NCBI RefSeq assembly: GCF_038024035.1
Contig: NZ_CP150664.1
Span: forward strand, 1,302,001 to 1,366,000
DNA from: Polaribacter pacificus
Lineage (GTDB): Bacteria; Bacteroidota; Bacteroidia; Flavobacteriales; Flavobacteriaceae
Reading direction: 5' to 3'
DNA length: 64,000 nt
Part shown: in pieces, positions 1-64,000 of the stretch
Position numbering within the stretch: the stretch's first letter is position 1
Layout: each line of letters opens with the position of its first letter
Notes under the pieces: generated by a model
Databases searched by the model: none
What the model saw: the letters and a program-made list of their open reading frames with translations, nothing else
What the model was told of the DNA's origin: nothing
Translations under genes and position numbers: made by a program

Positions 1-1346
1 GGAACATCCTTTGGATTGGTATTTACTTTCTGTGAAACTTGTTTCGCTGTTGACAATCTTTCTCCAGCACCATAAAAACTTATAGGCAAGGTAAAAGTCA
101 TTCCAACTGGTTTCCCATCTTTTATTGCTGGCTCTATACTAGGTAACATATTAATAACACGAAGCGTCTCTTCTTTTAAAGAAGGGCTTGGAGCTCTTAC
201 TTTAACATCTTTCAAAACACCTGTTTTATCAACGGTAAATAAGGCATAAATCTTACCTTTAGACGGATTCAAGCTCTCATCATTTAACAGCTCTTTTTTA
301 AAGTTTTTATGAATAAAATACTGTACAATTGAGCCAAAGTCTCCTTCGTTAGGAACATATCTATTGGCATCATCAGCTGTTGAATCATAATCTAAGACAA
401 CCTCCTCAACCATAATTGTAGGCAGCTTATCTACCTCTGTCACATTCATATTGGTCTGTTTCTCTTGAACAGGAACCTCAATTATATCTTGGCTTTTTTC
501 ACAAGAAGTATACACCAAAATACTTGCTAACATCGGCAACAACAACATGTATTTTGCCTTTTTAAACGGGTTGGATTTGTTTTTTTTCATCATGGTAATT
601 CGTTTTTTAATAAGTGATTGTTTTTGAAATTGATTGACAAATGATACATTTTCAACCTGAAAAGCTTCGGATAGTAGTTTGTTAAAATAATCTTGTTTAT
701 CAGTGGTTTTGACCATTTCAGAATCTGAGATATACTCATGCAATAAGGTGATTCTTTTTTGATAGATATAAATCATCGGGTTAAACCACATGGTGATCCG
801 CAAAAACTCAAAGAATAACAAATCTATCGAGTGTTTTTGACGACTGTGCACCAACTCATGCTGAATGATTTTTTCTTGTTTGTCTTCTGATATGTTTTTC
901 CCTAAAAAGATAAAATGAAAAAATGAAAAGGCTTTGCTTTGTTTACTAAGCATAATCAGTTTATAAAACTTTTTATCAATTTGTTCATTTTGAATGATTA
1001 AGCGGATAATCTTATAAAGCTTTACACAAAAAACGATGGCAAAAAACAAGACTCCTATACCGTATAACAGATTCAAATAATCAACAGAGCTAACTGCACT
1101 CATTGATTCTTGACTAAGATTATTTTGAGCTGTTAAAATGGTCTCAGGAAAATACATTACAAAATCTTGAGCTACGCTTTGCTGCAAACTCGAGATTTTT
1201 ACAAAAGGCAATACAAAAGACAAAATTGGAGTCCCTAATAAATACCATCTGTTGTACCCATGAAAGGTTTCTTTGCTTAAAAAGAAATCATAAACCGCCA
1301 AAAAAAGTACCTGAATTACGATTACCTGTATAATATATGTTGCCAT
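1..1346 (-). CDS. M56 (BlaR1/MecR1-type) membrane peptidase with TonB-like C-terminus, 3' end outside window
   Basis: Partial gene; the start is the ATG at 1346 and the reading frame stays open to base 1. The first ~110 residues hold several hydrophobic segments, followed by a zinc-peptidase motif HELVH at residues 163-167 (codons near 846-860), as in the BlaR1/MecR1 sensor proteases. After a further hydrophobic segment (near residues 265-285) the protein continues into a periplasmic part that resembles a TonB C-terminal domain (GKIYALFTVDKTG... and PAIKDGKPVGMTFTLP). In this family the peptidase senses an envelope signal and leads to removal of the partner BlaI repressor. Its start lies 2 bp after the blaI stop, so the two form one operon. 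The true ligand is unknown; the TonB-like tail is common in Bacteroidetes members and does not imply beta-lactam sensing. Confidence 0.85.
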   Translation of the reverse strand, partial: MATYIIQVIVIQVLFLAVYDFFLSKETFHGYNRWYLLGTPILSFVLPFVKISSLQQSVAQDFVMYFPETILTAQNNLSQESMSAVSSVDYLNLLYGIGVLFFAIVFCVKLYKIIRLIIQNEQIDKKFYKLIMLSKQSKAFSFFHFIFLGKNISEDKQEKIIQHELVHSRQKHSIDLLFFEFLRITMWFNPMIYIYQKRITLLHEYISDSEMVKTTDKQDYFNKLLSEAFQVENVSFVNQFQKQSLIKKRITMMKKNKSNPFKKAKYMLLLPMLASILVYTSCEKSQDIIEVPVQEKQTNMNVTEVDKLPTIMVEEVVLDYDSTADDANRYVPNEGDFGSIVQYFIHKNFKKELLNDESLNPSKGKIYALFTVDKTGVLKDVKVRAPSPSLKEETLRVINMLPSIEPAIKDGKPVGMTFTLPISFYGAGERLSTAKQVSQKVNTNPKDV

Positions 1347-1348
1347 AA

Positions 1349-1714
1349 CTATTCCTTTTTTTGATTAATTTCTTTAAGAACACTCTCTAGCTCTGAAACA
1401 TCCATATCATTTTTCTGAACGAAAAAAGAAACCATGCTTTTAAACGAGCCTCCAAAATAACCATCCATAATTTTTTGCAAGCTTTGATTGCTATACGATG
1501 ATTTTTTAACCAAGGGATGATACACATACCCTCTACCCTTTGCTTTGTGGCCAACAAATTCTTTGGTCTCTAAAATTCTAATAATGGTAGACACCGTATT
1601 GTAAGCAGGTTTTGGTTTTGGTAACTGATCAATAACTTCTTTTACTGAAGCTACTTCCAAATCCCATAAAACTTGCATAATCTGCTCTTCTGCTTTTGTC
1701 AATTGTTTCTCCAT
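1349..1714 (-). CDS. BlaI/MecI/CopY family transcriptional repressor
   Basis: 121 residues, the normal size of the family. The N-terminal half is a winged helix (LTKAEEQIMQVLWDL at residues 5-19, then the recognition-helix region PAYNTVSTIIRILETK), and the C-terminal half is the dimerisation part. BlaI-type repressors bind short dyads over their own promoter and are cut by a co-encoded M56 protease. Here that protease gene follows 2 bp downstream. The promoter upstream carries two identical dyads (see 1744-1784), which fits autoregulation. The regulated target besides this operon may include the divergent DUF456 gene, but that is inference. Confidence 0.9.
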   Translation of the reverse strand: MEKQLTKAEEQIMQVLWDLEVASVKEVIDQLPKPKPAYNTVSTIIRILETKEFVGHKAKGRGYVYHPLVKKSSYSNQSLQKIMDGYFGGSFKSMVSFFVQKNDMDVSELESVLKEINQKKE

Positions 1715-1743
1715 TTTTTAATAAATTTTGTAGTTCTACACGA

Positions 1744-1784
1744 CAAATATAACTAATTATCTAGTTTAAACTAATTTTTTAGTT
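1744..1784 (-). promoter_or_regulatory. blaI promoter with two identical operator dyads
   Basis: A minus-strand TATATTTG box (1751-1744) lies 30 bp before the blaI start. Immediately upstream are two copies of the dyad AACTA-N6-TAGTT, at 1751-1766 and 1769-1784, with centres 18 bp apart, covering the region between the -7 box and the expected -33 position. Repressor binding there would block RNA polymerase. The dyads are seen directly; assignment to BlaI is inferred from position. Confidence 0.6.
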
Positions 1785-1811
1785 AAAAATTTATTCGTAA
1801 CAAAGTTTTTG

Positions 1812-1819
1812 TACTTTCG
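1812..1819 (+). promoter_or_regulatory. Probable promoter -7 box for the DUF456 gene
   Basis: TACTTTCG differs by one base from the flavobacterial TAnnTTTG box and lies 20 bp before the ATG at 1839. It falls inside the longer frame that begins at the TTG at 1809, which is why the later ATG is chosen as start. Confidence 0.45.
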
Positions 1820-1838
1820 TCTTATACAAAACACAACT

Positions 1839-2339
1839 ATGGATATTCTATTACTAAGTATAGGTCTGCTATGTATTTTTCTGGGGATTGTAGGCGCTTT
1901 TCTTCCTGTGCTCCCTGGCCCCTTAACCAGCTGGGTTGGTTTTTTATTTTTACATTATACAAAAGCAGTACCAGCTGATTATACGTTTTTGAGCATCACT
2001 TTTGCCATAGCCTTATTTGTATATATTATCGATTATTTTATCCCTGCAATGGGAGCTAAAAAATTTGGAGGAAGTAAATACGGTATCTATGGGACCACTA
2101 TTGGATTGCTCATCGGCCTGTTTATACCCATTCCGTTTGGAATTATTATAGGAGCCTTTCTTGGAGCATTTATTGGTGAAATTATTCATGACAGCACAGA
2201 TACCAATAGAGCGATGAAAGCTTCTTTAGGTTCTTTGCTGGGGTTTCTGGTCTCGACAGGAATAAAATTTGGAGTTGGGCTGGCCTTTGCATGGCTTTAT
2301 ATAGACACTGTTTGGGAGTACAAATCTGCATTTTTTTAA
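1839..2339 (+). CDS. DUF456 family membrane protein
   Basis: 166 residues from the ATG at 1839. Nearly the whole protein is hydrophobic: about five membrane segments, with the family motif LPVLPGPLTSWVG near residues 21-33 and two glycine-rich segments (GAKKFGGSKYGIYG; GAFLGAFIGE) typical of DUF456. It is an inner-membrane protein of unknown function. An upstream in-frame TTG (1809) would add ten residues, but that stretch overlaps a promoter-like box. It is transcribed divergently from blaI, and its 3' end faces the small RNA at 2349-2459. Confidence 0.8.
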   Translation: MDILLLSIGLLCIFLGIVGAFLPVLPGPLTSWVGFLFLHYTKAVPADYTFLSITFAIALFVYIIDYFIPAMGAKKFGGSKYGIYGTTIGLLIGLFIPIPFGIIIGAFLGAFIGEIIHDSTDTNRAMKASLGSLLGFLVSTGIKFGVGLAFAWLYIDTVWEYKSAFF

Positions 2340-2348
2340 CTAGAAGAC

Positions 2349-2459
2349 AAAAAAAAAGCGACCCATCTCAGGGTAGCTTTCCATTGGTTAACAAAACCAA
2401 GGCACTTTTACTAAAGTACCAAAACAACACAACTAATTGCTACTTTTAAAAAAAGCAGC
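2349..2459 (-). ncRNA. Candidate structured small RNA (four hairpins with own promoter and terminator)
   Basis: Read on the minus strand, this ~110-nt stretch forms four consecutive hairpins. H1 at 2459-2439 has a 9-bp stem (one G-U) and 3-nt loop. H2 at 2420-2401 has an 8-bp stem (one G-U) and 4-nt loop. H3 at 2400-2384 has a perfect 6-bp stem. H4 at 2380-2355 is AAAGC-ACCC pairing GGGT-GCTTT with one mismatch, followed by nine T residues (2357-2349), an intrinsic terminator. A consensus promoter (2492-2463) puts the start at about 2458, so H1 lies at the 5' end. No ORF of useful size is present. It could be a member of a known flavobacterial RNA family (such as Flavo-1 or 6S-Flavo), which cannot be decided by eye. 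Confidence 0.65.
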
Positions 2460-2462
2460 CTG

Positions 2463-2492
2463 CAAATATAAGAGGTTTTTTTTAATCTACAA
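2463..2492 (-). promoter_or_regulatory. Consensus promoter for the small RNA
   Basis: On the minus strand TTG (2492-2490) is followed after exactly 19 bp by TATATTTG (2470-2463), the canonical Bacteroidetes primary sigma spacing. There is no coding gene directly downstream on this strand except the 3' region of the convergent DUF456 gene, so the promoter argues for a separate RNA gene. Confidence 0.7.
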
Positions 2493-2533
2493 TAGTATTG
2501 CCTTAAAACTAAAAAAATCTAAGGCCTAGTGCA

Positions 2534-2564
2534 TTGCTTAATTCTCCAATTGATTGTATCTTTG
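2534..2564 (+). promoter_or_regulatory. lysS promoter
   Basis: TTG at 2534-2536, a 20-bp spacer and TATCTTTG at 2557-2564 match the flavobacterial -33/-7 pattern. The start codon of lysS is 36 bp further on. Confidence 0.65.
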
Positions 2565-2599
2565 CCGCTTTACAAATCTCCTTATAAACAAAAGGTATT

Positions 2600-4297
2600 A
2601 TGCAATTATCAGAACAAGAAGTTGTACGAAGAGAAAAGCTTTCTAAATTACGTCAACTAGGCATCAACCCATATCCCGCTGACTTATACCCAGTTACCGA
2701 TAACTCAAAACAAATAAAAGCTGATTTTGAGCTTGGAAAAAAGGTAGTCATCGCTGGTCGTTTAATGTCTAGGAGAATCCAAGGAAAAGCTTCTTTTGCA
2801 GAAATTCAAGATTCTGAAGGAAGAATCCAAGTGTATTTTAACCGAGATGAGATTTGTTTGGGCGAGGATAAAACCTTGTATAATGACGTATATAAGAAAT
2901 TATTAGACATTGGAGATTTTGTTGGGATTGAAGGAGAATTATTTACCACACAAGTTGGTGAAAAAAGTGTTCGAGTTCAAAAATTTACCCTACTAAGCAA
3001 GTCTTTAAAACCTTTGCCGCTTCCAAAAACTGATGCAGAAGGAAATTCTTTTGATCAATTTAACGATCCGGAGATGCGTTATAGACAACGCTATGCTGAT
3101 TTGGTTGTAAACCCACATGTAAAAGAGGTTTTTGTTAAAAGAACGAAATTGTTTAATGCCATGCGTACGTTTTTTAACGACGCTGGATATTTTGAAGTTG
3201 AAACACCGGTATTACAACCGATTCCTGGAGGGGCAGCTGCAAGACCTTTTATTACCCACCACAATTCATTAGACATTCCATTGTATATGAGAATTGCCAA
3301 TGAGTTGTATTTAAAGAGACTTATTGTTGGAGGTTTTGAAGGTGTTTATGAGTTTTCAAAAAACTTTAGAAATGAAGGAATGGACAGAACTCACAACCCT
3401 GAGTTTACTGCCATGGAAATATATGTAGCCTATAAAGACTACAACTGGATGATGAGCTTTTGTGAACAATTACTAGAGCACTGTGCAATTGCAGTAAACG
3501 GAACATCGAAAGCTGTATTTGGAGAACATGAAATTGATTTTAAAGCTCCTTATGCTCGTGTAACAATGGCTGATTCTATCAAACATTTTACAGGTTTTGA
3601 CATTACAGGAAAAACTGAAGACGAAATTAGAGCCGCTGCAAAAGGCATGGGAATTAGCGTGGATGGAACCATGGGGAAAGGAAAATTAATCGATGAGATT
3701 TTTGGTGAAAAATGTGAAGGAAATTACATACAGCCAACATTTATCACTGACTATCCAAAAGAAATGAGCCCTTTGTGTAAAGAACACAGAGAGAACCCTG
3801 AGCTAACAGAGCGTTTTGAATTGATGGTTTGTGGTAAAGAAATTGCCAACGCCTATTCTGAGCTTAACGATCCTATTGATCAACGCGAACGTTTTGAACA
3901 CCAATTAAAACTGGCACAAAAAGGAGATGATGAGGCTACAGAATTTATAGATTTTGATTTCTTAAGAGCTTTAGAATACGGAATGCCTCCTACATCAGGT
4001 ATGGGAATTGGTATGGATCGTTTGATTATGTTTTTAACCAACAACCAATCCATTCAAGAAGTCCTATTTTTCCCACAAATGAGACCAGAGAAAACTGCGG
4101 TAGCTGTAGAATTGAATGACGAAGAAAAAGCGGTTTTAGAACTTATTACCAAAGCAGAAAAAATTGACTTAAACGAATTAAAAACTCAGAGTGGCTTATC
4201 CAATAAGAAATGGGATAAAACCATTAAGCACTTAACCAATAACAAGGTTGCCAAAGTTTCAAAAACTGACATAGGTTTGTTTGTAGAGTTGGTATAA
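2600..4297 (+). CDS. lysS: Lysine--tRNA ligase (class II)
   Basis: Charges tRNA-Lys with lysine using ATP. 565 residues: an N-terminal OB-fold anticodon-binding domain (about 50-150) and a class II catalytic core with motif 2 (FRNEGMDRTHNPEF, about 253-266) and motif 3 (GMGIGMDRLIMFL, about 470-482). The typical bacterial enzyme is about 500 residues; here ~65 extra residues follow the catalytic core (about 500-565, beginning VELNDEEKAVLELI) and look like a small winged-helix unit. The ATG at 2600 gives the standard N-terminus and lies downstream of a good promoter. A terminator follows. Confidence 0.97.
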   Translation: MQLSEQEVVRREKLSKLRQLGINPYPADLYPVTDNSKQIKADFELGKKVVIAGRLMSRRIQGKASFAEIQDSEGRIQVYFNRDEICLGEDKTLYNDVYKKLLDIGDFVGIEGELFTTQVGEKSVRVQKFTLLSKSLKPLPLPKTDAEGNSFDQFNDPEMRYRQRYADLVVNPHVKEVFVKRTKLFNAMRTFFNDAGYFEVETPVLQPIPGGAAARPFITHHNSLDIPLYMRIANELYLKRLIVGGFEGVYEFSKNFRNEGMDRTHNPEFTAMEIYVAYKDYNWMMSFCEQLLEHCAIAVNGTSKAVFGEHEIDFKAPYARVTMADSIKHFTGFDITGKTEDEIRAAAKGMGISVDGTMGKGKLIDEIFGEKCEGNYIQPTFITDYPKEMSPLCKEHRENPELTERFELMVCGKEIANAYSELNDPIDQRERFEHQLKLAQKGDDEATEFIDFDFLRALEYGMPPTSGMGIGMDRLIMFLTNNQSIQEVLFFPQMRPEKTAVAVELNDEEKAVLELITKAEKIDLNELKTQSGLSNKKWDKTIKHLTNNKVAKVSKTDIGLFVELV

Positions 4298-4318
4298 AAG
4301 ACCCTATATAAAATACAA

Positions 4319-4360
4319 AAGGAATAGAACAATATTAATGATTGATCTATTCCTTTTTTT
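4319..4360 (+). terminator. Intrinsic terminator after lysS
   Basis: AAGGAATAGA (4319-4328) pairs with TCTATTCCTT (4346-4355) around a 17-base loop, followed by a T run to 4361. Confidence 0.7.
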
Positions 4361-4521
4361 TTGTTTTTAGCCTCACTCATAATGAATTAGCTTCACCGAA
4401 GCATCTAAAAAGTTAAAAAAAAGCTAAAAAAGTAATTCCTTTAACATTTCTTTAAGATTTTACCTTTTTATTAATCAGTACCTTGAGCAGCTTAATTAAC
4501 TAATTTTTTTATCTATAAATC

Positions 4522-6930
4522 ATGACAAACAAAATACTCTCTAGGTTCTTAGGAATCTTATTTGTTTTTGGATTAATCGTTGATGTATCAGCGCAAACAA
4601 AAACAACTCCAACTAAAGGAGCCCCTCTAAAAAAAGGAGCTATCCAGGACTACAGCAAAGTAGTTACTAAGGATGTTAAAACAGACGAAGGACTGTTTAT
4701 TGTTCACAAAAAAGATGAGTCTTACTTATTTGAAATCCCAGATTCTTTAATGGGAAGAGAAATGCTTATGGTAACTCGTATTGCCAAAACCGCTAGCGGA
4801 ATTGATTTTGGTGGACAAAAACTTAGCACACAAGTATTGCGTTGGGAGCAAAATGACAAGAAAATTTTATTGCGTGTTGTTTCTCACAAAATCGTTGCTG
4901 ACAAAAGTTTACCAGTTCACGAAGCTGTAGCAAACTCTAATTTTGAACCTATTTTATTTGCTTTTCCTATCAAAGCATATAACAAAGACACCAAAGCAAC
5001 TGTAATTGATGCAACAAGCTTATTTAGCACTGATGTTGCTGCTATTGGTTTCCCTTCTAGAATGAGATCTAGATATAAAATGTCTCGTGTAGATTCTCAA
5101 CGTTCTTATATTGACAGAATTAGCAGTTACCCACAAAATATCGAAATCAGACACGTAAAAACTTATATTGCAAGTGCAGCTCCATCAAATGGAAATGTTG
5201 GGTCTATTTCTTTAGAATTGAGTAATTCTATGATTTTATTACCAAAAGTACCAATGCAACGTCGTTATTTTGATGCTCGTGTAGGTTGGTTTACTAGTTC
5301 TCAAACTGATTATGGTTTAGAAGATCAAAAAAGTAAAACAGTTACTTACCTTGACAGATGGAGATTGGAAGTAAAAGATGAAGATATTGAAAAATTTAAA
5401 CGTGGTGAATTGGTTGAACCAAAGAAGCAAATCGTTTATTATATTGATAGAGCTACTCCAAAAAAATGGGTACCATACATCATGCAAGGTATTAATGACT
5501 GGCAAGTAGCTTTTGAAGCGGCTGGTTTTAAAAATGCTATTGTTGCTAAAATTCCACCTACCAAAGAAGAAGATCCAGAATGGTCTCCAGAAGACGTTCG
5601 TTATTCTGTAGTTCGTTATTTAGCATCTCCGATTCCAAATGCAAATGGACCTCACGTTAGTGACCCAAGATCAGGAGAAATTTTAGAATCAGATATTAAC
5701 TGGTATCACAATGTAATGAGTTTATTACAAGGATGGTATTTTGTTCAAACTGCTGCCATCAATCCAGAAGCTCAAATGGTTGGGTTTAAAGATGAAATCA
5801 TGGGAGAGTTGATCAAGTTTGTATCTTCTCACGAAGTTGGACATACATTAGGATTGCCTCACAACATGGGAAGTAGTTCTGCTTATTCTGTAGAGTCTTT
5901 ACGTTCTGCTGAGTTTACTAAAAAATTCGGAACTGCACCATCTATTATGGATTATGCACGTTTTAACTATGTAGCACAACCAGAAGATAAAGGAGTTGCA
6001 TTAATGCCAAACATTGGTGTTTATGACAAATACGCTATTTCTTGGGGATATCGTCCAATTTTAAATGCAGATGCTAATTCTGAAAAAGCAACTTTGGATG
6101 CTTGGATTCTTAAGCATGCAGGAGATCCTTTATACCATTTTGGTAGACAATTAGGTGTTGATCCTAGTGCTCAAACTGAAGATTTAGGAGATGATGCTGT
6201 AAAAGCGAGTAACTATGGAGTTGCCAACTTAAAAAGAATTGTTCCTAATCTAATCAAATGGACTGGAAAAGATGGTGAAGATTATTCTGACCTAAAAGAA
6301 ATGTACGGACATGTAATTTCTCAATTTAACAGATACACAGGACATGTTGCCATGAATGTTGGTGGTATATATGAAAATAACAAAACTGCTGATCAAGCAG
6401 GAGGAATTTATACCTATGTTCCTAAAGAGCGTCAAATTAGTAGTGTTAACTATTTAATCAAACAAGTTTTTAACACTCCAACTTGGTTAATTAATAAAGA
6501 GATCATTGCAAGAACAGAGTTTTCTGGTGTTACAAATCGTATTCAAGGAATCCAAACTAGAGCTTTAGGTAGCTTATTGAATGGTTCTAGAATGGTTCGT
6601 ATGATTGAAAACGAAACTCTAAATGGTTCTAAAGCATATACTGTTGTATCTATGATGTCTGACATCAGAAAAGGGGTATGGTCAGAAATTTATGCTAATA
6701 AATCAATAGACACTTACAGAAGAAATCTTCAAAGAGCTCACATCGCTAGATTGGGGTCATTGATGAAATCTGATTCAGGTGCTTCTGATGTAAATGCTAT
6801 TATTAGAGGTGAATTAGAAAGAATCAAGCGTGATGTTAAAAAAGCAACTCCAGCAGCTGCTAACACTTTAACGAAATATCACTTAAATGACATCGTAGAA
6901 AAAATTGATGTTATTTTAGATCCTAAATAA
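4522..6930 (+). CDS. Secreted zinc-dependent metalloprotease (DUF5117/DUF4953 type)
   Basis: 802 residues. A Sec signal peptide (first ~25 residues, ending VSAQ) suggests export to the periplasm or outside. The catalytic motif HEVGHTLGLPH is seen at residues 437-447 (His437, Glu438, His441, His447), a metzincin-like HExxHxxGxxH, with a Met-turn-like SIMDYARF about 30 residues later. The N-terminal half matches the DUF5118/DUF5117 organisation found in large Bacteroidetes metalloproteases. Substrate is unknown. No T9SS C-terminal sorting domain is visible; the protein ends in a charged helical stretch. It stands alone between lysS and the convergent mscS gene, with a strong terminator behind it. 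Confidence 0.85.
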   Translation: MTNKILSRFLGILFVFGLIVDVSAQTKTTPTKGAPLKKGAIQDYSKVVTKDVKTDEGLFIVHKKDESYLFEIPDSLMGREMLMVTRIAKTASGIDFGGQKLSTQVLRWEQNDKKILLRVVSHKIVADKSLPVHEAVANSNFEPILFAFPIKAYNKDTKATVIDATSLFSTDVAAIGFPSRMRSRYKMSRVDSQRSYIDRISSYPQNIEIRHVKTYIASAAPSNGNVGSISLELSNSMILLPKVPMQRRYFDARVGWFTSSQTDYGLEDQKSKTVTYLDRWRLEVKDEDIEKFKRGELVEPKKQIVYYIDRATPKKWVPYIMQGINDWQVAFEAAGFKNAIVAKIPPTKEEDPEWSPEDVRYSVVRYLASPIPNANGPHVSDPRSGEILESDINWYHNVMSLLQGWYFVQTAAINPEAQMVGFKDEIMGELIKFVSSHEVGHTLGLPHNMGSSSAYSVESLRSAEFTKKFGTAPSIMDYARFNYVAQPEDKGVALMPNIGVYDKYAISWGYRPILNADANSEKATLDAWILKHAGDPLYHFGRQLGVDPSAQTEDLGDDAVKASNYGVANLKRIVPNLIKWTGKDGEDYSDLKEMYGHVISQFNRYTGHVAMNVGGIYENNKTADQAGGIYTYVPKERQISSVNYLIKQVFNTPTWLINKEIIARTEFSGVTNRIQGIQTRALGSLLNGSRMVRMIENETLNGSKAYTVVSMMSDIRKGVWSEIYANKSIDTYRRNLQRAHIARLGSLMKSDSGASDVNAIIRGELERIKRDVKKATPAAANTLTKYHLNDIVEKIDVILDPK

Positions 6931-6948
6931 GAATCTCTTATAAAACAG

Positions 6949-6978
6949 AAAAGCCTCACCAATTTGGTGAGGCTTTTT
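6949..6978 (+). terminator. Intrinsic terminator after metalloprotease gene
   Basis: AAAAGCCTCACC (6949-6960) pairs with GGTGAGGCTTTT (6966-6977), 5-base loop, ending in a T run. Confidence 0.85.
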
Positions 6979-7026
6979 TATTTACCATACATGTAGAGCA
7001 TAAATTAAAACTCTTCCTAAATCTAT

Positions 7027-8676
7027 TTAGTTACCGTCTCTTTCATCATCTAGCTTAAAGGGTTTATCATGAAACTCTTGTATAATTTTAGCAACAGCAG
7101 CATCTATATCTTCCTGAACCGTATTGTATTTCATATCAATAGATTTTTTCTCAGGAAACTGCTCTATCTGAACCGTAGTTGACGGAAATGCAAACTCTAC
7201 TCCTAAGACTTTAGCCAATTTAACAATGGCCATATGCAAGCGATGTTTAGAAGATTGCTCTGTACCCCACTCTAAGGATTTAAAATAGACATTAACCATA
7301 ATTAGCAAGGCAGAATCACCAAAGCCTGTAAACTCAACATTATAGGACTCTGATCTGGTTTCTGGATGAGCTATAACAAGTTCTCTTACACCTTTAACAA
7401 AAGCTTCAATCAAAACCGGAGGCGTATCATAACGTATCCCTAAACTGGTGTTATAACGTCTATACAAACGCAAACCTTTGTTATTGATAACAATCTCAGC
7501 TAATTTGCTATTTGGTATTTGATAAATAGAGGTATCTGCCGCACGTACTCTTGTTGATCGAAAACCAACCTCTTCTACGGTTCCAACAACTTCTCCAGTT
7601 TCAATCCAATCACCAATATGAAAAGGCTTGTCTAGAAAAATCATTATCGTACCGATAAGGTTACGAACGGTATCTTGTGATGCTAATGCCAATGCCAAAC
7701 CTCCAATAGAAACTCCTGCAATTACTGTGGTAGGATTAACTCCAAACAGGGTTAATAGTTTTAGACCTCCTAAAAACAATACCAAGCCCGTTAACAGGTT
7801 TCGCAAAATAGGCACCAATTGATCATCTAATTTGTTGTGGGTTCTTTCTGTAAATTCTGAATAGATTTTCATCATTACATCCACCAATTTTAAAAAGATA
7901 TAAATCCAAAAAATAGTTTCTGCAATATTAATGGCTAGAAAAAACCACTTGTTTACGGTTAAACTAAATTGTAGGGATGGAAATACTTTATCTATTAACA
8001 ACAAAGCCATTAACAAACTAATTGGGTGGGCTAATTTTTTTAATACTTTGTTTATACCAATATTTTTAACGTGAATGATGCTGTATTGAATTTTCAAAAG
8101 CACGAAAAAAGCAATTTTTTTAATCACAAAAAAGACCAAGTATGAAAGTGCAAACAGCAAAATCAAGCCCATCAACTGCCAATACTCAATTCCGAATATT
8201 TTTTTATTGTCAAACTGAGGTAAAATATTTTGCAATTTCTCTATATACCATGGATACACTTCTTCATAAAGACGGTCCACATTTTGAATGGTTTCTAATG
8301 AATAATACCATTTATTATCAACTTTTTCTACATATATCGTCGGCATTCGAAGCGGAAACGGAATGTATTTATGTGGTTTCGCTACCTGAGTGGTATCTGT
8401 ATAATTTGGATTTCTAGGAACCGTATTAAAATCAATAAACAGACCTTTCCCGTCTAAAATCTTCTTAAGTCTTACAGCCGTTTTTACTGGATCTTTAGTT
8501 GCTTTTGGTAAAATACTTTTAGCCGATTTTTCTGGTTCATAAGAATCAGATTGCAAATAATACAAATGCGTATACAGCGTCGCATGTGGGTTTTTTAAAT
8601 TGACATAGGTTGAATCTTGGGCAGAAATCACTCCAGACAATGACACTAAAAACAGTAATAATACCTTCTTAATCAT
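7027..8676 (-). CDS. MscS-family mechanosensitive ion channel with exported N-terminal domain
   Basis: 549 residues from the ATG at 8676, which gives a clean signal peptide (MIKKVLLLFLVSLSGVISAQ). The frame extends 49 codons further upstream, but that part is unlikely and overlaps a promoter box. A periplasmic domain of ~150 residues is followed by several membrane helices and the MscS core: pore helix GGLALALASQDTVRNLIG, beta domain (PFHIGDWIETGEVVGTVEEVG) and the C-terminal alpha/beta domain. These channels open under membrane tension and release solutes after osmotic downshift. Stands as a single gene, divergent from the basic exported protein at 8784. Confidence 0.88.
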   Translation of the reverse strand: MIKKVLLLFLVSLSGVISAQDSTYVNLKNPHATLYTHLYYLQSDSYEPEKSAKSILPKATKDPVKTAVRLKKILDGKGLFIDFNTVPRNPNYTDTTQVAKPHKYIPFPLRMPTIYVEKVDNKWYYSLETIQNVDRLYEEVYPWYIEKLQNILPQFDNKKIFGIEYWQLMGLILLFALSYLVFFVIKKIAFFVLLKIQYSIIHVKNIGINKVLKKLAHPISLLMALLLIDKVFPSLQFSLTVNKWFFLAINIAETIFWIYIFLKLVDVMMKIYSEFTERTHNKLDDQLVPILRNLLTGLVLFLGGLKLLTLFGVNPTTVIAGVSIGGLALALASQDTVRNLIGTIMIFLDKPFHIGDWIETGEVVGTVEEVGFRSTRVRAADTSIYQIPNSKLAEIVINNKGLRLYRRYNTSLGIRYDTPPVLIEAFVKGVRELVIAHPETRSESYNVEFTGFGDSALLIMVNVYFKSLEWGTEQSSKHRLHMAIVKLAKVLGVEFAFPSTTVQIEQFPEKKSIDMKYNTVQEDIDAAVAKIIQEFHDKPFKLDDERDGN

Positions 8677-8713
8677 AAACTTATATTTTGTTAATCCCTT
8701 GTTAAAAAACAAA

Positions 8714-8721
8714 ACAAAGTT
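8714..8721 (-). promoter_or_regulatory. mscS-like gene promoter -7 box
   Basis: Minus-strand TAACTTTG fits TAnnTTTG and lies 37 bp before the chosen start at 8676; a TTG lies 22 bp further upstream. It supports the shorter N-terminus. Confidence 0.5.
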
Positions 8722-8783
8722 AAACCTTTTAAAAAATCTATAGTCAAAGAGACAAACAAAATAATAACTTAAAAACAAAAAAT

Positions 8784-9377
8784 ATGAAAAATATAGCAAG
8801 CATTTTAGTAGTTCTTCTCGCATTCAGTTTTACTGCAGAAGCACAAAGATCAAACAGAGCTAGAATGGGTTCTAACATGAGTCCAGAACAAAGCAGCACA
8901 TTAACTGCAAAAAAAATGGCTTTGCAATTAGATCTTTCTAAAGATCAGATTAACAAAGTTGCAAAACTCTTTGAAGAAAAAGCAAAGCAACGTGCTGAAG
9001 CTGCTCACGAAAGAGCGAAGAAAGTAGCAGACACAAGAATAAAGATTGCAAAAATAAAGAAAGACAGCAAAGACAATGCAGACTTTAAAAAGCGAGTAGT
9101 TGCCGAAGTAAAGGATGGAAAAATGCAAAGAAGAGGTACTGCAAGAGGACGATCTGGAGCTGATTTTAACAGCAAAAACAAGGCTTTAGACGCACAACTT
9201 GACTTTAAAGCTAAAATAAAGAAGATCTTAACGCCTGTACAATATGAAAAGTTTCAAAAATTATCTAAAACCCGTGTAAAGAAGGCTAAAGGTAAAATGA
9301 CAAAAAAAAGAATGGCTAAAGGAAAGTCATCAAAAAATAAAAAGAGCAGCCCAAAAAGAACAAGAAGAGCTCGTTAA
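8784..9377 (+). CDS. Small exported basic protein, Spy/CpxP-like
   Basis: 197 residues with a signal peptide (MKNIASILVVLLAFSFTAEAQ). The middle is helical with MALQLDLSKDQINKVAKLF and later LTPVQYEKFQKL, two motifs that resemble the LTxxQ elements of Spy/CpxP-type periplasmic proteins. The last ~45 residues are almost only Lys, Arg, Ser and Gly, giving an extremely basic tail. Similar small proteins are frequent in Flavobacteria but have no proven role; a periplasmic chaperone or nucleic acid/LPS-binding role is only a guess. Monocistronic, followed by a strong terminator. Confidence 0.6.
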   Translation: MKNIASILVVLLAFSFTAEAQRSNRARMGSNMSPEQSSTLTAKKMALQLDLSKDQINKVAKLFEEKAKQRAEAAHERAKKVADTRIKIAKIKKDSKDNADFKKRVVAEVKDGKMQRRGTARGRSGADFNSKNKALDAQLDFKAKIKKILTPVQYEKFQKLSKTRVKKAKGKMTKKRMAKGKSSKNKKSSPKRTRRAR

Positions 9378-9416
9378 AAAAAAAGTGTAGTATTTATTTG
9401 ATTTATTTTGAACACC

Positions 9417-9454
9417 AAAGCCCAGTAAAGACTTTCTTTATTGGGTTTTACTTT
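9417..9454 (+). terminator. Intrinsic terminator between convergent genes
   Basis: AAAGCCCAGTAAAG (9417-9430) pairs over 14 bp with CTTTATTGGGTTTT (9436-9449, two G-U pairs), then a T-rich tail. It overlaps the end of the opposing carbonic-anhydrase-like gene (stop at 9448-9450). Confidence 0.8.
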
Positions 9455-9978
9455 TGGTCAACACTATCAGTAGCCCAACTAGAATAGGTTAAATAATTAT
9501 CGGCGATTCTATGAATCTCTCCATTAATTAACTCCTCTGAAATATCCTTTACTTTTGTAGCAGGCACTCCAGCATATATACTACCGCTTTTAATATGTGT
9601 ATTTTTGGTTACCACCGCTCCAGCAGCAATAATAGAATTGCTTTCTACCACACAATCGTCCATAATAATACTGCCCATTCCGACTAAAACATTATCATGA
9701 ATAGTACAGCCATGTACTATTGCGTTGTGACCTATAGAAACATTGTTTCCGATAGTTGTTGGTGATTTCTGATAGGTAGCATGAATCACTGCTCCATCTT
9801 GTATATTTACTTTATTTCCTATTTTTATAAAGTGAACATCTCCTCTAAGAACAGCATTATACCAAATACTACAACCTGACCCTAGACTAACTTCTCCAAC
9901 AATAGTTGCGTTTTCGGCAACAAAACAATCCGATGGAATCTGAGGGAAATTTCCTTTGATAGCTTTTATAATACTCAT
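9448..9978 (-). CDS. Gamma-carbonic anhydrase-like hexapeptide-repeat protein
   Basis: 176 residues of left-handed beta-helix hexapeptide repeats (for example TIGNNVSIGHNAIVHGCTI) and a C-terminal helix. The three zinc ligands of gamma-carbonic anhydrases are conserved (His66, His84, His89), and Arg45, Asp47 (RGD) and Gln60/Asp61 are present as in YrdA/PaaY/CamH relatives. It may hydrate CO2 or be a related acyl-CoA-binding protein; the family is often inactive in assays. Last gene of the 13707-9448 operon: its ATG overlaps the stop of the upstream gene by 4 bp. Confidence 0.88.
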   Translation of the reverse strand: MSIIKAIKGNFPQIPSDCFVAENATIVGEVSLGSGCSIWYNAVLRGDVHFIKIGNKVNIQDGAVIHATYQKSPTTIGNNVSIGHNAIVHGCTIHDNVLVGMGSIIMDDCVVESNSIIAAGAVVTKNTHIKSGSIYAGVPATKVKDISEELINGEIHRIADNYLTYSSWATDSVDQK

Positions 9979-10850
9979 TTTAAGACTAGTTTTTGACCGA
10001 TGTATATTTGATTGCTTTTTAATTTATTCTTTTGTTTTATCAAAGCTACGCTAAGACCGTATTTTTTTGCAATTGAATACAAAGTGTCTCCTTTTTTAAC
10101 GGTGTGTAGACTGGCAGAATCGGTGGTAATGACTTCAACTTTCTTCTCTTCAACCTCTACAACTACAGGCTCTTTTTTCCATTTTTTGAGATCCCTTTCT
10201 TTAACCTTATCAAACTCATAGAGCTTGTAGGTCTCAATTAAAGAAATTAACTTCTGCGGATACTTTCTATCAGTAGCATAGCCTGCTTTTTTTAAACCTT
10301 TTGCCCAAGCTTTATAATCATTCCTTTTAATTTTAAACAAAAAGGCATAGCGGTTTCTTGTCGTTAAAAAGTTAGAATGGTCATTAAATGAACTCGACAC
10401 ATATGTATACTTTCTAAAACATTCATCGTCCTCATCATCATCATGAAGTACCTGATCTCCTTCCCAACCGGCATGACATTTAATACCAAAATGATTGTTT
10501 GATTTTCTAGCCAATGTACTTCGACCACTTCCAGATTCTAAAATCCCTTGGGCTAGTGTAATACTTGCAGGGATTTTGTATTCATGCATCTTTATCACTG
10601 CTAAAGAAGCATAGGTTTTAATATAGTCTAAAGTGTACTTATTTAAATTACTGTTCTTTTTCTTAAGATTTTTAACATGTGAAGCCTGATCAACCGAAGG
10701 TAGTTTTTTTAAAGAAACATCTTCTTTTTCTACAATTACTTCAGATTTTGAACTTGATTTTTTTTTCGATTTGACAATCGTTTTTTTCCCTCCGCAACTC
10801 AATAAAAAAAACGAGGTAATAAGCATTAAAAAAAACGATTGTAACTTCAT
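9975..10850 (-). CDS. Lipoprotein glucosaminidase (GH73) with LysM domain
   Basis: 291 residues. Lipoprotein signal with lipobox ending at Cys19 (FFLLSC), a Lys/Ser-rich linker, a GH73 beta-N-acetylglucosaminidase domain (about 75-220) with catalytic Glu105 in ITLAQGILESGSG, and a C-terminal LysM (about 248-291). It should cleave glycan strands of peptidoglycan while held in the envelope by its lipid and LysM anchors. It overlaps both neighbours by 4 bp (ATGA), so translation is coupled in the operon. Confidence 0.93.
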   Translation of the reverse strand: MKLQSFFLMLITSFFLLSCGGKKTIVKSKKKSSSKSEVIVEKEDVSLKKLPSVDQASHVKNLKKKNSNLNKYTLDYIKTYASLAVIKMHEYKIPASITLAQGILESGSGRSTLARKSNNHFGIKCHAGWEGDQVLHDDDEDDECFRKYTYVSSSFNDHSNFLTTRNRYAFLFKIKRNDYKAWAKGLKKAGYATDRKYPQKLISLIETYKLYEFDKVKERDLKKWKKEPVVVEVEEKKVEVITTDSASLHTVKKGDTLYSIAKKYGLSVALIKQKNKLKSNQIYIGQKLVLK

Positions 10851-11785
10851 AAAACTTGAATAATTTCTTGTTGTTTCTTTGCTAATATTTTATTGTAGCC
10901 TTCAATCCCTTGAAGTCCACCTGTATGAATTAACAATACTTTACTGCCTGTTTTCAACTCTTGGTTTTGGATCATCTGTACCAAACCATAAAACATTTTC
11001 CCTGTATAAATTGGGTCCAGTTGAATTCCTGTTTCCTTTAAAAACTGGTTCATAAAAGCAATTAATATTGGATCACTTTTAGCATAGCCTCCAAAATGAT
11101 AGGCGGTTTGCAGGCACCAATTTGTTGTTTTTGAAGTTAATTTTAAAATCTCTTCTTTTAAAAAACTTCCTTTTAAGGCAGGAAAACCAATAACTTGTTG
11201 ATGTGCTGCTACTGTGTTAATTAAACCAGCTATAGTACCACCAGTACCAACAGCTACACAAATATAATCGAATTTTTTATCTTCGTTTGTTAAAATTTCT
11301 TCACAGCCTTTTACTGCCAACATACTTGTACCTCCTTCTGGAATCAAATAGAAGTTTCCGTATCGTTTTTTTAGCTCGTTTAAAAATTGAGGATCTTCTT
11401 TTGTTCTGTAGGTTTCTCTATCAACAAAGTAAAATTGCATTCCATTATTCCTTGCCTCTCTTAACGTTGCATTAGTAGAAAAAGTATTTTCTAAATCCTT
11501 CGCTAATTCATCGCCTCTAATTACACCAATGGTTTTAAAACCCAATTGCTTTCCCGCAGCTGCTGTTGCGGCTATATGATTAGAGTAAGCGCCTCCAAAA
11601 CTCAGCAAAGTTGTATGATCTTGTTGTTCTGCCTCTAGAAGTGAATACTTTAATTTCCTGAATTTATTTCCAGATACCATTGGATGTAATTGATCTTCTC
11701 GCTTTACATACAGCTCAATAGAACTATCTTTTAAAAAAGAGAGTGTAATGGGTTGATTATGAATGCGCTTTTCATCAATAAACAT
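10847..11785 (-). CDS. PLP-dependent ACC deaminase / D-cysteine desulfhydrase family enzyme
   Basis: 312 residues. The PLP lysine lies in SGNKFRKLKYSL (about residues 38-49), the phosphate-binding loop is GTGGTIAGLI (about 181-190), and SFGGAYSNHIAATAAAG binds substrate. These features define the ACC deaminase/D-cysteine desulfhydrase family, which opens the cyclopropane ring of ACC or releases H2S from D-cysteine. Sequence alone does not separate the two; outside plant-associated bacteria D-cysteine desulfhydrase is more likely. Second gene of its operon, 8 bp after the ABC-F gene. Confidence 0.85.
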   Translation of the reverse strand: MFIDEKRIHNQPITLSFLKDSSIELYVKREDQLHPMVSGNKFRKLKYSLLEAEQQDHTTLLSFGGAYSNHIAATAAAGKQLGFKTIGVIRGDELAKDLENTFSTNATLREARNNGMQFYFVDRETYRTKEDPQFLNELKKRYGNFYLIPEGGTSMLAVKGCEEILTNEDKKFDYICVAVGTGGTIAGLINTVAAHQQVIGFPALKGSFLKEEILKLTSKTTNWCLQTAYHFGGYAKSDPILIAFMNQFLKETGIQLDPIYTGKMFYGLVQMIQNQELKTGSKVLLIHTGGLQGIEGYNKILAKKQQEIIQVL

Positions 11786-11793
11786 ATCACAAT

Positions 11794-13707
11794 TTAAGAA
11801 ATATCATCAATTTTGGCAGCAATAGACTCCCAATCCTCCATTAGCGTCTCAAGTTTTGCTTTTTTAGCTTTATACTGTTCAAAGAAATTAGGCTTAGAAG
11901 CCGTTCCTTCATAGTCTTGTGCCAACGCCAAATCTTGGGTTTCAATTTCTGATTCTAATTTAGAAATTGAAGCTTCTACTTTAGATAATTGATTGCGTAA
12001 TTTTTTGATTTCTTTTTCCTCTTCTTTATTGGCTTGCTTCTTAGGGGTTTCTTTCTTGTCAACTTTAACTACCGTTCTTTTTTCAGCCTCTCTAAGGTTC
12101 TCCATTTTGTGCTGTTCTAAGAAATAATCAATATCGCCCAAGTATTCTTTAATTTCTTTGTCTTTAAAGCCGTAAACCGTATTGGTTAATCCTTGTAGAA
12201 AATCTCTATCGTGAGATACCAGGATAAGGGTTCCTTTAAAATTAAGCAGGGCTTGTTTTAAAACATTTTTTGAAGCAATATCCAAGTGGTTTGTTGGCTC
12301 ATCCATGATTAAAACATTAAAAGGAGACAACAACAATTTACACAAGGCCAATCGGTTTCGCTCTCCTCCTGACAAGACTTTAGCCTTTTTATCAACGGCA
12401 TCACCTCCAAACAAGAAAGACCCCAACATGTCTCTAACACGAGCGCGATTACTATCGGTTGCGGCATCTTCCATGATCTGTAAAACTGTTTGCTCAGGTG
12501 GTAAATGCTCAGATTGATTTTGAGCAAAATAACCGATTTGTACATTATGCCCAAGTTTTAAATGCCCCTTAAAAGGAATGTCTCCAACAAGCATTTTTGC
12601 CAAGGTTGATTTTCCTTGACCATTCTGACCTACAAATGCAATGCGGCTATTTCTTTCTATCAATAAATTTACATTATCAAGAACTAGTTTATCACCATAA
12701 CTCTTACTCATCTCTTCTGCCTCAACGATAATTTTACCAGGCTCTTTAGATACTGCAAATCGGATGTTCATGGTTGCATTATCGTCTTGATCTACTTCTA
12801 TACGCTCTACTTTATCCAACTGCTTCATCAGCGATTGTGCCATAGAGGCCTTACTAGCCTTTGCTTTAAACTTATCAATAAGTTGTTGCTTTTGCTTAAT
12901 CTCTTTATCTTGATTTTTCTGAGCTTGCAACTGTTTTTCTTTGATTTCACCGCGCAACAATAAAAACTCTGAATAGGGCTTTTTATAATCGTAAATCTGA
13001 CCCAATGAAATCTCTATGGTTCGGTTGGTCACATTGTCTAAAAACATTTTATCGTGAGAAACCAAGACAATAGCACCTGAGTAGCCTTTTAAAAAGTTTT
13101 CCAACCAAATTATTGACTCTATATCAAGGTGGTTAGTAGGCTCATCCAACAATAAGATATCATTGTTTTGTAAAAGCAATTTTGCCAACTCGATACGCAT
13201 ACGCCAACCCCCAGAAAAAGTATCTGTTAGTTTGTCAAAGTCTTCTCTTTGAAAACCAAGACCTTGAAGTATTTTCTCGGTGTCTCCTTGATAGTTATAT
13301 CCACCTAAAAGCTCATAACGCTCTGTTAGCTCTGTTAAATCTACAATTAGTTGATGATAACTTTCACTTTCATAATCGGTACGAGTAGTTAACTGTTCAT
13401 TTATTTTCTCTAAAGAAAGCTCTATGGCTTTGATTTCTTCAAATGCCTGATAAGCTTCTTCTAAAATAGTTCTTCCTTCTACAAAATCAATATCTTGTCT
13501 TAAAAAACCCAGACGAATATCTTTGTCAAATGCCATGGTACCCCCACTGGTTTCAATATCCTTAGACAGGACTTTCAACAAGGTAGATTTTCCTGCTCCA
13601 TTTTTTCCAATCAGTCCAATTCTGTCTCCCTTATTAAGTTTAAAAGTGATTCCTGAGAATAAATCAGTCCCCATAAAAGTGACTGATAAATTATGTACAT
13701 TTAACAT
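11794..13707 (-). CDS. ABC-F family ATPase (Uup/EttA type)
   Basis: 637 residues with two ABC ATPase domains and no membrane helices. Walker A motifs GKNGAGKST (about 34-42) and GQNGQGKST (about 360-368), signature motifs FSGGWRMRIELAKLL and LSGGERNRLALCKLL, and Walker B LLLDEPTNHLD and LIMDEPTNHLD are seen. A P-site tRNA-interaction linker lies between the domains, and a Lys/Glu-rich coiled coil ends the protein (about 555-635). ABC-F proteins act on ribosomes; the C-terminal coiled coil is Uup-like. First gene of a four-gene operon with a promoter just upstream. Confidence 0.93.
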   Translation of the reverse strand: MLNVHNLSVTFMGTDLFSGITFKLNKGDRIGLIGKNGAGKSTLLKVLSKDIETSGGTMAFDKDIRLGFLRQDIDFVEGRTILEEAYQAFEEIKAIELSLEKINEQLTTRTDYESESYHQLIVDLTELTERYELLGGYNYQGDTEKILQGLGFQREDFDKLTDTFSGGWRMRIELAKLLLQNNDILLLDEPTNHLDIESIIWLENFLKGYSGAIVLVSHDKMFLDNVTNRTIEISLGQIYDYKKPYSEFLLLRGEIKEKQLQAQKNQDKEIKQKQQLIDKFKAKASKASMAQSLMKQLDKVERIEVDQDDNATMNIRFAVSKEPGKIIVEAEEMSKSYGDKLVLDNVNLLIERNSRIAFVGQNGQGKSTLAKMLVGDIPFKGHLKLGHNVQIGYFAQNQSEHLPPEQTVLQIMEDAATDSNRARVRDMLGSFLFGGDAVDKKAKVLSGGERNRLALCKLLLSPFNVLIMDEPTNHLDIASKNVLKQALLNFKGTLILVSHDRDFLQGLTNTVYGFKDKEIKEYLGDIDYFLEQHKMENLREAEKRTVVKVDKKETPKKQANKEEEKEIKKLRNQLSKVEASISKLESEIETQDLALAQDYEGTASKPNFFEQYKAKKAKLETLMEDWESIAAKIDDIS

Positions 13708-13717
13708 GAAATTTTTG

Positions 13718-13740
13718 TATTTTTGATGTGTGCAAAGCTA
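13718..13740. promoter_or_regulatory. Back-to-back divergent promoters (ABC-F operon and DUF983 gene)
   Basis: Plus-strand TATTTTTG (13718-13725) and minus-strand TAGCTTTG (13740-13733) both fit TAnnTTTG and sit 7 bp apart. Expected starts are near 13731 (plus) and 13727 (minus), so polymerases firing left and right would compete for the same DNA. Confidence 0.55.
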
Positions 13741-13760
13741 GGCAAAAAATTACACTCATC

Positions 13761-14150
13761 ATGTTTAAAAAAGGGACAAAACTTTACAGTATTATTAACA
13801 ACAAATGCCCAAGATGTCAAGAGGGCGATTTCTTTAAACACAAACTAAGTTACGCTCCTACCAAAGTAACCGAACTCCATACACATTGTCCTAATTGCCA
13901 ATTAAAATACATGATTGAACCTTCTTTTTATTACGGAGCCATGTATGTAAATTACGGAATCACAGTGGGTTTATCTATCGCTGCATTTTTAGCAAGCACC
14001 TTATTTTTTGGCGCAAGTTTATTAGAGTCTTTTGCTGCTATCTTTATAGTCTTATTAATTATGATGCCAATCAATCTAAGATTGTCAAGAATATTATGGA
14101 TTAATATGTTTGTGAGTTATGACCCTAAAGCGGCCAAAGATCAACACTAA
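13761..14150 (+). CDS. DUF983 family zinc-ribbon membrane protein
   Basis: 129 residues from the ATG at 13761; the upstream frame runs through the promoter. An N-terminal zinc ribbon is made of CPRCQEGD (Cys17/Cys20) and CPNCQLKY some 25 residues later, followed by the family motif IEPSFYYGAMYVNY and two membrane helices. The function of DUF983 is unknown. Its stop overlaps the stop of the convergent oxidoreductase gene by 4 bp (14147-14150). Confidence 0.82.
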   Translation: MFKKGTKLYSIINNKCPRCQEGDFFKHKLSYAPTKVTELHTHCPNCQLKYMIEPSFYYGAMYVNYGITVGLSIAAFLASTLFFGASLLESFAAIFIVLLIMMPINLRLSRILWINMFVSYDPKAAKDQH

Positions 14151-15187
14151 TCAAATCTTTTGATATCGACTTCTGGATCAAGGTTCTCTCCATTTTCTAA
14201 GTGCTCAAAGAGGTTTTTAGCCAATACTGGAGCAATCATAACGCCACGAGTTCCCAAACCATTTAAAACAGCTAATTGCTGAAATTCTGGATGCTTTCCG
14301 ACCAAAGGTCTTCTATCTTTAACCGTGGGTCTTATCCCTGCTGATTGACTTACAATTGTATAGGGCACCTGTAAAACTTTCTTTAATTTATCCACCAGTT
14401 CTATCTTCCCTTCCAGAGTAGGATCTGAGGTTTTATCTTTCCAGTTAAAGGTCGCTCCAACTTTAAAATAATGCCCTCCTAAAGGCAGCACAAACAGTGT
14501 TGATTTCAATAAAAAATCAATGGCAAGTTCTGGTGCGTAAATGGTAATTAGCTCACCTTTAGCTTCTTTAATGGGTAGTTCTTTAAAAAATGGATTTTGA
14601 AGCACGCCAAAACCTTCACAAAAAACGATACGATTGGCTTCAATGTCTTCATAAGAAAGCCCTTTATCTAGTATTTTGACTGACTGATAATTAAACTTCT
14701 CAAAAAATATTTTTGATTCTTTATCAAGGTAATCACGATAGGTCTGAACCAATTTTTCAGTATCAATTCTACCAGAACCTTGTAATTGGCCAAAGCCAAA
14801 ATCGGCAAGAACGCCATTGTACTTTTGGTGAGAAATGTTTGGGTCCATATACTCAGAAAGCATAGGTTTATCTGCTGCCATAAACCAATTATTTTGGTCC
14901 TCTATGCTTTTAAATACCTTTTTAGTAACAAATTTTGTGTCAAACTTTTGATGAAACTTTTGCTCTAAAGAGCTATAGAAAGGTAGGGCAACTTCCAACT
15001 GTTCTTTGGCGTTCCAAACAGGTGTAAAACGTTTTAAAATAACAGGATTGTATACACCTCCCGCAACCAACGAAGAGGTTTGAGAAGCGTCCTCAAAAAC
15101 CACAAATGATTTTTTAGCAGCGATCAATTGTTCAACAAAAGCAAGTCCTGCTAGGCCTAAACCTACGATGATATAATCTACCTTCAT
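14147..15187 (-). CDS. FAD-dependent amino-acid oxidase-like protein
   Basis: 346 residues. The N-terminal Rossmann motif DYIIVGLGLAGLAFVEQL binds FAD; the remainder matches the DAO/glycine oxidase fold, ending in the conserved RPTVKDRRPLVG and GLGTRGVMIAP segments that contact FAD. It would oxidise an amine or amino acid; the substrate is not known. It lies 18 bp after gldN and in the same direction, so it is probably co-transcribed with the gliding motor genes, but no gliding role follows from the sequence. Confidence 0.82.
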   Translation of the reverse strand: MKVDYIIVGLGLAGLAFVEQLIAAKKSFVVFEDASQTSSLVAGGVYNPVILKRFTPVWNAKEQLEVALPFYSSLEQKFHQKFDTKFVTKKVFKSIEDQNNWFMAADKPMLSEYMDPNISHQKYNGVLADFGFGQLQGSGRIDTEKLVQTYRDYLDKESKIFFEKFNYQSVKILDKGLSYEDIEANRIVFCEGFGVLQNPFFKELPIKEAKGELITIYAPELAIDFLLKSTLFVLPLGGHYFKVGATFNWKDKTSDPTLEGKIELVDKLKKVLQVPYTIVSQSAGIRPTVKDRRPLVGKHPEFQQLAVLNGLGTRGVMIAPVLAKNLFEHLENGENLDPEVDIKRFD

Positions 15188-15205
15188 TAAAACGCGCTGC
15201 GAACT

Positions 15206-16180
15206 TTAGTTCTTTTTCTTCTTTGACTCTTCTTTTTTTGTATTCTCTTTATTTTTTTTATACGCTTGGTTAATCGCTAAAATTTCTCTCAAGGTTAACT
15301 TAGCTGTACTTACTGGTTTATTGGGGTCATAATCCTCTGGAGTAGCATCATCCTTTTTTTTCTTAAACCAAAATACATTTTCTTTTTTCTTGTAGATACT
15401 ATCAGTCTTAGTCACGTTCTTTTTTAACTGAAAAGTATTTAAGTCACGAGAAATAAACACAGAATTGTTATTGTTTATACTGTTTTCATCGATCTCAGTA
15501 GCTATGTATTCTCGGTTAGACAAATAATATTCTAAAGGCAAGGTTTTAAGACTGTTCTTACTATCATATACGGATATTTTAGAAAATTGCTCTTGCAAAG
15601 CCGGATAGTACATCCAAAACAACTCATAAATATTATCATCATCTATATTCTGAACACCAAGAGTTTGGATATCTGGCCCCATAGGAGCTATCCCTACTAT
15701 TATAAAACGCGTTGTAGACTCTATCTTATCAAAATACCAAATTCCTTTTACCAAATAGCCATAAACATCATCTGCTTTCACTTCAAATACATCCGTGTAT
15801 TCTCCTTTTTTACGAATGTTAGTCAATTTTGATTTTACCTCTTCTACCTTCATTTTTTCTTTAAAATCAGCAGTAAAAAATACATCGGCATTTGGGTTTG
15901 TATAAATTTGATTCTTTAAAAAATCAAACAAAGGCTCTAGCTGTGTTTTCCCTTTAGCAGGGTCCACAACTCCAAGAAGACTTTTATTTTCTGGATTAGA
16001 TAGGTCTATGTATTCCCAAACAATTTTAGACCACAAAAAACGATCTTCATCCAAAAGATCAGAAAGCTCATAGTTTGACTTTCCAAAAGTGTTTGAATTT
16101 GCTTTTGTTTGTGATTGCACGTAAGTGTTTCCCATTAGAAACAGCAAGGTGTATATCATTAATTTTTGTTGTAATTTCAT
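15206..16180 (-). CDS. gldN: Gliding motility / type IX secretion protein GldN
   Basis: 324 residues with a signal peptide (ends YVQSQ). GldN (PorN) is a periplasmic T9SS component that works with the GldK ring under the outer membrane. Family traits visible: a conserved opening YELSDLLDEDRFLWSKIVWEYIDL-type region (about 37-60), PNADVFFTADFKEKM, and a Lys-rich tail. The gene follows gldM by 4 bp and completes the canonical gldKLMN order, which is the main support for the name. Confidence 0.95.
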   Translation of the reverse strand: MKLQQKLMIYTLLFLMGNTYVQSQTKANSNTFGKSNYELSDLLDEDRFLWSKIVWEYIDLSNPENKSLLGVVDPAKGKTQLEPLFDFLKNQIYTNPNADVFFTADFKEKMKVEEVKSKLTNIRKKGEYTDVFEVKADDVYGYLVKGIWYFDKIESTTRFIIVGIAPMGPDIQTLGVQNIDDDNIYELFWMYYPALQEQFSKISVYDSKNSLKTLPLEYYLSNREYIATEIDENSINNNNSVFISRDLNTFQLKKNVTKTDSIYKKKENVFWFKKKKDDATPEDYDPNKPVSTAKLTLREILAINQAYKKNKENTKKEESKKKKN

Positions 16181-16184
16181 AGTT

Positions 16185-17723
16185 TTAATTTATAATTTCT
16201 ACACTTATTGGTGAAACTTTTTTTAACTGATATGATGACTTTCCTAGTATTTTTGCTTTGACTTCAAAGATATTAATGATGTCACCTTTTTTTGCTCTTC
16301 GAATCAAACTTTTAGATCGCTCATCCATAACGTTTCCAGAAACAAATATGGCTAACTGGCCTGGGACTTTTAATTTAAAACCCGTTACTTCTAGATTTAA
16401 ATCAAAGACAAAATCTGGCAAACCAGCATCAATTCTAAGACCTAAAACACTCGATTTTGGCAAACTAATCACGCCACTTTCTCCACGAATCATAGTGGTA
16501 GCTTCTGGCACATCTTTTACTCTAAATATTTTTTTTGAGCTAACCTTTTTTCCAGATGACAAGACTGCAGAAACATTTACAGAAAGTTCTTTTTCTGCAC
16601 CTGGACTAATGATATACTTACCAGTACCTACTTTTTTCAACCCCGTAGAAAACACTAAAATATCCTTATCAGCAACTCCGGGTAATGAGACAGAAATTGG
16701 ATTCTCCAAACCTCTATAAACCACATTCATTTTATCAGCAGAGATAACTGCCTCCGTAGGTTGTGTAATCACAGAGTACACACTACTAAATGAGACATCT
16801 GTCGGAACTCCATCTTGAACAAATGAAATCACACCGTTAATATCATGGTTTCCAACGTTCCCAGCTGGCATATCTATAATAACTTGTCCGTCCTTTACAT
16901 TTTTAGTAATATCAACATCATTTAATAAAACCTTATCAGGTAAAAGCGTAGCATCATATCTACCCAACACGATTTGCCCCGTAACATTTTCTCCAGAAAA
17001 ATAGGCTGATTTATCAAGACGCACGATTCCTTTATAATTTTTTAAAGAAACTTCATTGTCTAGCTTTCTACCTAAAAGCGCATTTAAAATATCGCTTTCT
17101 GTATTCTTTATTTTTGTTTGCAACTGTGTGATGTTAGTGATCGATGCAATCAAAGGAAAACCTCGATAGTGATATACCAACCATTTGATGGTTTTGTTTT
17201 CAGAATTTACCTGATCTGCTGCACTAAATCTTTTTTCAATGACAGTTGCTAGACCTGAGTATTCTTGCCCTAACGCTGTTGTTAAACTCAATTGAAAATC
17301 GTTCATTTTATCAATAAACTCTTGTCCTTTTTTACTATAACCTTCGCCTCTAAAAAAATAATCATCTAAAAAATTGGATGAGTTCATCAACTCATAATTA
17401 GTTGAATCTTTTACCGATAAAAATAAAGTCTTTTTTAAATCAGCTAAATACCCATAGTAGTCTGCAGATATTTCTTTTACCTTATTTAACTTTATTTGTA
17501 GTGGTCTATATTTTTCATATTGATCAGAAACTTTGCTATCTAAATTAGCATATAAGCTTTTGTTTTTAAGCGAAGTAGCGTTGTTATAAGCTTCTAGGTC
17601 ATCTTTTAAGAACCCAAATGCCGAAAGCACCTCTGGACTTAGGTTTATAGCAAGCATCGCTATAAACACTAAATACATTAGGTTTATCATTCGCTGTCTT
17701 ACTGATGTTTTTTGGTGGGACAT
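16185..17723 (-). CDS. gldM: Gliding motility / type IX secretion motor protein GldM
   Basis: 512 residues. A single N-terminal membrane helix (MINLMYLVFIAMLAINLSPE, about 12-31) anchors a long periplasmic part made of stacked domains D1-D4 ending in KVSPISVEIIN. GldM (PorM) crosses the periplasm and passes energy from the GldL proton channel to the outer-membrane secretion and gliding machinery. Starts 9 bp after gldL. Length and N-terminal RQRMINLMYLVF match the family. Confidence 0.96.
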   Translation of the reverse strand: MSHQKTSVRQRMINLMYLVFIAMLAINLSPEVLSAFGFLKDDLEAYNNATSLKNKSLYANLDSKVSDQYEKYRPLQIKLNKVKEISADYYGYLADLKKTLFLSVKDSTNYELMNSSNFLDDYFFRGEGYSKKGQEFIDKMNDFQLSLTTALGQEYSGLATVIEKRFSAADQVNSENKTIKWLVYHYRGFPLIASITNITQLQTKIKNTESDILNALLGRKLDNEVSLKNYKGIVRLDKSAYFSGENVTGQIVLGRYDATLLPDKVLLNDVDITKNVKDGQVIIDMPAGNVGNHDINGVISFVQDGVPTDVSFSSVYSVITQPTEAVISADKMNVVYRGLENPISVSLPGVADKDILVFSTGLKKVGTGKYIISPGAEKELSVNVSAVLSSGKKVSSKKIFRVKDVPEATTMIRGESGVISLPKSSVLGLRIDAGLPDFVFDLNLEVTGFKLKVPGQLAIFVSGNVMDERSKSLIRRAKKGDIINIFEVKAKILGKSSYQLKKVSPISVEIIN

Positions 17724-17732
17724 AGTCGCTTA

Positions 17733-18350
17733 TTATTTTTTTTCCATCGCTAACAACATTCCTTGATACACTTGATTCAAGGCTTTTAAATTGCTGTTTA
17801 ATGCGCTTAATTGCTCTTGTACATCTTTTGATTTCTCTACGATGTCTGCATTGATATTTGCATTGTCCGATGATGCTTTTAGGTGTTTTTCAGTCTCGTT
17901 GTTTAACGCACTAAAATGAGAAACAGCTGCGGTCATCTGATCGTTGTATTGCTTAATAATAGTATTAATTTGAACAGAATCAGACAGTGCTTCTGAAGCA
18001 TTGTTTAAGTTTTTAAAATTAGCTGATAACTTTTCTAAAATATCTGCATTTAATGCCACATCTAAAGAGCTTCCTCCTGCTGTTTTATTAGAAATACCCC
18101 CTACAGTTTCTTCTTCTGTTTCTGCTTGAACTCCTAAAGCTACTGAGTCATCATTCTTTTCAAAAGCAGACAAGGTAAAAACCAACGCTTCTGCAATCAA
18201 ACCTACTGTTAACATAAGGCCCCCATTTAATGGACCAATAACAATATGCTCAATTTTAAATAAGGCCCCTAAAATAACGACAGCCGCTCCAATATTGTAA
18301 ATTTTATCAATATTTCGTCGAATAAAATTCATGATTTTTTTTCCAAACAT
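17733..18350 (-). CDS. gldL: Gliding motility / type IX secretion motor protein GldL
   Basis: 205 residues. Two membrane helices (about 18-31 and 44-60) are joined by a short loop with GPLNGG, followed by a cytoplasmic coiled-coil region. The charged residues Lys32 (LFKIEH) and Glu54 (LIAEALVF) sit where the proton-pathway Lys and Glu of GldL are known. GldL and GldM form the proton-driven rotary motor of gliding and T9SS. A second in-frame ATG (residue 7) is a possible alternative start. Separated from gldK by 4 bp. Confidence 0.96.
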   Translation of the reverse strand: MFGKKIMNFIRRNIDKIYNIGAAVVILGALFKIEHIVIGPLNGGLMLTVGLIAEALVFTLSAFEKNDDSVALGVQAETEEETVGGISNKTAGGSSLDVALNADILEKLSANFKNLNNASEALSDSVQINTIIKQYNDQMTAAVSHFSALNNETEKHLKASSDNANINADIVEKSKDVQEQLSALNSNLKALNQVYQGMLLAMEKK

Positions 18351-18354
18351 GCTC

Positions 18355-19707
18355 TTAATTTTTTATATAATCTCTTACAGTTCTAAACCCAATATAACTT
18401 CTAGGAGTGTCTTTGTTTTCAAAATCTCTAGAACCAATTTCTAAAAAGTAATCGACGTCTTTCCAAGATCCTCCTTTGGTAATTTTAGAAGAAGTTGATT
18501 TGTCATTCTTAAATGGGTTTACTGAAGACACATTAACGTCTTTTACCAAATTGTAAGAGCTACTAGTCCATTCTGCCACGTTTCCAGACATATTGTAAAG
18601 CCCGTAATCATTTGGAGCATAGTGTTTTGCTAGTACGGTATACAAGCCTCTATCTTCTGTATAGTTTCCTTCCTTTGGTTTAAAATTAGCTAAAAAACAA
18701 CCTTTATCTGTTACAAGAGAATTGGTTCCCCAAGAATATTTAACAGTAACATCCTTACCTCCTTTTGCGGCTAACTCCCATTCTGCTTCTGTAGGCAATC
18801 TAAAAGGTGCAATATTAAAACGCTTGCTTTTGGTTGATTCTTCTAAAAATTGATTTTTATAACGGGTTCTCCAATTACAAAATGCAATTGCTTGCTCCCA
18901 AGTAACACCAACAACTGGATAATCTAAAAATGCTGGATGAGAAAAATAATTTTTACGCATTGGCTCGTTGCGTGAATCTGTAAAATCCTTTACCCACACT
19001 GCTGTATCAGGATAAATGTTTAAGACTTTTTCAATGGTCTTTTTTTGATCATCTCGCGTCTTATATCGGTAGTTTAATTTTGATGGATCAAACCTTCTAA
19101 TTCCTTTTTCAGTTTGCTCTTTTCTTAGATACAAAGAATCCATAACCTCAACATAATCAACATCTGGAAAACTTTGAGGATTCCAAATAATTGGCACATT
19201 CCAATTAAGTTCTTTTGCTTCTTCTAAATCGTCTAAAAAGTAGTAGTTTTCATACATGTATTGATCATATACCGATAACTTTCTTTTTTTAGATTCTTTC
19301 TTTTTTAAATACGCATATCTGTAAATACCTCTTCGGTTTTTACTTGGATTTGGATTGTCAGAAAGTAATTCTGCAATTTCCGCTTGTTCAGCCAATTTAG
19401 ATCGTACTACTGAATCTTTAACCCACTCGATAAACTGTTTGTATTGTCTATTGGTAATCTCAGTTTCGTCCATATAAAATGCACTAACAGACTTGGTTTG
19501 TACTTTAACAGAATTATCTATCGGATCTTTTACTTCTACACTCACTGCCCCTTCTGGAATTAAAACCATTCCTAAAGGTTTTTCTGCATACCATTTTGCC
19601 TTGGTACTTACACCTGTCAACTCACCGCGATCATTAGAACCACAGCTATACAATATGGTGCTCATTAATGCAACTAGCACAAGGTTCTTCATTGTTAATT
19701 TCTTCAT
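18355..19707 (-). CDS. gldK: Gliding motility lipoprotein GldK (FGE-sulfatase fold)
   Basis: 450 residues. Lipoprotein signal with lipobox YSC at Cys22. The body is a formylglycine-generating-enzyme-like fold: FYMDETEITNRQYKQFIEW near the N-terminus and RLPTEAEWELAAKGG, NMSGNVAEWTSSSYN and GGSWKDV near the C-terminus. GldK (PorK) forms, with GldN, the periplasmic ring attached to the outer membrane. The start could also be residue 6 (MKNLVLV). It begins 31 bp after the arginase-fold gene and opens gldKLMN. Confidence 0.95.
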   Translation of the reverse strand: MKKLTMKNLVLVALMSTILYSCGSNDRGELTGVSTKAKWYAEKPLGMVLIPEGAVSVEVKDPIDNSVKVQTKSVSAFYMDETEITNRQYKQFIEWVKDSVVRSKLAEQAEIAELLSDNPNPSKNRRGIYRYAYLKKKESKKRKLSVYDQYMYENYYFLDDLEEAKELNWNVPIIWNPQSFPDVDYVEVMDSLYLRKEQTEKGIRRFDPSKLNYRYKTRDDQKKTIEKVLNIYPDTAVWVKDFTDSRNEPMRKNYFSHPAFLDYPVVGVTWEQAIAFCNWRTRYKNQFLEESTKSKRFNIAPFRLPTEAEWELAAKGGKDVTVKYSWGTNSLVTDKGCFLANFKPKEGNYTEDRGLYTVLAKHYAPNDYGLYNMSGNVAEWTSSSYNLVKDVNVSSVNPFKNDKSTSSKITKGGSWKDVDYFLEIGSRDFENKDTPRSYIGFRTVRDYIKN

Positions 19708-19738
19708 CTAATTATTTGATTCAAAATCGTTTCGATTG

Positions 19739-20899
19739 TTATATTAATTTTCTTAGCGCTTTATACCACCTCTCTGGAATATTTTGATCAGTTGCCTGAA
19801 CATAATCCTCGTAGGTACATGGTATTAACGCATGTCTTTTGTATTTATTATTTGTAAGAATATTTATCTCCATCCACCATCGTCCACTCTTATCACTTTT
19901 GTAAAAATTGATGGGATCATCATTCTCTACCAATACTATAAATTTTTGGTAGTTTTCTACAGTGCAAAATGGATAATCCTTTGCTCTAAAGTTAACGCCT
20001 TCTATAAAATACCAGATCATTTGAGCTATCAAATGCGCTGTTTGTCCTGCTTGATCATACTTTGGATTGTATTCATAAATCCCAAAAGAACTCACTTTAT
20101 CACTGATACCTGCATACCTAGCTATGGCGCAAATTTCTTCTCCGTAAAAACCATTTGGAGATCCGTTATTATTTGCAGGTGCATCGCTTTGGCGCACAGC
20201 TCCTATATCTACACTAACAATATCTGCATCTCTCATAATTGGCTCAACTAAGGTTAAATCTTTAACCTGACCAAGTCGATAGGCATCAAAAAACAAGCTG
20301 TTTAGAAGATCTAATTCTTCTTGAGAATTGTAATAGGTTTGATATCCTATATTGCTAAAATTAAATAGATTGTTTGGGCTGTCCATCACAATCTTACTCA
20401 AATAAGATCTAGAGTTTAAAGCATCTTCTGCTCCTCCAATATCAAACTTAGCGTCTACAGCAACCAAATTTACGGTCTGCTCAAGAGCATCATAAGCTCT
20501 ATAATTTGCATACGTAATGTCCTGACCGCCACCAATTAATACTGGAATAATATTGTTTTTAATTAGGTAAGCACAGAGCGTCTTAACAGCAAAATAAGTA
20601 TCTTCTGTAGTCGCTCCTTTTTGAATGGTTCCTAGATCTGCAATCTTGGTGTGCCAATTTCCTGGATACAATTGGTATAGGTGTTTTCGAATTTCAAAAA
20701 ATTGCTCACCAGTATGAAGATTGTCTACAGAGTTTCTATCCTCCTCAATACCAAAAATAGCCACCTCTACAGTTTCTAAATCAGGAAAACCCTGTTGCTC
20801 TGAATAGATCTGAATAGTTCTACCAAAACTCTGAGCAGATTGCAATACAAGATGCGCTATAAGAGAATCTTTTACTGGTTTTAAAAAATCGAATATCAT
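19739..20899 (-). CDS. Arginase/formimidoylglutamase-fold protein with altered metal site
   Basis: 386 residues, usually annotated as formimidoylglutamase. The ureohydrolase fold is visible: PVLIGGGQDITYANY (about 119-133), LVAVDAKFDIGG (145-156) and DADIVSVDIGAV (224-235). However, three of the six residues that bind the two manganese ions are changed: the His of GGGH is Gln126, the His of DAHxD is Lys151, and the second Asp of SxDxD is Gly233. Asp149, Asp153 and Asp231 remain. It may therefore lack hydrolase activity. It lies 43 bp after topA and 31 bp before gldK on the same strand, suggesting a shared transcript. Confidence 0.8.
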   Translation of the reverse strand: MIFDFLKPVKDSLIAHLVLQSAQSFGRTIQIYSEQQGFPDLETVEVAIFGIEEDRNSVDNLHTGEQFFEIRKHLYQLYPGNWHTKIADLGTIQKGATTEDTYFAVKTLCAYLIKNNIIPVLIGGGQDITYANYRAYDALEQTVNLVAVDAKFDIGGAEDALNSRSYLSKIVMDSPNNLFNFSNIGYQTYYNSQEELDLLNSLFFDAYRLGQVKDLTLVEPIMRDADIVSVDIGAVRQSDAPANNNGSPNGFYGEEICAIARYAGISDKVSSFGIYEYNPKYDQAGQTAHLIAQMIWYFIEGVNFRAKDYPFCTVENYQKFIVLVENDDPINFYKSDKSGRWWMEINILTNNKYKRHALIPCTYEDYVQATDQNIPERWYKALRKLI

Positions 20900-20942
20900 T
20901 CGTTTAGGATCGCTTATAAATAGGGTACAATATAACTAATTG

Positions 20943-23444
20943 TTACTTCTTTTTTGTAGTTTTTTTCTTAGCTACTTTCTTTTTAGCTGCTTTCTTCTTT
21001 GGGGCTTTGGCAGCAATCATTTCTTCTACTTGCTCTAAGGTCAATTCTTCTGCCTTGGTAGTTTTAGGAAGCTCTATTTTTATTTTTCCTTTTAAAATAT
21101 TAAATCGACCCCAACGTGCCTTTTCTACACGAATTCCTGCATCTTGCCAATCGTGAATCAATTTATCCTTTTCTTTTTGTTTTTTATCTTCGATTAGATT
21201 TTCTAAATCAGCTTGAGATAAATTGTCGAAATCATATTTCTTATTGACATTGATAAACATAGAGTTCCATTTGATAAAAGGACCAAAACGACCAACACCT
21301 TTTTGAATTGGTAAATCTTCATAGGTACCAATAGGCGCATCTGCTTTTTGCTTAGCTCTAATTAGCTCTTCTGCTCTTTCCAAATCTACAGACATTGGGT
21401 TTTCACCTTTGTCTAGAGACACATACATACTACCAAACTTAATATAAGGTCCAAAGCGACCATTTGATACTAAAACCTCTTCATCTTGAAAAGTTCCAAG
21501 AACTTTTGGAAGCTTAAACAAATCCATTGCCTGCTCATAGGTAATAGAAGTTAAGGTTTGATCTCCTTGTAAACTTGCAAACTTCGGTTTTTCTTCATCC
21601 GTTGCTTCTCCGATTTGAACCATGGCACCAAAACGTCCTAAACGAGCGTAAACATTTTTTCCACTTTCAGGGTCAATTCCTAACAAACGCTCTCCCTTAG
21701 CTCTTTCTGCATTTTCTGCAACATCTTCTACCGTAGGGTGAAAAGTATTGTAAAAATCTTTAATCATCGCAATCCAATCTTCGTTTCCTTCTGCGATTTC
21801 ATCAAAATCTGATTCTACTTTTGCTGTAAAACCAAAATCTAAAATATTAGAAAAATTCTCAACCAAAAAGTCATTCACTACGTTTCCAATATCTGTAGGC
21901 ACTAACTTTCCTTTGTCTGAACCTACTTTTTCTGTCAAAGTTTTTGTTGAAATTTCTTCATTTTTCAAACTCATTTGCTCGTAGTTTCTCTCTACGCCTT
22001 CTATGACTCCTTTCTGAACATAATCTCTACGTTGTATGGTTGAAATGGTTGGTGCATAGGTTGACGGTCGTCCAATACCTAACTCTTCCATTCTTTTTAC
22101 CAAAGCAGCCTCTGAATAACGATAAGGCGCTTTTGTATATCTTTCTGTTGCAGTGATTAGCTGATTGTTTAACTGCTCTTCTACTTGCATCATTGGCAGC
22201 ATACCATCTTGCTCATCATCTTCATTGTCCGTACCTTCTAAGTATACTTTTAAAAACCCTTCAAAAGTAATTACCTCTCCACTAGCTGTAAACACTTTAG
22301 CGTTTTTGGTGTTTTTAATTTTTACGGCTGTTCTTTCTAAAATAGCATCACTCATTTGCGAAGCTAGAGTTCGTTTCCAGATTAAACTATACAAACGATC
22401 TTGATCATAATCAACAGAAACTTCACTTCTACTCATTTCTGTGGGTCTAATAGCCTCGTGAGCCTCTTGAGCTCCCTTTGATTTGGTTGCAAAACTTCTA
22501 GGCTTGCTAAAAGCTGCTCCATATGATTTTGTAATTTCTTCTTGAGCAGCTGCTTTTGCATCTTCAGATAAGTTTACACTATCTGTTCTCATATAAGTTA
22601 TCAAACCTGCTTCGTATAAACGCTGTGCCATCATCATCGTTTTTGCAACAGGAAACCCTAATTTTCTAGAAGCTTCTTGTTGTAGGGTTGATGTTGTAAA
22701 TGGTGCTGCTGGGCTCTTTTTGGCAGGCTTTTTCTGTAGATCATCTACATAAAAATCAGCCCCTAAACAGGATGCTAAAAAAGTTTCTGCGTCTTTTTTC
22801 TTTGTAAAATTTTTTGGTAGTTTGGCTTTAAATGATTTCCCTTCTGAATTTACAAACTCTGCATCAACTCTATAAGATGCCTCAGGGACAAAACTTTCAA
22901 TTTCACGCTCGCGTTCTACAATTAAACGGACTGCAACAGATTGGACTCTACCAGCAGACAAACCTCCTTTAACCTTTCTCCACAAAACTGGAGACAATTC
23001 ATAACCAACCAAACGGTCTAAAACTCTACGAGCTTGCTGAGCGTTCACTAAATTGTAATTAATTTCTCTTGGATTCTCTACAGCATTTAAAATTGCTTTC
23101 TTAGTAATTTCATGAAAAACAATTCTTTTAGTTTGATCACTTTTTAAATTCAACTGCTCAGTTAAATGCCACGCAATAGCCTCTCCTTCTCTATCCTCAT
23201 CACTTGCCAACCAAACCATGTCTGATTTCTTAGCCAAGTCCTTTAGCTTTTTTACCAAAGCTTTTTTGTCTGAAGAAACTATATAGTTTGGCAAAAAATC
23301 TCCATCTACATTTATCCCAAGCTCTTTGGAAGGCAGATCTGCAATATGCCCAAAACTTGATTCTACTTGAAAATCTTTACCTAAAAATTTTTCGATTGTT
23401 TTTGCTTTAGCCGGTGACTCTACGATTACTAAATTCTTTGCCAT
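20943..23444 (-). CDS. topA: DNA topoisomerase I (type IA)
   Basis: 833 residues. N-terminal Toprim domain (NLVIVESPAKAKTIEKFLG; SDEDREGEAIAWHL), then the type IA core with active-site Tyr in GLITYMRTDSVNLS (around residue 285). It relaxes negative supercoils by cutting one strand. The C-terminus has repeated GRFGxxxxxG units (RLGRFGAMVQIG, GRFGPYIKFG, GRFGPFIKW) instead of the Cys4 zinc fingers of the E. coli enzyme, and ends in an Ala/Lys-rich tail (KKKAAKKKVAKKKTTKKK), typical of DNA-binding tails in Bacteroidetes. Likely first gene of the topA-gld run. Confidence 0.98.
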   Translation of the reverse strand: MAKNLVIVESPAKAKTIEKFLGKDFQVESSFGHIADLPSKELGINVDGDFLPNYIVSSDKKALVKKLKDLAKKSDMVWLASDEDREGEAIAWHLTEQLNLKSDQTKRIVFHEITKKAILNAVENPREINYNLVNAQQARRVLDRLVGYELSPVLWRKVKGGLSAGRVQSVAVRLIVEREREIESFVPEASYRVDAEFVNSEGKSFKAKLPKNFTKKKDAETFLASCLGADFYVDDLQKKPAKKSPAAPFTTSTLQQEASRKLGFPVAKTMMMAQRLYEAGLITYMRTDSVNLSEDAKAAAQEEITKSYGAAFSKPRSFATKSKGAQEAHEAIRPTEMSRSEVSVDYDQDRLYSLIWKRTLASQMSDAILERTAVKIKNTKNAKVFTASGEVITFEGFLKVYLEGTDNEDDEQDGMLPMMQVEEQLNNQLITATERYTKAPYRYSEAALVKRMEELGIGRPSTYAPTISTIQRRDYVQKGVIEGVERNYEQMSLKNEEISTKTLTEKVGSDKGKLVPTDIGNVVNDFLVENFSNILDFGFTAKVESDFDEIAEGNEDWIAMIKDFYNTFHPTVEDVAENAERAKGERLLGIDPESGKNVYARLGRFGAMVQIGEATDEEKPKFASLQGDQTLTSITYEQAMDLFKLPKVLGTFQDEEVLVSNGRFGPYIKFGSMYVSLDKGENPMSVDLERAEELIRAKQKADAPIGTYEDLPIQKGVGRFGPFIKWNSMFINVNKKYDFDNLSQADLENLIEDKKQKEKDKLIHDWQDAGIRVEKARWGRFNILKGKIKIELPKTTKAEELTLEQVEEMIAAKAPKKKAAKKKVAKKKTTKKK

Positions 23445-23495
23445 ACATCTTAAAATTGAACAATTCTACTCAACTGAACTTGTAAAATTGGACTG

Positions 23496-23503
23496 CAAAA
23501 GTA
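23496..23503 (-). promoter_or_regulatory. topA promoter -7 box
   Basis: Minus-strand TACTTTTG fits TAnnTTTG, 51 bp upstream of the topA start. No clear -33 TTG. Confidence 0.5.
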
Positions 23504-23609
23504 GTTAGTTTTTTTTAATTTTAATTTTTTTAGGCATTTTCCCTTATAAAAAGCAAGAAATACCACGTTAAATTTCTGCCAATTTGTCACGAATTTTAGT
23601 TTTTGGTCG

Positions 23610-23617
23610 TATATTTG
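23610..23617 (+). promoter_or_regulatory. miaB promoter -7 box
   Basis: TATATTTG, with TTG elements upstream, lies 14 bp before the ATG at 23632. Because the longer frame would start at 23584, upstream of this box, the later ATG is preferred. Confidence 0.65.
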
Positions 23618-23631
23618 CCTTTCATTTTAGC

Positions 23632-25092
23632 ATGAATATGGAATCGATAGAAAAGACAATGGATGAATCAAAACAAGGTCAAGCACTTGTTTTAGAAAAT
23701 AAAATAGGCAATACCAAAAAGCTTTTTATAGAAAGTTATGGCTGTCAAATGAACATGAGTGATAGTGAAATTGTTGCGTCAATCCTTGGCGAGCAAGGTT
23801 TTAACACTACACAAAACCTAGAAGATGCTGATTTGGTTTTGGTAAACACTTGTTCTATTAGAGAAAAAGCTGAGCAGACTGTTAGAAAGCGCCTTGAAAA
23901 ATACAATGCTGTAAAAAAGATAAACCCAAAGATGAAAGTTGGGGTTTTAGGATGTATGGCAGAAAGGCTTAAAGAAAAGTTTTTAGAAGAAGAAAAAATA
24001 GTTGATCTAGTCGTTGGTCCTGATGCCTATAGAGATTTACCTAACCTTTTAGAAGAAATTGATGCTGGTAGAGATGCTGTAAATGTTATCTTATCTAAAG
24101 ATGAAACCTACGGAGACGTTTCACCAGTTCGTTTAAACACCAACGGAGTTTCTGCTTTTGTTTCTATTACAAGAGGCTGTGACAATATGTGTACCTTTTG
24201 TGTGGTTCCCTTTACTAGAGGGCGCGAAAGAAGTAGAGACCCAAGAAGCATCCTTGAAGAAATTCAAAAATTATCAGACGACAATTATAAAGAGATTACA
24301 CTGTTAGGTCAGAATGTAGATAGCTACCTATGGTATGGTGGTGGCTTAAAGAAGGATTTTAAAAAGGCAACAGAAATGGAGCAAGCTACCGCAGTAGATT
24401 TTGCTCAATTATTAGACCAGTGCGCTACTCGATTTCCAAAAATGAGATTGCGCTTTTCTACATCAAATCCACAAGATATGAGCCTGGATGTTATCCATGT
24501 AATGGCCAAACACAAGAACATCTGCAAATACTTACACTTACCTGTTCAAAGTGGTAGCAATACCATGCTAAAGGCCATGAACAGACAGCATACTAGAGAA
24601 GAGTACATGCAATTAATAGACAATATCTTAAAAATAGTCCCAGAGATGTCTTTTTCTCAGGATATGATTATAGGCTTCTGTGGAGAGACTGAAGAAGACC
24701 ACCAAGACACTTTGAGTTTGATGGAGCATGTAAAATACGATTTTGGTTTTATGTTTGCCTATTCTGAAAGACCTGGTACATTGGCAGCAAAAAAATTGCC
24801 AGATGATGTGCCTTTTGCAGTTAAAAAGCGTCGGTTACAAGAAGTAATTAATCTGCAATTAAAACACAGTTTATACAGAACTCAACAACATGTTGGCAAA
24901 ATTGAAGAGTTTTTGATTGAAGGTTCTTCAAAAAAATCAGACTTACATTGGAAGGCAAGAAATACGCAAAACACCGTTGTTGTTTTTCCAAAAGAAAATT
25001 ACAAAGTTGGTGATTTTGTCAATGTAAAAGTAGAAGATTGTACCTCAGCAACTCTTATTGGAACTGCAGTGGGCTACTCTGAGAACAATTAA
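23632..25092 (+). CDS. miaB: tRNA-2-methylthio-N6-dimethylallyladenosine synthase
   Basis: 486 residues from the ATG at 23632 (a second ATG follows at 23638). MiaB adds the methylthio group to i6A37 of tRNAs. Three N-terminal cysteines (SYGCQMN, NTCSIRE, GCMAER) hold the auxiliary 4Fe-4S cluster, the radical-SAM cluster motif is RGCDNMCTFCVVPFTRGRE, and a TRAM domain closes the protein (VGKIEEFLIEG to the end). Length and all motifs are normal. Starts a run that continues to secG on the plus strand. Confidence 0.97.
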   Translation: MNMESIEKTMDESKQGQALVLENKIGNTKKLFIESYGCQMNMSDSEIVASILGEQGFNTTQNLEDADLVLVNTCSIREKAEQTVRKRLEKYNAVKKINPKMKVGVLGCMAERLKEKFLEEEKIVDLVVGPDAYRDLPNLLEEIDAGRDAVNVILSKDETYGDVSPVRLNTNGVSAFVSITRGCDNMCTFCVVPFTRGRERSRDPRSILEEIQKLSDDNYKEITLLGQNVDSYLWYGGGLKKDFKKATEMEQATAVDFAQLLDQCATRFPKMRLRFSTSNPQDMSLDVIHVMAKHKNICKYLHLPVQSGSNTMLKAMNRQHTREEYMQLIDNILKIVPEMSFSQDMIIGFCGETEEDHQDTLSLMEHVKYDFGFMFAYSERPGTLAAKKLPDDVPFAVKKRRLQEVINLQLKHSLYRTQQHVGKIEEFLIEGSSKKSDLHWKARNTQNTVVVFPKENYKVGDFVNVKVEDCTSATLIGTAVGYSENN

Positions 25093-25117
25093 GTTAAACA
25101 ATACAGCTACAAAGCCA

Positions 25118-25140
25118 CAAAGTTACCCACATTAACTTTG
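25118..25140 (+). promoter_or_regulatory. Inverted repeat containing a -7-like box before the sigma-54 activator gene
   Basis: CAAAGTTA (25118-25125) and TAACTTTG (25133-25140) form a perfect 8-bp inverted repeat with 7 bp between. The right arm is a TAnnTTTG box 29 bp before the start at 25170, and the left arm is the same box facing the other way. May be promoter plus operator; no -33 TTG is seen. Confidence 0.35.
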
Positions 25141-25169
25141 ATCTTTAGGAAGGCTGAAACTATACAAAA

Positions 25170-26411
25170 ATGGAAAACTTACAAATCATTAAACAACGTT
25201 TCGGTATTATTGGTAATGATGCGATGCTTAATAGAGCATTAGAAAAAGCGGTTAGAGTTGCTCCTACTGACATTTCTGTTTTGGTTACTGGAGAAAGCGG
25301 TGTTGGAAAAGAAAACATCCCTAAGATTATCCATCAACTATCACATAGAAAGCACGCAAAATACATTGCAGTTAACTGTGGGGCGATTCCAGAAGGAACA
25401 ATTGACAGCGAGTTATTTGGACATGAAAAAGGTGCTTTTACAGGAGCTTCTGCAAGTAGAAAAGGTTATTTTGAAGTAGCTGACGGAGGAACTATCTTTT
25501 TAGATGAGGTTGGTGAGCTACCATTAACCACTCAGGTTCGCTTATTAAGAGTATTAGAAAATGGTGAGTTTATCAAAGTAGGATCTTCTCAAGTACAAAA
25601 GACCAACGTCCGAATTGTTGCAGCGACCAATTTAAAAATGGAACCTGCCATTGGTAAAGGAAAATTTAGAGAAGATCTATACTATCGTTTAAGCACAATA
25701 GAAATTGCCTTACCACCCCTTAGAGAACGAAAAGGAGACATCTCATTATTGTTTAGAAAGTTTGCTTCAGATTTTGCTCAAAAATACAGCATGCCAACAA
25801 TCAGACTGGATGAAGATGCTACAAAAATGATTGAGAACTATCGGTTCCCAGGAAACATTCGTCAACTGAGAAATATCGCTGAACAAATTTCTGTCGTAGA
25901 AGAAGTTCGAATGATTACGCCGCAAAAATTGTTACATTATTTACCAAACGGCTCTGGAAACTTGCCTGCTATCATCAATGATTCTGGACATTCAAAAAGT
26001 GATTTTTCTACAGAAAGAGATATCATGTACAAGATTCTTTTTGATATGAGGAATGACATTAATGATCTTAAAAAACTAACCTTAGATCTATTAAAGAACG
26101 GTAGTATTGAAGATCTTCAAGAAGAAAATCACAAATTGCTAGAAAAGATTTACGAAGAACAAATACACAACACCAACTCTGGAAATGTTGAAGTGGTTCA
26201 AATTCCAAAAAACAAGAGTTCTGAAACTAGTAAATCATATGATTATATAGAAACCATAGAAGAAGATGAGTCTTTATCACTTCAGGACAAAGAAATTGAG
26301 ATGATTAAAAAATCATTAGAAAAAAACAGCAACAAAAGAAAGCTCGCTGCCAAAGAATTAGGAATCTCAGAGCGAACTCTGTATCGAAAAATCAAACAAT
26401 ACGATTTATAA
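25170..26411 (+). CDS. Sigma-54-dependent transcriptional activator without receiver domain
   Basis: 413 residues. The AAA+ activator domain begins almost at the N-terminus: Walker A GESGVGKE (41-48), the sigma-54 contact loop GAFTGA (88-93), Walker B GGTIFLDEVGEL and sensor region FREDLYYRLSTIEIALPPLRERKGDI. The C-terminal Fis-type helix-turn-helix is NKRKLAAKELGISERTLYRKIKQYDL. It lacks a response-regulator or ligand-sensing N-terminal domain, so control must come from expression level or a partner. It is the first gene before lptE, a TPR-like gene and secG; this linkage is common in Flavobacteria and suggests envelope regulation, an inference. Confidence 0.93.
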   Translation: MENLQIIKQRFGIIGNDAMLNRALEKAVRVAPTDISVLVTGESGVGKENIPKIIHQLSHRKHAKYIAVNCGAIPEGTIDSELFGHEKGAFTGASASRKGYFEVADGGTIFLDEVGELPLTTQVRLLRVLENGEFIKVGSSQVQKTNVRIVAATNLKMEPAIGKGKFREDLYYRLSTIEIALPPLRERKGDISLLFRKFASDFAQKYSMPTIRLDEDATKMIENYRFPGNIRQLRNIAEQISVVEEVRMITPQKLLHYLPNGSGNLPAIINDSGHSKSDFSTERDIMYKILFDMRNDINDLKKLTLDLLKNGSIEDLQEENHKLLEKIYEEQIHNTNSGNVEVVQIPKNKSSETSKSYDYIETIEEDESLSLQDKEIEMIKKSLEKNSNKRKLAAKELGISERTLYRKIKQYDL

Positions 26412-26451
26412 CAAGGCTTTTGCCATGAAAATTGTTACTTTTAACTCAACT

Positions 26452-26958
26452 ATGAAAATTACACGAACTCTTTTTAGTTTACTTACTATATGCTTCTTAC
26501 TCTCTAGCTGCGGAATTTATAATTTTACAGGTGGAGACACTGGAAAAGCAAAAACAATTCAAGTTGATTTTTTTAGAAACGTGGCCCCTTTAATTGAGCC
26601 TTCATTAAGTCAGAAGTTTACGGTAGACTTTCAAGACCTGTTTCTTCGACAAACTAATTTAAGCTCAGTAAAATCTGATGGGGATATACATTTTGAAGGA
26701 GAAATCACAGGCTACACTATTGTTCCTATGAGTGCAACTGCTGATCAAGCTGCTGCACAAAACAGGCTAACCATTACGGTCAATGTTCGCTACACAAATC
26801 GTTTTATAGAAAAGGACAATTTTGAAAGAAGCTTTTCTTTTTATTATGATTATCCTGCAAATACACAATTAATTGGAAGTGCACTAGAGACAGCTTTTAA
26901 TGAGATTATTCCTAGAATAACTCAAGATATTTTTAATGCTTCAATTGCAAAATGGTAA
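26452..26958 (+). CDS. lptE: LptE-like LPS assembly lipoprotein
   Basis: 168 residues from the ATG at 26452 (a frame start at 26425 adds nine residues and spoils the signal). Lipobox LLSSC; the mature protein begins CGIYNFTGG, the usual start of Bacteroidetes LptE (the motif YSFTG/YNFTG), and contains alternating beta/alpha pattern with VDFFRNVAP and a C-terminal TQDIFNASIAKW. LptE plugs the LptD barrel that inserts lipopolysaccharide in the outer membrane. It follows the sigma-54 activator by 40 bp and precedes the next gene by 7 bp. Confidence 0.85.
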   Translation: MKITRTLFSLLTICFLLSSCGIYNFTGGDTGKAKTIQVDFFRNVAPLIEPSLSQKFTVDFQDLFLRQTNLSSVKSDGDIHFEGEITGYTIVPMSATADQAAAQNRLTITVNVRYTNRFIEKDNFERSFSFYYDYPANTQLIGSALETAFNEIIPRITQDIFNASIAKW

Positions 26959-26965
26959 ACGGATT

Positions 26966-27667
26966 ATGACAACAAAGGCTTTTGTACATCTCTTAGAACA
27001 CCCAAATACAATTGGCAAAGAAGAAACAAAATCTCTAAAAAAGATTGTTGACGCATACCCTTTTTTCCAAGCTGCGAGAGCGCTACACTTAAAAGGCTTA
27101 CAAAAACAGGAAAGCTTTAGGTATAATAATGAACTAAAACGCACCGCAGCATTTACAACAGATAGAAGTATTTTATTTGATTTTATCACAAATGACAATC
27201 AAACACAAAAAGAAGCGCCTGTTCAAAAAATAGCAAACACAACAGCAGTTAAAACAACAGACTCAGAAAACCTAGACCTAAGCTTAGGCAAACCAATTCC
27301 TTTTACCGCAAATGAAACACATTCATTTAATGAGTGGCTACAACTGGCATCATATAAAACAATTGATCGCAGTGTAAAACAGCCATCCAAAGCAAAAGAG
27401 AAAAGCACAATTATAGAAAATTTCATTAAACACAATCCAAAAATCATTCGGATTGACAAGCAAACCGAGACGGTTGTTAAAGTTACAGAAAACAAGGCAA
27501 GCTCTCACTTAATGACTGAAACCCTTGCAAAGGTATACCTGGAACAGAAAAAATATGAAAACGCAATAAAAGCGTATGAAATTTTAAGTTTGAAATATCC
27601 AGAAAAAAGTGGTTTCTTTGCAGACCAAATTAAAAGAATCAGAATTTTACAAAACAATAAATCATGA
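26966..27667 (+). CDS. Hypothetical protein with C-terminal TPR-like repeat
   Basis: 233 residues from the ATG at 26966. The N-terminal part (VDAYPFFQAARALHLKGL) and the C-terminal segment (ETLAKVYLEQKKYENAIKAYEILSLKYPEKSGFFADQIKRI) resemble tetratricopeptide helices; the middle is polar and probably disordered. No signal peptide, so cytoplasmic. Function not known. Between lptE (7 bp) and secG (4-bp overlap), a conserved flavobacterial neighbourhood that hints at an envelope or Sec-linked role. Confidence 0.7.
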   Translation: MTTKAFVHLLEHPNTIGKEETKSLKKIVDAYPFFQAARALHLKGLQKQESFRYNNELKRTAAFTTDRSILFDFITNDNQTQKEAPVQKIANTTAVKTTDSENLDLSLGKPIPFTANETHSFNEWLQLASYKTIDRSVKQPSKAKEKSTIIENFIKHNPKIIRIDKQTETVVKVTENKASSHLMTETLAKVYLEQKKYENAIKAYEILSLKYPEKSGFFADQIKRIRILQNNKS

Positions 27668-27996
27668 CGTATACATTATTTTTAATTTTAATATTGGTTG
27701 TTGCAGTAGCACTAATATTAATTGTTTTAGTTCAAAACCCTAAAGGAGGAGGATTATCTTCATCTTTTGGTGGTGGTGGTGCTCAATCTATGGGAGGAGT
27801 TCAAAACACAAATAGCTTTTTAGACAAAGCTACTTGGACTTTGGCTATTTCTATGTTTGCTTTAATTTTATTGGCAAATTTTGCAATTCCAAGAGCAAAC
27901 AGTGTTAACAATCCTCAATTAGAGCAAACACTTCAAAATGTTCAAACTACAACGCCAGTTCAAAGCGCTCCCTTAACTCAAGATAGCGTGAACTAA
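27664..27996 (+). CDS. secG: Preprotein translocase subunit SecG
   Basis: 110 residues with two membrane helices (about 2-22 and 55-75) joined by a Gly/Ser-rich loop containing VQNPKGGGLSSSFGGGG and GGVQNTNSFLDKATW, the diagnostic SecG motif. SecG is the small subunit of the SecYEG channel. The C-terminal tail is Thr/Gln/Asn-rich. Start overlaps the previous stop (ATGA). A strong terminator follows. Confidence 0.95.
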   Translation: MTYTLFLILILVVAVALILIVLVQNPKGGGLSSSFGGGGAQSMGGVQNTNSFLDKATWTLAISMFALILLANFAIPRANSVNNPQLEQTLQNVQTTTPVQSAPLTQDSVN

Positions 27997-28020
27997 ACGT
28001 CACAAAACATATAGTATAAA

Positions 28021-28055
28021 AATGCCAACGTAAATGACACGTTGGCATTTTTTTT
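28021..28055 (+). terminator. Intrinsic terminator after secG
   Basis: AATGCCAACGT (28021-28031) pairs perfectly with ACGTTGGCATT (28039-28049), then a run of T to 28055. Confidence 0.9.
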
Positions 28056-28110
28056 AGAGTAAAATCACATTGTTAGACTAGAGATTAGAAAATTTGTCAG
28101 ACTTCTATAA

Positions 28111-28126
28111 TTGGCATAATTTCTGT
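28111..28126 (+). promoter_or_regulatory. Possible sigma-54-like promoter of groESL
   Basis: TTGGCATAATTTCTGT has the -24 TTGGCA element and GG-N10-GT spacing (sigma-54 sites are GG-N10-GC). No TAnnTTTG box and no CIRCE repeat is seen between 28056 and 28195. The 5' leader also contains CCTGTT (28159-28164) pairing AACAGG (28171-28176). Confidence 0.35.
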
Positions 28127-28195
28127 CTATAAAGAGAACAGTATTAACAAGTAACCTTCCTGTTTTTTTCAACAGGTTATAAAATTTATAAACAC

Positions 28196-28471
28196 ATGAA
28201 ACTAAACATTAAACCATTAGCAGACAGAGTTCTTTTAGAACCAGCAGCAGCGGAAACTAAAACCGCCTCTGGGTTGATTATTCCCGACAATGCAAAAGAA
28301 AAACCACAAAAGGGAACTGTTGTTGCAGTTGGGAAAGGAACCAAAGACGAACCTATGACCGTAAAGATTGGTGACACTGTTTTGTATGGGAAATACGCTG
28401 GCACCGAACTAAAATTAGAAGGAAATGATTATCTAATGATGAGAGAATCTGATATCCTCGCAATTATTTAA
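28196..28471 (+). CDS. groS: Co-chaperonin GroES
   Basis: 91 residues. N-terminal [37 protein letters not shown] sequence with the mobile loop (about 16-33), core GTVVAVGKG and C-terminal [13 protein letters not shown] are standard. GroES caps the GroEL folding chamber in the cytoplasm. Separated from groEL by 94 bp; the pair forms one heat-shock operon with a common terminator at 30217. Confidence 0.98.
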
Positions 28472-28502
28472 TCCAACTTTTTTCTAGCAAAAGAGTTTAT
28501 AA

Positions 28503-30200
<1,698 letters not shown>

Positions 30201-30216
30201 TACACATCACAAGCAA

Positions 30217-30259
30217 TCATAAAAAAACCTCGAGATATCTCGAGGTTTTTTTTTATGAT
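30217..30259. terminator. Bidirectional terminator between groEL and the minus-strand lipoprotein remnant
   Basis: A perfect 43-base palindromic hairpin: ATCATAAAA...CCTCGAGATATCTCGAGG...TTTTATGAT with A and T runs on either side, ending one base before the opposing stop codon at 30260. Confidence 0.9.
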
Positions 30260-30524
30260 TTAATGATCATCATGAGAATCTTCACTCTCATCAACCTTCT
30301 TTCTTAATTTCATTTTACATACTGGACAGTTCCCTTCATTTTCATAAGTCTTGCCTTTTTCACAATCCATAGGACATTGGTACAATACCTTATCGGCACT
30401 CCCTTTAGCATCTTTTATCTACAGAAACATGCTCTTTTTTTTCTTCTTTTTTTTCTGATTTACACCCTGTAAACACAAAACTAATTGAGCAAATAATCGC
30501 TAGGGCAAATAATATTTTTTTCAT
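30260..30524 (-). pseudogene. Frameshifted lipoprotein with heavy-metal-binding domain
   Basis: Read from the ATG at 30524: a lipoprotein signal (MKKILFALAIICSISFVFTGC) then Lys/Glu-rich linker ending VDKRC-stop. In the next frame the sequence continues DAKGSADKVLYQCPMDCEKGK, ENEGNCPVCKMKL and ends at 30260 in SHDDH. This is the YQCPMDCEKGKTY..GxCPVC heavy-metal-binding domain of Bacteroidetes lipoproteins. Total length 265 bases is one base over a multiple of three. The shift maps to TTTT at 30413-30416 (AAAA in the gene); three A would restore one 87-codon frame. May be a true pseudogene, a sequencing error or slippage. Sits between groEL and the XrtF pair. Confidence 0.8.
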
Positions 30525-30575
30525 TTTTTGATCTATTAAAGTGGATTTTATTTTTCTATTCTAAATTGGTTACTG

Positions 30576-31016
30576 CTAGTTCTTTTTTTTGACATGCAAT
30601 TTCATATAATAAAAAACCGGCAACAAAATTAACAAAAAAAGCGGGTGGATTAAAAATCTTCGAATGTAAAACGGCAGTAAATAACCTTGCTCAAACTCTT
30701 GATTAATCAAAATAGCAAAGACACTGATTAACAGAACAAAAGCAAGCACATAAAAGGCTCCTGCAAATTTTAAATAAGTTTTTTTTCTAAATAAAAAATA
30801 AATAATCAGCAATGAAATTATTGTATTTACAAGGTATCTAAAAAAGACATCTAACAACAATTTTTGAGTATGAACATCGGGCATTTGACTATACAAATAG
30901 TCGTTTTTGAAATACGCTATTAGAGGATCGTAAAACAAATCATTTTCAAAAGCTCTAATAGAGACTAAAAGAAGAAACAACACTGTTACAATACTGTATT
31001 TTACAACTGCTTTCAT
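30576..31016 (-). CDS. Exosortase F-associated membrane protein
   Basis: 146 residues with four to five hydrophobic segments (about 6-22, 56-76, 82-104, 124-140). Conserved features ENDLFYDPLIAYFK and FYIRRFLIHPLFLLIL match the small protein that always accompanies exosortase XrtF in Flavobacteria. Its function is unknown; it probably helps XrtF or its substrate. Its ATG overlaps the xrtF stop by 4 bp. Confidence 0.85.
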   Translation of the reverse strand: MKAVVKYSIVTVLFLLLVSIRAFENDLFYDPLIAYFKNDYLYSQMPDVHTQKLLLDVFFRYLVNTIISLLIIYFLFRKKTYLKFAGAFYVLAFVLLISVFAILINQEFEQGYLLPFYIRRFLIHPLFLLILLPVFYYMKLHVKKKN

Positions 31017-31549
31017 CGTTTATAATTTGAATATCTGTGTACCCAAACAACCCAGAGTGAAAAGGTTGTTCCGTAAATAATAGCCGGAAAGACAAGATTG
31101 TGCAAAAATACTTGTTGATCTGGATACTTATAGAGTAAAACTGATAAAATTGCAATCCTCAAAATGTTGATTCCATAGATAATCAAACTACCAAAGACTG
31201 AAAAAATCAAGGTTGTTTTTAGTGGACCAGGAAAAGCAATGATAAAAGAAATAAAAAGGATAATTATGCTAACAGAATTACATCCCTCAATAACACGTGC
31301 TATATACACATCGTCTATTAAAATCTTAACAGACATTTCTTCACTGTGCTGAATAACTTTTGTGTGGTAGCCAAAAAAGTTTAACACTCCTGCTGTTTGA
31401 TTTGCTACAGTAGCTGTTAAAGGTGCGCAAACAAACTGACTTTCTTTTTGCTGAGTATTCTTTAGATAGTAAGCATACATCGTAAAAAGCAAAAAATAGC
31501 TTACGAAAAACTTTAATAAAAAAATGATACTTTTTTTATACTTTTTCAA
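31013..31549 (-). CDS. xrtF: Exosortase family protein XrtF
   Basis: 178 residues, about five membrane helices. The exosortase catalytic triad is present: Cys90 in VIEGCNSVS, Arg131 in INILRIA and His150 in VFLHNLVF. Exosortases are transpeptidases that cut C-terminal sorting tails of exported proteins. XrtF is a short lineage-specific type whose target is not established; no protein with an obvious exosortase tail is encoded nearby. Translationally coupled to the associated protein; promoter at 31605-31598. Confidence 0.92.
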   Translation of the reverse strand: MKKYKKSIIFLLKFFVSYFLLFTMYAYYLKNTQQKESQFVCAPLTATVANQTAGVLNFFGYHTKVIQHSEEMSVKILIDDVYIARVIEGCNSVSIIILFISFIIAFPGPLKTTLIFSVFGSLIIYGINILRIAILSVLLYKYPDQQVFLHNLVFPAIIYGTTFSLWVVWVHRYSNYKR

Positions 31550-31562
31550 AACAAAAATGATT

Positions 31563-31605
31563 TATTTTTGTACCCGCTACTTTAGGTAGCTCTCAAACAA
31601 ATATA
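31563..31605. promoter_or_regulatory. Face-to-face promoters for the GAF/fRMsr gene (+) and xrtF (-) around a palindrome
   Basis: Plus-strand TATTTTTG (31563-31570) and minus-strand TATATTTG (31605-31598) fire toward each other. The predicted starts bracket the palindrome GCTACTTTAGGTAGC (31576-31590), so both transcripts would begin with the same 5-bp hairpin and overlap by about 15 nt. Confidence 0.5.
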
Positions 31606-31630
31606 GTCATTCTAGCATAGTATTAAAACA

Positions 31631-32083
31631 ATGGAAGTAAATCTTTTAAAAAATCATATAGATAGCATTATTGATAATCAAGTTTCTACCAACGAAAAAC
31701 TTCAGGGTATCTGTGACTACCTAGAAGCTGAAGTCTCTTATTATGATTGGGTTGGTTTTTATTTTAAAAATGGGGATAAAAATGAATTAAAACTTGGCCC
31801 TTTTACTGGAGAGCCAACCGATCATATCATCATCCCTTTTGGCAAAGGAATTTGTGGTCAGGTTGCTGTAAGCAATGAAAATTTTGTAGTACAAGACGTA
31901 AGTTCTCAAGACAATTATATTTCTTGTGGATGGAAGGTGAAATCAGAAATTGTGATTCCTATTTTTGTCAATGGAGAGAACATTGGACAGATTGATATCG
32001 ACTCACATACAGCTAATATTTTTACCAAAGAAGATGAAACCTTACTAGAATATATTTGCCAACGAGTAGCAAGCCTTTATTAA
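31631..32083 (+). CDS. msrC: GAF-domain free methionine-R-sulfoxide reductase
   Basis: 150 residues, one GAF domain. Free Met-(R)-sulfoxide reductases have the motif GxGxCG followed by a Cys before SEIVxP; here Cys75 (GKGICGQ) and Cys99 (YISCGWKVKSEIVIP) are in those positions, and the C-terminal IDIDSHTANIFTKEDETLLEYIC is typical. The enzyme repairs oxidised free methionine in the cytoplasm. The third family cysteine (between these two) is missing, as in some two-Cys members. Stands alone. Confidence 0.85.
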   Translation: MEVNLLKNHIDSIIDNQVSTNEKLQGICDYLEAEVSYYDWVGFYFKNGDKNELKLGPFTGEPTDHIIIPFGKGICGQVAVSNENFVVQDVSSQDNYISCGWKVKSEIVIPIFVNGENIGQIDIDSHTANIFTKEDETLLEYICQRVASLY

Positions 32084-32150
32084 TAAATTATAAAGGAATA
32101 CAGCTTTGTGTAATTTACCACAATTAAAAAGCACTTAATGCATTCATTTT

Positions 32151-32165
32151 TAGGGATTTTACCTA
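32151..32165. promoter_or_regulatory. Palindromic motif TAGGGATTTTACCTA
   Basis: Lies 24 bp upstream of the -7 box at 32189, with a partial inverted copy GTAAATCCC at 32175-32183. A 13/15 match occurs at 58693-58707 upstream of another gene. Candidate transcription-factor site. Confidence 0.35.
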
Positions 32166-32188
32166 TTTCAGATAGTAAATCCCTGTCG

Positions 32189-32196
32189 TATCTTTG
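32189..32196 (+). promoter_or_regulatory. Promoter -7 box of the 45-residue ORF
   Basis: TATCTTTG fits TAnnTTTG and lies 50 bp before the ATG at 32246. Confidence 0.5.
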
Positions 32197-32245
32197 CATA
32201 CAGCTTTTAAACATTTTTTGAGCTTAATACAATAAATCCCCCAAG

Positions 32246-32383
32246 ATGAATACAAAAATTAACCCCTTTAGAAGATTTTTCTCAAAGACTTCAGTACAAA
32301 AAAGCAGCTTGACAAAGCAAGAAATTACCAATGAAAACTACAATAATTTAGTTGCAAATTTTAAAGCGAGTTTGGCTGTATAA
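32246..32383 (+). CDS. Small hypothetical protein (45 residues)
   Basis: A short ORF from ATG to TAA with its own promoter box. It starts MNTKINPFRRFFSKTS, contains a polar helical middle (KQEITNENYNNLVANFK) and ends ASLAV. No signal peptide and no known domain; the basic N-terminus and acidic/polar helix could form an amphipathic protein. It lies 78 bp before purH, which has a separate promoter. Not recognised; a coding call rests on promoter position and codon-like composition, so comparison with related genomes is needed to be sure. Confidence 0.5.
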   Translation: MNTKINPFRRFFSKTSVQKSSLTKQEITNENYNNLVANFKASLAV

Positions 32384-32410
32384 TTTTCTTTTATTTTTAC
32401 ATTTTAAGCC

Positions 32411-32441
32411 TTGTGAAAACTTTTGATTTTTAGTAGCTTTG
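32411..32441 (+). promoter_or_regulatory. purH promoter
   Basis: TTG at 32411-32413, 20-bp spacer, TAGCTTTG at 32434-32441; start codon 20 bp downstream at 32462. The upstream in-frame start at 32423 would lie inside the promoter. Confidence 0.65.
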
Positions 32442-32461
32442 TGTGCTTAACAACACAACTC

Positions 32462-33988
32462 ATGAGCGACTCAAAAACAATCAAATCTGCCTTAATTTCA
32501 GTATTTCACAAAGACGGCTTACAGCCTTTAGTTGAAAAACTTAACCAACTAAATGTTACTATTTATTCTACTGGTGGCACCGAAAAATTTATCACTGATT
32601 TAGGGATCCCTGTAGTTCCTGTAGAAGACGTTACTTCTTACCCTTCTATTTTAGGTGGTCGAGTTAAAACTCTTCACCCAAAAGTTTTTGGAGGAATACT
32701 AAACAGACAGGACAATGAAACAGATGCAGCTCAATTAATAGAGTTTGACATTCCTCAAATTGATTTGGTGATTGTTGATTTGTACCCTTTTGAAAAAACA
32801 GTTGCTTCTGGAGCAAAAGAACAAGATATCATTGAAAAAATTGACATCGGAGGAATTTCTTTGATTCGCGCTGCAGCAAAAAACTTTAAAGACACTGTTA
32901 TCTTATCTTCTATGGAGCAATACAATGACTTCTTAGCATTGATTACAGACAACAGCGGTACCACAACTTTAGCAGACAGAAAATCACTTGCTTCTAAAGC
33001 TTTTAATATCTCATCTCATTACGATACAGCTATTTTTAATTATTTTAACCAAGACGAGGTAGTCTTTAAGGTTAGTGAAACCAGATCTACTGTATTGCGT
33101 TATGGTGAGAACCCTCATCAAAAAGGATTTTTCTTTGGAGATTTAGACGCCATGTTTAATAAATTACACGGAAAAGAATTAAGCTACAACAACTTACTAG
33201 ACGTAGATGCAGCTGTTAACTTGATGAATGAGTTTACTGGTGAAGCACCTACTTTTGCCGTTTTAAAACACAACAACGCTTGTGGATTTGCCCAAAGAGA
33301 CACTGTTCACCAAGCCTATGTAGATGCCTTAGCTGGAGATCCAGTATCAGCATTTGGAGGGGTTTTAATCTCTAACAGCCCTATTGATTTAGCAACAGCA
33401 AATGAAATTAATTCACTTTTTTGTGAAGTGGTAATTGCTCCAGAATTTAATAGCGAAGCGCTAGAGGTTTTAAAAAGCAAAAAGAATAGAATACTCTTAG
33501 TACAAAAAATGACTGAGCTACCTCAGCAAAATGTTCGAACTGCCCTAAATGGATTACTAGTTCAGGACAAGGATATGATTACAGATGCCTTAGAAGATTT
33601 AACCTATGTTACTAACAATAAACCTAGCCAAACAGAGTTAGATGATTTATTGTTTGCTTCTAAAATATGTAAACACACCAAATCAAATACTATCGTATTT
33701 ACAAAAAACAGACAATTGTTAGCTAGCGGAACTGGACAAACAAGCCGAGTAGATGCTTTAAAGCAAGCGATAGAAAAAGCAACTGGTTTTGGCTTTGACC
33801 TGAAAGGGGCTGTCATGGCAAGTGATGCATTTTTCCCTTTTCCAGATTGTGTAGAAATCGCTGACAATGCAGGAATTACAAGTGTTATTCAACCAGGGGG
33901 ATCTATAAAAGACCAACTGAGTATTGATTACTGTAACGCAAATAATATCTCAATGGTATTAACAGGAACAAGACATTTTAAACATTAA
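32462..33988 (+). CDS. purH: Bifunctional AICAR transformylase / IMP cyclohydrolase
   Basis: 508 residues from the ATG at 32462. N-terminal MGS-like IMP cyclohydrolase domain (IYSTGGTEKFITDLG, GGRVKTLHPKVFGGIL) and C-terminal AICAR transformylase domain (LRYGENPHQKG; FAVLKHNNACGFA with the catalytic Lys-His; VIQPGGSIKD). Catalyses the last two steps of IMP synthesis in the cytoplasm. Normal length and motifs. Confidence 0.98.
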   Translation: MSDSKTIKSALISVFHKDGLQPLVEKLNQLNVTIYSTGGTEKFITDLGIPVVPVEDVTSYPSILGGRVKTLHPKVFGGILNRQDNETDAAQLIEFDIPQIDLVIVDLYPFEKTVASGAKEQDIIEKIDIGGISLIRAAAKNFKDTVILSSMEQYNDFLALITDNSGTTTLADRKSLASKAFNISSHYDTAIFNYFNQDEVVFKVSETRSTVLRYGENPHQKGFFFGDLDAMFNKLHGKELSYNNLLDVDAAVNLMNEFTGEAPTFAVLKHNNACGFAQRDTVHQAYVDALAGDPVSAFGGVLISNSPIDLATANEINSLFCEVVIAPEFNSEALEVLKSKKNRILLVQKMTELPQQNVRTALNGLLVQDKDMITDALEDLTYVTNNKPSQTELDDLLFASKICKHTKSNTIVFTKNRQLLASGTGQTSRVDALKQAIEKATGFGFDLKGAVMASDAFFPFPDCVEIADNAGITSVIQPGGSIKDQLSIDYCNANNISMVLTGTRHFKH

Positions 33989-34032
33989 AAAAAGAACTTC
34001 TAAATTCCTGTATTATACATACATAAATTTAG

Positions 34033-34040
34033 TAGCTTTG
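34033..34040 (+). promoter_or_regulatory. mre operon promoter -7 box
   Basis: TAGCTTTG fits TAnnTTTG, 37 bp before the mreB ATG at 34077. It would drive mreB to rodA. Confidence 0.6.
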
Positions 34041-34076
34041 TAAGAATACATCAATAAAAAAAATAACAGAAAGCGT

Positions 34077-35105
34077 ATGGGTTTTTTCGATTTTATGACG
34101 GAGGATATTGCTATCGACCTTGGCACAGCTAACACACTGATCATTCACAATGGTAAAGTAGTTATTGATAGTCCGTCTATCGTTGCCCGTGATAGAACAA
34201 CTGGCAAAATAATTGCAACTGGTAAAGAAGCAAATATGATGCAGGGAAAAACGCACGAAAACATCAAAACTATCCGCCCTTTAAAAGATGGAGTAATTGC
34301 TGATTTTCAAGCCTCTGAAGAAATGATTAAAGAATTTGTAAAGCAAATTCCTTCTATCAAGAAAAAATTATTCCCACCCGCTTTACGTATGGTTATTTGC
34401 ATTCCTTCTGGAATTACAGAAGTAGAAAAGCGTGCTGTGCAGGATTCTGCAAGACACATGAATGCCAAAGAAATTTATTTAATCTTTGAACCTATGGCAG
34501 CTGCGATAGGTGTAGGTATAGATATCATGGAACCCAAAGGGAACATGATTATCGATATAGGTGGAGGTACTACTGAGATTGCTGTAATTGCCTTAGCAGG
34601 TATTGTTTGTGATCAATCAGTAAAAGTAGCTGGAGATCTTTTTACCAATGATATTATGTATTATATGCGTACCCAACACAACTTACATGTTGGTGAAACA
34701 ACAGCCGAAAAAATAAAGATTACCATTGGAGCTGCGACTGAAGATTTAGACAATCCACCAGAAGATATGCTGGTACAAGGTAGAGATTTGTTAAGCGGAA
34801 AACCAAAACAAGTACAGGTTTCATATAGAGAGATTGCCAAAGCATTAGACAAATCTATTTTAAGAATCGAAGACGCTGTGATGGAAACACTTTCTAAAAC
34901 ACCTCCAGAATTAGCTGCAGATATTTACAATACAGGTATTTATTTAGCAGGAGGAGGATCTATGCTTAGAGGTTTAGACAAAAGATTATCAAGAAAGACA
35001 GACTTACCAGTTTATGTTGCAGAAGATCCTCTTAGAGCTGTAGTTAGAGGAACCGGTATTGCATTAAAAGAAATTGAAAAATACAAAAGCATCTTGATGA
35101 AGTAA
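34077..35105 (+). CDS. mreB: Rod shape-determining protein MreB
   Basis: 342 residues, actin-like ATPase. Phosphate 1 motif IAIDLGTANTLI (about 11-22), phosphate 2 IDIGGGTTEIAVIAL, adenosine motif LAGGGSMLRGLDKRL. MreB filaments under the inner membrane guide the elongasome. First of five genes mreB-mreC-mreD-pbp2-rodA with short gaps or overlaps, the full elongasome set. Confidence 0.98.
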   Translation: MGFFDFMTEDIAIDLGTANTLIIHNGKVVIDSPSIVARDRTTGKIIATGKEANMMQGKTHENIKTIRPLKDGVIADFQASEEMIKEFVKQIPSIKKKLFPPALRMVICIPSGITEVEKRAVQDSARHMNAKEIYLIFEPMAAAIGVGIDIMEPKGNMIIDIGGGTTEIAVIALAGIVCDQSVKVAGDLFTNDIMYYMRTQHNLHVGETTAEKIKITIGAATEDLDNPPEDMLVQGRDLLSGKPKQVQVSYREIAKALDKSILRIEDAVMETLSKTPPELAADIYNTGIYLAGGGSMLRGLDKRLSRKTDLPVYVAEDPLRAVVRGTGIALKEIEKYKSILMK

Positions 35106-35127
35106 GCACTTTTCAAAAAACAGGCCT

Positions 35128-35955
35128 ATGCAACAAATCGCTTATTTTATTCAAAAGTATAAATACTTTTTATTTTTTGTTTTTTTAAGTGCCGTTGCCC
35201 TTGCTTTAACGATTAACAACCACGATTTTCACAAAAGCAAATTTATTAGTTCTGCAAACAGTATTACGGGAGGACTGTATGAAAAATCATCAAAATTCTC
35301 AGAATACCTACATCTTAAATCAGAAAACACAGAACTGATTGAAGAAAACACATTTTTAAAAAATCAAATAGAGCTTATTAAAGCACGTTTGGATTCTACA
35401 GTAGATATCAACATTATTGACAGTGTAAAATATCATCAAAAATATACCTATACCACTGCAAGAGTTATCAAAAATGATTACCACAAACAAAATAATTTTT
35501 TACTCATTAATTTAGGATCCAGCAATGGAGTACTAGCAGAAATGGCAGTAACAAACAGCAAAGGTTTGATTGGAATCACTGACCAAGTGAGTCCAAAATT
35601 TGCTAGAGTTCAGTCTATTTTAAATTCTAATAGCAAGATAAATGCACGCCTTAAAAACAGTTTTCATTTTGGTACTTTAATTTGGAACGGAAAAGATTAC
35701 AACAAAGTTCAGTTAATCGATATTCCAAGACAAGCAAATGTAAAACTTGGCGATACAATTATTACTGGAGGTAAATCAACCATTTTTCCAGAAGGAATCT
35801 TAATTGGAACCGTTAAAGACATCAGCCATAGCAATACGTCTAGTGAAATTGACATTAAACTCTTTAATGATATGAGTAATATTGGCCCTGTCTATGTAAT
35901 AAAAAACTTGAATAAACCCGAAATAAACACCCTAGAGAATACAGAAAATGAATAA
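35128..35955 (+). CDS. mreC: Rod shape-determining protein MreC
   Basis: 275 residues. One N-terminal membrane helix (about 13-30), a coiled coil (LKSENTELIEENTFLKNQIELI) and the beta-barrel periplasmic part with INLGSSNGVLAEMAV and GDTIITGGKSTIFPEGILIG. Scaffolds PBP2/RodA to MreB. Its stop overlaps the mreD start by 8 bp. Confidence 0.95.
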   Translation: MQQIAYFIQKYKYFLFFVFLSAVALALTINNHDFHKSKFISSANSITGGLYEKSSKFSEYLHLKSENTELIEENTFLKNQIELIKARLDSTVDINIIDSVKYHQKYTYTTARVIKNDYHKQNNFLLINLGSSNGVLAEMAVTNSKGLIGITDQVSPKFARVQSILNSNSKINARLKNSFHFGTLIWNGKDYNKVQLIDIPRQANVKLGDTIITGGKSTIFPEGILIGTVKDISHSNTSSEIDIKLFNDMSNIGPVYVIKNLNKPEINTLENTENE

Positions 35956-36451
35956 GAGATTGTATGTTGTTTTTATGTTTTTTACACTGTTATTTCTACA
36001 AGTATTTGTATTAAATAACATCTTGTTTTTAGGCTATATAAACCCATACTTATATGTTGCTTTTGTTATTTTCTATCCATTAAAAGAAGAGCGTTTTTCA
36101 CTTCTTCTTTTCTCTTTCTTATTAGGTTTGTCTGTCGATTTTTTCACAGACTCTGGAGGCATACATGCTTTTTCACTTCTTTTTGTTGCCTATATTCGCT
36201 TGACGTTAATTAAGTTGGTTTTTAAAAAATCAAGTCTAGACTACTTGCTTTTTGATTTAAACAAAGAACCTTATGGCAAGGTTTTTAACTTTGTCATGAT
36301 TATCATTATAACGCATCACTTTTTATTGTTTTTTTTAGCTAATTTTAGCTTCAACAACTTGACAAGTGTATTGACACAAACTGTATATTCTAGTATTTTT
36401 ACTGCTATTCTATTTTTCTTAGGAAACTCGTTATTTAGAAATAAGAAATAA
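35948..36451 (+). CDS. mreD: Rod shape-determining protein MreD
   Basis: 167 residues, five to six membrane helices and little else, as usual for MreD. Conserved positions include NNILFLGYINPYLYVAFVI and LLFSFLLGLSVDFFTDSGG. Integral membrane partner of MreC; the name relies strongly on gene order. The next start codon is directly after its stop (36452). Confidence 0.92.
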   Translation: MNKRLYVVFMFFTLLFLQVFVLNNILFLGYINPYLYVAFVIFYPLKEERFSLLLFSFLLGLSVDFFTDSGGIHAFSLLFVAYIRLTLIKLVFKKSSLDYLLFDLNKEPYGKVFNFVMIIIITHHFLLFFLANFSFNNLTSVLTQTVYSSIFTAILFFLGNSLFRNKK

Positions 36452-38332
36452 ATGAAACGTAATTTTTTATTATTTTTTTTGATTACCATGGCTGGCTTAG
36501 TGTTGCTGGGGCGACTGTTCCAATTGCAAGTAATTAGAGGTGCAGATCAAAATCCTGTAAAAAATGCAGCGGTTAAAGTAGAGTATGAATTCCCTGAGCG
36601 AGGCTATGTCTATGACCGAAATGGAAAACTTTTGGTAGCTAACCAACTCTCATATGATGTGATGATCATCCCTCAAGAAGTAAAACCCTTAGACACCCTA
36701 GAGTTTTGCACCCTATTAAAAATTAGCAAAGAAGATTTTGTAAAAAGATATCAAAAAGCAAAAAACTACGCCCCTTGGCTTCCTTCCGTTTTTTTAAAAC
36801 AACTAGCCAAAGAGGATTTTGCTTTTCTACAAGAAAAACTACATAAATACAAAGGCTTCTACATACAAAAAAGAAGCATTCGAAACTACCCAATAGCTTC
36901 TGCCGCCAATGTCTTAGGCTATATAAGTGAGGTAAATGAAGAAGACACTAAAAAGAATCCAAACTACCAACAAGGTGAGCTTACAGGTTCTAGTGGGGTA
37001 GAAAAAATGTACGATTCCATTTTACGAGGAGTAAAAGGAAAAAAATACCTGCATAGAGACCGATTAAATAAAATTATAGGTAGCTATAAAGATGGCATCT
37101 ATGATACCATCGCTGTAAATGGGCAAGACATTACACTTACCATAGACAGTGAACTACAGCAATACGGCGAATTACTTATGCGTGGAAAACGCGGAGCAAT
37201 CGTAGCAATTGAACCAAGTACGGGTGAGATTTTAGCAGCCGTTTCTATGCCTACTTACGACCCAAATGAAATGGTAGGAAGACAGCGTAAATTAAATTCG
37301 GTACGACTCTTTGGTGACACCATAGGGCAGCCAATGTACGACAAAGGACTTAACGCACTATATCCTCCTGGATCTCCTTTTAAAGTAGTTAATGCATTAA
37401 TTGGCTTGCAAGAAGGCGTCATTGATGAGCAAACTCCTTTTTATTGCAACCACGGGTTCAGATACGGAAGTCGGACAAAAGAGTTTATGGGTTGTCACTG
37501 TGGTATTGTAGGCTTGCCAATTAGGCTGCATGTTGCAATTTCTGAATCGTGTAACAGTTATTTTGCTAATACCTATATTCGAATTATCAACAAATACAAA
37601 AACTCAACATTGGGCATGGATGCTTGGAGTGAACATGTAAAGAGTTTTGGTTTGGGGAACTATCTAGGATATGACCTACCAACAGGTCAAAAAGGCTTAA
37701 TCCCAGACGGAAAATATTATGATGACCGATATCAATACTCTTGGGGGCCTACCACCAATATTTCCAATTCAATTGGACAAGGAGAGGTTAGTATGACGCC
37801 AATACAACTGGCCAATGTAACAGCGGCAATTGCCAACAGAGGCTACTTCTATACACCCCACATCTTAAAAAAGGTAAACAAGAGCAGCATAAATAACCCT
37901 AAATACACCACCCCCAAATACACAAGCATCGATCCTAAATACTTCCCTCCTATTATAGATGGAATGGAAGAAGTATTTAAAACAGGAACTGCTAAATGGG
38001 TAAAAATTGACGGGATTGACATTGTAGGGAAAACAGGAACTGCAGAAAATTTTGTAATTCGAAATGGCGTGCGAACACAATTAAAAGATCATTCTATTTT
38101 AATTGCTTTTGCTCCCAAAGACAATCCAAAAATTGCCATCGCTGTTTTTGTTGATAACGGAGGTTTTGGATCTACTATCGCAGCTCCAATAACAAGCTTG
38201 CTTGTAGAAAAATACATAAACGGAAAGATCGCACCTAAAAGAAAATGGATAGAAGACAGAATGCTTAATCTAAGCCTACAATCTATCTACGAGAAAAAAA
38301 TAGTACTCCCAGCAAAAACCTTACTAGATTGA
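36452..38332 (+). CDS. mrdA: Penicillin-binding protein 2 (peptidoglycan transpeptidase)
   Basis: 626 residues. One N-terminal membrane anchor, a pedestal domain (PERGYVYDRNGKLLVANQ; SGVEKMYDSILRG) and a transpeptidase domain with SxxK as PPGSPFK (about residues 307-313), SxN as SESCNS and KTG as VGKTGTAEN. Cross-links peptidoglycan during side-wall elongation, with RodA. The SxxK motif reads SPFK rather than the usual STFK, a mild variation. Stop overlaps the rodA start. Confidence 0.96.
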   Translation: MKRNFLLFFLITMAGLVLLGRLFQLQVIRGADQNPVKNAAVKVEYEFPERGYVYDRNGKLLVANQLSYDVMIIPQEVKPLDTLEFCTLLKISKEDFVKRYQKAKNYAPWLPSVFLKQLAKEDFAFLQEKLHKYKGFYIQKRSIRNYPIASAANVLGYISEVNEEDTKKNPNYQQGELTGSSGVEKMYDSILRGVKGKKYLHRDRLNKIIGSYKDGIYDTIAVNGQDITLTIDSELQQYGELLMRGKRGAIVAIEPSTGEILAAVSMPTYDPNEMVGRQRKLNSVRLFGDTIGQPMYDKGLNALYPPGSPFKVVNALIGLQEGVIDEQTPFYCNHGFRYGSRTKEFMGCHCGIVGLPIRLHVAISESCNSYFANTYIRIINKYKNSTLGMDAWSEHVKSFGLGNYLGYDLPTGQKGLIPDGKYYDDRYQYSWGPTTNISNSIGQGEVSMTPIQLANVTAAIANRGYFYTPHILKKVNKSSINNPKYTTPKYTSIDPKYFPPIIDGMEEVFKTGTAKWVKIDGIDIVGKTGTAENFVIRNGVRTQLKDHSILIAFAPKDNPKIAIAVFVDNGGFGSTIAAPITSLLVEKYINGKIAPKRKWIEDRMLNLSLQSIYEKKIVLPAKTLLD

Positions 38333-39606
38333 GAGCAGAGAAAAACAATATTTTTTCAGGGGTAGATTGGATCCTAGTCCTTTTGTACATGATCTTGGTA
38401 GGCTTTGGGTGGACAAACATCTATGCCGCTACAGTTTCTGATACAAGTGGAGAACTTCTTGATTTTTCTACGAGATACGGAAAGCAATTATTGTGGATTC
38501 TTTTGTGCATACCCTTAATTATTGTCATCCTCTTTTTTAATTCAAAATTCTACGAACGCTTTGCCAGTGTCATTTATTTTATTGGCCTGCTTTTTTTGGC
38601 TGGTGTACTGCTTTTTGGAAAGAAAATAAATGGCGCTACCTCATGGTATGATTTTGGAGGTATGAGTCTACAGCCCTCAGAATTTGCCAAAGCCTTTACC
38701 GCTTTAGCTGTTGCAAAACTGCTGAGTGACAAACAATACAACTTAAAGCTCATTAAAAATCAAGTTAAGGCCTTTATTGTTATCTTTTTACCAGCTTTAT
38801 TAATCGCTTTACAACCAGACATGGGATCCGTTTTAGTGTATGTATCGTTCTTTTTTGTCTTAAACAGAGAAGGGCTTACACACAACTATATACTTTTAGG
38901 TTCACTTGCTATCGTCTTATTTATTCTAACCATACTTTTCGGAATAACAATAACTATGGTAAGTGTTTACGCAATACTCACTTTATTTCTAATCTACTTT
39001 ATTAAAAAAAACAAAGGCTACTTTAAATTTAACTGGCATAAGTTTTTAGGAATTTATCTGTTTGCTAGCTTGCTAATCATTGGATCTAGTTATATGTACA
39101 ATTCTGTATTTGAACAACACCAACGAGATCGTTTTGATGTTTTATTAGGAATCACTCAAGACACCAAAGAAATTGGCTACAACACCAATCAATCTATTCA
39201 GACAATTAGTTCTGGTGGTTTAACTGGAAAAGGCTTTTTAGACGGCGACAGAACTCAAGGTCGTTTTGTTCCAGAGCAGGACACTGATTATATTTTTAGT
39301 ACCGTAGGAGAAGAATGGGGCTTTTTAGGAACTTCTTTTGTTGTCATTGCTTTTATGCTCTTACTCTACAGGATCCTTTATCTGGCCGAGAGCCACAACA
39401 ACAAGTTTGGTCGTATCTATGGCTATAGTTTAGCCTCAATACTGTTTTTCCACGTACTCATTAACATAGGAATGGTTATTCAATTATTACCTACTGTTGG
39501 TATCCCACTACCCTTTTTTAGCTATGGTGGTTCCTCTCTATGGGGCTTTACACTGCTCTTGTTTATCTTTATTAAATTAGATGCAAATAAAGGAAACGAC
39601 TGGTAA
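38329..39606 (+). CDS. rodA: Peptidoglycan glycosyltransferase RodA (SEDS)
   Basis: 425 residues with ten or so membrane helices. SEDS motifs: TSWYDFGGMSLQPSEFAKAF, LQPDMGSVLVY, GGLTGKGFLDG and PEQDTDYIFSTVGEEWGFLG; ends PLPFFSYGGSSL. Polymerises glycan strands together with PBP2. The most plausible start is a TTG at 38329 that overlaps the PBP2 stop (TTGA), since no ATG gives the conserved N-terminus (NIFSGVDWILVLLYMILVG). Confidence 0.95.
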   Translation: MRAEKNNIFSGVDWILVLLYMILVGFGWTNIYAATVSDTSGELLDFSTRYGKQLLWILLCIPLIIVILFFNSKFYERFASVIYFIGLLFLAGVLLFGKKINGATSWYDFGGMSLQPSEFAKAFTALAVAKLLSDKQYNLKLIKNQVKAFIVIFLPALLIALQPDMGSVLVYVSFFFVLNREGLTHNYILLGSLAIVLFILTILFGITITMVSVYAILTLFLIYFIKKNKGYFKFNWHKFLGIYLFASLLIIGSSYMYNSVFEQHQRDRFDVLLGITQDTKEIGYNTNQSIQTISSGGLTGKGFLDGDRTQGRFVPEQDTDYIFSTVGEEWGFLGTSFVVIAFMLLLYRILYLAESHNNKFGRIYGYSLASILFFHVLINIGMVIQLLPTVGIPLPFFSYGGSSLWGFTLLLFIFIKLDANKGNDW

Positions 39607-39625
39607 ACAAAAAATAGTGCATACA

Positions 39626-39658
39626 AAAAAAGCGTTCTGAAAATCAGAACGCTTTTTT
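39626..39658. terminator. Bidirectional terminator between rodA and rpsT
   Basis: AAAAAAGCGTTCTGA (39626-39640) pairs perfectly with TCAGAACGCTTTTTT (39644-39658); serves rodA on the plus strand and rpsT on the minus strand. Confidence 0.92.
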
Positions 39659-39679
39659 GTATTAGTGCAAGTTTAAATA

Positions 39680-39931
39680 TTACAATGCAGCTACGTGCTT
39701 TGCTAATTTAGATTTTAAGTTGCTTGCTTTGTTTTGGTGGATTACGTTATTCTTAGCTAACTTATCCAACATTGCAACAACCTTAGGTAATGCAGCTTGT
39801 GCCTCAGTTTTATCCTCAAGTGCACGCAAAGATCTCACAGCATTTCTAGTTGTCTTATGCTGATACTTGTTTCTTAATCTCTTAGCTTCGTTACTTCTAA
39901 TTCTCTTTAATGCTGACTTATGATTTGCCAT
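39680..39931 (-). CDS. rpsT: 30S ribosomal protein S20
   Basis: 83 residues, very basic, helical: [21 protein letters not shown] at the start and a Lys/Leu-rich end ([15 protein letters not shown]). S20 binds 16S rRNA early in 30S assembly. It lies 30 bp downstream of tRNA-Glu on the same strand and is probably co-transcribed with it from the promoter at 40069. Confidence 0.98.
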
Positions 39932-39961
39932 AATTTTTGTTTAGTTTTTAATGAAAACTTG

Positions 39962-40033
39962 TAGTCCGTACGGGAATCGAACCCGTGTTACCAGGATGAA
40001 AACCTGGCGTCCTAACCCCTAGACGAACGGACC
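39962..40033 (-). tRNA. tRNA-Glu (anticodon UUC)
   Basis: 72 bases folding as a complete cloverleaf: acceptor GGTCCGT pairs with ACGGACT (terminal G-U), anticodon stem CCAGG/CCTGG with loop TTTTCAT giving anticodon TTC, and T-arm ACGGG-TTCGATT-CCCGT. Discriminator base A at 39962; CCA is not encoded. Confidence 0.97.
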
Positions 40034-40061
40034 ATTACAATCTTATTGCTGATTGCGGGTG

Positions 40062-40069
40062 CAAATATA
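40062..40069 (-). promoter_or_regulatory. Promoter -7 box for tRNA-Glu/rpsT
   Basis: Minus-strand TATATTTG ends 29 bp before the mature tRNA 5' end. Confidence 0.6.
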
Positions 40070-40117
40070 CAACGTTTTTAAAACTCTGCAAGAAATTTTT
40101 TATTTTTTTTACAAAAT

Positions 40118-41596
40118 TTAATACGCTTTTGCAAAAAGCACTTTTTGCTTTGACGGTTTTCCTGAAAACACGCAGGTTCCCGCCTCAAATTTACTATCAT
40201 TAGGAATACATCTAATAGTTGCTTTTGTTTGCTCTTTAATAGCATCCTCTGTCTCTTCTGTACCATCCCAATGAGCTAGTACAAATCCACCTTTATTCTC
40301 TATTACATCTTTAAATTCCTCAAAATTAGAAACCTCAGTGATATGCTCATCTCTATACTCCTTGGCTCTATTAAAAAGATTGTTCTGAATATCCTCTAAA
40401 AGGTTTTCAATAAAATCAGCTAAGTGGTCTTGAGAAACAGTTTGTTTTTCCAGCGTATCTCTTCGCGCGAGTTCAACCGTATTACTTTCAAGATCTCTTG
40501 CACCAATAGCAATCCGAACTGGTACACCTTTTAGTTCGTATTCAGCAAATTTTGCTCCCGGTCTAAAAGTATCTCTATTATCAAACTTTACAGAAATTCC
40601 TTTTTTTCTTAGATCAGATACCATAACTGATACTTTCTCTGAAATTAGGTCTAACTGTTCATTATTTTTATAAATAGGAACAATCACCACTTGAATCGGC
40701 GCTAATTTTGGAGGCAATACCAAACCGAAATCATCAGAATGTGTCATAATTAACCCACCAATTAAACGCGTTGAAACACCCCAAGATGTTGCCCAAACAT
40801 ATTCTTGTTTTCCTTCTTTAGATGTGTATTTTACATCAAAAGCCTTGGCAAAATTTTGCCCTAAAAAATGTGAAGTACCTGCTTGCAAAGCTTTTCCGTC
40901 TTGCATCAATGCTTCAATAGTATAAGTTTCTTCTGCTCCCGCAAAACGTTCACTTTCTGATTTTGCTCCTTTAACCACGGGCATCGCCATAAAACCTTCA
41001 GCAAAAATAGCATAGATTTCCTGCATTTGTTTTGACTCTATAAGAGCTTCTTTTTTAGTTGCATGGGCTGTATGCCCCTCTTGCCATAAAAACTCTGCAG
41101 TACGCAAAAACAAACGAGTACGCATTTCCCAACGAACTACATTTGCCCATTGATTTATTAGCAATGGCAAATCTCTGTATGACTGAATCCATCCTTTATA
41201 AGTGTTCCAAATAATCGCTTCAGAGGTAGGTCTTACAACCAATTCTTCCTCTAATTTAGCTTCAGGATCCACACGGAGTTTTCCTGGACGATCTGGATCG
41301 TTCTGCAAACGATAATGGGTAACAACAGCACATTCTTTAGCGAAGCCTTCTGCGTTTTTCTCTTCTGCTTCAAACAAACTTTTTGGAACAAAAAGCGGAA
41401 AATAAGCATTCTCATGCCCTGTTTCCTTAAACATCCTATCTAGCTCTGCTTGCATCTTTTCCCAAATCGCATAACCGTAAGGTTTAATAACCATACAGCC
41501 TCTAACTGCAGAGTTCTCTGCTAAATCGGCTTTTACAACCAATTCGTTATACCATTTAGAATAATCTTCTTCTCTCGTTGTTAACTTCTTGCTCAT
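40118..41596 (-). CDS. proS: Proline--tRNA ligase (short, archaeal/eukaryotic-like type)
   Basis: 492 residues from the ATG at 41596. Class IIa catalytic core: [14 protein letters not shown], motif 2 region [27 protein letters not shown], motif 3 [18 protein letters not shown], then anticodon-binding domain ([11 protein letters not shown]) and a C-terminal domain ending in LFAKAY with terminal Tyr. This form lacks the editing insertion of the long bacterial ProRS. Nothing else odd; the next gene upstream is divergent. Confidence 0.97.
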
Positions 41597-41606
41597 AATC
41601 AAAAGT

Positions 41607-41622
41607 TTGGCATAAAACTTGT
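41607..41622 (+). promoter_or_regulatory. Possible sigma-54-like promoter of the Tyr-rich lipoprotein
   Basis: TTGGCATAAAACTTGT matches the groES upstream element (TTGGCATAA-N5-TGT) and keeps GG-N10-GT spacing. It lies in the proS/lipoprotein divergent gap, 115 bp before the ATG at 41737. No TAnnTTTG box on this strand was found in the gap. Confidence 0.3.
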
Positions 41623-41736
41623 TATCTTTACTATGGGAACGTTTCCCAACGCAAAACTAAGGCAAAAAGATTATTGTCCCAATCTAAAGTTGGCATTTTT
41701 TTGCAAAACCAGTATCAATCAAAAAAAACAAACCTC

Positions 41737-42714
41737 ATGAAACTACACAACTTCACTTTAAAAAATACCGCTTTATACTTGGCTATTTTATCAAGTAGCT
41801 TTGCTTTTGTTTCATGCGGCACCTACCAAAGTGTTTACAATGATGACGACGGAATCTATAGCAATAGAGACGCTAAAGTAATTGTTGTTAAAACAGAAGA
41901 AAAACGAAAAGAGGTAGAGGAAAATTATTTTTCAAATGAACTGGATCGAATTAAACAAGTTGATAGCGATGAGGTGTTTACTGATGTAGACAGTTATCGT
42001 TCTGATGCAGATTATGTAGACTATGACTACAATACCATTGATCAAAACGCTCAGGTTAACTACAGCAATAGTCCTTGGGGTTATAACGACAATGCAAATG
42101 ATGTTGTAGTACATATTGATTTAGACTTTAACAATTGGAGTTATTGGGACCATTATTACGGATACTCGAATCCTTGGAATCAACGTTGGGGTTATAGATA
42201 TGGTTTCTATGGAGACTATGCTTACCAACCTTATTACTATGGATATGGATACGGAGCTTTTTATTATTATCCTGCATACTACTACCCTTACTACAACAAT
42301 TATTACACCAGTTACAACAACAGAAGAAACACCACATACACAAAAAGGAACAGCCCTTATGTAAATACTGGTCGACGAGCTACCACCGTTAATAGTCGCA
42401 GAACGTATGATGCTGTTAGAAATACAAATACGTCTACAACTAGACGTGTAAACTCAACGCTTAGCAACATAAAATTTGCTACCCGAAGAACTAGTACAAA
42501 CACCAAGAGTTCTAACACGAGTAGAACAAACACGTCTACAACCAGAAGAAACACGACTACAAGAAAAAATATAGAACCTTCTAAATACAAGCCAGTAATT
42601 AGAAATTCTTCTAGCAATACTAACTCTAGAAGAACTACTACCAATACAAACTCAGGGAGAACAACAAGTTCAAGGTCTAGTGGAACAACAACCACCTCAA
42701 GAAGAAAAAACTAA
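41737..42714 (+). CDS. Tyr/Asn-rich lipoprotein with Thr/Arg/Ser low-complexity tail
   Basis: 325 residues from the ATG at 41737 (lipobox FVSC; upstream in-frame ATG at 41674 gives no signal). After an acidic region (EVFTDVDSYRSDADYVDYDY) comes a Tyr/Gly/Trp-rich middle (YGYGYGAFYYYPAYYYPYY) and then ~110 residues made almost wholly of Thr, Arg, Ser and Asn. No known domain. Homologues next to proS in Flavobacteria are often mislabelled prolyl-tRNA synthetase because of the neighbour. The composition suggests a surface or matrix-like structural protein, an inference. Confidence 0.7.
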   Translation: MKLHNFTLKNTALYLAILSSSFAFVSCGTYQSVYNDDDGIYSNRDAKVIVVKTEEKRKEVEENYFSNELDRIKQVDSDEVFTDVDSYRSDADYVDYDYNTIDQNAQVNYSNSPWGYNDNANDVVVHIDLDFNNWSYWDHYYGYSNPWNQRWGYRYGFYGDYAYQPYYYGYGYGAFYYYPAYYYPYYNNYYTSYNNRRNTTYTKRNSPYVNTGRRATTVNSRRTYDAVRNTNTSTTRRVNSTLSNIKFATRRTSTNTKSSNTSRTNTSTTRRNTTTRKNIEPSKYKPVIRNSSSNTNSRRTTTNTNSGRTTSSRSSGTTTTSRRKN

Positions 42715-42740
42715 TAATCCCATTTAAATAGAAACGAAAC

Positions 42741-44129
42741 ATGATAAAAAAAGGAACTCTTTTTGTTTGCCTTTGTGGATTTATATTCACTGGTTTTTCA
42801 CAAGCATTAGGATACCAAGATTTGGCCTTACTTTTTTCTAAAGACCAGATTTCCGGATCAGCTCGATTTAACGCCATGAGCGGTGCTTTTGGAGCCTTAG
42901 GTGGAGATATTTCTGCTATAAGTGTTAATCCAGCAGGAGCTGCTGTCTTTAACAATAGCCTTACTACATTTGGCTTAAATACCCGAAACTCAAATATCCT
43001 GAGCAATTATTACAACAATACATATAATAGCAAAGACAACTATTTTAATTTTTCACAGGCTGGTGTTGTATTTGTTTTTGACAACTACAACAGTAGTGAT
43101 TGGGACAAAGTAGCTTTTAGCTTTAACTACCGCATTAAAAATGATTTTAAAGATACGTTTTTGGCAGGCGGAAACAGTGGCTATGCAACCTTTACAGAGT
43201 TTCCTTTAGACAACAACAACCCAAGGACTCAATACAACATAGCTGATGGTCAAGAATTCATCAACAAATACAACGGAGAACTAACTGAGTACAACTTTGC
43301 ACTTTCAGGTCAGTACAATAAAAACTTATACTTAGGATTGTCCTTTAATAGTTTCGATTTAAAATTTTCTCAAAAATCAACACTTTCAGAATTCAATAGC
43401 GCAGCAAACAACAGCACTTTGGATGCTCGGTTTTATCAAGAGAACATTTCTGCTGGAACTGGTTTTTCTATAGGAGCTGGATTTATATACAAGCTTGGTC
43501 AAAATTTAAGAATCGGGGGAGCTTATCATACACCAACATGGTTTACAAGCATTGCAGAGACAACAAACATTGTTAATAATGATGGGTATTTAGGTGATAC
43601 TCAAATGACCAGCTCAGAGAGCAATAGCGTCTACGACAATACTTCTGGAAATTATTTTCCTTCACAATTTTTTGAATACAAATTAAAAACACCAGGTAAA
43701 ATGACAGCTAGTTTGGCCTATGTATTTGGCTCAAACGGATTGATCAGCATGGATTATAGCTACAAAAACTATGAAACCATGAAGCTTTCAAATGATAATT
43801 TCACAACCGAAAATCAGTATTTCTCAAACGAGCTTAGAAATACTTATAGTTTAAATCTAGGAACTGAATGGCGTTTTCAAGCCTTGAGTTTAAGAGGAGG
43901 TTATCACTATGAACAAAGTCCAGACAAAAACGCAATTGAATCAGACAACCTAAAAGGCTTTTCTCTAGGAGCTGGTTATAAATTTAACAATGCTGCGTTT
44001 GATCTTTCTTATCAGAAAAACACACAAACCTCTTTGTACAATTTTTACCCTCAGTACAATCAAGTAAATGCAGCTGAATTAAACATCGACCAAAAAATTA
44101 TTACAGCTACCTTAACCATTTACCTATAA
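42741..44129 (+). CDS. OmpP1/FadL/TodX-like outer-membrane transporter
   Basis: 462 residues with signal peptide (ends GFSQA). The N-terminal FadL hatch motif appears as GSARFNAMSGAFGALGGDISAISVNPAGAAVF (given here as its key parts: ARFNAMSGAFGALGGD and SVNPAG), followed by beta-barrel strands and C-terminal aromatic residue pattern ATLTIYL. FadL-type barrels admit hydrophobic molecules; Bacteroidetes members are often called hemin receptors without proof. Follows the Tyr-rich lipoprotein by 26 bp, so possibly co-transcribed; a terminator follows. Confidence 0.85.
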   Translation: MIKKGTLFVCLCGFIFTGFSQALGYQDLALLFSKDQISGSARFNAMSGAFGALGGDISAISVNPAGAAVFNNSLTTFGLNTRNSNILSNYYNNTYNSKDNYFNFSQAGVVFVFDNYNSSDWDKVAFSFNYRIKNDFKDTFLAGGNSGYATFTEFPLDNNNPRTQYNIADGQEFINKYNGELTEYNFALSGQYNKNLYLGLSFNSFDLKFSQKSTLSEFNSAANNSTLDARFYQENISAGTGFSIGAGFIYKLGQNLRIGGAYHTPTWFTSIAETTNIVNNDGYLGDTQMTSSESNSVYDNTSGNYFPSQFFEYKLKTPGKMTASLAYVFGSNGLISMDYSYKNYETMKLSNDNFTTENQYFSNELRNTYSLNLGTEWRFQALSLRGGYHYEQSPDKNAIESDNLKGFSLGAGYKFNNAAFDLSYQKNTQTSLYNFYPQYNQVNAAELNIDQKIITATLTIYL

Positions 44130-44149
44130 AAATCTTAATCATTTCTAGT

Positions 44150-44183
44150 AAAGACCCTATAAGAAAAACCTATAGGGTCTTTG
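44150..44183 (+). terminator. Hairpin terminator after FadL-like gene
   Basis: AAAGACCCTATA (44150-44161) pairs perfectly with TATAGGGTCTTT (44171-44182); T tail is short. Confidence 0.7.
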
Positions 44184-44205
44184 CTATTGAATGACTTATT
44201 TACCT

Positions 44206-44213
44206 TAATTTTG
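44206..44213 (+). promoter_or_regulatory. Promoter -7 box for nfu-ubiE-porT
   Basis: TAATTTTG fits TAnnTTTG, 46 bp before the start at 44259. Confidence 0.5.
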
Positions 44214-44258
44214 TAAAATATTTAGAGCGAAAAAACGCACTATCACAGCAATAAAAGC

Positions 44259-45161
44259 ATGAATAATACAACCATATCTATACAGAGCACTAACAACGAT
44301 AGCATTTTAAAATTCACGAGTACTTCTGTGCTTATGAATGGTGGCAGTCAAGAATTTAACAATATTGATGAAGCTAAAAACGCTCCTTTAGTGCAGCAAT
44401 TATTTTACCTTCCCTTTGTAAAAAAAGTGTATATCACACCTAATTTTATTGCCATACAAAAATATGACATTGTAACCTGGAGTGATGTGCAAGAAGAAGT
44501 TCGAGCACAGATAGAAAGTTATATTCAAGATGGAAATATTGTAATTTCAGAAAGCACGACTAAAAAGCTAGCCATTGAAGTCTACGCAGAGGTGACACCG
44601 AATCCGGCTGTAATGAAATTTGGCTCTAGCAAATCATTAACAAAGGTTGATGTAGAGTGCAAAAACATCGACGAAGCAACTGCTGTTTCGCCATTAGCAC
44701 AAGCTCTTTTCCATTTTCCTTTTGTCAAAGAAGTTTTTATCTCAGAAAACTATGTCTCGATTACCAAGTTTGAAATGGTAGAATGGAATGACATTTACCC
44801 AGAGCTTAGAAGCTTTTTATTAAACTACTTACAAGAAAACAAAACGATCATCAAAGAGCTGCCTAAAGCAAGTAGCTCTGATACCGTAAAATCAGCTGAT
44901 ACTCCTCCAGTTAAATTAGAAGGAACCTCAGCAGAGATTGTTAGCATTTTAGATGAATACATAAAACCTGCGGTGGCATCTGATGGTGGAAATATCGCAT
45001 TTCAATCTTACGATGCAGAAAGCAAAATTGTTAGCGTTATTTTACAAGGCGCCTGTAGTGGATGCCCTTCTTCTACAATAACCTTAAAAAATGGTATTGA
45101 AACCATGTTAAAAGAAATGCTGCCAAATCAGATTAACGAAGTAGTTGCAATTAACGGATAA
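44259..45161 (+). CDS. Nfu-type iron-sulfur cluster carrier with duplicated N-terminal domain
   Basis: 300 residues. Two tandem Nfu_N domains are visible: one about 15-95 (VQQLFYLPFVKKVYITPNFI) and one about 108-195 (AQALFHFPFVKEVFISENYV), clearly repeats of each other. The C-terminal NifU domain (about 222-298) has the cluster-binding CSGCPSS motif. It takes 4Fe-4S clusters to apoproteins in the cytoplasm. The double N-domain is the flavobacterial form. ubiE begins 3 bp after its stop. Confidence 0.92.
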   Translation: MNNTTISIQSTNNDSILKFTSTSVLMNGGSQEFNNIDEAKNAPLVQQLFYLPFVKKVYITPNFIAIQKYDIVTWSDVQEEVRAQIESYIQDGNIVISESTTKKLAIEVYAEVTPNPAVMKFGSSKSLTKVDVECKNIDEATAVSPLAQALFHFPFVKEVFISENYVSITKFEMVEWNDIYPELRSFLLNYLQENKTIIKELPKASSSDTVKSADTPPVKLEGTSAEIVSILDEYIKPAVASDGGNIAFQSYDAESKIVSVILQGACSGCPSSTITLKNGIETMLKEMLPNQINEVVAING

Positions 45162-45164
45162 GAA

Positions 45165-45896
45165 ATGTCAGCAGAACAAATTAAACCATACAAGGAATCA
45201 GACCTAGGAAAAAAAGAGCAAGTTGCTCAAATGTTCAACGCTATTTCTAAAAATTACGACGGTCTTAACCGTGTTATTTCTTTTGGAATTGATGTAAAAT
45301 GGCGTAAAAAAGTAGTTGCAATCGTTGGAAAAAACAAGCCTAAACAAATCTTAGATATTGCAACAGGTACTGGTGACCTGGCAATTATGATGGCCAAACT
45401 TCAACCTTCAAAAATCATTGGCTTAGACATTTCTGCCGGCATGCTAGAAGTTGGAAAAGAAAAAGTTGCCAAAGACAATTTATCAGAAATCATTGAATTA
45501 ATTGTTGGTGATTCAGAAAAAATGCCTTTTGAAGATAATACTTTTGATGCCATTACCGTATCTTTTGGAGTTCGCAATTTTGCCAACTTAAACAAGGGAC
45601 TTAAAGAAATTTACAGAGTTCTTAAACCTGGAGGTGTTTTGGTTATTTTAGAAACTTCTGTACCTACAAAATTCCCATACAAACAAGGATATCATTTTCA
45701 CAGTAAAGTAATTTTACCACTTGTAGGGAAATTATTTTCTAAAGACAAGGTTGCTTATTCTTACCTTTCTGAATCTGCAAATTCTTTTCCTTTTGGAACC
45801 GCCTTTAACAATATTTTATTAAAAAATGGGTTTAGTACAGCAGTAAACCAGCCAGTCACTTTTGGAGTGGCCTCGATTTACACAGCGACAAAATAA
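45165..45896 (+). CDS. ubiE: Demethylmenaquinone methyltransferase
   Basis: 243 residues, class I SAM methyltransferase: [20 protein letters not shown] (motif I), [12 protein letters not shown], and [20 protein letters not shown] (diagnostic GVRN motif of UbiE/MenG), then [18 protein letters not shown]. Converts demethylmenaquinone to menaquinone; only menaquinone is expected in this lineage. Between nfu and porT with 3-bp gaps, one operon. Confidence 0.97.
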
Positions 45897-45899
45897 TTT

Positions 45900-46601
45900 A
45901 TGAAACCTGTACAACATATCGTTCTGCTATTTTTTTTGTGCACTAACACGATGCTGTTAGCACAAAAGGGACGTGTCTTGCACAAACCTACTTTTGATCA
46001 AAACAGACTGCATTTTGGTTTTTACTTAGGACTAAATCAAAATGACTTTAAAATTGATTATAAAAACAGCTCTATAGCCAATCCAGAAATTACAACTACA
46101 GCAACTACAGGCTTTAACGTAGGTTTGATTACAGATTTAAGACTGCATAAGAATTTTAATTTGCGTTTTGAGCCAGGGCTGATTAGCAATAGTAAAAGTT
46201 TAACCTTTGAGCATATAAACGGTACGGCACAGAAGAGCAGAACCGCTAATAGCACCTACCTGCACATGCCCTTGGTTTTAAAGATAAGCACCAACCGACT
46301 AGACAATGTTCGTCCTTATTTACTAGCAGGAATCTCATACGATATAAATTTTACCAGTAATGAAAACAATAGTAATGACAATGCAGCTGGTGAATTTAGA
46401 ACAAAAACAAACGGCGCCATGTATGAACTAGGTATCGGGGTTGATTTTTACTTATACTATTTTAAGTTTTCACCGTCAATTAGAGGCGTATTTGCGCTAA
46501 ACAATGAGTTAATTTATGACAGCGACCCAACTAGTCAGTGGACCTCTCCTGTAAATTTTCTTGGTACTCGAGGCATCTTTTTAAATTTCTCTTTTGAGTA
46601 A
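45900..46601 (+). CDS. porT: Type IX secretion outer-membrane protein PorT
   Basis: 233 residues. Signal peptide ending LLAQ, then a small beta-barrel of the porin-like type: RLHFGFYLGLNQNDFKI, NLRFEPGLISNSKSLTF, STYLHMPLVLKIS, RPYLLAGISYDINF, LGTRGIFLNFSFE at the end. PorT is needed for T9SS in Porphyromonas and gliding bacteria. The ubiE-porT pairing is conserved in Flavobacteria and strengthens the call. Another outer-membrane barrel of unknown function is less likely. Confidence 0.88.
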   Translation: MKPVQHIVLLFFLCTNTMLLAQKGRVLHKPTFDQNRLHFGFYLGLNQNDFKIDYKNSSIANPEITTTATTGFNVGLITDLRLHKNFNLRFEPGLISNSKSLTFEHINGTAQKSRTANSTYLHMPLVLKISTNRLDNVRPYLLAGISYDINFTSNENNSNDNAAGEFRTKTNGAMYELGIGVDFYLYYFKFSPSIRGVFALNNELIYDSDPTSQWTSPVNFLGTRGIFLNFSFE

Positions 46602-46609
46602 AAACTCGG

Positions 46610-47341
46610 CTAAACTCTTTTAAACTCGCTTAAAATTATAGCGGTAGCGGTCGCTACATTTAAACTTTCAGTTTGCTGAAGATTACCAAATCTAGGAATG
46701 CTAATACAGGTGTTTTTAAGATTTGATATCTCAGAAGAAATGCCATTTGCTTCGTTACCCATTACCAAAACTGCCTGGGCTGGCAAACTGGTCTTATAAA
46801 GATTATCGCCATCCATATCTGCGATAAAAATAGGTCTAGTTGCCTTTTTTAAATACGGCAATAAATCAACATAAGAAATTCGGACTCTCGCTAGAGAACC
46901 CATCGTTGCCTGAACAACCTTTTGATTAAAACAATCTACAGTGTCTTTAGAGCATACTAATTGATCTACACCAAACCAATCACAGAGACGAATTATGGTT
47001 CCTAAATTTCCAGGATCATTTATATCATCCAAAGCCAAAGTTAGTCCCTCCTCTAAAACACTTAACGGTTCTGGAATTTGAAATAATCCAACAACTTTAT
47101 TTGGTGTCTTAAGTTGACTTATTTTTTTTAAATCAACTTCTGTAATCTGTTTTCTTTTACTTTCTGTTATTGTTAAAAAAATATCATCCGTTAGATAGAG
47201 TTGATGCAAAACAAAGGAAGAATCAAGTAATTCTTTTACAACTTTAACACCTTCTGCAACAAATAATTTATATTTTTGTCTGTACTTTTTTTGCTGTAAA
47301 CTACTTACTAGTTTGATTTCCTTTTTTGATAAATTCATCAA
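46610..47341 (-). CDS. TrmH/SpoU-family RNA methyltransferase
   Basis: 243 residues. N-terminal substrate-binding domain (KYRQKYKLFVAEGVKVVKELL) and C-terminal knotted SPOUT domain with motif 1 DDINDPGNLGTIIRLCDWFG, motif 2 VLVMGNEANGIS and motif 3 SIPRFGNLQQTESLNVATA. Methylates a 2'-OH in rRNA or tRNA; the site is not predictable. Convergent with porT (8 bp between stops) and divergent from the TamA-like gene. Confidence 0.92.
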   Translation of the reverse strand: MMNLSKKEIKLVSSLQQKKYRQKYKLFVAEGVKVVKELLDSSFVLHQLYLTDDIFLTITESKRKQITEVDLKKISQLKTPNKVVGLFQIPEPLSVLEEGLTLALDDINDPGNLGTIIRLCDWFGVDQLVCSKDTVDCFNQKVVQATMGSLARVRISYVDLLPYLKKATRPIFIADMDGDNLYKTSLPAQAVLVMGNEANGISSEISNLKNTCISIPRFGNLQQTESLNVATATAIILSEFKRV

Positions 47342-47376
47342 TTTATTTTAAATTTAGAATAATCTCCAAAAAACAG

Positions 47377-47384
47377 TATTTTTG
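47377..47384 (+). promoter_or_regulatory. Promoter -7 box of the TamA-like gene
   Basis: TATTTTTG fits TAnnTTTG, 27 bp before the ATG at 47412; it overlaps the longer frame start (47382), so the later ATG is correct. Confidence 0.6.
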
Positions 47385-47411
47385 AAGTATCTTATTGTTT
47401 ATACAAAGCTA

Positions 47412-49934
47412 ATGAAAAAAGTTTCTTTCTACTTACTATTTCTCTACCTACTGACCGCGTGTAATTCGGTTAAAAGGGTTGCAGAAGATGAGCAGCTTTT
47501 AAGAGCAACCAAAATTTTTGTAGATAATAAGAAAAATAAGAACAGTGAGCTAAACGATTATGTCGTTCAAAAACCCAACTCGAGAACTTTAGGCCTTCCG
47601 ATTTCTATTTATTTCTACAACCTCGGAAATCCCGAATATCCTCAAGGAGCCAAAAAATGGGGAGAAAACCACCCTAAAAAATATAATTTCATAAAAAAAG
47701 TATTTTCAGAAAAGCAAAGTATTGGGCTCGCAAAATCCTATATAAACTTTAACAATTGGTTTTTAAATAGCGGTGAAAAACCCATCATTATTGACGATGA
47801 AAAAACCAAAAGAACAGTAAAAACCCTTAGTGAATATTTTAAAACGAAAGGGTATCTTAAAAACACTGTTAGCTCAAAAAAAGACTCCATAGCACCTAAA
47901 AAAGGGATTGTATCTTATTACATAAACAAAGGAGAGCCATTAATATTAGATACCATCAGCACTCAAATTTTATCCCCTGTTTTAGACTCTATATATAAAG
48001 AAGCTTATGGCAAAGATGGTAAGTTAACCAGTCACTTAAAATCTGGTGAGCAATACAATAGTGAGAATTTTATAAAAGAGACTGAGCAAATTGTGAAATT
48101 ATTCAGAAATGCTGGTGTTTATCACTTCACTGGGAATGTAGAAAACATGGTTTTTAATGTGCAATCCAAAAGACCTGACCACAAAACAAACATGGATTTG
48201 GTTATCTCAGGAACCTATCAATTTGAGAATAATGTGAACCAACCAATACAACGTCCATTTGTAATTAACAAAGTCACAAAAGTAAATGTGTACACTGACT
48301 ATACCTATACTGAGAAAGATGAACCCTATTTAGACACTATCAGTTATAATGGTATTCGTTTTATAGCGCATAAAAAAGTAAAATACAATCCTAGATTCTT
48401 GTCTCAATCCATCTTTATAAAACCGTTTGAGAAATACACAGACACACTCACAAACCTTACAAGAAGTCATTTAAAATCATTAAAAAATTTCAAATCTGTT
48501 AGCATACAGTATTCTGAAATTGGAGATACAGATGATTTGGAAGCTAACATTTATTTAACTCCTATTGAAAAATTTAGCATTGGAGCTGACACTGAGCTTA
48601 CACATTCTAACTTGAGAAAATTAGGGGTATCTGCAAAATTTTCTATAGTCAATAGAAATACATTTCGTGGCTCAGAACTTATGAAGTTTTCATTTTTAGG
48701 TTCTTTTTTCAATACCTCTACAGAACTTGAAAACTCCGCTGGTTTTTTCAACGCATGGGAAATTGGAGCAGATCTATCATTAGAGATCCCTCGATTTGTA
48801 GCTCCTTTTGGCCTAAACAAGCTAGTAAACAAAAAAATGTCTCCTAAAACTTTTTTTTCTGTTGGTACTGGAATTCAAAAAAATATCGGATTAGACAAAC
48901 AAAATTTTACTGGCACAATCAATTACAATTGGAACTTTAATTCTAAAAAAAACATTAGTGTTGAGCTCTTCAATATCCAGTATATACGAAACCTAAACGT
49001 CAGTGAATATTTTAATATTTACACTTCTGAATTTAGCAAATTAAAACCTTTAGCAGCCACCTATTACAACGACCCTAATTACAATTTGCAGCAAGCTGAT
49101 GCGGTAAACTTTATGAACTCGGCAAGTTCAGATTCTGCTTTTGAAAGCAGCAACCCAGAAGCCTATAAAGAAAGTGCTAATACGTTTAATCGATATAATA
49201 TTATTACTTCAAACTTTTTTATTCCTACAATTGCCTATACGTTTACTTACAATAGTCAGACCAATTATAAAGACAATAATTTTTCTTTTTTTAAAATTAG
49301 AGTTGCAAACTCTGGAAACTTCTTTTCACTTCTAGCTAATGGTACAAACAGCGATGGTGCCAAAACCATTTCTGATACGCCGATTGCTCAATACTTTAAA
49401 ACAGATATTGAATACAAACAATTCTGGGACGTAACTAGAAATTCGGTTTTAGGTTTTCGAAGTTTCTTAGGATTGATTATTCCTTATGAGAATTCTGACA
49501 TTCCTTTTACAAAAAGTTATTTTGCTGGTGGATCAAATGACATCCGAGCTTGGAGAACTTATGACTTAGGTCCTGGTTCTTCTACCCCTGGTTTAGAATA
49601 CAATGTCGGAAGTTTAAAGTTCTTAACAAGTATTGAGTATCGATTTGATTTGATTGGTAGTTTAAAAGGAGCACTATTTATTGATGCAGGAAACATTTGG
49701 GACATTACAAATTCAGAATTTGTAGATTCGAAAGCCGCTTTTAATAGTATTTCTTCTTTAAAGCAAATTGCTGTAGGGTCTGGTTTTGGTGCCAGATATG
49801 ATTTTAGCTTTTTAGTACTTAGATTAGATGTGGGTTTAAAAACTCATGAGCCTTATTTAAATGGCAATAAATGGTTTCAAAACTTTAATTTTGGCAATGC
49901 CGTCTATAATATTGGTATAAACTATCCTTTTTAA
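47412..49934 (+). CDS. TamA/BamA-family outer-membrane lipoprotein barrel (TamL type)
   Basis: 840 residues. Lipobox LLTACNS shows it is a lipoprotein, unlike E. coli TamA. POTRA-like repeats fill about 25-390, and the C-terminal Omp85 barrel includes the lid-lock loop FAGGSNDIRAWRTYDLGPGS (matching the VRGY/IRGF motif region) and ends with GNAVYNIGINYPF. It inserts or shapes outer-membrane proteins. The usual TamB partner gene is not in this window: the next gene is fba. Single gene here. Confidence 0.9.
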   Translation: MKKVSFYLLFLYLLTACNSVKRVAEDEQLLRATKIFVDNKKNKNSELNDYVVQKPNSRTLGLPISIYFYNLGNPEYPQGAKKWGENHPKKYNFIKKVFSEKQSIGLAKSYINFNNWFLNSGEKPIIIDDEKTKRTVKTLSEYFKTKGYLKNTVSSKKDSIAPKKGIVSYYINKGEPLILDTISTQILSPVLDSIYKEAYGKDGKLTSHLKSGEQYNSENFIKETEQIVKLFRNAGVYHFTGNVENMVFNVQSKRPDHKTNMDLVISGTYQFENNVNQPIQRPFVINKVTKVNVYTDYTYTEKDEPYLDTISYNGIRFIAHKKVKYNPRFLSQSIFIKPFEKYTDTLTNLTRSHLKSLKNFKSVSIQYSEIGDTDDLEANIYLTPIEKFSIGADTELTHSNLRKLGVSAKFSIVNRNTFRGSELMKFSFLGSFFNTSTELENSAGFFNAWEIGADLSLEIPRFVAPFGLNKLVNKKMSPKTFFSVGTGIQKNIGLDKQNFTGTINYNWNFNSKKNISVELFNIQYIRNLNVSEYFNIYTSEFSKLKPLAATYYNDPNYNLQQADAVNFMNSASSDSAFESSNPEAYKESANTFNRYNIITSNFFIPTIAYTFTYNSQTNYKDNNFSFFKIRVANSGNFFSLLANGTNSDGAKTISDTPIAQYFKTDIEYKQFWDVTRNSVLGFRSFLGLIIPYENSDIPFTKSYFAGGSNDIRAWRTYDLGPGSSTPGLEYNVGSLKFLTSIEYRFDLIGSLKGALFIDAGNIWDITNSEFVDSKAAFNSISSLKQIAVGSGFGARYDFSFLVLRLDVGLKTHEPYLNGNKWFQNFNFGNAVYNIGINYPF

Positions 49935-49992
49935 TTCAATATCGAATTTAGAATTTCATATCAAAACACAATTTACCTATTGAAAAATTGCT

Positions 49993-50000
49993 TACTTTTG
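49993..50000 (+). promoter_or_regulatory. fba promoter -7 box
   Basis: TACTTTTG fits TAnnTTTG, 31 bp before the ATG at 50032. Confidence 0.55.
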
Positions 50001-50031
50001 AAGCCCAACAGGAACCTTATTTAAAAATTAA

Positions 50032-51108
50032 ATGAACATGAGTTATACAATAAAACCTGGAGTAGCCACTGGAGAAACTGTACAAGAAATCTTTGCCTTT
50101 GCTAAAGAAAAAGGCTTTGCCTTACCAGCTGTAAATGTAGTAGGAACAAATAGCGTAAATGCTGTTTTAGAGACTGCCAAAGAAGTGAATTCACCAGTAA
50201 TTATACAATTTTCAAATGGAGGAGCCCTTTTCACTGCTGGAAAAGGATTGACTAATGAAAATGAAAAAGCTGCTATTGCTGGAGCCATTTCTGGCGCTAA
50301 ACACGTACATCAAATGGCAGAATTATATGGAATTCCTGTTATTTTACATACAGACCATGCTGCAAAAAAATTACTTCCATGGATCGATGGATTGTTAGAT
50401 GCTGGAGAAAAATTTTACGCAGAAACAGGCAAACCATTATATAGCTCACATATGATAGATTTATCTGAAGAGCCTATTGAAGAGAACATTGAGATTTGCA
50501 AAAAATATTTGGCTCGTATGAGCAAAATAGGCATGACTTTAGAAATCGAGTTAGGAATTACAGGTGGTGAAGAAGATGGTGTTGACAATACTGACGTAGA
50601 TGTATCTAAATTGTACACACAACCAGAAGAAGTTGCCTATGCCTATGAAGAATTGCTAAAAGTAAGTGATAAATTTACAATTGCTGCTGCTTTTGGTAAT
50701 GTACATGGTGTATACAAACCTGGAAATGTTAAGTTAACTCCAAAGATTTTAAAAAATTCACAAGAATATATTTCTAAGAAATTTCAAGTACCACATAACA
50801 CCATTAGTTTTGTGTTTCATGGAGGTTCTGGATCAAGCGTAGAAGAAATCAGAGAGGCAATTAGCTATGGAGTTATTAAAATGAATATTGATACTGACAT
50901 GCAATTTGCTTTTACTGAAGGTGCTAGGGATTATATTATTAGCAAACAAGAATATTTAAAAACGCAAATTGGAAACCCAGAAGGTGCTGAATTACCAAAC
51001 AAAAAATATTACGATCCAAGAAAATGGTTACGAGAAGGAGAGCTTACGTTTAAGACTCGTCTAAAAGTTGCTTTTGCAGACCTGAATAATATCAATACAC
51101 TTGCTTAA
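50032..51108 (+). CDS. fbaA: Class II fructose-bisphosphate aldolase
   Basis: 358 residues (a second ATG at 50038 is possible). Zinc and substrate motifs: [20 protein letters not shown] (His-Asp-His), [46 protein letters not shown] and [11 protein letters not shown]. The class IIA (E. coli FbaA) form of ~360 residues. Splits or condenses fructose-1,6-bisphosphate in glycolysis/gluconeogenesis. accD follows after 43 bp. Confidence 0.98.
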
Positions 51109-51151
51109 GGAATTAAAAAATATTAAAACACAACCTACAAACAACAATACT

Positions 51152-52009
51152 ATGGCTTGGTTTAAAAGAAAAGAAAAAGGTATTCATACCGCTACAGAAG
51201 ATAAAAAAGACATCCCTAGGGGCTTGTGGTACAAGACTCCTAGTGGAAAAATTATTGACACAGAAGAACTAAAAAGAAACTTATACGTAAGCCCAGAAGA
51301 TGGTTACCATGTTCGCATTGGGAGTAAAGAGTATTTTGAACTCTTTTTTGATGACAATGTTTTTACAGAACTAGACGCCAACCTTACCTCTTTAGATCCT
51401 TTAAAGTTTGAAGACACTAAAAAATATCCTGATAGATTAAAGGCTGCACAAGAAAAAACAAAATTAAAAGATGCTGTTAGAACAGCTGTAGGTAAATCTT
51501 TAGGAAAAGATTTGGTTATTGCCGCAATGGATTTTACATTTATTGGAGGTTCAATGGGTTCAGTGGTTGGTGAAAAAATAGCCAGAGCAATTAACTATTC
51601 TATAGAGCATAAAATTCCTTTTTTGATGATTTCAAAATCCGGAGGTGCTCGTATGATGGAAGCTTCTCTTTCTTTAATGCAGCTCGTAAAAACATCAGCT
51701 AAGCTAGCACAGTTGGCAGATGCTCAAATACCTTATATATCTTTGTGTACAGATCCTACAACAGGAGGAACAACTGCTTCTTATGCCATGCTTGGAGACA
51801 TTAATATTGCTGAGCCAAATGCCTTAATTGGATTTGCTGGACCTAGAGTAGTAAAAGACACCACAGGAAAAGATTTACCAGAAGGTTTTCAACGTTCAGA
51901 ATTCTTATTAGAACACGGTTTCTTAGATGCCATTTACGAGCGAAAAAACTTAAAAAAACAAGTGAATTTATATATTGATTTAATTCAAAATTTACCAGTT
52001 AGAGATTAA
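51152..52009 (+). CDS. accD: Acetyl-CoA carboxylase carboxyltransferase subunit beta, zinc ribbon lost
   Basis: 285 residues from the ATG at 51152. Carboxyltransferase core is intact: [56 protein letters not shown] and IGFAGPRVV. The N-terminal Cys4 zinc ribbon (KCPSCG...VCPKCGHH in most bacteria) is kept in shape but without cysteines: here KTPSGK and VSPEDGYH, so the ligand positions are Thr29, Gly32, Ser47 and Asp50. It forms malonyl-CoA for fatty acid synthesis with AccA and biotinyl-AccB. A strong terminator follows. Confidence 0.96.
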
Positions 52010-52010
52010 C

Positions 52011-52036
52011 AAGAGCCTTCGGGCTCTTTTTTTTTA
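52011..52036 (+). terminator. Intrinsic terminator after accD
   Basis: AAGAGCC-TTCG-GGCTCTT (52011-52028) with a stable UUCG loop, followed by eight T. Confidence 0.92.
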
Positions 52037-52121
52037 AAGTACTTCTATTTGAGCCCTTTATAAGTCTGTGAGCACTGAAAAAAAATGCTGCTACTTCATA
52101 AAAATAAAATAAAAATAGTTG

Positions 52122-52129
52122 TATATTTG
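52122..52129 (+). promoter_or_regulatory. rpsO promoter -7 box
   Basis: TATATTTG, the commonest form of the box, 55 bp before the rpsO start at 52185. Confidence 0.65.
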
Positions 52130-52184
52130 CAGCTTCAATGAAAATCTCATTGAATACATAAAAATCATTTAAAACAATATTGGC

Positions 52185-52454
52185 ATGTATTTAACAAAAG
52201 AAGTAAAAGAGGAAATCTTTTCAAAACACGGTAAATCAGTAACTGATACTGGTACGTCTGAAGGACAAATTGCTTTGTTTACATTTAGAATTAACCACCT
52301 AACTGAGCACTTAAAAAGAAATCGTAAAGATTACAACACAGAGCGTTCATTAGTAAAGTTGGTAGGTAAACGTAGAAGTTTATTAGACTATCTAAAAAAC
52401 AAAGATATCAACAGATATCGTGAAATTATCAAAGAATTAGGAATTAGAAAATAA
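52185..52454 (+). CDS. rpsO: 30S ribosomal protein S15
   Basis: 89 residues, four helices: MYLTKEVKEEIFSKHGKSVTD start, GTSEGQIALFTFRINHLTEHL and LVGKRRSLLDYLKNKDINRYREII. Binds 16S rRNA central domain. Upstream of pnp as in many bacteria, with a terminator between the two. Confidence 0.98.
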   Translation: MYLTKEVKEEIFSKHGKSVTDTGTSEGQIALFTFRINHLTEHLKRNRKDYNTERSLVKLVGKRRSLLDYLKNKDINRYREIIKELGIRK

Positions 52455-52466
52455 AACCTAACCATA

Positions 52467-52500
52467 AAAGAGGCTCTATAAACGTGCCTCTTTTTTTTTT
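52467..52500 (+). terminator. Intrinsic terminator after rpsO
   Basis: AAAGAGGC (52467-52474) pairs with GCCTCTTT (52486-52493) and continues into a run of ten or more T. Read-through may supply pnp. Confidence 0.85.
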
Positions 52501-52613
52501 AAAATAAATCACGTAGCTTGCCTACTACATTTCAAGAGGCAGATTTGACTCAACACCAAATCAAAAAAAATAAAAAAACGAGACTAACTAACAACTAGTT
52601 TTAAAATAAAAAT

Positions 52614-52639
52614 ATCAGTATCCTAACAACAATACTGAT
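52614..52639 (+). promoter_or_regulatory. Leader hairpin upstream of pnp
   Basis: ATCAGTAT (52614-52621) pairs with ATACTGAT (52632-52639) around a 10-base loop, 70 bp before the pnp start. No promoter box is clear between 52500 and 52708. Position suits an RNase processing site used in PNPase autoregulation, by analogy with E. coli; inference only. Confidence 0.35.
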
Positions 52640-52708
52640 TTTCCATTGGAAAAAAACACAACAACACACAACACAGATCAATTAGTAAACATTAAGAATT
52701 AAAAAAGT

Positions 52709-54955
52709 ATGATTCCAAAAGTATTTAACGAGATCATCGATCTTGGAGATGGAAGAACCATCAAATTAGAAACTGGTAAGTTGGCCAAACAAGCCCACGG
52801 TTCGGTTGTTGTGCAAATGGGTGACGCTATGTTATTATGTACAGTAGTGTCAAATTACAAACAAAGTGATGTTGATTTTTTACCGTTAACGGTAGATTAT
52901 AGAGAAAAATTTGCTGCTGCTGGAAGATACCCTGGAGGTTTCTTTAAAAGAGAAGCAAGACCAAGTGATGGAGAAGTATTAACCATGCGTTTGGTTGATC
53001 GTGTATTACGTCCATTATTCCCAAAAGATTACCATGCAGAAACTCAGGTAATGATTCAATTAATGTCTCATGATGAAAATGTAATGCCTGATGCTTTGGC
53101 TGGACTAGCTGCATCTGCTGCAATACAGTTGAGTGACTTACCTTTTGAAACGCCTATTTCTGAAGCACGTGTTGCCAGAGTTAATGGAGAATTCGTAATC
53201 AATCCTAACAGAGCGCAATTAGCAGAGTCTGATATCGACATGATGATTGGTGCTTCTGCTGATTCAGTAATGATGGTAGAGGGTGAAATGGATGAGATTT
53301 CTGAAGAAGAAATGGCAGACGCAATTAAATTTGCCCATGAAGCTATTAAAGTACAGTGTGCTGCACAAGTTCGTTTAGCTGAAGCCTTTGGAAAAAAGGA
53401 AACTCGTACTTACGAATCAGAAAGAGAAGATGAAGCCTTAGCTGAAAAGATAGAAGGGATGGCATATGACAAAGTATATGCTATAGCAAAAGCAGGTTCT
53501 TCAAAAAAAGAACGTTCAGAAGCATTTGCAACTATAAAAGAAGAAATCAAGAGTAGTTTTTCTGAAGAAGAACTAGCTGACTTTGGAGGGTTGATCTCTA
53601 AATACTACAGCAAAGCAGAGAAAAAAGCAATTAGAGACCTTACCTTAAGCGAAGGATTGCGTTTAGACGGTCGTAAAACGACTGAGATTAGACCTATCTG
53701 GTGTGAGGTAGATTATTTACCATCAACACATGGTTCATCTATCTTTACTCGTGGAGAAACTCAAGCATTAGCAACAGTTACTTTAGGAACATCTAGAGAA
53801 GCAAATCAAATAGACATGCCTTCTTACGAAGGAGAAGAGACTTTCTATTTACATTATAACTTCCCTCCTTTTTGTACAGGCGAAGCAAGACCTTTAAGAG
53901 GTACTTCACGTAGAGAGGTAGGACACGGAAACTTAGCACAACGTGCTTTAAAAGGAATGATTCCTGATAATTGCCCATATACAGTAAGAGTAGTTTCGGA
54001 AGTATTAGAATCAAATGGTTCTTCTTCTATGGCTACTGTTTGTTCTGGAACTATGGCATTAATGGACGCTGGAGTTCAGTTAAAAAAGCCAGTTTCTGGT
54101 ATTGCAATGGGATTAATTTCTGACGGTGATCGTTATGCTGTATTGTCTGATATTTTAGGTGATGAAGATCACTTAGGAGATATGGACTTTAAAGTAACAG
54201 GAACTGCTGATGGAATTACTGCTTGTCAAATGGATATTAAAGTAAAAGGACTTTCTTATGAAATCTTAGTTAATGCTTTAAAACAAGCACGTGAAGGACG
54301 TTTACATATATTGGAAAAAATTACTGATACAATTGCAACTCCTAATGCTGATGTAAAAGCACATGCTCCAAAAATGATTACTAGACGTATTCCTAACGAT
54401 ATGATCGGGGCCTTTATTGGACCAGGTGGAAAACATATTCAAGAATTACAAAAAGTAACAGGAACTACTATTGTAATTACTGAAGATGCTGTAACCGAAG
54501 AAGGAATTATCGAAATCTTAGGTACTAAACCAGAAGGTATCGACGCTGTAATTGCTCGTATTGAATCAATGTTATTCAAACCTGAGGTTGGAAGTGTATA
54601 CGAAGTTAAAGTAATAAAAATGTTAGATTTTGGTGCTGTGGTTGAATATACTGAGGCTCCTGGAAACGAAGTTTTATTACACGTTAGTGAATTAGCTTGG
54701 GAACGCACAGAAAATGTTTCTGATGTAGTAAACATGGGTGATGTTTTTGATGTAAAATACTTTGGAGTAGACCCAAGAACTCGTAAAGAGAAAGTATCTA
54801 GAAAAGCTATTTTACCAAAACCTGAAGGCTATGTAGCTAGACCGCCTAGAGATGATAGTAGAAGTGGTGGTAGAGACCAAAGAGGTGGAAGTAGAGATAA
54901 TCGCGGTAGAGATAACCGAAGAGATGATAGAAAACCAAGAGAAAATCGCGACTAG
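52709..54955 (+). CDS. pnp: Polyribonucleotide nucleotidyltransferase (PNPase)
   Basis: 748 residues. Two RNase PH-like domains (about 1-240 and 310-545; [17 protein letters not shown] in the second, with [18 protein letters not shown]), then KH ([17 protein letters not shown]) and S1 ([20 protein letters not shown]) domains. A ~35-residue Arg/Gly/Asp-rich tail ([17 protein letters not shown]) follows S1. Degrades RNA from the 3' end using phosphate. The RGD-rich tail is probably an extra RNA-binding segment. Confidence 0.98.
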
Positions 54956-54978
54956 ATTTTTCTTTTAAATATTTATAA

Positions 54979-55010
54979 AAATCGCCAAATTATTTTGGCG
55001 ATTTTTTTTT
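54979..55010 (+). terminator. Intrinsic terminator after pnp
   Basis: AAATCGCCAAA (54979-54989) pairs with TTTGGCGATTT (54994-55004), followed by T run to 55010. Confidence 0.9.
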
Positions 55011-55028
55011 GTTAAAAACGAGCACATC

Positions 55029-55036
55029 TAGCTTTG
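55029..55036 (+). promoter_or_regulatory. Promoter -7 box of folK-kinase fusion gene
   Basis: TAGCTTTG fits TAnnTTTG, 23 bp before the ATG at 55060. Confidence 0.55.
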
Positions 55037-55059
55037 TTTTATTTTCTTTGTAGATCCGT

Positions 55060-56181
55060 ATGAAAATTCAACGCATCACATATTTATCTCTTGGAAGCAA
55101 CCAAGGAAATAGGCTTGAAAATCTCCAGAAAGCTATACTTTTGCTTTCAGAAAGAATTGGAGCCGTCTTAAAAATTGCAGATGTATATCAAACACCTGCT
55201 TTGGGTTTTGAGGGTGCTAATTTTTTAAATACCTGCGTTAAAATTTCTACTTATTTACCACCAGAAACTTTAATGTCAACTTTGTTAGACATTGAGTTAG
55301 AATTAGGAAGGATTAGAGCTAGTAACAACTATAGCAACAGAACCATCGATTTGGACATTTTGCTCTTTGACGATGAAGTAATTTTCTCAAAAGACTTGAT
55401 TGTCCCTCATCCGAGAATGCTCGATAGAAGATTTGTTTTATACCCGCTTGCAGACATTGCTTCTACAGTAAAACACCCAATCAGCAAAACATTTATATCT
55501 AAGGCTCTTGAGCAGTGCAGTGATGCATCAGAAATTACAAAAATTTCAGAAACCTTAACGAGACCCATCCCGTTAACAGAAAAATACTCATACATCGCTA
55601 TTGAAGGAAATATTGGTGCTGGTAAAACCACTCTGGCAAAAATGATCTCAGATGAGTTTAATGCAAAAATGGTCTTAGAGCGTTTTGCAGACAATCCTTT
55701 TTTGCCAAAATTCTACGAAGACAAAGAACGATATGCTTTTCCTTTAGAAATGAGTTTCTTAGCAGATCGCTACCAACAGCTTACAGATGATTTAGCACAA
55801 TTTGATTTATTTAAAAGCTTAATTGTTTCGGATTATTACATTTTTAAGTCCTTAATTTTTGCTCAGGTGACTTTAGGAAAAGAAGAGTACAATTTATATA
55901 GAAGGATGTTTGATTTGATGTATAAAGAAATTACAAAACCAGATTTGTATGTCTATCTATACCAAAATACAGACCGATTAATAGAAAACATCCAAAAAAG
56001 AGGCAGAGACTATGAGCAAAGTATCTCAAAAGATTATTTAGATAAAATTCATCAAGGATACCAGCAATTCATTGGTACACAGCCTCAATTAAACAGTATA
56101 ATTATAGATGTTTCTGAGCTGGATTTCGTTAAAAACAAAAAAGATTATAATTTCATTAAAAACAAAATAGAAAATTATTAA
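55060..56181 (+). CDS. folK: Fusion of FolK (HPPK) and deoxynucleoside kinase
   Basis: 373 residues, two enzymes in one chain. Residues 1-150 are 6-hydroxymethyl-7,8-dihydropterin pyrophosphokinase: YLSLGSNQGNRLENLQKAI, NRTIDLDILLFDD with Asp97/Asp99, and VPHPRMLDRRFVLYPL. After a linker, residues 177-373 are a deoxynucleoside kinase: P-loop GNIGAGKT (183-190), LERFADNPFLPKFY, and DRLIENIQKRGRDYEQ (lid). It would link folate synthesis and deoxynucleotide salvage. There is no stop or frame change between parts. Fusion is found in other Bacteroidetes genomes; the reason is not known. Confidence 0.93.
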   Translation: MKIQRITYLSLGSNQGNRLENLQKAILLLSERIGAVLKIADVYQTPALGFEGANFLNTCVKISTYLPPETLMSTLLDIELELGRIRASNNYSNRTIDLDILLFDDEVIFSKDLIVPHPRMLDRRFVLYPLADIASTVKHPISKTFISKALEQCSDASEITKISETLTRPIPLTEKYSYIAIEGNIGAGKTTLAKMISDEFNAKMVLERFADNPFLPKFYEDKERYAFPLEMSFLADRYQQLTDDLAQFDLFKSLIVSDYYIFKSLIFAQVTLGKEEYNLYRRMFDLMYKEITKPDLYVYLYQNTDRLIENIQKRGRDYEQSISKDYLDKIHQGYQQFIGTQPQLNSIIIDVSELDFVKNKKDYNFIKNKIENY

Positions 56182-56189
56182 ATTTTTCG

Positions 56190-56197
56190 TACTTTTG
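56190..56197 (+). promoter_or_regulatory. Promoter -7 box of ompA-LysM gene
   Basis: TACTTTTG fits TAnnTTTG, 44 bp before the ATG at 56242. Confidence 0.5.
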
Positions 56198-56241
56198 CTA
56201 AAGTAATTCCCCAGTTTAATTTACAGATTAAAATTAGTTTC

Positions 56242-58002
56242 ATGAGGAGAATTATTTATTCCTTTTTCTTATTAAGTATACTCTCTTTAAGCACATTGTC
56301 TAGTCAAGACATAGCTAGAGACTCCGTAAATATTAAACAACTTAGCCTTAGCAATAACAATACATGGGCACTTGGTGCAGGTGGTCTTAACTTTATCATG
56401 CACGGTGACTTACGATCAATTGGAACCGGAAGCCTAGGGAATTTCTATAATTTTGGAGGTTATATTTATGCAGACAAGATGTTCAACCCACTTTTGGGGA
56501 TGGAGATAAAAGCCAATTATTTTAAAATCTCTGGTGGTGCTCAATACTTTTCTAATGTTTATGACATCCTTTATATTGACAAAACAAAAATAACAGATAA
56601 CTTATACTTTGAAGGAGCTGCTTATGGTTTAGAGTTAAATCTTATTATGAGTTTTTCTAACCTTTATAAAAAATATTCTCAAAACTGGAATATTTCAGGA
56701 TACTTTGGAGCTGGTTTCCAACTCTATGATTCTGCATTGTTTGAAAAAGCTGCAGACGGAAGCATTAACAAATTGATTGATTTTGGAACCAACCCAACCA
56801 GAAACAATAAAAGCGCAGCAAGTTCTATTTATCTATCTGCTCAATTAGGTCTGAAAAGAAAAATAAGCAATAGAGTTGATGTGGAACTTAGAAGTGGTAT
56901 TTATTTTAACAACGAAGATCATTTAGACGCAACTATTTCTAACAAACAAGATTGGGAAACATTTTTTTTAACCGGAATAGGCCTGGTTGTTAAATTAGGA
57001 AGAGAAAATGTCTTTTCTATTTGGGGAGAAGAATCTGTTAAAGCTGAACCTTTTAAAGTACAGGATGGTGATAAAGATGGGGTAATTGATGAATTAGATC
57101 TAGAACCAGATACTCCGCTTGGAGTTATGGTTTACGGAAACGGAAAAGCGATTGACACAGATGCTGATGGTCTTGCCGACTATAAAGACGATTGTCCATT
57201 TGTTAAGGGGCCAATTTCTAATCAAGGTTGTCCAATTAAAGTAGAAGAAGTAAAAGTAGTGAGCCCTGTAATTCATCAGCAAATTAATGTACTTGCTGCG
57301 AGTATTTACTTTGAAACAGATAGCGACCACTTAAAAGAAGTTTCTTACGCTACCCTAGATGAAATTATTAGCATCATGAAAAACGACGCTATTTCAAAAT
57401 TTGTAATTGAAGGACATACTGATAATACAAACAGTAATACATACAATTTGTCCCTATCACAAAAAAGAGCCAACCAAGTAAAAGCCTATTTTATAAAATC
57501 TGGAATTGACAGTAACAGATTAAAAGCTATTGGTTATGGAGAGGAAAGACCAAAATACAGCAACGAAACACAAGGTAGTAGACAGCTAAATAGAAGAGTT
57601 GAGATCAAACCTATTTCTGAAAATGATTTTAATCAATTAAACGAAATTGAAATCGAGAAGCCTAAACAGATAGCGAAAACCATTAAACCTAGTAGTAGCT
57701 CTGACTTTTCAACAAGTATTCATGAAGTTAAAAAGGGGGAAAACTTATACAGAATATCCCTAGCAAATAAAATTAGCTTAGAGAGACTATTGACTGATAA
57801 TAATCTAAAAGAGGATGCTGTTATATCTGTAGGACAAAAGATTAAGATCATAAAACAGCTGTATCACACTGTTAAAAAAGGAGACACACTTTATTCTATA
57901 GCATTGCGCTACCATATCTCTGTAAATGCGCTAAAATCAATTAATCAATTAACGAATAACTCAATTTTCTTAGGGCAAAAACTTAAGATTACGAAACAAT
58001 AA
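56242..58002 (+). CDS. OmpA-family outer-membrane protein with two C-terminal LysM domains
   Basis: 586 residues. Signal peptide (ends LSSQ), an N-terminal beta-barrel-like region (about 30-260), two Asp-rich calcium-binding thrombospondin type-3-like repeats (DGDKDGVIDELDLEPDTP; DTDADGLADYKDDCP), an OmpA peptidoglycan-binding domain (YFETDSDHLK; IEGHTDNTNSNTYNLSLSQKRA; RLNRRVEIKP-like RQLNRRVEIKP) and two LysM repeats (about 493-537 and 541-585). It should tie the outer membrane to peptidoglycan in two ways, through meso-DAP and through glycan. Monocistronic, terminator follows. Confidence 0.9.
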   Translation: MRRIIYSFFLLSILSLSTLSSQDIARDSVNIKQLSLSNNNTWALGAGGLNFIMHGDLRSIGTGSLGNFYNFGGYIYADKMFNPLLGMEIKANYFKISGGAQYFSNVYDILYIDKTKITDNLYFEGAAYGLELNLIMSFSNLYKKYSQNWNISGYFGAGFQLYDSALFEKAADGSINKLIDFGTNPTRNNKSAASSIYLSAQLGLKRKISNRVDVELRSGIYFNNEDHLDATISNKQDWETFFLTGIGLVVKLGRENVFSIWGEESVKAEPFKVQDGDKDGVIDELDLEPDTPLGVMVYGNGKAIDTDADGLADYKDDCPFVKGPISNQGCPIKVEEVKVVSPVIHQQINVLAASIYFETDSDHLKEVSYATLDEIISIMKNDAISKFVIEGHTDNTNSNTYNLSLSQKRANQVKAYFIKSGIDSNRLKAIGYGEERPKYSNETQGSRQLNRRVEIKPISENDFNQLNEIEIEKPKQIAKTIKPSSSSDFSTSIHEVKKGENLYRISLANKISLERLLTDNNLKEDAVISVGQKIKIIKQLYHTVKKGDTLYSIALRYHISVNALKSINQLTNNSIFLGQKLKITKQ

Positions 58003-58022
58003 TTTTTTTCTCCCCAATACCT

Positions 58023-58053
58023 AAAAAACCTGTAATTTCTTACAGGTTTTTTT
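58023..58053. terminator. Bidirectional terminator
   Basis: AAAAAACCTGTAA (58023-58035) pairs with TTACAGGTTTTTT (58040-58052); serves the ompA gene and the opposing lipoprotein gene. Confidence 0.88.
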
Positions 58054-58079
58054 CTTTAATCAACTTTAAACAAAAAGAA

Positions 58080-58616
58080 CTAATCAACAAATGTTCCTTT
58101 TATTTCTGTATTAAATTCGATTTCAACATGCATTGGCTTATTATCTGAATTGTGCTCTCTACATAGAAATGTTACATTCTCATTATTTTTAAGACTCGAA
58201 AGAATTTGAGAAATAACTTGATCATCATCAATAGAATAACTGGTATTAATATTTTTAGAATCAAAACTTTTAAGATTGATAAAATCTGTAACAGGAGTAG
58301 ATCCTATAAATATTTGCACCTTAGCAAGACACATTGCATCACCTTGAAGTTCTTTAATTTTATAACTAAACTTGGTTACTTCTAATTCTTCTAAATAAGA
58401 AGTGTTATCACTAAATATAGGAGAATTAGTAAGCGTCATATCAGAAGAATCTTCTAATATCGTTACTGGTGCTTGAGACGTTCCAGTATGTTTTAAAACT
58501 AGCGTATTGGTTATCGTATCTTGAGAGTAAAAAACTACAGAATCTTCTTGTTCTGAACACGACATTAAAAAAAGTGCAATAAAATTGCAAACAAATAAAA
58601 ATTTAACTGCTCTCAT
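58080..58616 (-). CDS. Hypothetical lipoprotein
   Basis: 178 residues. Lipobox FLMSCSEQ near residue 20 after a hydrophobic signal; the mature part is beta-rich with acidic residues (VVFYSQDTITNTLVLKHTGTS, VTFLCREHNSDNKPMHVEIEFN) and ends near a fibronectin-like pattern. No known domain is recognised. Upstream is a run of six C on the coding strand (58621-58626) four bases before the start codon and, further away, the palindrome at 58693. Located between an OmpA-like gene and gldC. Confidence 0.65.
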   Translation of the reverse strand: MRAVKFLFVCNFIALFLMSCSEQEDSVVFYSQDTITNTLVLKHTGTSQAPVTILEDSSDMTLTNSPIFSDNTSYLEELEVTKFSYKIKELQGDAMCLAKVQIFIGSTPVTDFINLKSFDSKNINTSYSIDDDQVISQILSSLKNNENVTFLCREHNSDNKPMHVEIEFNTEIKGTFVD

Positions 58617-58692
58617 AATAGGGGGGTTTTGAGATTAATATGGCAGCAATGTACTAATTATAAATCGGAAAAAAATAATTTAGTAGTAAATT

Positions 58693-58707
58693 TAGGGATT
58701 TCCCCTA
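58693..58707. promoter_or_regulatory. Palindromic motif TAGGGATTTCCCCTA
   Basis: 13 of 15 bases match the motif at 32151-32165. Here it lies 77-91 bp upstream of the lipoprotein start (58616) and overlaps the gldC stop codon. It may be an operator or, alternatively, a weak hairpin at the end of gldC. Confidence 0.35.
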
Positions 58708-59040
58708 TTTATTTAATTCTAGCTTTTCTGCGAAATAATCACAAAAATCACGCATGGTTGCACTCATTTTTTGATCATCGGTAGCGCGCTCAAAACTAGC
58801 AGCCATAGAAACTAAGGTCTGGTGATAAAATTGTTTCATCTCATCTACGGGCATATCTTTTGTCCATAAATCCATTCGCAATGTATCTTTCTCTATATGA
58901 TCCCAAACAGAAATCATAATAGCTTTAGAGCTTTTTGAATCTACACCTCCATCTTCTGCTTTCCATGTAATAGCCTCTGGAATTTTATTCTCATCAAGAC
59001 CAATTGTAAAGTTAATTTCTGAACTGTGTTTAATTGCCAT
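58705..59040 (-). CDS. gldC: Gliding motility protein GldC
   Basis: 111 residues, cytoplasmic: IKHSSEINFTIGLDENKIPE at the start, ITWKAEDGG and TLRMDLWTKDMPVDEMKQFY in the middle. GldC enhances but is not strictly needed for gliding in F. johnsoniae; it is similar in fold to SecB-like proteins. Its start overlaps the gldB end by 11 bp. Confidence 0.95.
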   Translation of the reverse strand: MAIKHSSEINFTIGLDENKIPEAITWKAEDGGVDSKSSKAIMISVWDHIEKDTLRMDLWTKDMPVDEMKQFYHQTLVSMAASFERATDDQKMSATMRDFCDYFAEKLELNK

Positions 59041-59998
59041 ATTTAGTGGGTTTGTATTTTGATTTTGTAAAAATTTCTGAAGGTGCTAATGCTACCAAAT
59101 CATGCAAAGATACATCATTCTGCTGCATAAAAGAACTCACTATTCTCTCGCCTATCCAAACTGCTATCCTACCAGGAGACTCTGAATCTTCTACTCTATA
59201 AAACTGAGAAAAAGGCGCTGTCTCTAAAAACCGATGGCTTAGTGAGTTATCATAGCTTTGTAAAAGTTGCTGTTCATTAAAATAAGTCCAAACAAAAACT
59301 TCGTTTGTTTTTGCCCATTGGAGTTGTTTTTCTGTAAACCCAATTTTTAAAGTATCTGCTAAAGTTGGGAGAAACTGATTTATCAAAAACTGCTGCTTGC
59401 CTGCTTCAATCATTTTTTCGAGAAAAGGAAATGTCTTTTTACTACTAAATTTACCTTGTACAATAGATTTGACTACATCAACTATTATATAGTCAGCTTC
59501 AAATTTCTGTTTGATATAAGTTGGAAAATTAGCATATACAGAATTGCTGCTTCCTAAATATAGATCTAAAGAAATTAAAATAGTATTATCTGAATAGAGA
59601 ACACGGTTAAAATAATCCAACTTATTAACCAATGTAATAACTTCTGGATCTTGAAAATCAGGGAAAGAACCCTGAATACTATCAAATAGTATGACTAGTT
59701 GACTACTTATTCCTGTAAAATCTGCGTATTTTTTTTGGGTCTCTACAAACAAATTTTGCTCAAAAGGATCCTTCATTTTAAATATCCACACACTATCTGA
59801 AACATTTTGACTAAAAAAAAGCGGATATTTTTGTTTTACAAGCTCTAAGTTTTCTGGTTTGGATGTATAAAAATCAACTTCAAACCTCTTTAATTCAATG
59901 TCAATTGACTCAGCTATATTTACAGACTTCTTATTTGGTGTATTTACACAAGAAGTAAGGAACAAGATTAGGTAAAAAATCAAAAAAAGGTTTCGCAT
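59030..59998 (-). CDS. gldB: Gliding motility lipoprotein GldB
   Basis: 322 residues with lipobox FLTSCVN. Family traits: DIELKRFEVDFYTSKPENLELVKQKYPLFF-type start (parts RFEVDFY and KYPLFF) and a zinc-protease-like central region in which SLDLYLGSSNSVYANFP is seen. GldB is essential for gliding in F. johnsoniae. Divergent from nadE, next to gldC, as in other Flavobacteria. Confidence 0.95.
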   Translation of the reverse strand: MRNLFLIFYLILFLTSCVNTPNKKSVNIAESIDIELKRFEVDFYTSKPENLELVKQKYPLFFSQNVSDSVWIFKMKDPFEQNLFVETQKKYADFTGISSQLVILFDSIQGSFPDFQDPEVITLVNKLDYFNRVLYSDNTILISLDLYLGSSNSVYANFPTYIKQKFEADYIIVDVVKSIVQGKFSSKKTFPFLEKMIEAGKQQFLINQFLPTLADTLKIGFTEKQLQWAKTNEVFVWTYFNEQQLLQSYDNSLSHRFLETAPFSQFYRVEDSESPGRIAVWIGERIVSSFMQQNDVSLHDLVALAPSEIFTKSKYKPTKYGN

Positions 59999-60040
59999 TA
60001 TCTTTGTATATTGTTTGCCAAATAAAGAACAACAAAAGTA
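59999..60040. promoter_or_regulatory. Face-to-face promoters for nadE (+) and gldBC (-)
   Basis: Plus-strand TATCTTTG (59999-60006) abuts the gldB start codon and minus-strand TACTTTTG (60040-60033) lies before gldB. Expected transcripts would overlap at their 5' ends by about 15 nt. Confidence 0.5.
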
Positions 60041-60055
60041 CTAAATTGTTTATAG

Positions 60056-60844
60056 ATGAATGCAAAAAACGTAACAGAACACATTATAAACTGGTTAAAA
60101 GACTACGCAGAGAATGCAGGAGTAAAAGGGTTTGTTATTGGGGTTTCTGGAGGAATTGATTCTGCCCTTACCTCAACTCTATGTGCTGAGACAGGTTTAA
60201 AAACGCTTTGCGTAGAGATGCCCATCCATCAAGCTGAGAGCCAAGTAAATAGAGCTTCAGAGCACATTAACCAACTTAAGAGTAGATATCCAAACGTATC
60301 AAGTGTCCAAGTAGACCTAAGTAGTACTTTTGAAAACTTTAAAACAGTAACCCCACCTGTAGCCCCTTCTGCCTCTCTAGATTTAAGCTTGGCTAATACA
60401 AGAGCTAGATTGCGAATGACAACACTTTATTACCTTGCTGGTTTACATGGCCTACTTGTAGCTGGAACTGGAAACAAAATAGAAGACTTTGGTGTTGGAT
60501 TTTATACTAAATACGGTGATGGAGGTGTTGATTTAAGTCCAATTGCAGACCTATTAAAATCTGAGGTATATAAATTGGCAGCCTTTGTTGATGTTCCTAA
60601 ATCAATTCAGGGAGCAGCTCCTACAGACGGCCTCTTTGGAGACAGCAGAACTGATGAAGATCAAATTGGCGCTTCATATGATGAGTTAGAATGGGCAATG
60701 GAAATGAAAGACTCAGGAAAAGAAATAAAAGACTTTTCTGGCAGAGAATTAGAAGTTTTTAAGATATACACCCGATTAAACAGGAATAATCAACATAAGA
60801 TGAATCCAATTCCAGTTTGTAAAATACCAAAAAACTTAAAGTAA
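60056..60844 (+). CDS. nadE: NAD+ synthase (ammonia-dependent)
   Basis: 262 residues. PP-loop FVIGVSGGIDSALTSTLCAE (about 26-45), GTGNKIEDFGVGFYTKYGDGGVDLSPIADLLKSEVY-type active site (parts GTGNKIEDFGVGF and GDGGVDLSPIADL). Converts NaAD to NAD using ammonia; the short form without a glutaminase domain. Upstream of and divergent to gldB. Its 3' end overlaps a small minus-strand ORF by 9 bp. Confidence 0.96.
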   Translation: MNAKNVTEHIINWLKDYAENAGVKGFVIGVSGGIDSALTSTLCAETGLKTLCVEMPIHQAESQVNRASEHINQLKSRYPNVSSVQVDLSSTFENFKTVTPPVAPSASLDLSLANTRARLRMTTLYYLAGLHGLLVAGTGNKIEDFGVGFYTKYGDGGVDLSPIADLLKSEVYKLAAFVDVPKSIQGAAPTDGLFGDSRTDEDQIGASYDELEWAMEMKDSGKEIKDFSGRELEVFKIYTRLNRNNQHKMNPIPVCKIPKNLK

Positions 60845-60967
60845 GTTTGCTGCAATCATCGTCTTTTTAATCTGATGATAAGACTTTTTCTTGGCTCCTT
60901 TTAAGATTGAAAAAGGTAAAACAAATAACAACTGTATCAATTTTAATATTAAAATTGTTTTTTTCAT
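60836..60967 (-). CDS. Small membrane-like hypothetical peptide (43 residues)
   Basis: An ATG-to-TAA frame that begins MKKTILILKLIQLLFVLPFS (one hydrophobic segment) and continues with a strongly basic tail (KGAKKKSYHQIKKTM). It has a near-consensus TATATTTA box about 25 bp upstream on the minus strand and fills most of the 206-bp nadE-dnaG gap. Its stop overlaps the nadE 3' end. Function unknown; single-span basic peptides are often membrane-associated. It could be chance, but the codon pattern is good. Confidence 0.45.
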   Translation of the reverse strand: MKKTILILKLIQLLFVLPFSILKGAKKKSYHQIKKTMIAANLL

Positions 60968-61050
60968 TAGTATCTTTCTTTTTTAAGCGGATGTAAATAT
61001 ACAAAAAAAATAAAATACAAATTATACGTATATATACTGATTTTTAGGAA

Positions 61051-63009
61051 CTAAACAACTCTATTCAACTTTTGGAATAGTCTTTTTTTAAGCTCAGTGT
61101 AATTAGTGACAAGTTCTAAGTCAATTGAACCTGATGGATTGGCTTTTGCTTCCTCCATAATTTCAGAGACTTTTCTTTCTATTAAAACTCTTCGAAGGTT
61201 TAATATAGCATCCGTTACAAGTTTGGGAAGAATTTTTTGAATTTCTGTCACATAAATATTTTTACGCTCCCAATCACTTAAACTATATTTTTCTTCATCC
61301 ATTAAAATGCTAGTAACTTCATTAGCCAAATCGGCGTTCTTATGATTGGTTAATTGATCAATATTAATGCTTTCATCTTGATTTAATTGATGAATAAGCT
61401 CATAATAGACCGATTGAAAAACAGGATGGGTAAACTCTATTTCATCTTCTTGTAGATTTAAATATAATTCTTTTGAGATTTTGCTTTTATAGGGTTCCTT
61501 TTCTACTTTAATGTTTCCTTTCTCATCTTCTACCTCAACCAAATCAACAAAATCGACCTCTTCATTACCATATAATAATAGGATTCTAATAATCTCTTTC
61601 TCTAACAAGAACAAGGTATCTACTTTAGGCTGTACAGGCTCGTCTTTTACAACCTGAAAACTAGGAGGCGGCATATTGCCTTGTCCAGATTTTAAAGCTT
61701 CCTTAGAGTCCTTCTTTAGCATTTGAGCTAACTCGCTAAATAAGACTCTTTCTGAAATTTCCATGATTCGCGCACATTCTTGCACATACACTTCTCGTTG
61801 AATATTGTCTGGAATCTTAGAAATACTAGTAACTATATCTCTAATTAATCCTGCTTTTTTTACAGGATCATTCTGAGCATCTTTTAATAAGATAGATACT
61901 TTAAAATTGATAAAATCTTGAGCATTTTCTTGTAAGTAAGCCTTTAGATCAGCATCTGAGTGACTTTTAGCAAAGCTATCAGGGTCTTCTCCTTCTGGAA
62001 AACTCACCACTTTTACGTTCATGCCTTGCTCAAGAATCAAATCGATTCCTCTAATAGAAGCTCTTAACCCTGCAGCATCTCCGTCAAATAATACGGTGAT
62101 ATTTTGCGTTAGTCGTCTAATAAGCCGTATCTGATCAGAAGTTAATGCAGTACCAGAAGAGGCCACCACATTTTCTATTCCGGATTGGTGAAATGAAATG
62201 ACATCGGTATAGCCTTCTACTAAAAAACAATTATCTTCTTTGGCGATGGCTTTTTTTGCCTGGTATATACCGTATAAAATCTTACTCTTGTGATAGATAT
62301 CACTTTCTGGCGAATTTAAATACTTAGCAGCTTTTTTATCATTGGTTAAAATACGACCACCAAAGCCCAAAATACGACCAGACATGGAATGTATCGGAAA
62401 CAAAACGCGACCTTTAAAACGATCAAATTGTTTGTTGTCTTTAACGATGCTTAACCCTGTTGCAGCCAAATATTTAAGATCGTAGCCTTTTTTTAGCGCT
62501 GCTTTGGTAAAATTATCCCACTCGTCTTTACAATACCCTAGGTCAAATTTTTCAATAATATCATCTCTAAAACCACGCTCTTTAAAATAAGAAAGACCAA
62601 TAGCCTTTCCTTGTTGGCTATTTTTAAGAAGATCATGAAAATATTCTTTGGCAAATTCTGAAACCAAAAACATGCTTTCACGCTCATTGAGTTGTTGCTT
62701 TTGCTCATCTGATTGCTCAGTTTCTTCTATCTCTATATTGTACTTTTTAGCCAAATACTTAATGGCTTCTGGATAGGTATAATGCTCGTGTTCCATTAAA
62801 AAAGACACTGCCGTACCTCCTTTTCCGGTACTAAAATCCTTCCAGATTTGCTTAACAGGTGACACCATAAAAGAAGGTGACTTTTCATCGGTAAAAGGAC
62901 TGAGCCCTTTAAAGTTACTTCCTGCTTTTTTTAATTGCACAAACTCACCGATCACCTCTTCTACGCGAGCGATTTCAAAAACTTGATCTATGGTGTGTTT
63001 GGATATCAT
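61051..63009 (-). CDS. dnaG: DNA primase without the zinc-binding cysteines
   Basis: 652 residues. N-terminal CHC2-like domain, Toprim catalytic domain (about 255-340: FLVEGYTDVISFHQSG, VLFDGDAAGLRASIRGID) and C-terminal DnaB-interacting region. In most DnaG the zinc ligands read GLCPFH...KCFGCG; here GLSPFTDEKSPSFMVSP and KDFSTGKGG, so Ser37, Thr40, Asp58 and Thr61 replace the Cys-His-Cys-Cys set while the surrounding fold is kept. The enzyme makes RNA primers for replication. Promoter box on the minus strand at 63040. Confidence 0.96.
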   Translation of the reverse strand: MISKHTIDQVFEIARVEEVIGEFVQLKKAGSNFKGLSPFTDEKSPSFMVSPVKQIWKDFSTGKGGTAVSFLMEHEHYTYPEAIKYLAKKYNIEIEETEQSDEQKQQLNERESMFLVSEFAKEYFHDLLKNSQQGKAIGLSYFKERGFRDDIIEKFDLGYCKDEWDNFTKAALKKGYDLKYLAATGLSIVKDNKQFDRFKGRVLFPIHSMSGRILGFGGRILTNDKKAAKYLNSPESDIYHKSKILYGIYQAKKAIAKEDNCFLVEGYTDVISFHQSGIENVVASSGTALTSDQIRLIRRLTQNITVLFDGDAAGLRASIRGIDLILEQGMNVKVVSFPEGEDPDSFAKSHSDADLKAYLQENAQDFINFKVSILLKDAQNDPVKKAGLIRDIVTSISKIPDNIQREVYVQECARIMEISERVLFSELAQMLKKDSKEALKSGQGNMPPPSFQVVKDEPVQPKVDTLFLLEKEIIRILLLYGNEEVDFVDLVEVEDEKGNIKVEKEPYKSKISKELYLNLQEDEIEFTHPVFQSVYYELIHQLNQDESINIDQLTNHKNADLANEVTSILMDEEKYSLSDWERKNIYVTEIQKILPKLVTDAILNLRRVLIERKVSEIMEEAKANPSGSIDLELVTNYTELKKRLFQKLNRVV

Positions 63010-63032
63010 TTATAACAAGTTAAAAAGGAGAG

Positions 63033-63040
63033 CAAATATA
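63033..63040 (-). promoter_or_regulatory. dnaG promoter -7 box
   Basis: Minus-strand TATATTTG, 24 bp before the dnaG start. Confidence 0.6.
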
Positions 63041-63170
63041 TAAAAAGATATTAGGCATTTGTATTAGTGAACTTTTAAAGTTCTTCTAATAGAAGAAAAA
63101 AGTCAGATAGGGAAATTTCAAAGTATGTACAAATTATTGAAAGAGTTGAAATTGTAACATTTGTTTTTCC

Positions 63171-63302
63171 TTATTCTATTCTTGCTAAATGTACACCTGT
63201 ATCAATATAAAAAGCATCTAAAGTGATACCTGCATCTTCTCTAATTTTCTTTATAATTAGTGCTGTTTTTTTTAATAATACTATGTTTTTTATCTGTGCC
63301 AA
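63171..63302 (-). pseudogene. Remnant of an XRE-type helix-turn-helix regulator
   Basis: On the minus strand a 43-codon frame (from a TTG at 63302 to TAA at 63171) contains KKIREDAGITLDAFYIDTG and VHLARIE, the helix-turn-helix of Bacteroidetes XRE regulators. It stops directly after RIE, before the usual continuation, and has no ATG; the N-terminal part is degraded. It lies in a 427-bp gap with no other gene on either strand. Best read as a decayed gene, perhaps left from a mobile element. Confidence 0.5.
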
Positions 63303-63398
63303 TACATAACACAAATTGGGAATAAGTATTATTTAAAAAACGACGTATTTGTCATTTTGAAATTTATATTATACATTAGTAAAGTTAATTAACAAAAC

Positions 63399-63426
63399 TA
63401 TAGTCGTAAATTTATGAACGACTATA
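63399..63426 (+). promoter_or_regulatory. Inverted repeat before the terminal lipoprotein gene
   Basis: TATAGTCGT (63399-63407) and ACGACTATA (63418-63426) are a perfect 9-bp inverted repeat with 10 bp between, 10 bp before the ATG at 63437. Candidate operator or RNA hairpin. Confidence 0.4.
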
Positions 63427-63436
63427 AAAAAATCAT

Positions 63437-64000
63437 ATGTATTATTCATTGCAAATAAAAACATTTGCGCAAAAAATATATTATGAAAATAAAAGTAAAT
63501 TTAATAAAAGAGCGTATATAATTATGTTTCTTTTTATCAGTATTCTTTCATTTAATTCTTGTAGTGAAGATGATGCTGATTATTTAGTTAAAGATGATAT
63601 TAACCTATCACAATCTATACTATTAAACAAAAACGAATTAAACGATATCTCTACACAATTAGATCTTCTTAATCAAGAATATAAAGCGAACTTGATAAAT
63701 CGTTTAATTTTTGAACAAAAAGCAGAAAAACTTATACAACCGATAATTAATAGCGGTAAACTATTAAAAGAACAATTTTTTACTAATATAGATTTTAGTG
63801 ATTTCTCATTAGAAGAGAAAGAAAAAATTCTAAACTACACCGAAACAAATTTCACTCAATTAGTTTTTTTCTTAAGCATCACTAAGCTTCATTCAAATAC
63901 TACTTACAGAAACAATAACCGATTTAATGCAAAAATAATGCCCAAATGGCTTCAGTGCCTACTTCAAGTTGTAGGTATTACAGGTGCCGCACAAGGTGTT
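63437..64000 (+). CDS. Unknown lipoprotein, 3' end outside window
   Basis: Open frame from the ATG at 63437 to the window end (188 codons); an alternative start is the ATG at 63524. The hydrophobic segment AYIIMFLFISILSFNSC ends in a lipobox, then an acidic and Asn/Lys-rich helical region (about 42-150: SEDDADYLVKDDINLSQS, LIQPIINSGKLLKEQFF) follows, and near the edge a hydrophobic Gly/Ala segment begins (MPKWLQCLLQVVGITGAAQG). AT-content is higher than in core genes. Not recognised. The Gly/Ala-rich end recalls bacteriocin-like or pore-forming tails in small exported proteins, but this is only a resemblance. Confidence 0.6.
   Translation, partial: MYYSLQIKTFAQKIYYENKSKFNKRAYIIMFLFISILSFNSCSEDDADYLVKDDINLSQSILLNKNELNDISTQLDLLNQEYKANLINRLIFEQKAEKLIQPIINSGKLLKEQFFTNIDFSDFSLEEKEKILNYTETNFTQLVFFLSITKLHSNTTYRNNNRFNAKIMPKWLQCLLQVVGITGAAQGV

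Follow-up and report, generated by a model that had tools for sequence, protein, structure and literature searches.

A conserved small RNA encoded beside lysS belongs to a family often linked to tRNA-Asp, with purine and pentose-phosphate mRNAs as candidate targets

The Flavobacteriaceae are a major marine and soil group, and to our knowledge few small RNAs (sRNAs) have been characterised in them. In proposed mode of action, the closest described counterpart of the sRNA that we report here may be FopS of Bacteroides, in which an unpaired 5' seed acts over start codon regions. FopS and GibS, both from Bacteroides, are likewise Bacteroidota sRNAs with a conserved unpaired 5' seed and a terminator, and FopS sRNAs repress through the 5' seed near start codons (accessible text of PMC11697453). 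FopS differs in that its 5' stretch leads directly into the terminator, whereas the present sRNA holds two further covarying hairpins between them, and in that it is reported in 12 to 15 copies per genome (same text), whereas most genomes matched in our R1 search (below) carry one copy. The DNA that we analysed, a stretch of 64,000 nt (hereafter the window), scores 15.6 bits against FopS (RF04319; gathering score 56) and 16.9 bits against GibS (RF04182; gathering score 115).

Rfp18 of Flavobacterium psychrophilum is structured and widely conserved in Flavobacterium, as is the present sRNA, and is reported to pair through its third stem-loop with metalloprotease mRNAs (available portion of PMC9723704); set against it by description, our sRNA is possibly, but not necessarily, identical with it. 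A likeness of gene order, again by description, links our family to RrA, RrB and RrF of E. coli, which lie between dual rrn terminators and are made by read-through (available portion of PMC8144298): in both cases an sRNA stands behind a stable RNA and a first terminator, the stable RNA being an rRNA operon in E. coli and tRNA-Asp here. The candidate sRNAs of Flavobacterium columnare, expressed intergenic RNAs without an Rfam match (excerpt of PMC5395568), are similar by description. Our searches found no literature on lysS with a small RNA in Flavobacterium, and those on tRNA-Asp with sRNAs and on purH with sRNAs in Bacteroidetes returned no description of the present family; the purH of PMC2864571 concerns, in the portion available, the pfl motif. 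None of the literature found on these three subjects or on F. columnare sRNAs describes the family in its accessible text.

The gene beside lysS and its conservation

A sequence-only reading of the window had proposed, in the gap beside lysS, a TTG-N19-TATATTTG promoter, three hairpins of 9, 8 and 6 bp, and a terminator with nine T, with no reading frame of note. All of these elements can be read on the minus strand, and no minus-strand ORF of at least 30 aa overlaps the gap. The -33 element TTG (2490..2492, minus strand), to which similar elements occur among the genus matches listed, is separated by 19 nt, as read from the sequence (2492-2490 to 2470-2463), from a -7 element of TAnnTTTG type, TATATTTG (2463..2470, minus strand), which is also present among those matches. 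This promoter type, that of the Bacteroidota, lies outside the coverage of a generic sigma-70 scan. The predicted RNA, of about 110 nt, extends over 2349..2459 on the minus strand and would be transcribed away from its divergent neighbour lysS (2600..4297, plus strand). We infer promoter function, expression and transcript ends from the sequence, taking the 5' end from the promoter and the 3' end from the terminator.

From its 5' end, the RNA begins with hairpin 1 (9 bp; 2439..2459, minus strand), an added hairpin at the 5' end of the lysS-linked form, which we place outside the family core because the tRNA-linked and own-promoter copies that we read run straight into the 5' element that follows it. 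That element, GUUGUGUUG (2425..2433, minus strand), is near-invariant, occurring unaltered in 124 of the 134 distinct sequences of the family, and lies in a stretch between hairpins 1 and 2 that is unpaired in the predicted fold; we propose it as the seed. Hairpin 2 (8 bp; 2401..2420, minus strand) and hairpin 3 (6 bp, GGUU..AACC in the alignments; 2384..2400, minus strand) are followed by a conserved AAUGG spacer and an intrinsic terminator, AAAGCUACCC..GGGUCGCUU with a U run (2349..2385, minus strand), which occupy invariant alignment columns. The terminator stem lies at about 2380-2355 and the nine T at 2357-2349; in the window an A-U pair of this stem replaces the commoner U-A, as in 2 of 36 sequences. 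A terminator scan reports hairpins 1 and 2 and misses the real terminator, the stem of which has a mismatch. G-U pairs, said earlier to occur in two of the three body stems, are present in hairpins 1 and 2. Folding of a 117-nt RNA gives -36.6 kcal/mol (z -3.38), a stability equalled by 1 of 200 dinucleotide shuffles, and reproduces the structure proposed in the sequence-only reading.

We searched 97 genomes of the genus with the DNA of positions 2345-2510 and obtained matches in 93 at E <= 0.01 and in 91 at E <= 1.2e-9, one of them over 49 nt only. The six remaining genomes, with completeness of 53-84%, gave two weak hits and four none. All 30 genus loci fetched have lysS next to the match, and in 26 the flank includes the DUF456 gene.

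Covariation of the stems, which the sequence-only reading had suggested looking for as compensatory changes, is evident in two alignments. In a structure-free MAFFT alignment of 36 distinct core sequences, where the invariant runs are the 5' element, hairpin 3 and the terminator, both sides change in 7 of 21 pairs, with 23 such cells against 5.7 in shuffles (a count reached in 0 of 500). Further pair types are not unusually numerous there: 59 of 500 shuffles have as many. In a model-fitted alignment of 88 copies (87 distinct), which is biased towards the structure by construction, both sides change in 15 of 21 pairs and 96.7% of cells are paired; the 334 both-side cells compare with 90.6 +/- 9.5 in shuffles (0 of 500) and with no more than 92 after sliding of the partners. 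In hairpin 2, each of the 8 pairs shows variation on both sides among the 87 distinct sequences; the shape of this hairpin is thus kept with its sequence left free.

The window copy combines a predicted promoter of its own, an intrinsic terminator and a conserved unpaired segment, the combination that we took as the mark of a trans-acting base-pairing sRNA. Together with the fold, the genus matches and the covariation, these features make a noncoding RNA of about 110 nt the best reading of the locus, as had been proposed, and we regard a real sRNA gene at 2349-2492 on the minus strand as practically certain. The case against chance is strongest from conservation, namely from the 91 of 97 genomes matched at E <= 1.2e-9 and the covariation of the stems.

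Distribution and the tRNA-Asp linkage

Whether the RNA belonged to a known flavobacterial family or to a new one had been left undecided. With Rfam 15 at gathering cut-offs, no family, Flavo-1 and 6S-Flavo included, covers the sRNA in the whole window, in 20 loci or, at E <= 1, in 6 loci, and a search of the gap at a low threshold likewise gave no family match over it. By these comparisons it is a new family with respect to Rfam. The cut-offs were reached only by tRNA and, elsewhere in the window, by the S15 leader. The latter is an ordinary S15-Flavobacteria ribosomal leader (RF03161; 52122-52187), and the sole tRNA that ARAGORN finds in the window is a tRNA-Glu(TTC) at 39961-40033 on the minus strand.

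At E <= 0.01, model R1 matches 257 of the 397 genomes searched in the taxonomic family, which is an upper figure because the weak end surely includes chance terminators, as it does in the window's own genome; strict filters in such large searches also miss real copies. The own genome holds one strong copy, and its next-best R1 matches, at 32.8 and 27.7 bits, are not true paralogues. The first (L067:1501-1578) corresponds to the rpe leader read on the other strand, with an inverted repeat after it, and scores because that leader has two copies of the seed complement's 8-nt core; the second is merely a terminator. Model R2 matches 40 of 246 genomes of the order at E <= 0.001, all 40 in the window's family, and at this threshold the other families of the order drawn for the search gave no match. 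Within the order searched, the sRNA family appears to occur only in what we take to be the Flavobacteriaceae. That assignment follows from taking one matched genus, g128, as Flavobacterium, which we do because its copies carry a string found, among named genomes, mainly in Flavobacterium. Among the 80 loci listed in the named-genome scan, the string also occurs in Myroides and Paenimyroides, and F. psychrophilum is absent.

The earlier placement of the sRNA next to lysS holds in all 30 genus loci and fails across the wider family. We selected 80 further loci from the best-scoring R1 matches listed, mostly one per genome, and, after two of their 87 matches were dropped as spurious (that in L181 and a partial one in L116), retained 85 copies, with tRNA calls made also by ARAGORN. 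By coordinates, a whole tRNA-Asp(GTC) lies upstream of 55 of these 85 copies in other genera, so we regard the lysS neighbourhood as incidental. A further 11 are preceded by the tRNA-Asp 3' end alone, 12 have a promoter of TAnnTTTG type that ends 0-8 nt upstream of the core, and the remaining 7 show neither tRNA-Asp, its 3' end nor a promoter by text patterns. Where copies stand alone, only a few bases separate the -7 element from GUUGUGUUG, which therefore lies close to the 5' end. The gap from tRNA-Asp to GUUGUGUUG measures 8-98 nt (n=55), and 51-56 nt in 32 of the 55; a run of five T falls within 38 of the 55 gaps, and in the gaps that we read an inverted repeat precedes the T run in a terminator-like arrangement. 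A DNA search yielded 27 loci outside the genus; 14 had short weak hits and were left out of the alignment. Of the 13 kept, 11 adjoin lysS and 2 lie behind tRNA-Asp, so the lysS position is common to some genera near that of the window.

Some genomes carry two or more copies a few kilobases apart (L110, L112, L118, L167), one (G178) has six matches, and several of these multiple copies follow a truncated tRNA-Asp 3' end. This has the look of insertions by mobile elements that use the tRNA-Asp 3' end as their integration site and either carry the sRNA or duplicate it. Tandem units of tRNA-Asp and sRNA, two per locus, occur in L096, L100 and L139.

Candidate target mRNAs

In the window, a putative pairing site for the seed, CAACACAAC (32451..32459, plus strand), lies 3 to 11 nt upstream of the start codon of purH (aligned part of the coding region 32462..33958, plus strand), our proposed target. 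The computed duplex of the purH leader with the sRNA has 12 contiguous pairs and -15.4 kcal/mol. CAACACAAC occurs 25 times in the genome, once as the sRNA itself. Of the 24 other sites, 4 begin 11-26 nt before same-strand start codons of long ORFs, against a chance expectation that we roughly estimate at below 1 (2,400 genes, 40-nt leaders), and one more lies 24 nt inside an ORF. From a reading of the encoded proteins, we take the four leaders to be those of rpe, purH, purL and a polyprenyl synthetase gene, and the internal site to be in nrdB. In computed duplexes with the 5' end of the sRNA, each of the four leaders forms 9-12 contiguous pairs, with energies between -12.8 and -15.9 kcal/mol.

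An orthologue search of 110 genomes from 110 genera recovered purH in 107, rpe in 106, purL in 107 and nrdB in 84, and we analysed 90, 70, 30 and 30 leaders, respectively, own genome included. With the own genome excluded, the 7-mer ACACAAC occurs in the last 40 nt before purH in 32 of 89 other genera, compared with 2 of 1,021 leaders of other ORFs in the loci fetched, a comparison that favours the targets in that background starts are the first ATG of each ORF and target starts are set by homology. The same 7-mer is found in 8 of 69 rpe, 7 of 29 purL and 0 of 29 nrdB leaders. In the purH leaders no other 7-mer is as enriched, promoter words included; such words outrank it in the rpe and purL leaders. 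Of the 89 purH leaders, 57 lack even this 7-mer. P-values for 7-mers are inflated because the leaders of one gene share ancestry. Uniform start-calling, on a smaller count, gives 6 of 23 for purH and 5 of 22 for rpe against 11 of 1,085 for others, the last including own loci chosen for the motif. The purH 7-mer is not significantly commoner where the sRNA is found (20 of 45 genomes with a match at E < 1e-3, 3 of 14 with a weak one, 9 of 30 with none; p 0.15), and absence of the sRNA is poorly defined because the search filters are strict.

Duplex energies give a less specific result. Of 126 seeds of the same composition, 13 beat the true seed, which ranks 14th by mean AUC (purH 0.78, rpe 0.62, purL 0.87, nrdB 0.55); A/C richness thus accounts for part of the signal. 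Among exact 9-mer permutations, CAACACAAC ranks 3 of 126 in the target leaders. We rejected nrdB as a target, its internal site occurring in the own genome only (1 of 30 genomes). We conclude that the sRNA probably acts by base-pairing; that purine and pentose-phosphate mRNAs, its best-supported candidate targets, are the true ones we hold to be an evenly balanced proposition.

Proposed mechanism and rival readings

The mechanism that we favour, by a slender measure, is that of a trans-acting base-pairing sRNA covering the start regions of purH, purL and rpe, with tRNA-linked copies made by read-through and processing. The 5' element GUUGUGUUG would be the seed, pairing with the leader or start codon region of these mRNAs and lowering their translation. 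In tRNA-linked form, the sRNA would arise by read-through of the tRNA-Asp transcription unit and subsequent processing, and the supply of purines and PRPP would thereby be coupled to stable-RNA synthesis. In the window's genus, the gene stands alone beside lysS and has a predicted promoter of its own.

The A/C richness of the complement bears on an unlikely rival, in which GUUGUGUUG and CAAUGGAAAGCUU are binding sites for a protein, either one of the RRM type (RbpB, for example) or some other chaperone, the RNA serves as a sponge or scaffold, and the complementarity to purine leaders is coincidental A/C-rich sequence. The RNA does have two conserved segments, of which the first is unpaired; the seed control by duplex energies lacks specificity; and RbpB of Bacteroides binds FopS and favours single-stranded regions (accessible text of PMC11697453). 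That the complement nevertheless heads the purH 7-mer ranking and recurs in unrelated genes argues against this rival. We give a similarly low probability to the family being Rfp18, or another Rfp RNA, of F. psychrophilum, acting mainly on secreted metalloprotease mRNAs through a stem-loop. Besides the shared structure and conservation, deletion of Rfp18 lowers two metalloprotease mRNAs (available portion of PMC9723704), and the present family occurs once in each of at least 22 g128 genomes, Flavobacterium by our assignment, among the matches listed. Rfp18, however, is described as pairing through its third stem-loop, whereas here the stems vary and the 5' end is constant, and tRNA-Asp goes unmentioned for Rfp18 in the available portion of that paper.

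A cis-acting element, serving lysS by divergent or interfering transcription or the maturation or termination of the tRNA-Asp 3' end, is very improbable: the sRNA adjoins lysS in the genus and tRNA-Asp in most copies elsewhere, but neither neighbour is constant, 12 of the 85 copies stand alone with a promoter, and predicted transcription leads away from lysS. A role specific to lysS was dropped once the tRNA-Asp-linked copies turned up. We reject, as having a negligible chance of being right, a short mRNA in which the conserved AUG of CCAAUGGAAAGC starts a micro-peptide. The spacer does read AAUGG/AAUGA in 65 of 88 copies, GAUGG/GAUGA in 13 and AGUGG/AGUGA in 7, but 71 of 86 frames run off the transcript without meeting a stop, and frame length varies from 3 to 100 codons.

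To return to the trans-acting sRNA, a bolder form of this proposal, which we advance tentatively and think rather less likely to be correct, is a family-wide circuit linking purine and PRPP supply to tRNA synthesis, in which an sRNA produced as the tail of tRNA-Asp transcripts blocks the starts of purH, purL and rpe, the sRNA having come loose in one genus and gained a promoter of its own. Linkage to tRNA-Asp would be a simple way for an sRNA to follow growth rate. Because the family has a near-constant 5' element, clear boundaries, a recognisable place behind tRNA-Asp in many genera and specific predicted targets, its function should be readily testable.
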